The notes under the pieces: model-generated
Databases searched by the model: none
Told to the model about the DNA's origin: nothing
Seen by the model: only the letters and a program-made list of their open reading frames with translations
Assembly (NCBI GenBank): GCA_013619035.1
Contig: JABXKX010000382.1
Coordinates: forward strand, 1-6,045
Reading direction: 5' to 3'
DNA length: 6,045 bases
Origin: Peptostreptococcaceae bacterium
GTDB taxonomy: Bacteria; Bacillota_A; Clostridia; Peptostreptococcales; Acidaminobacteraceae
Program-made: the position numbers and the translations under genes
Part shown: positions 1 through 6,045 of the stretch, in pieces
How positions within the stretch are numbered: position 1 is the stretch's first letter
How the letters are laid out: every line of letters begins with the position of its first letter

Positions 1-208
1 CTCTTGTACCTACAATATCATCATTAATAAAAATACTGCCATTATCAAAAGTTTCTATACCACTGAGTAATCTTAATAATGTGGATTTACCACTGCCACT
101 TTTCCCGATTAATGCTACCGCTTCAACTTCTTCTAAATTCAGACTAACATCATTGAACACGACTTCATCACCATATTTTTTGGTTAAGTTATTGATTTCT
201 ATCTTCAT
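1..208 (-). CDS. ABC importer ATP-binding subunit, amino-acid type (N-terminal 69 residues; rest lies beyond the left edge)
   Basis: This is the ATPase of the importer whose permease and binding protein lie immediately upstream; it would power uptake on the cytoplasmic face of the membrane. The visible protein begins MKIEINNLTKKYGD, the typical first strand of an ABC nucleotide-binding domain. The Walker A motif GKSGSGKST is at residues 35-43, followed by LLRLLSGIE and a NGSIFIN strand. The Q-loop, signature, Walker B and switch His fall outside the window and cannot be checked. The ATG (208-206) overlaps the permease stop TGA in an ATGA arrangement, so the two are probably translationally coupled; upstream there is only a weak purine-rich stretch (AAGAGAATAAAG). 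Fold and subunit role are certain. Membership of the polar amino acid family is inferred from the two neighbours. Confidence 0.95.
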   Translation of the reverse strand, partial: MKIEINNLTKKYGDEVVFNDVSLNLEEVEAVALIGKSGSGKSTLLRLLSGIETFDNGSIFINDDIVGTR

Positions 209-942
209 ATCTTTATTCTCTTTTCTAAATCATCGGTAAGTTGTAATAGCGGTATTGTTATTAATAGATACAATGCCAACATAATCAAATACCCTTCGGT
301 ATAGGCAAATGTATTTGACTGTACTGTTGATAAATTATAATAAAGTTCCTTAAATCCAATCAAATACAACAACGAACTACTTTTTATTATTGAAGAAAGA
401 TGCCCAGATAAAGGGGGTAACATTATTTTAATCATTTGAGGGAAAATAACATATCTGTACATCTGTATCTTATTAAAACCAAACAAATCACATACAACCA
501 ATTGATTTTTATCAATACTTTCAAATGCACTGATAAAAAGTTTCATCATAAAAGGTGAAAAATAAATAGTTAACGAAGTGATACCTAATATTAATTTGCT
601 ATCAATATTAAGTGCTGTTCCAATAAAGAAATAAAAGACAATGACAACAACCAACATTGGTGAACCAAACATAATGTTGGTTAAATGATTGGTTAAGTAT
701 TTTACATACAAAATCTTACTTCTTCCTGTGAAAAACAGGAAGAAGCCGAAGATAAAACTGAGTATAAATATAATTAAACTGATAAAAATAGTCCAACCAA
801 ATCCTGTTGCTATATACCCTAGATAAGGTATATATTTTTCAAAATGCAATTCTGAATTCGGTATATTGATGATAACCAAATAAACACCTAATAGTAATGT
901 TAATATGGATAATATATAATGTATTGCTTTTTTAATCTTCAT
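205..942 (-). CDS. ABC importer permease, polar amino acid (His/Glu/Gln/Arg) family
   Basis: This is the membrane subunit of the importer, 245 residues from the chosen start, and probably acts as a homodimer because no second permease is visible. The first membrane segment is at about residues 6-26. A BPD-type permease core follows at about 45-230, and the C-terminus ends LTDDLEKRIKI, as in the HisM/GlnP family. The loop contacting the ATPase is at about 149-168 (DLFGFNKIQMYRYVIFP); it keeps the conserved Gly155 and Pro168, but the usual Glu-Ala-Ala is Val-Val-Cys. The frame is open to an ATG at 978, which would add MKWLGKDSSFTY. I prefer 942: it places the first membrane helix at the N-terminus and overlaps the end of the binding-protein gene by only 11 bases, which suits translational coupling. 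Neither start has a good Shine-Dalgarno sequence. The transported substrate is unknown. Confidence 0.93.
   Translation of the reverse strand: MKIKKAIHYILSILTLLLGVYLVIINIPNSELHFEKYIPYLGYIATGFGWTIFISLIIFILSFIFGFFLFFTGRSKILYVKYLTNHLTNIMFGSPMLVVVIVFYFFIGTALNIDSKLILGITSLTIYFSPFMMKLFISAFESIDKNQLVVCDLFGFNKIQMYRYVIFPQMIKIMLPPLSGHLSSIIKSSSLLYLIGFKELYYNLSTVQSNTFAYTEGYLIMLALYLLITIPLLQLTDDLEKRIKI
719..745. repeat. perfect 11-bp inverted repeat inside the permease gene
   Basis: The arms CTTCTTCCTGT (719-729) and ACAGGAAGAAG (735-745) are exactly complementary around a 5-base loop. In the permease mRNA this forms a stable hairpin encoding FFLFFTGRS, near the end of the second membrane segment. The 3' arm contains a Shine-Dalgarno-like AGGAAG, and the following bases (TAAGATTTTG) are mildly U-rich but not a proper terminator tail. 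It may tune transcript level or folding, or may be a by-product of codon choice. The structure is seen directly; any role is unproven. Confidence 0.6.
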
Positions 943-1744
943 ATAAGTAAAACTCGAATCCTTTCCCAACCATTTCATTTAGCACACCATCGTACGCCGT
1001 CGCTATTTTTTCGTTTACGCCCAATTCATCACGTTTGCTAATAAATTCATTTAACTTATCTAATAACTCGGTATCATTCGGTCTTACACCCATACCTATT
1101 GGTGAAACATCAATAGGTTCGTAAATAACCATTAATTCTTCCGGATAGTTACGACTGATACTCACTGCACTTGCAGCATCAACCATAAATATATCTGCAT
1201 TACCACTTACCAATTCTAATGTCGCTGTTGCTTTATCATCAAATTCCAATATAGAAGGGTTATTTGCTTTTTCCTTTGCTATTTCTAAGGTAGAAAAACT
1301 CTTCGGTCCAACAAATCTAATCCCTTCTTTGGTAAAGATGTCTTCATATGTTTTTACGTCACTGCTCTTGTTAACAATAGATAAAATCTTAAAATACATA
1401 TATGGATCAGAAAAAGCTATTGACTCTTTTCTTTTCTCTGTTATACTCATTGAAGCAATAATGACATCAATTTTCTCTGTTTCCAAAGCTGGTATCAAAC
1501 TACCAAACGGCAAATCAACAATTTCAACTTTTTTTCCTAAATATGCACCTAACTCCTCAGCGATCATAACACTAATACCTTCTGGATTACCACTTGTATC
1601 TGTACTTTCAAATGCTGGCCATTTAAGCTCCATACCAACTTTTAAGACATCTTCATCTTCACTTGTATTACAGCCAATCATGGTAAATACGATTGCTATC
1701 AACAACGTTATGACCATTATTTTTTTTGTCTTTTTAATATTCAA
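932..1744 (-). CDS. amino-acid ABC transporter substrate-binding lipoprotein (SBP_bac_3 family)
   Basis: This is an extracytoplasmic receptor that delivers its ligand to the permease, 270 residues. A Lys-rich n-region (KKTKK) and hydrophobic core lead to a lipobox, MIGC, with Cys25 as the lipidation site, so the mature protein is membrane-anchored. Family 3 binding-protein landmarks follow: KWPAFE (41-46), ASMSITEKR (97-105) and FSDPY (111-115). Arg105 is the residue that normally binds the ligand alpha-carboxylate. Ser151-Thr152, and Asp189 in MVDA, correspond to the residue that normally binds the alpha-amino group. These point to an amino acid or close analogue; the exact ligand cannot be read. 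The start is TTG, chosen because AAAGGG lies 7 bases upstream; the next ATG (residue 10) has no ribosome site and would remove the Lys-rich n-region. It is first gene of the SBP-permease-ATPase operon, under a MarR-type operator. Confidence 0.95.
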   Translation of the reverse strand: MNIKKTKKIMVITLLIAIVFTMIGCNTSEDEDVLKVGMELKWPAFESTDTSGNPEGISVMIAEELGAYLGKKVEIVDLPFGSLIPALETEKIDVIIASMSITEKRKESIAFSDPYMYFKILSIVNKSSDVKTYEDIFTKEGIRFVGPKSFSTLEIAKEKANNPSILEFDDKATATLELVSGNADIFMVDAASAVSISRNYPEELMVIYEPIDVSPIGMGVRPNDTELLDKLNEFISKRDELGVNEKIATAYDGVLNEMVGKGFEFYLYED

Positions 1745-1764
1745 TTTGATTCCCTTTCTTACAC

Positions 1765-1797
1765 TTTATATACTTCGACGTCGAAGTATATCATCAA
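1765..1797 (-). promoter_or_regulatory. candidate promoter of the ABC importer operon
   Basis: A TATAAA/TATATA -10 (within 1772-1765) lies just downstream of the palindrome core on the minus strand. The -35 is poor: TTGATG (1797-1792) is 19 bases from TATATA, and TGATAT (1793-1788) is 17 bases from TATAAA. The exact hexamers are therefore uncertain. A promoter is expected here because the preceding marR gene ends in a terminator and because the operator covers this site. Confidence 0.5.
1768..1791. promoter_or_regulatory. MarR-type operator O1 (24-bp perfect palindrome) upstream of the importer operon
   Basis: The core TACTTCGACGTCGAAGTA (1771-1788) is perfectly symmetric, and symmetry continues three bases on each side (ATA/TAT), giving 24 bp. 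The identical 18-bp core recurs at 2254-2271 in the marR promoter. It lies 23 bases upstream of the binding-protein start and overlaps the presumed -10. A dimeric winged-helix repressor bound here would block transcription of the importer. The MarR protein encoded next door is the obvious candidate; binding is inferred, not shown. Confidence 0.85.
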
Positions 1798-1821
1798 AAA
1801 AGATGAGCCTACTTTTGGCTC
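1796..1821 (-). terminator. rho-independent terminator of marR
   Basis: On the minus strand, GAGCC - 7-base loop - GGCTC (1821-1805) is followed by ATC and six T (1801-1796). The marR stop codon TAG lies in the loop and 3' arm, so the last sense codons form the 5' arm. The stem is short (5 bp) but GC-rich. It separates the marR transcript from the importer operon. Confidence 0.65.
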
Positions 1822-2243
1822 TTAAAATTCTGATAAACTTGTTCTAGTCCTTCTTTGAAACATTTCACCTGTTCTTCATCCAAATGTTGATATTGGATGT
1901 CATATAACTTCTCAGATATTTCAATAAAATCCTCTTTCATTAAAATACCTTTTTCAGATAAAGAGACTATGGTTGACCTGGCATCCTCTTCATTAACACG
2001 CGATACTATATATCCAAGGTTTTCTAACTTTCTTAATAAAGTTGTAACTGTTGAACGTTCCTTCTTTATTCCATTGGATATTTCAGTTTTAGTCATCTCA
2101 CCGTGATATAAAAGCGCCGAAAGAATATTACCATGAGATGGTACTAATCCCACATGACCTCTTAGTTCTAACTCTTTAACAATGACTTGATTTGCCAAAT
2201 CGCGTATTCGGCTAATTCTTGATATTGTATTATCTATTCTCAT
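1809..2243 (-). CDS. MarR-family transcriptional regulator, probable autorepressor and repressor of the adjacent ABC importer
   Basis: This is a dimeric winged-helix DNA-binding protein of 144 residues, a usual MarR length. The N-terminal dimerisation helices are at about 1-30, and the PSHGNILSALL helix follows at 35-45. The helix-turn-helix (MTKTEISNGIKKERSTVTTLLRKLENLGYI) spans about 50-79. The wing (about 80-99) carries the family's D-x-R at Asp87/Arg89. The only Cys is Cys128 near the C-terminal dimerisation region, so classical two-Cys redox sensing is not indicated; the ligand is unknown. The frame is open upstream to a GTG at 2315, but that extension has no ribosome site and contains the marR promoter and operator. 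I therefore start at the ATG at 2243, which matches normal MarR N-termini. Identical operators in front of this gene and of the importer suggest autorepression and control of the transporter. Confidence 0.93.
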   Translation of the reverse strand: MRIDNTISRISRIRDLANQVIVKELELRGHVGLVPSHGNILSALLYHGEMTKTEISNGIKKERSTVTTLLRKLENLGYIVSRVNEEDARSTIVSLSEKGILMKEDFIEISEKLYDIQYQHLDEEQVKCFKEGLEQVYQNFKSQK

Positions 2244-2249
2244 ATCAAG

Positions 2250-2278
2250 ATTATACTTCGACGTCGAAGTAATGTCAA
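2250..2278 (-). promoter_or_regulatory. consensus sigma-A-type promoter of marR
   Basis: Reading the minus strand, TTGACA (2278-2273), a 17-bp spacer and TATAAT (2255-2250) match both consensus hexamers and optimal spacing exactly. The expected start of transcription, about 7 bases downstream, falls on or next to the ATG at 2243. The spacer is almost entirely the operator palindrome. The promoter lies inside the apparent N-terminal extension of the longest marR reading frame, which argues against that extension. Confidence 0.88.
2254..2271. promoter_or_regulatory. MarR-type operator O2 (18-bp perfect palindrome) inside the marR promoter
   Basis: TACTTCGACGTCGAAGTA is identical to the core of O1 at 1771-1788; here symmetry stops at 18 bp. 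It fills the spacer between -35 and -10 and touches the first two bases of the -10, so bound repressor would exclude RNA polymerase. This is the classical arrangement for an autorepressor. Confidence 0.88.
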
Positions 2279-2384
2279 CCTTAGTATTGGCAAATCTAGA
2301 AATTACCTTCCCCACTTTCTAATTTGTAGATTATGTAAGACGGATATATCAACACTTTCACTTTTTTACAACTTAAATTTCTTC

Positions 2385-2405
2385 AAAAAAAATGCCTTTG
2401 AGCAT
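2385..2405 (-). terminator. probable weak terminator after the acetyltransferase gene
   Basis: On the minus strand, ATGC - 6-base loop - GCAT (2405-2392) runs into eight consecutive T (2392-2385), 11 bases after the gene's stop codon. The stem is only 4 bp (or about 5 with a bulge), but the U-tract is long. It would isolate the marR promoter from read-through. Confidence 0.45.
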
Positions 2406-2416
2406 CTAAACTTATC

Positions 2417-2881
2417 TTATTTTTGATAAAAGAAACTTGTCCCTTCGTCTCTAATCATGCCTACTCCTTCATAACAGTTAATACCAGATGGATTTTGAGT
2501 GTCTACGTATAATCTAGTTTTCCATAACCCCATCTCTTCAGAAGTCTCTATTACCTTATTCATCAATGCTTTTGCAATACCATGACCTCTGAATTCTTCA
2601 GGTACCCATAATTCATCAACAAACATTGTCCCCAATCGTTTATCCGGCTTAGGAATGACTGATGCTGAGATATATCCTGCCTTTTGATTATTCAATAGTG
2701 CCATATAGATATGCATCAAATCATTATTGATCAAATCCCACAAGCCGATCACATCGTCTTCCAATGCTAACTTAAACTCTGTATCAGGATTTGGTTTTAC
2801 ACCCACTCTACGCCATTCTGTCATTTCAGTAAATTCTTTGTAATTTTCTTTCGTAATTTTGATAATTTCCATACTCTGCAT
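2417..2881 (-). CDS. GNAT-family N-acetyltransferase
   Basis: This is a 154-residue cytoplasmic enzyme expected to transfer an acyl group from acyl-CoA to an amine; the acceptor substrate cannot be predicted. The central strand MFVDELWVPEEFRGHGIAKALM (about 86-107) carries the acetyl-CoA pyrophosphate-binding motif R-G-H-G-I-A at 98-103. The later motif (NPSGINCYEGVGM, 130-142) places Tyr137 at the usual general-acid position of the fold. Length matches a single GNAT domain with no fusion. The start ATG at 2881 has AGGAG six bases upstream; the ATG three codons later is too far from it. It is probably monocistronic, with a promoter candidate upstream and a terminator downstream. No link to the flanking MarR or CPBP genes is visible beyond proximity. 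Confidence 0.93.
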   Translation of the reverse strand: MQSMEIIKITKENYKEFTEMTEWRRVGVKPNPDTEFKLALEDDVIGLWDLINNDLMHIYMALLNNQKAGYISASVIPKPDKRLGTMFVDELWVPEEFRGHGIAKALMNKVIETSEEMGLWKTRLYVDTQNPSGINCYEGVGMIRDEGTSFFYQK

Positions 2882-2921
2882 CTAAAACTCCTATGTCATT
2901 TCTATTAGTTATATCATATTC

Positions 2922-2950
2922 ATTTTACTAACTAATTTAGTTTTTACCAA
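2922..2950 (-). promoter_or_regulatory. candidate promoter of the acetyltransferase gene with a 13-bp dyad in its spacer
   Basis: TTGGTA (2950-2945), a 17-bp spacer and TAAAAT (2927-2922) fit a sigma-A promoter, with a leader of about 34 bases before the ATG. The spacer contains AACTAATTTAGTT (2930-2942), two 6-base complementary arms around one base, placed as an operator would be. In DNA this AT-rich the dyad could be chance. Confidence 0.42.
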
Positions 2951-2968
2951 TACCTATAATGACTATAA

Positions 2969-3700
2969 TCAATTGTTCATAATAATGATCAATAGTTCAA
3001 TCACTGTAATGAAGTTAGCCAAACAATGTACGATGATACCTAATAACATGGACTTCTTTTTATAGACAACATAAAAAAGTGGGGTGAGTGCAATGAACCT
3101 TGATAATATTAACCACGGTGACCAAAAATGATAAACGGCAAATAACAGTGAATGGATAACAACACCAAAACTCCCCATCCATTTCATCCTAGGCAATAAA
3201 TATCCACGAAAGTACAGTTCTTCTATGATGGGTACCAAAAGCGTAAAACTTAAAAATGAAACAACTGCAGTCCAGATGATTAAGTTTTTACTAAAGGCTG
3301 TCATATCTTGTATGAAATTATATTCCGTATTGATAAAGAAAAAAACGTGGTCAAAAAGCTTTTCTGAAATTGGTGCAGTCAGTTTCATCAATGCACCAAT
3401 TATCACGATTAAAACAACAGTATATCCTAAGTTCTGTTTGACGCTTAAGATTTTTTTGAATTTCAGCACCTTAAATATATTAAAACTATTTGTTTCTTTT
3501 TTAGAGATATACAGTAAGTACCCCAGTTCAAAGATTACTGCAAAGATTGCAGCTGATATCCCTAGTAGAATGGTTCTAGGCAGATAATTAAAAGCTTCAA
3601 TCTTTAAAGCCATTAAATATCCAAGATTAATCATAAGTCCAGGCAACAAATGTAGAATGATTATTTTTAGTTTATATTCTATCTTGTTTGTATTTTCCAT
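2969..3700 (-). CDS. CPBP-family intramembrane glutamic endopeptidase homologue (Abi/CAAX-protease-like)
   Basis: This is a 243-residue integral membrane protein with several hydrophobic segments (about 12-32, 42-65, 91-108, 139-158, 175-192, 196-214, 217-241). All signature motifs of the family are present in order: Glu160-Glu161 with Arg165 (EELYFR), Phe187-x3-His191 (FAVYH) and His225-x3-Asn229 (HCLAN). Together they form the presumed active site within the membrane, so the protein should be catalytically competent. Known relatives act in prenyl-protein processing, bacteriocin self-immunity or signalling; nothing nearby decides which. The longest frame starts at 3721, but AAGGAGG (3712-3706) lies 5 bases before the ATG at 3700, so the first seven codons of that frame are the ribosome site and not protein. 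The gene appears to be transcribed alone. No bacteriocin precursor is recognisable nearby. Confidence 0.93.
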   Translation of the reverse strand: MENTNKIEYKLKIIILHLLPGLMINLGYLMALKIEAFNYLPRTILLGISAAIFAVIFELGYLLYISKKETNSFNIFKVLKFKKILSVKQNLGYTVVLIVIIGALMKLTAPISEKLFDHVFFFINTEYNFIQDMTAFSKNLIIWTAVVSFLSFTLLVPIIEELYFRGYLLPRMKWMGSFGVVIHSLLFAVYHFWSPWLILSRFIALTPLFYVVYKKKSMLLGIIVHCLANFITVIELLIIIMNN

Positions 3701-3721
3701 AATATCCTCCTTAACTATCAT

Positions 3722-3750
3722 GTTAAACTATAGGACTATACCAAGGTCAA
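3722..3750 (-). promoter_or_regulatory. candidate promoter of the CPBP protease gene
   Basis: TTGACC (3750-3745), a 17-bp spacer and TTTAAC (3727-3722) predict a transcript starting around 3715, just before the AAGGAGG at 3712-3706. That would exclude the ATG at 3721 and supports the start at 3700. The spacer holds a short dyad, TATAG-GA-CTATA (3729-3740). The -10 is only a 4/6 match. Confidence 0.4.
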
Positions 3751-4019
3751 ATATAATGCTAAATACTTACCCTATATGGAAATAAAGTGCTCTTTCAAAT
3801 GAGAAACTCAAAAGTTTGACTTACAAAATTTAAATAGCTCTTTGTGATATCATAGAAAAAAATGGATTGAAGTGGTACAATATTGAAGACGTTTTTATAA
3901 TTCTTTATGAGTACGTCAATTGCATTTTTGACCTAAAACTCAGTTATCAATAGTTTAATTAAGTCAAGCACATTCATATAAATTGATGTTTGCTTATTAA
4001 ATGCAGGAGGACTCTTAAT
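3751..4019. other. gene-free AT-rich intergenic stretch
   Basis: I find no coding frame of useful length on either strand between the CPBP promoter and the plus-strand small ORF; all six frames are broken by frequent stops. Visible structure is limited to a short dyad AAACT-4-AGTTT (3804-3817), a GTCAA...TTGAC inverted pair around 3915-3932, and the candidate plus-strand promoter at 3954-3982. No tRNA, recognisable riboswitch or mobile-element end was seen. It could be decayed coding sequence, but no homology is readable by eye. Confidence 0.6.
3954..3982 (+). promoter_or_regulatory. candidate promoter for the plus-strand small ORF
   Basis: TTTAAT (3954-3959), a 17-bp spacer and TATAAA (3977-3982) would start a transcript near 3989, about 30 bases before the ATG at 4020 and ahead of its AGGAGG. 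The -35 matches consensus poorly (3/6). An alternative, TTGACC at 3929-3934, has correct spacing only to a poor -10 (TAGTTT). Confidence 0.33.
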
Positions 4020-4097
4020 ATGTTTAATATTATCATGAACGGACATGAGTTAGTCGATACAAGTGGCATTATCATTTTACTTAATAGAGAAAATTGA
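4020..4097 (+). CDS. candidate small protein, 25 residues, function unknown
   Basis: This is the only plausible plus-strand gene. A full AGGAGG (4005-4010) lies 9 bases before the ATG, and the ORF ends at a TGA just before a strong hairpin terminator, so promoter candidate, ribosome site, frame and terminator are in correct order. The peptide begins MFNIIMNGHELVDTSGIIIL and ends LNREN. It has a short hydrophobic run (GIIILL, 16-21), too short for a confident membrane helix, and no signal peptide or Cys. I recognise no family. It converges with the MerR gene and shares its terminator. It could be a genuine small protein, a leader-type peptide, or the surviving 5' end of a lost gene; after the stop the frame closes again within 11 codons. 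Confidence 0.45.
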   Translation: MFNIIMNGHELVDTSGIIILLNREN

Positions 4098-4101
4098 TCT
4101 C

Positions 4102-4128
4102 AAAAAAAGCAGAAAAAATTTCTGCTTT
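4102..4128. terminator. strong terminator of the MerR gene, probably bidirectional
   Basis: A perfect 10-bp stem (AAAGCAGAAA at 4106-4115, TTTCTGCTTT at 4119-4128) closes an AAA loop. On the minus strand it is followed by a run of T (complement of 4108-4102), a textbook terminator 25 bases past the MerR stop. On the plus strand the tail is TTTAGTTT, weaker but usable, so it may also end the small ORF's transcript. Confidence 0.82.
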
Positions 4129-4152
4129 AGTTTCTGATATTGAATGATTTAG

Positions 4153-4941
4153 TTAATTATTGCAAATAGGAATGTACACTTCTAAATACGATTTCATTTC
4201 AGCCTCTTCTTGACCAATGAACAACATATTGATATAACACTCTCCTGTTATAACCAACTCCCTTTCCGTCATATATTGCATCGTTCTTTCATAAGTATGT
4301 TTGACTATATCTTCACCATCATAAGAATCTTCAACAACAGTATAAATACACTTTCCTGGTGAAATGACATTATCAGAGTTTAAATCAGCCACCTGATCAC
4401 AATCTTCGGTTATTAACATAGAGCTCGTAACTAGTTTATCATCATGCATAACTATTTTTCTAGTCAGTTTCTTTAAGGTTGCTTCTTTTTTATTTTTACC
4501 CGTCTTATGAATCTTATTAAACTCTCCATAAGAACGAAAATCTTCTATTTCTCCATGTATATATACAGCTGGCATCTCTTTGATACTAAACACGTTTAAG
4601 TTTTTTCTGATGACTTCGCAGTCGTCTCTAAACTTATTCAGATTGTTTTTAATCAAATTCAGTTCTTCCAATTTAAGTTTTATCTCTTTTTCTTTTTCTA
4701 CAGTCATTGATTCTACATCATTAATAGTGCTATTAAGACAAATCTCTCTTATGGTATCAATGCTCAGATCCATAGTTCTATAAAACTCTATTAATAATAC
4801 CGTATCAATATCACTAAAATTATACTCCCTATAATTGTTTGTCTCATTTTTTTGAGGTTTTAAGATCCCTTTTACTTCATAATACCTTAGGCGGTCTTTA
4901 GAGATGCCTGTAATTTCTGATACTTGACCTATTGTATACAT
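4153..4941 (-). CDS. MerR-family transcriptional regulator with GyrI-like effector-binding domain
   Basis: This is a ligand-responsive DNA-binding protein of 262 residues. The N-terminal winged helix-turn-helix (1-70) starts MYTIGQVSEITGISKDRLRY, with YREYNFSDID in the wing region. A long dimerisation helix of coiled-coil character (about 80-116, Lys/Glu-rich) follows. The C-terminal domain (about 121-260) has the GyrI/BmrR fold pattern and ends SYLEVYIPI, where Glu254 sits at the position of the buried glutamate that contacts cationic drugs in BmrR-type proteins. Members typically activate multidrug efflux genes, but no efflux gene is in view, so the target may be remote or autologous. An ATG four codons upstream (4953) is possible, but GGAG inside that stretch is well placed for the ATG at 4941, and normal MerR proteins begin here. 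The gene stands alone. Confidence 0.92.
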   Translation of the reverse strand: MYTIGQVSEITGISKDRLRYYEVKGILKPQKNETNNYREYNFSDIDTVLLIEFYRTMDLSIDTIREICLNSTINDVESMTVEKEKEIKLKLEELNLIKNNLNKFRDDCEVIRKNLNVFSIKEMPAVYIHGEIEDFRSYGEFNKIHKTGKNKKEATLKKLTRKIVMHDDKLVTSSMLITEDCDQVADLNSDNVISPGKCIYTVVEDSYDGEDIVKHTYERTMQYMTERELVITGECYINMLFIGQEEAEMKSYLEVYIPICNN

Positions 4942-4957
4942 AAAACTCTCCATTATT

Positions 4958-4988
4958 TCTATACCTTAACCTCTAAGATATTGATTAA
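4958..4988 (-). promoter_or_regulatory. candidate MerR-type promoter (19-bp spacer) of the MerR gene
   Basis: TTAATC (4988-4983) and TATAGA (4963-4958) are separated by 19 bp, the overlong spacer characteristic of promoters activated by MerR proteins. The spacer contains a CTTA-5-TAAG dyad (4965-4977). Predicted transcription starts near 4951, leaving GGAG before the ATG at 4941. Hexamers are weak, so this suggests autoregulation without proving it. Confidence 0.35.
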
Positions 4989-5017
4989 TAACCATACTAT
5001 ATCACGCTGATTATTAA
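4985..5017. repeat. 10-bp inverted repeat between the DUF4652-type gene and the MerR gene
   Basis: The arms TTAATAACCA (4985-4994) and TGATTATTAA (5008-5017) pair at 9 of 10 positions (10 with a G-U in the minus-strand RNA) around a 13-base loop. It directly abuts the upstream stop codon (5020-5018), and its left arm overlaps the candidate MerR -35. There is no U-run after it, so it is not a standard terminator. It may be an operator or an mRNA 3'-end structure. Confidence 0.5.
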
Positions 5018-6045
5018 CTAATTCGCATTATAAAAATAGATTGATATCTTTGAAACCGTATCTCCTTCAAAGTAAATGGCCATAAAAGCACTACCTGGTT
5101 TGGTTGTTACTAACAGTTTGTAGTTACTGTCTTCAAGGCCTAAAGAACCCATATATCCCTGAGTTTCGGTAGTTTCACTTCTTTCGCCGTAGAATACGCC
5201 CTCGGATTTTAAATAGTTCTTTTCATGTGGAAACTTCTTCAATACGTCTTCAAGTGTTTGTCCTACTTTAAGGCCTCTTGGTAAGTCATAATCTATTTTT
5301 CCAATCACATCAATTCGCCAGATAGAGTCATCAAACTCTGTAAATCTATAATCAATATTCTCTGCATGATAAGCCTCTTTGGAAAACTCTAAATGACTTA
5401 ACTCACTTTCAAGAATAGTTGAGTCAAATAACTCAAATGATAATATTTCTTTTTCTGATAAATATGGAATCTCCAAGTTCCAAGGCACCCACTCAATGAT
5501 AATCGGGAATTGACTGGCTGCCGATGCTATGTCAAGTTGATATAGCTCATAAGTATAATACATGTACCCACGATCTATCCATGTCACAACTTCATAGTTC
5601 AATACATCCTCTTCATAAGTCAGCAAAACAACTTCTTTTCCGTCTTTTGTATCAATCAAAAGTTTTAGAGTACCCGTTTCAACATCAACTGAGTAAACAT
5701 CTCCACCTTGAGTAACGGTACCTGTGTCAAAACCTATAATGGAAATTAGTCGATTGTCATCTAACCACTGACAGGATTTCACGGTTCTGCTCTTGTCTTG
5801 AAGCTTTATTAGATCCTCTGAAATGACTTGAGACAGTTGATCCTCCTGATAGATGTTAATCGTACCATTCGCTTCAAATCCAACGCCACTTACAAAAGCG
5901 ATCTTATCACCTGAGGGATTGATAGTCGGTACAGAAAGTGTCCCTTTTTCAATTAAATGATAACCATCATTTCTTTTAATAATAATTTCACTTACTATTT
6001 CTAGTTTGAAGTAATCTCCTTCTGTTAGATAATAAATCTCAGAAC
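5018..6045 (-). CDS. DUF4652-type beta-propeller-like protein, C-terminal 341 residues (start lies beyond the right edge)
   Basis: The frame is open to the window edge, so the GTG at 5782 is an internal valine codon and not a start. The visible part begins SEIYYLTEGD. At about residues 38-66 a propeller-like strand repeat appears (PTINPSGDKIAFVSG, then NGTINIY). A second follows at about 91-125 (CQWLDDNRLISIIGF, then GTVTQGGDVYSVD), the pattern I associate with DUF4652. From about residue 190 a second region begins, with RGLKVGQTLEDVLKKFP near 266-282. That resembles the short 'conditioned on G-x-T-x-x-D-V-x-x-x-F' domain of some Firmicutes surface proteins, and the protein ends KISIYFYNAN. 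An exported location is likely for this family, but the N-terminus is not visible. Function is unknown; the family assignment is from memory of the pattern. Confidence 0.8.
   Translation of the reverse strand, partial: SEIYYLTEGDYFKLEIVSEIIIKRNDGYHLIEKGTLSVPTINPSGDKIAFVSGVGFEANGTINIYQEDQLSQVISEDLIKLQDKSRTVKSCQWLDDNRLISIIGFDTGTVTQGGDVYSVDVETGTLKLLIDTKDGKEVVLLTYEEDVLNYEVVTWIDRGYMYYTYELYQLDIASAASQFPIIIEWVPWNLEIPYLSEKEILSFELFDSTILESELSHLEFSKEAYHAENIDYRFTEFDDSIWRIDVIGKIDYDLPRGLKVGQTLEDVLKKFPHEKNYLKSEGVFYGERSETTETQGYMGSLGLEDSNYKLLVTTKPGSAFMAIYFEGDTVSKISIYFYNAN

Follow-up and report, generated by a model that had tools for sequence, protein, structure and literature searches.

How the importer genes of this locus are regulated, and by which protein, is the question raised by the 6,045 nucleotides of Peptostreptococcaceae DNA analysed here (the window; G+C content 32%), in which a marR gene stands next to an importer operon. 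The original prediction held that one local MarR protein acts on two identical operators and governs one importer. It relied on an 18-bp perfect palindrome said to occur exactly twice, once extended to 24 bp ahead of the importer and once inside the marR promoter, and it judged a chance origin very unlikely.

The palindromes, the marR gene and the importer of the window

The motif and palindrome scans confirmed both the count and the positions. The sequence TACTTCGACGTCGAAGTA has exactly two copies, at 1771-1788 and 2254-2271; a third was not found in the window with up to three mismatches. The importer-side copy is the core of a perfect 24-bp palindrome, and the marR-side copy is a perfect palindrome over 18 bp. 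Chance is indeed a poor explanation, since the motif was matched in 0 of 200 dinucleotide shuffles of the window, and perfect palindromes of at least 18 bp occurred at a mean of 0.048 per shuffled window (500 shuffles) vs two, with the same core, in the real sequence. Along the minus strand, marR is followed by a terminator-like hairpin, operator 2, the binding-protein gene, the permease gene and the beginning of the ATPase gene, operator 2 being placed between the marR stop (1809) and the TTG start of the binding-protein gene (1744). The features are collected in Table 1.

Table 1. Coordinates of the features of the window.
Feature	Position	Strand	Basis or remark
ATPase, first 69 aa	2..208	-	continues past the window edge; 235 aa in L001
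Permease, BPD_transp_1	205..978	-	frame overlaps the end of the binding-protein frame
Family 3 solute-binding lipoprotein, TTG start	932..1744	-	SBP_bac_3, E 3e-30
Operator 2, perfect 24-bp palindrome, core 1771-1788	1768..1791	none	ahead of the importer operon
Terminator-like hairpin with T run, marR end	1805..1821	-	similar sequence readable in L001
marR, 144 aa, ATG start	1809..2243	-	protein domains, aligned relatives, promoter geometry
marR promoter: TTGACA 2278-2273, 17-bp spacer, TATAAT 2255-2250	2250..2278	-	promoter scan
Operator 1, TACTTCGACGTCGAAGTA, perfect 18-bp palindrome	2254..2271	none	within the marR promoter; motif and palindrome scans
GNAT acetyltransferase	2417-2881	-	neighbour gene
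CPBP-type membrane protease	2969-3721	-	neighbour gene
MerR-type regulator	4153-4953	-	neighbour gene
DUF4652 protein	5018-6043	-	neighbour gene

The marR promoter (TTGACA-17-TATAAT) is the only 12-of-12 consensus match of the promoter scan in the window. Its spacer is filled by operator 1, which also supplies the first TA of the -10 box. Because the ATG at 2243 lies only 6 nt past the -10 box, the marR mRNA is predicted to be leaderless, with its start at or beside this ATG. The longest frame, from GTG 2315, would place the consensus promoter and the operator inside the coding region and was rejected; since, in addition, an alignment of 25 relatives shows hardly any variation in the ATG column, ATG 2243 is the most likely start of marR. 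An RNA hairpin as the function of operator 1 was likewise rejected because the site lies upstream of the expected transcript start. The product scored above the curated cut-offs of MarR_2 (35.8 bits, cut-off 27) and MarR (34.3 bits, cut-off 24.6), and below the NCBIfam cut-offs of the radical SAM mobile pair MarR (TIGR04472, 48.8 vs 240 bits), of AdcR (NF038251, 20.5 vs 175 bits) and of NF052638, the sole OhrR model matched (27.6 vs 200 bits).

The importer is of family 3, with SBP_bac_3 at 105.1 bits and BPD_transp_1 at 46 bits (cut-off 26.4 for each), and ABC_tran reached 48.6 bits (cut-off 25) on the incomplete ATPase gene. The same order of binding protein, permease and ATPase in one operon is found in L001, the locus of the nearest genome (Clostridiales MAG21, G001). 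The best NCBIfam matches of the permease were cystine, ectoine and glutamine permeases, every score being under its cut-off. A Shine-Dalgarno-like AAAGGG precedes the binding-protein gene at 1752-1757. Operator 2 ends 26 nt ahead of the importer start codon and shares bases with a weak -10-like TATATA; the promoter scan gave no match at operator 2.

As for the cargo, the AlphaFold2 model of the binding protein has a mean pLDDT of 92.9, and the solved structures nearest to it are those of proteins binding arginine and other amino acids. The best 50 matches listed in the fold search comprise binders of arginine, glutamine, tryptophan, cystine and other ligands (TM 0.46-0.73 to the query), a spread that does not fix the ligand of the modelled protein. 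In HisJ and LAO proteins, the alpha-carboxylate and alpha-amino group of the ligand are held by Arg77, Asp161 and a GTT/GST loop. Among 40 homologues of the window's binding protein, Arg105 is invariant (40/40), and position 189 is Asp in 29 and Ser in 11. The window has a KSF loop vs GTT in the aligned arginine-binding protein, and similar loops prevail among the homologues (Lys148 in 37/40, Ser149 in 31/40 and Phe150 in 35/40). An amino acid or an analogue is the likely cargo. The amino-acid-type importer originally proposed is plausible, given an SBP_bac_3 score well above the cut-off and the invariant Arg105, and the ligand itself is left unsettled by KSF in the place of GTT. A second family 3 cassette occurs in the nearest genome (L136), with a binding protein 38% identical, no MarR detected beside the cassette and one in-frame TAG counted in the matched stretch.

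Conservation of the operators and of the marR promoter

Gene order in L001 is the same as in the window, including the neighbouring GNAT, CPBP-type, MerR-type and DUF4652 genes; the DNA is 83-86% identical and MarR 94% identical. About 320 bases between the CPBP-type and MerR genes (3757-4077) have no counterpart in L001, where the flanking matches are nearly adjacent, so that either the window acquired an insertion or L001 lost the segment. A viral origin of the locus was rejected: the exact motif was found in 0 contigs of the viral collection searched, and none of the 60 viral stretches matching the peptide pattern encodes a relative of the MarR alignment (tblastn). A plasmid origin was rejected as well, the two matches in the plasmid collection covering 2% and 1% of the window; five MarR relatives in that collection are 30-41% identical.

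Of the two operator sites of L001, one has no mismatch and the other has one. A search of G001 with up to three mismatches revealed no third site, with 2 matches vs 6 for the reversed control pattern. The genomes of six relatives (G001, G002, G003, G004, G005 and G238) were then searched with TACTTCGANNTCGAAGTA at up to two mismatches. Exactly two sites with 0-1 mismatch were found in each of G001, G003, G005 and G238, all of them at the orthologous marR locus, and these genomes hold 0, 1, 1 and 2 additional sites with two mismatches, respectively. G002 has no site, and G004 has one with two mismatches, at its own marR (L043). At up to two mismatches, the counts against the reversed control were 2 vs 4 in G001, 3 vs 7 in G003, 3 vs 3 in G005, 4 vs 8 in G238, 0 vs 5 in G002 and 1 vs 1 in G004. 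Such loose matches are no commoner than the control; therefore, only near-exact, co-located copies count. The conservation of the motif at orthologous loci, a check set beforehand, was thereby established, with copies of 0-1 mismatch occurring only there in four genomes. A genome-wide scatter of the palindrome, which would have spoken against the prediction, was not seen at 0-1 mismatch in G001, G003, G005 and G238.

The near relatives, in which MarR is about 50% or more identical, were examined at the DNA level (L001, L002, L003, L043, L115 and L116). In five of the six, all except L002, operator 1 precedes the ATG by 28 nt, and directly after marR a second copy stands before the importer operon. 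L002 has dyads upstream of marR, and the second copy after marR was not seen. For further close relatives of this MarR, the comparison covered the protein sequence. In L003, L043 and L116, operator 2 shortly precedes a Shine-Dalgarno-like sequence. The conserved motif at orthologous loci lends support, at the level of sequence, to the arrangement of one local MarR, two operators and one importer. The further suggestion that the stronger symmetry at the importer reflects tighter repression there did not hold among the relatives. Over 18 bp, the symmetrical pairs at the marR/importer copies are 9/8 in L001, 9/8 in L003, 8/7 in L043, 7/9 in L115, 9/9 in L116 and 9/9 in the window. Hence symmetry is lower at the importer copy in L001, L003 and L043, lower at the marR copy in L115 and equal in L116; the importer copy of the window, equal to its marR copy over 18 bp, is longer (24 bp). 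A further dyad, TACTTAGATGTCTAAGTT, is present at L116:6463-6480, starting 32 bp before operator 2.

The promoter design was followed in a wider set of marR upstream regions. The best 80 of 108 confirmed stretches gave 79 loci (L001-L079), and 30 of the matches of a further search were turned into loci. Among the 111 rows entered, L089-L092 duplicated L051, L117, L119 and L118 and were dropped, which leaves 107 rows (the window, L001-L079, L093-L114 and L115-L119). L080-L088 were left out, eight of them repeating the loci L001, L003, L115 and L116, and L082 being a chance site in G004 without this marR; the later loci L120-L147 are outside the 107 rows. The rule required a dyad of at least 7 of 9 pairs ending in the first TA of a -10-like box, itself 16-18 nt from a TTGACA-like box. 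Counting the window, 64 of the 107 regions have a dyad inside such a TTGACA-17-TATAAT-like promoter; in the controls, it was found in 8/5350 shuffles and 9/651 other genes of the same loci. The spacer is 17 nt in 62 of the 64, and an ATG follows the -10 box by 4-8 nt in 48, exactly 6 nt in 43 of these; the 48 placements are mechanical, and at least one (L062) is followed immediately by a stop. With the ATG included, the rule holds for 48/107 marR regions vs 1/5350 shuffles and 1/651 other genes. By record title, the 64 include Clostridia, Gastranaerophilales (Melainabacteria), a deltaproteobacterium and Syntrophaceae; they are non-independent because many are Gastranaerophilales or rumen records by title. 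The other 43 of the 107 regions do not follow the rule, among them both Spirochaetes (L034 and L067) and the Coriobacteriia.

The consensus of the 64 dyads is TANTTNGAYRTCNAANTA. Among these loci, a C at position 3 marks precisely the seven, window included, whose MarR shares about 50% identity or more with that of the window; the 57 others lack it. This rule is not strict, since the C also occurs outside the 64 in L033, L040, L045 and L053 (MarR identity 36-45%) and in L128 and L132.

These counts bear on whether the palindromes might instead be bound by a different regulator encoded elsewhere, the nearby MarR being incidental. MarR is linked to the palindromes by neighbourhood and conservation alone, which leaves some room for this explanation. 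Nevertheless, we consider it quite improbable, as dyads of this class accompany the MarR genes of the clade at the same promoter position in 64/107 loci vs 9/651 other genes. By inspection, seven of those nine have the same dyad type and may be MarR targets; in L119, the dyad-bearing other gene comes after marR.

A proposed repressor-importer switch

We therefore favour, with a probability of about 0.85, a self-contained switch in which MarR would act on one dyad at two promoters as repressor of its own gene and of the importer. We infer that a MarR-family dimer binds the same 18-bp dyad before its own gene and before the importer operon. At marR, the dyad fills the space between the -35 and -10 boxes; therefore, bound MarR should exclude RNA polymerase. 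Transcription would begin at the ATG or beside it, and leaderless translation of the mRNA would lead to a low repressor level. At the importer, the dyad would act where it overlaps the weak -10-like box. The inducer, probably the imported solute or its product, would release MarR; importer and repressor would consequently rise together, and the loop would be reset once the solute is gone.

Operator 2 could also have another role. If MarR were an activator, or if it only autoregulated, operator 2 might tune read-through from marR rather than importer initiation. Operator 2 has no consensus promoter even though the terminator-like hairpin parts marR from the importer, so that initiation there is not proven; moreover, in L128, L132 and L135 (short loci, up to four mismatches) the only site observed stands upstream of marR, close to a cassette of MarR and a family 3 binding protein. 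We nevertheless hold this role to be unlikely. Operator 2 covers a -10-like box in the window and stands shortly before a Shine-Dalgarno-like sequence in L003, L043 and L116, positions typical of blocking, and operator 1 fills the spacer of the marR promoter.

The proposed switch resembles known systems in several respects. HucR and MhqR bind 18-bp dyads (TACTTAGATGTCTACCTA and TATCTCGAATTCGAGATA, respectively) similar in shape to that of the window, and their targets differ. The zinc regulators AdcR and ZitR are MarR-family repressors of binding-protein ABC importers encoded nearby; they differ from the present case by their operator, TTAACYRGTTAA, and by a metal-binding solute-binding protein. 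The nearest precedent found for the promoter is ohrR of Chromobacterium violaceum, as described in PMC3469484. Its transcript starts at the A of the ATG and is leaderless, and this source cites the same for ohrR of Xanthomonas campestris and Streptomyces coelicolor. The promoter is of sigma-70 type (TTGCAA-17-TATTAT), OhrR binds two promoters, and the authors suggest that leaderless ohrR is inefficiently translated, resulting in low repressor output (PMC3469484). The window thus shares with this system a leaderless gene (here predicted) for a MarR-family repressor, a 17-nt spacer and two promoters. In contrast, OhrR is a cysteine peroxide sensor, and the MarR clade of the window has no conserved cysteine, no alignment column showing Cys in more than 3 of 25 sequences. 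By its lack of the reactive cysteine as well as by its model score, the window's MarR falls outside OhrR.

Importer classes beside the same MarR

Literature searches with the operator core strings returned only unrelated papers, and no published description of this operator-importer pair was found in a search mostly outside subscription journals. The original prediction did not know control of a family 3 importer by a neighbouring MarR as well characterised. As a gene arrangement it is recurrent, with examples among other Clostridia and the Coriobacteriia. In the latter, a family 3 importer follows MarR at four loci (L039, L047 and L056 assigned by record title, L040 by a separate check of its class) among the 79 loci drawn from the best 80 of 108 stretches. 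Across 391 genomes of the class of G001, 16 encode a binding protein at E up to 1e-30, in 18 places, and MarR stands beside it in four of the 18 (L120, which is G001 itself, L128, L132 and L135), a count from loci of at most 3.8 kb in which further MarR neighbours could be missed.

The pairing with a family 3 importer, as in the original prediction, turned out not to be conserved. L001 has a family 3 importer as in the window. In five of the six near relatives (L002, L003, L043, L115 and L116), the same MarR stands instead beside an unrelated OpuAC-type importer, made up of a permease, an ATPase and a binding protein whose OpuAC match scored 210-227 bits (cut-off 21). Hence the regulator and its operators appear, from sequence comparison, to have been kept while the importer changed, which is new here. 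G001, G003 and G005 belong to one family and are the only 3 of 41 genomes with a close MarR (E up to 1e-36); the exchange therefore falls within the single family of the window's nearest genome. No OpuAC-type binding protein was found in G001 with the query used. In a tree of 26 MarR proteins with many forks open, 10 were labelled by importer class, three of the five family 3 labels (P0007, P0008 and P0010) having been assigned because the MarR and binding-protein entries agree in the length of their longest contig. This tree requires no more than a single change of class (support 66/92; 94% of 200 bootstraps), and L043, the labelled row that branches deepest, is of the OpuAC class. The simplest reading would be that the family 3 importer came under a pre-existing MarR switch.

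Loci of both importer classes repeatedly encode, close to this MarR, a PNPOx-like protein with a fused ferredoxin part (L003:6425-7096 and L043:6443-7081; also L115, L116, L039, L040, L047 and L056). In the four Coriobacteriia loci its gene lies downstream, and in L047 the ferredoxin part alone was matched in the piece given. L056:9360-10355 encodes a protein between the importer ATPase and the redox gene, with a like place in L039 and L047; a guess that it is an ATP-grasp ligase found no support, the L056 protein having no Pfam match.

The nature of the inducer is the point on which a variant of the switch has to be weighed. MarR could sense a stress or a toxic compound, the importer supplying a protectant, which is compatible with the switch and concerns the inducer only. 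This is consistent with the PNPOx-4Fe4S protein in the loci L003, L043, L115 and L116 (not in L002) and with the partial regulation of a pneumococcal operon, joining a MarR gene and an ergothioneine importer, by the quinone sensor SifR (PMC9732360). Conversely, no PNPOx-4Fe4S gene is present in the L001 locus, G001 having only more distant relatives (best 38% identity), nor in the available part of the window, which ends inside the ATPase gene, and the MarR clade offers no conserved cysteine column. On balance, a stress signal is a possible inducer, the imported solute or its product being the preferred one.

A cargo common to both importer classes can also be considered. Among solved structures, 8dp6/8dp7 ('Osmoprotection protein'), which we take to be a Helicobacter ergothioneine binder, is the best match to the L003 binding protein; in EgtU, specificity is determined by Phe293 and Gly244. 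That both classes share a histidine-betaine-like cargo is no more than a lead, which arises from this presumed identity together with published findings on a pneumococcal MarR gene and on quaternary amines. In Streptococcus pneumoniae, spd_1645-1642 combines an uncharacterised MarR gene and the ergothioneine importer EgtUV in one operon, and related clusters may bind other quaternary amines (PMC9732360). This operon, with MarR and an OpuAC-class ABC importer, is comparable to L002, L003, L043, L115 and L116; it differs in being also under SifR (same source), and the importer of the window is of family 3, the likeness being one of gene arrangement.

A MarR-controlled importer switch is therefore of a known kind, and the exchange of the importer under a kept MarR is what is unexpected and new. 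Tentatively, MarR and its operator pair might be a portable cassette that kept sensing one solute when a family 3 importer took the place of the OpuAC type in the window's lineage. Both importers would then carry the same or a related compound, perhaps betaine- or histidine-like, and the leaderless, operator-filled marR promoter would be an old low-output design across phyla. The layout found in 64 of 107 regions suggests that this MarR clade may more generally follow the leaderless, self-operated design described for ohrR, and the promoter design merits a systematic survey. The locus offers a testable regulon of two promoters, one operator sequence and an importer of unassigned cargo. With the importer swapped under a fixed regulator, the ligand of MarR would provide a handle on the cargo of both importers.
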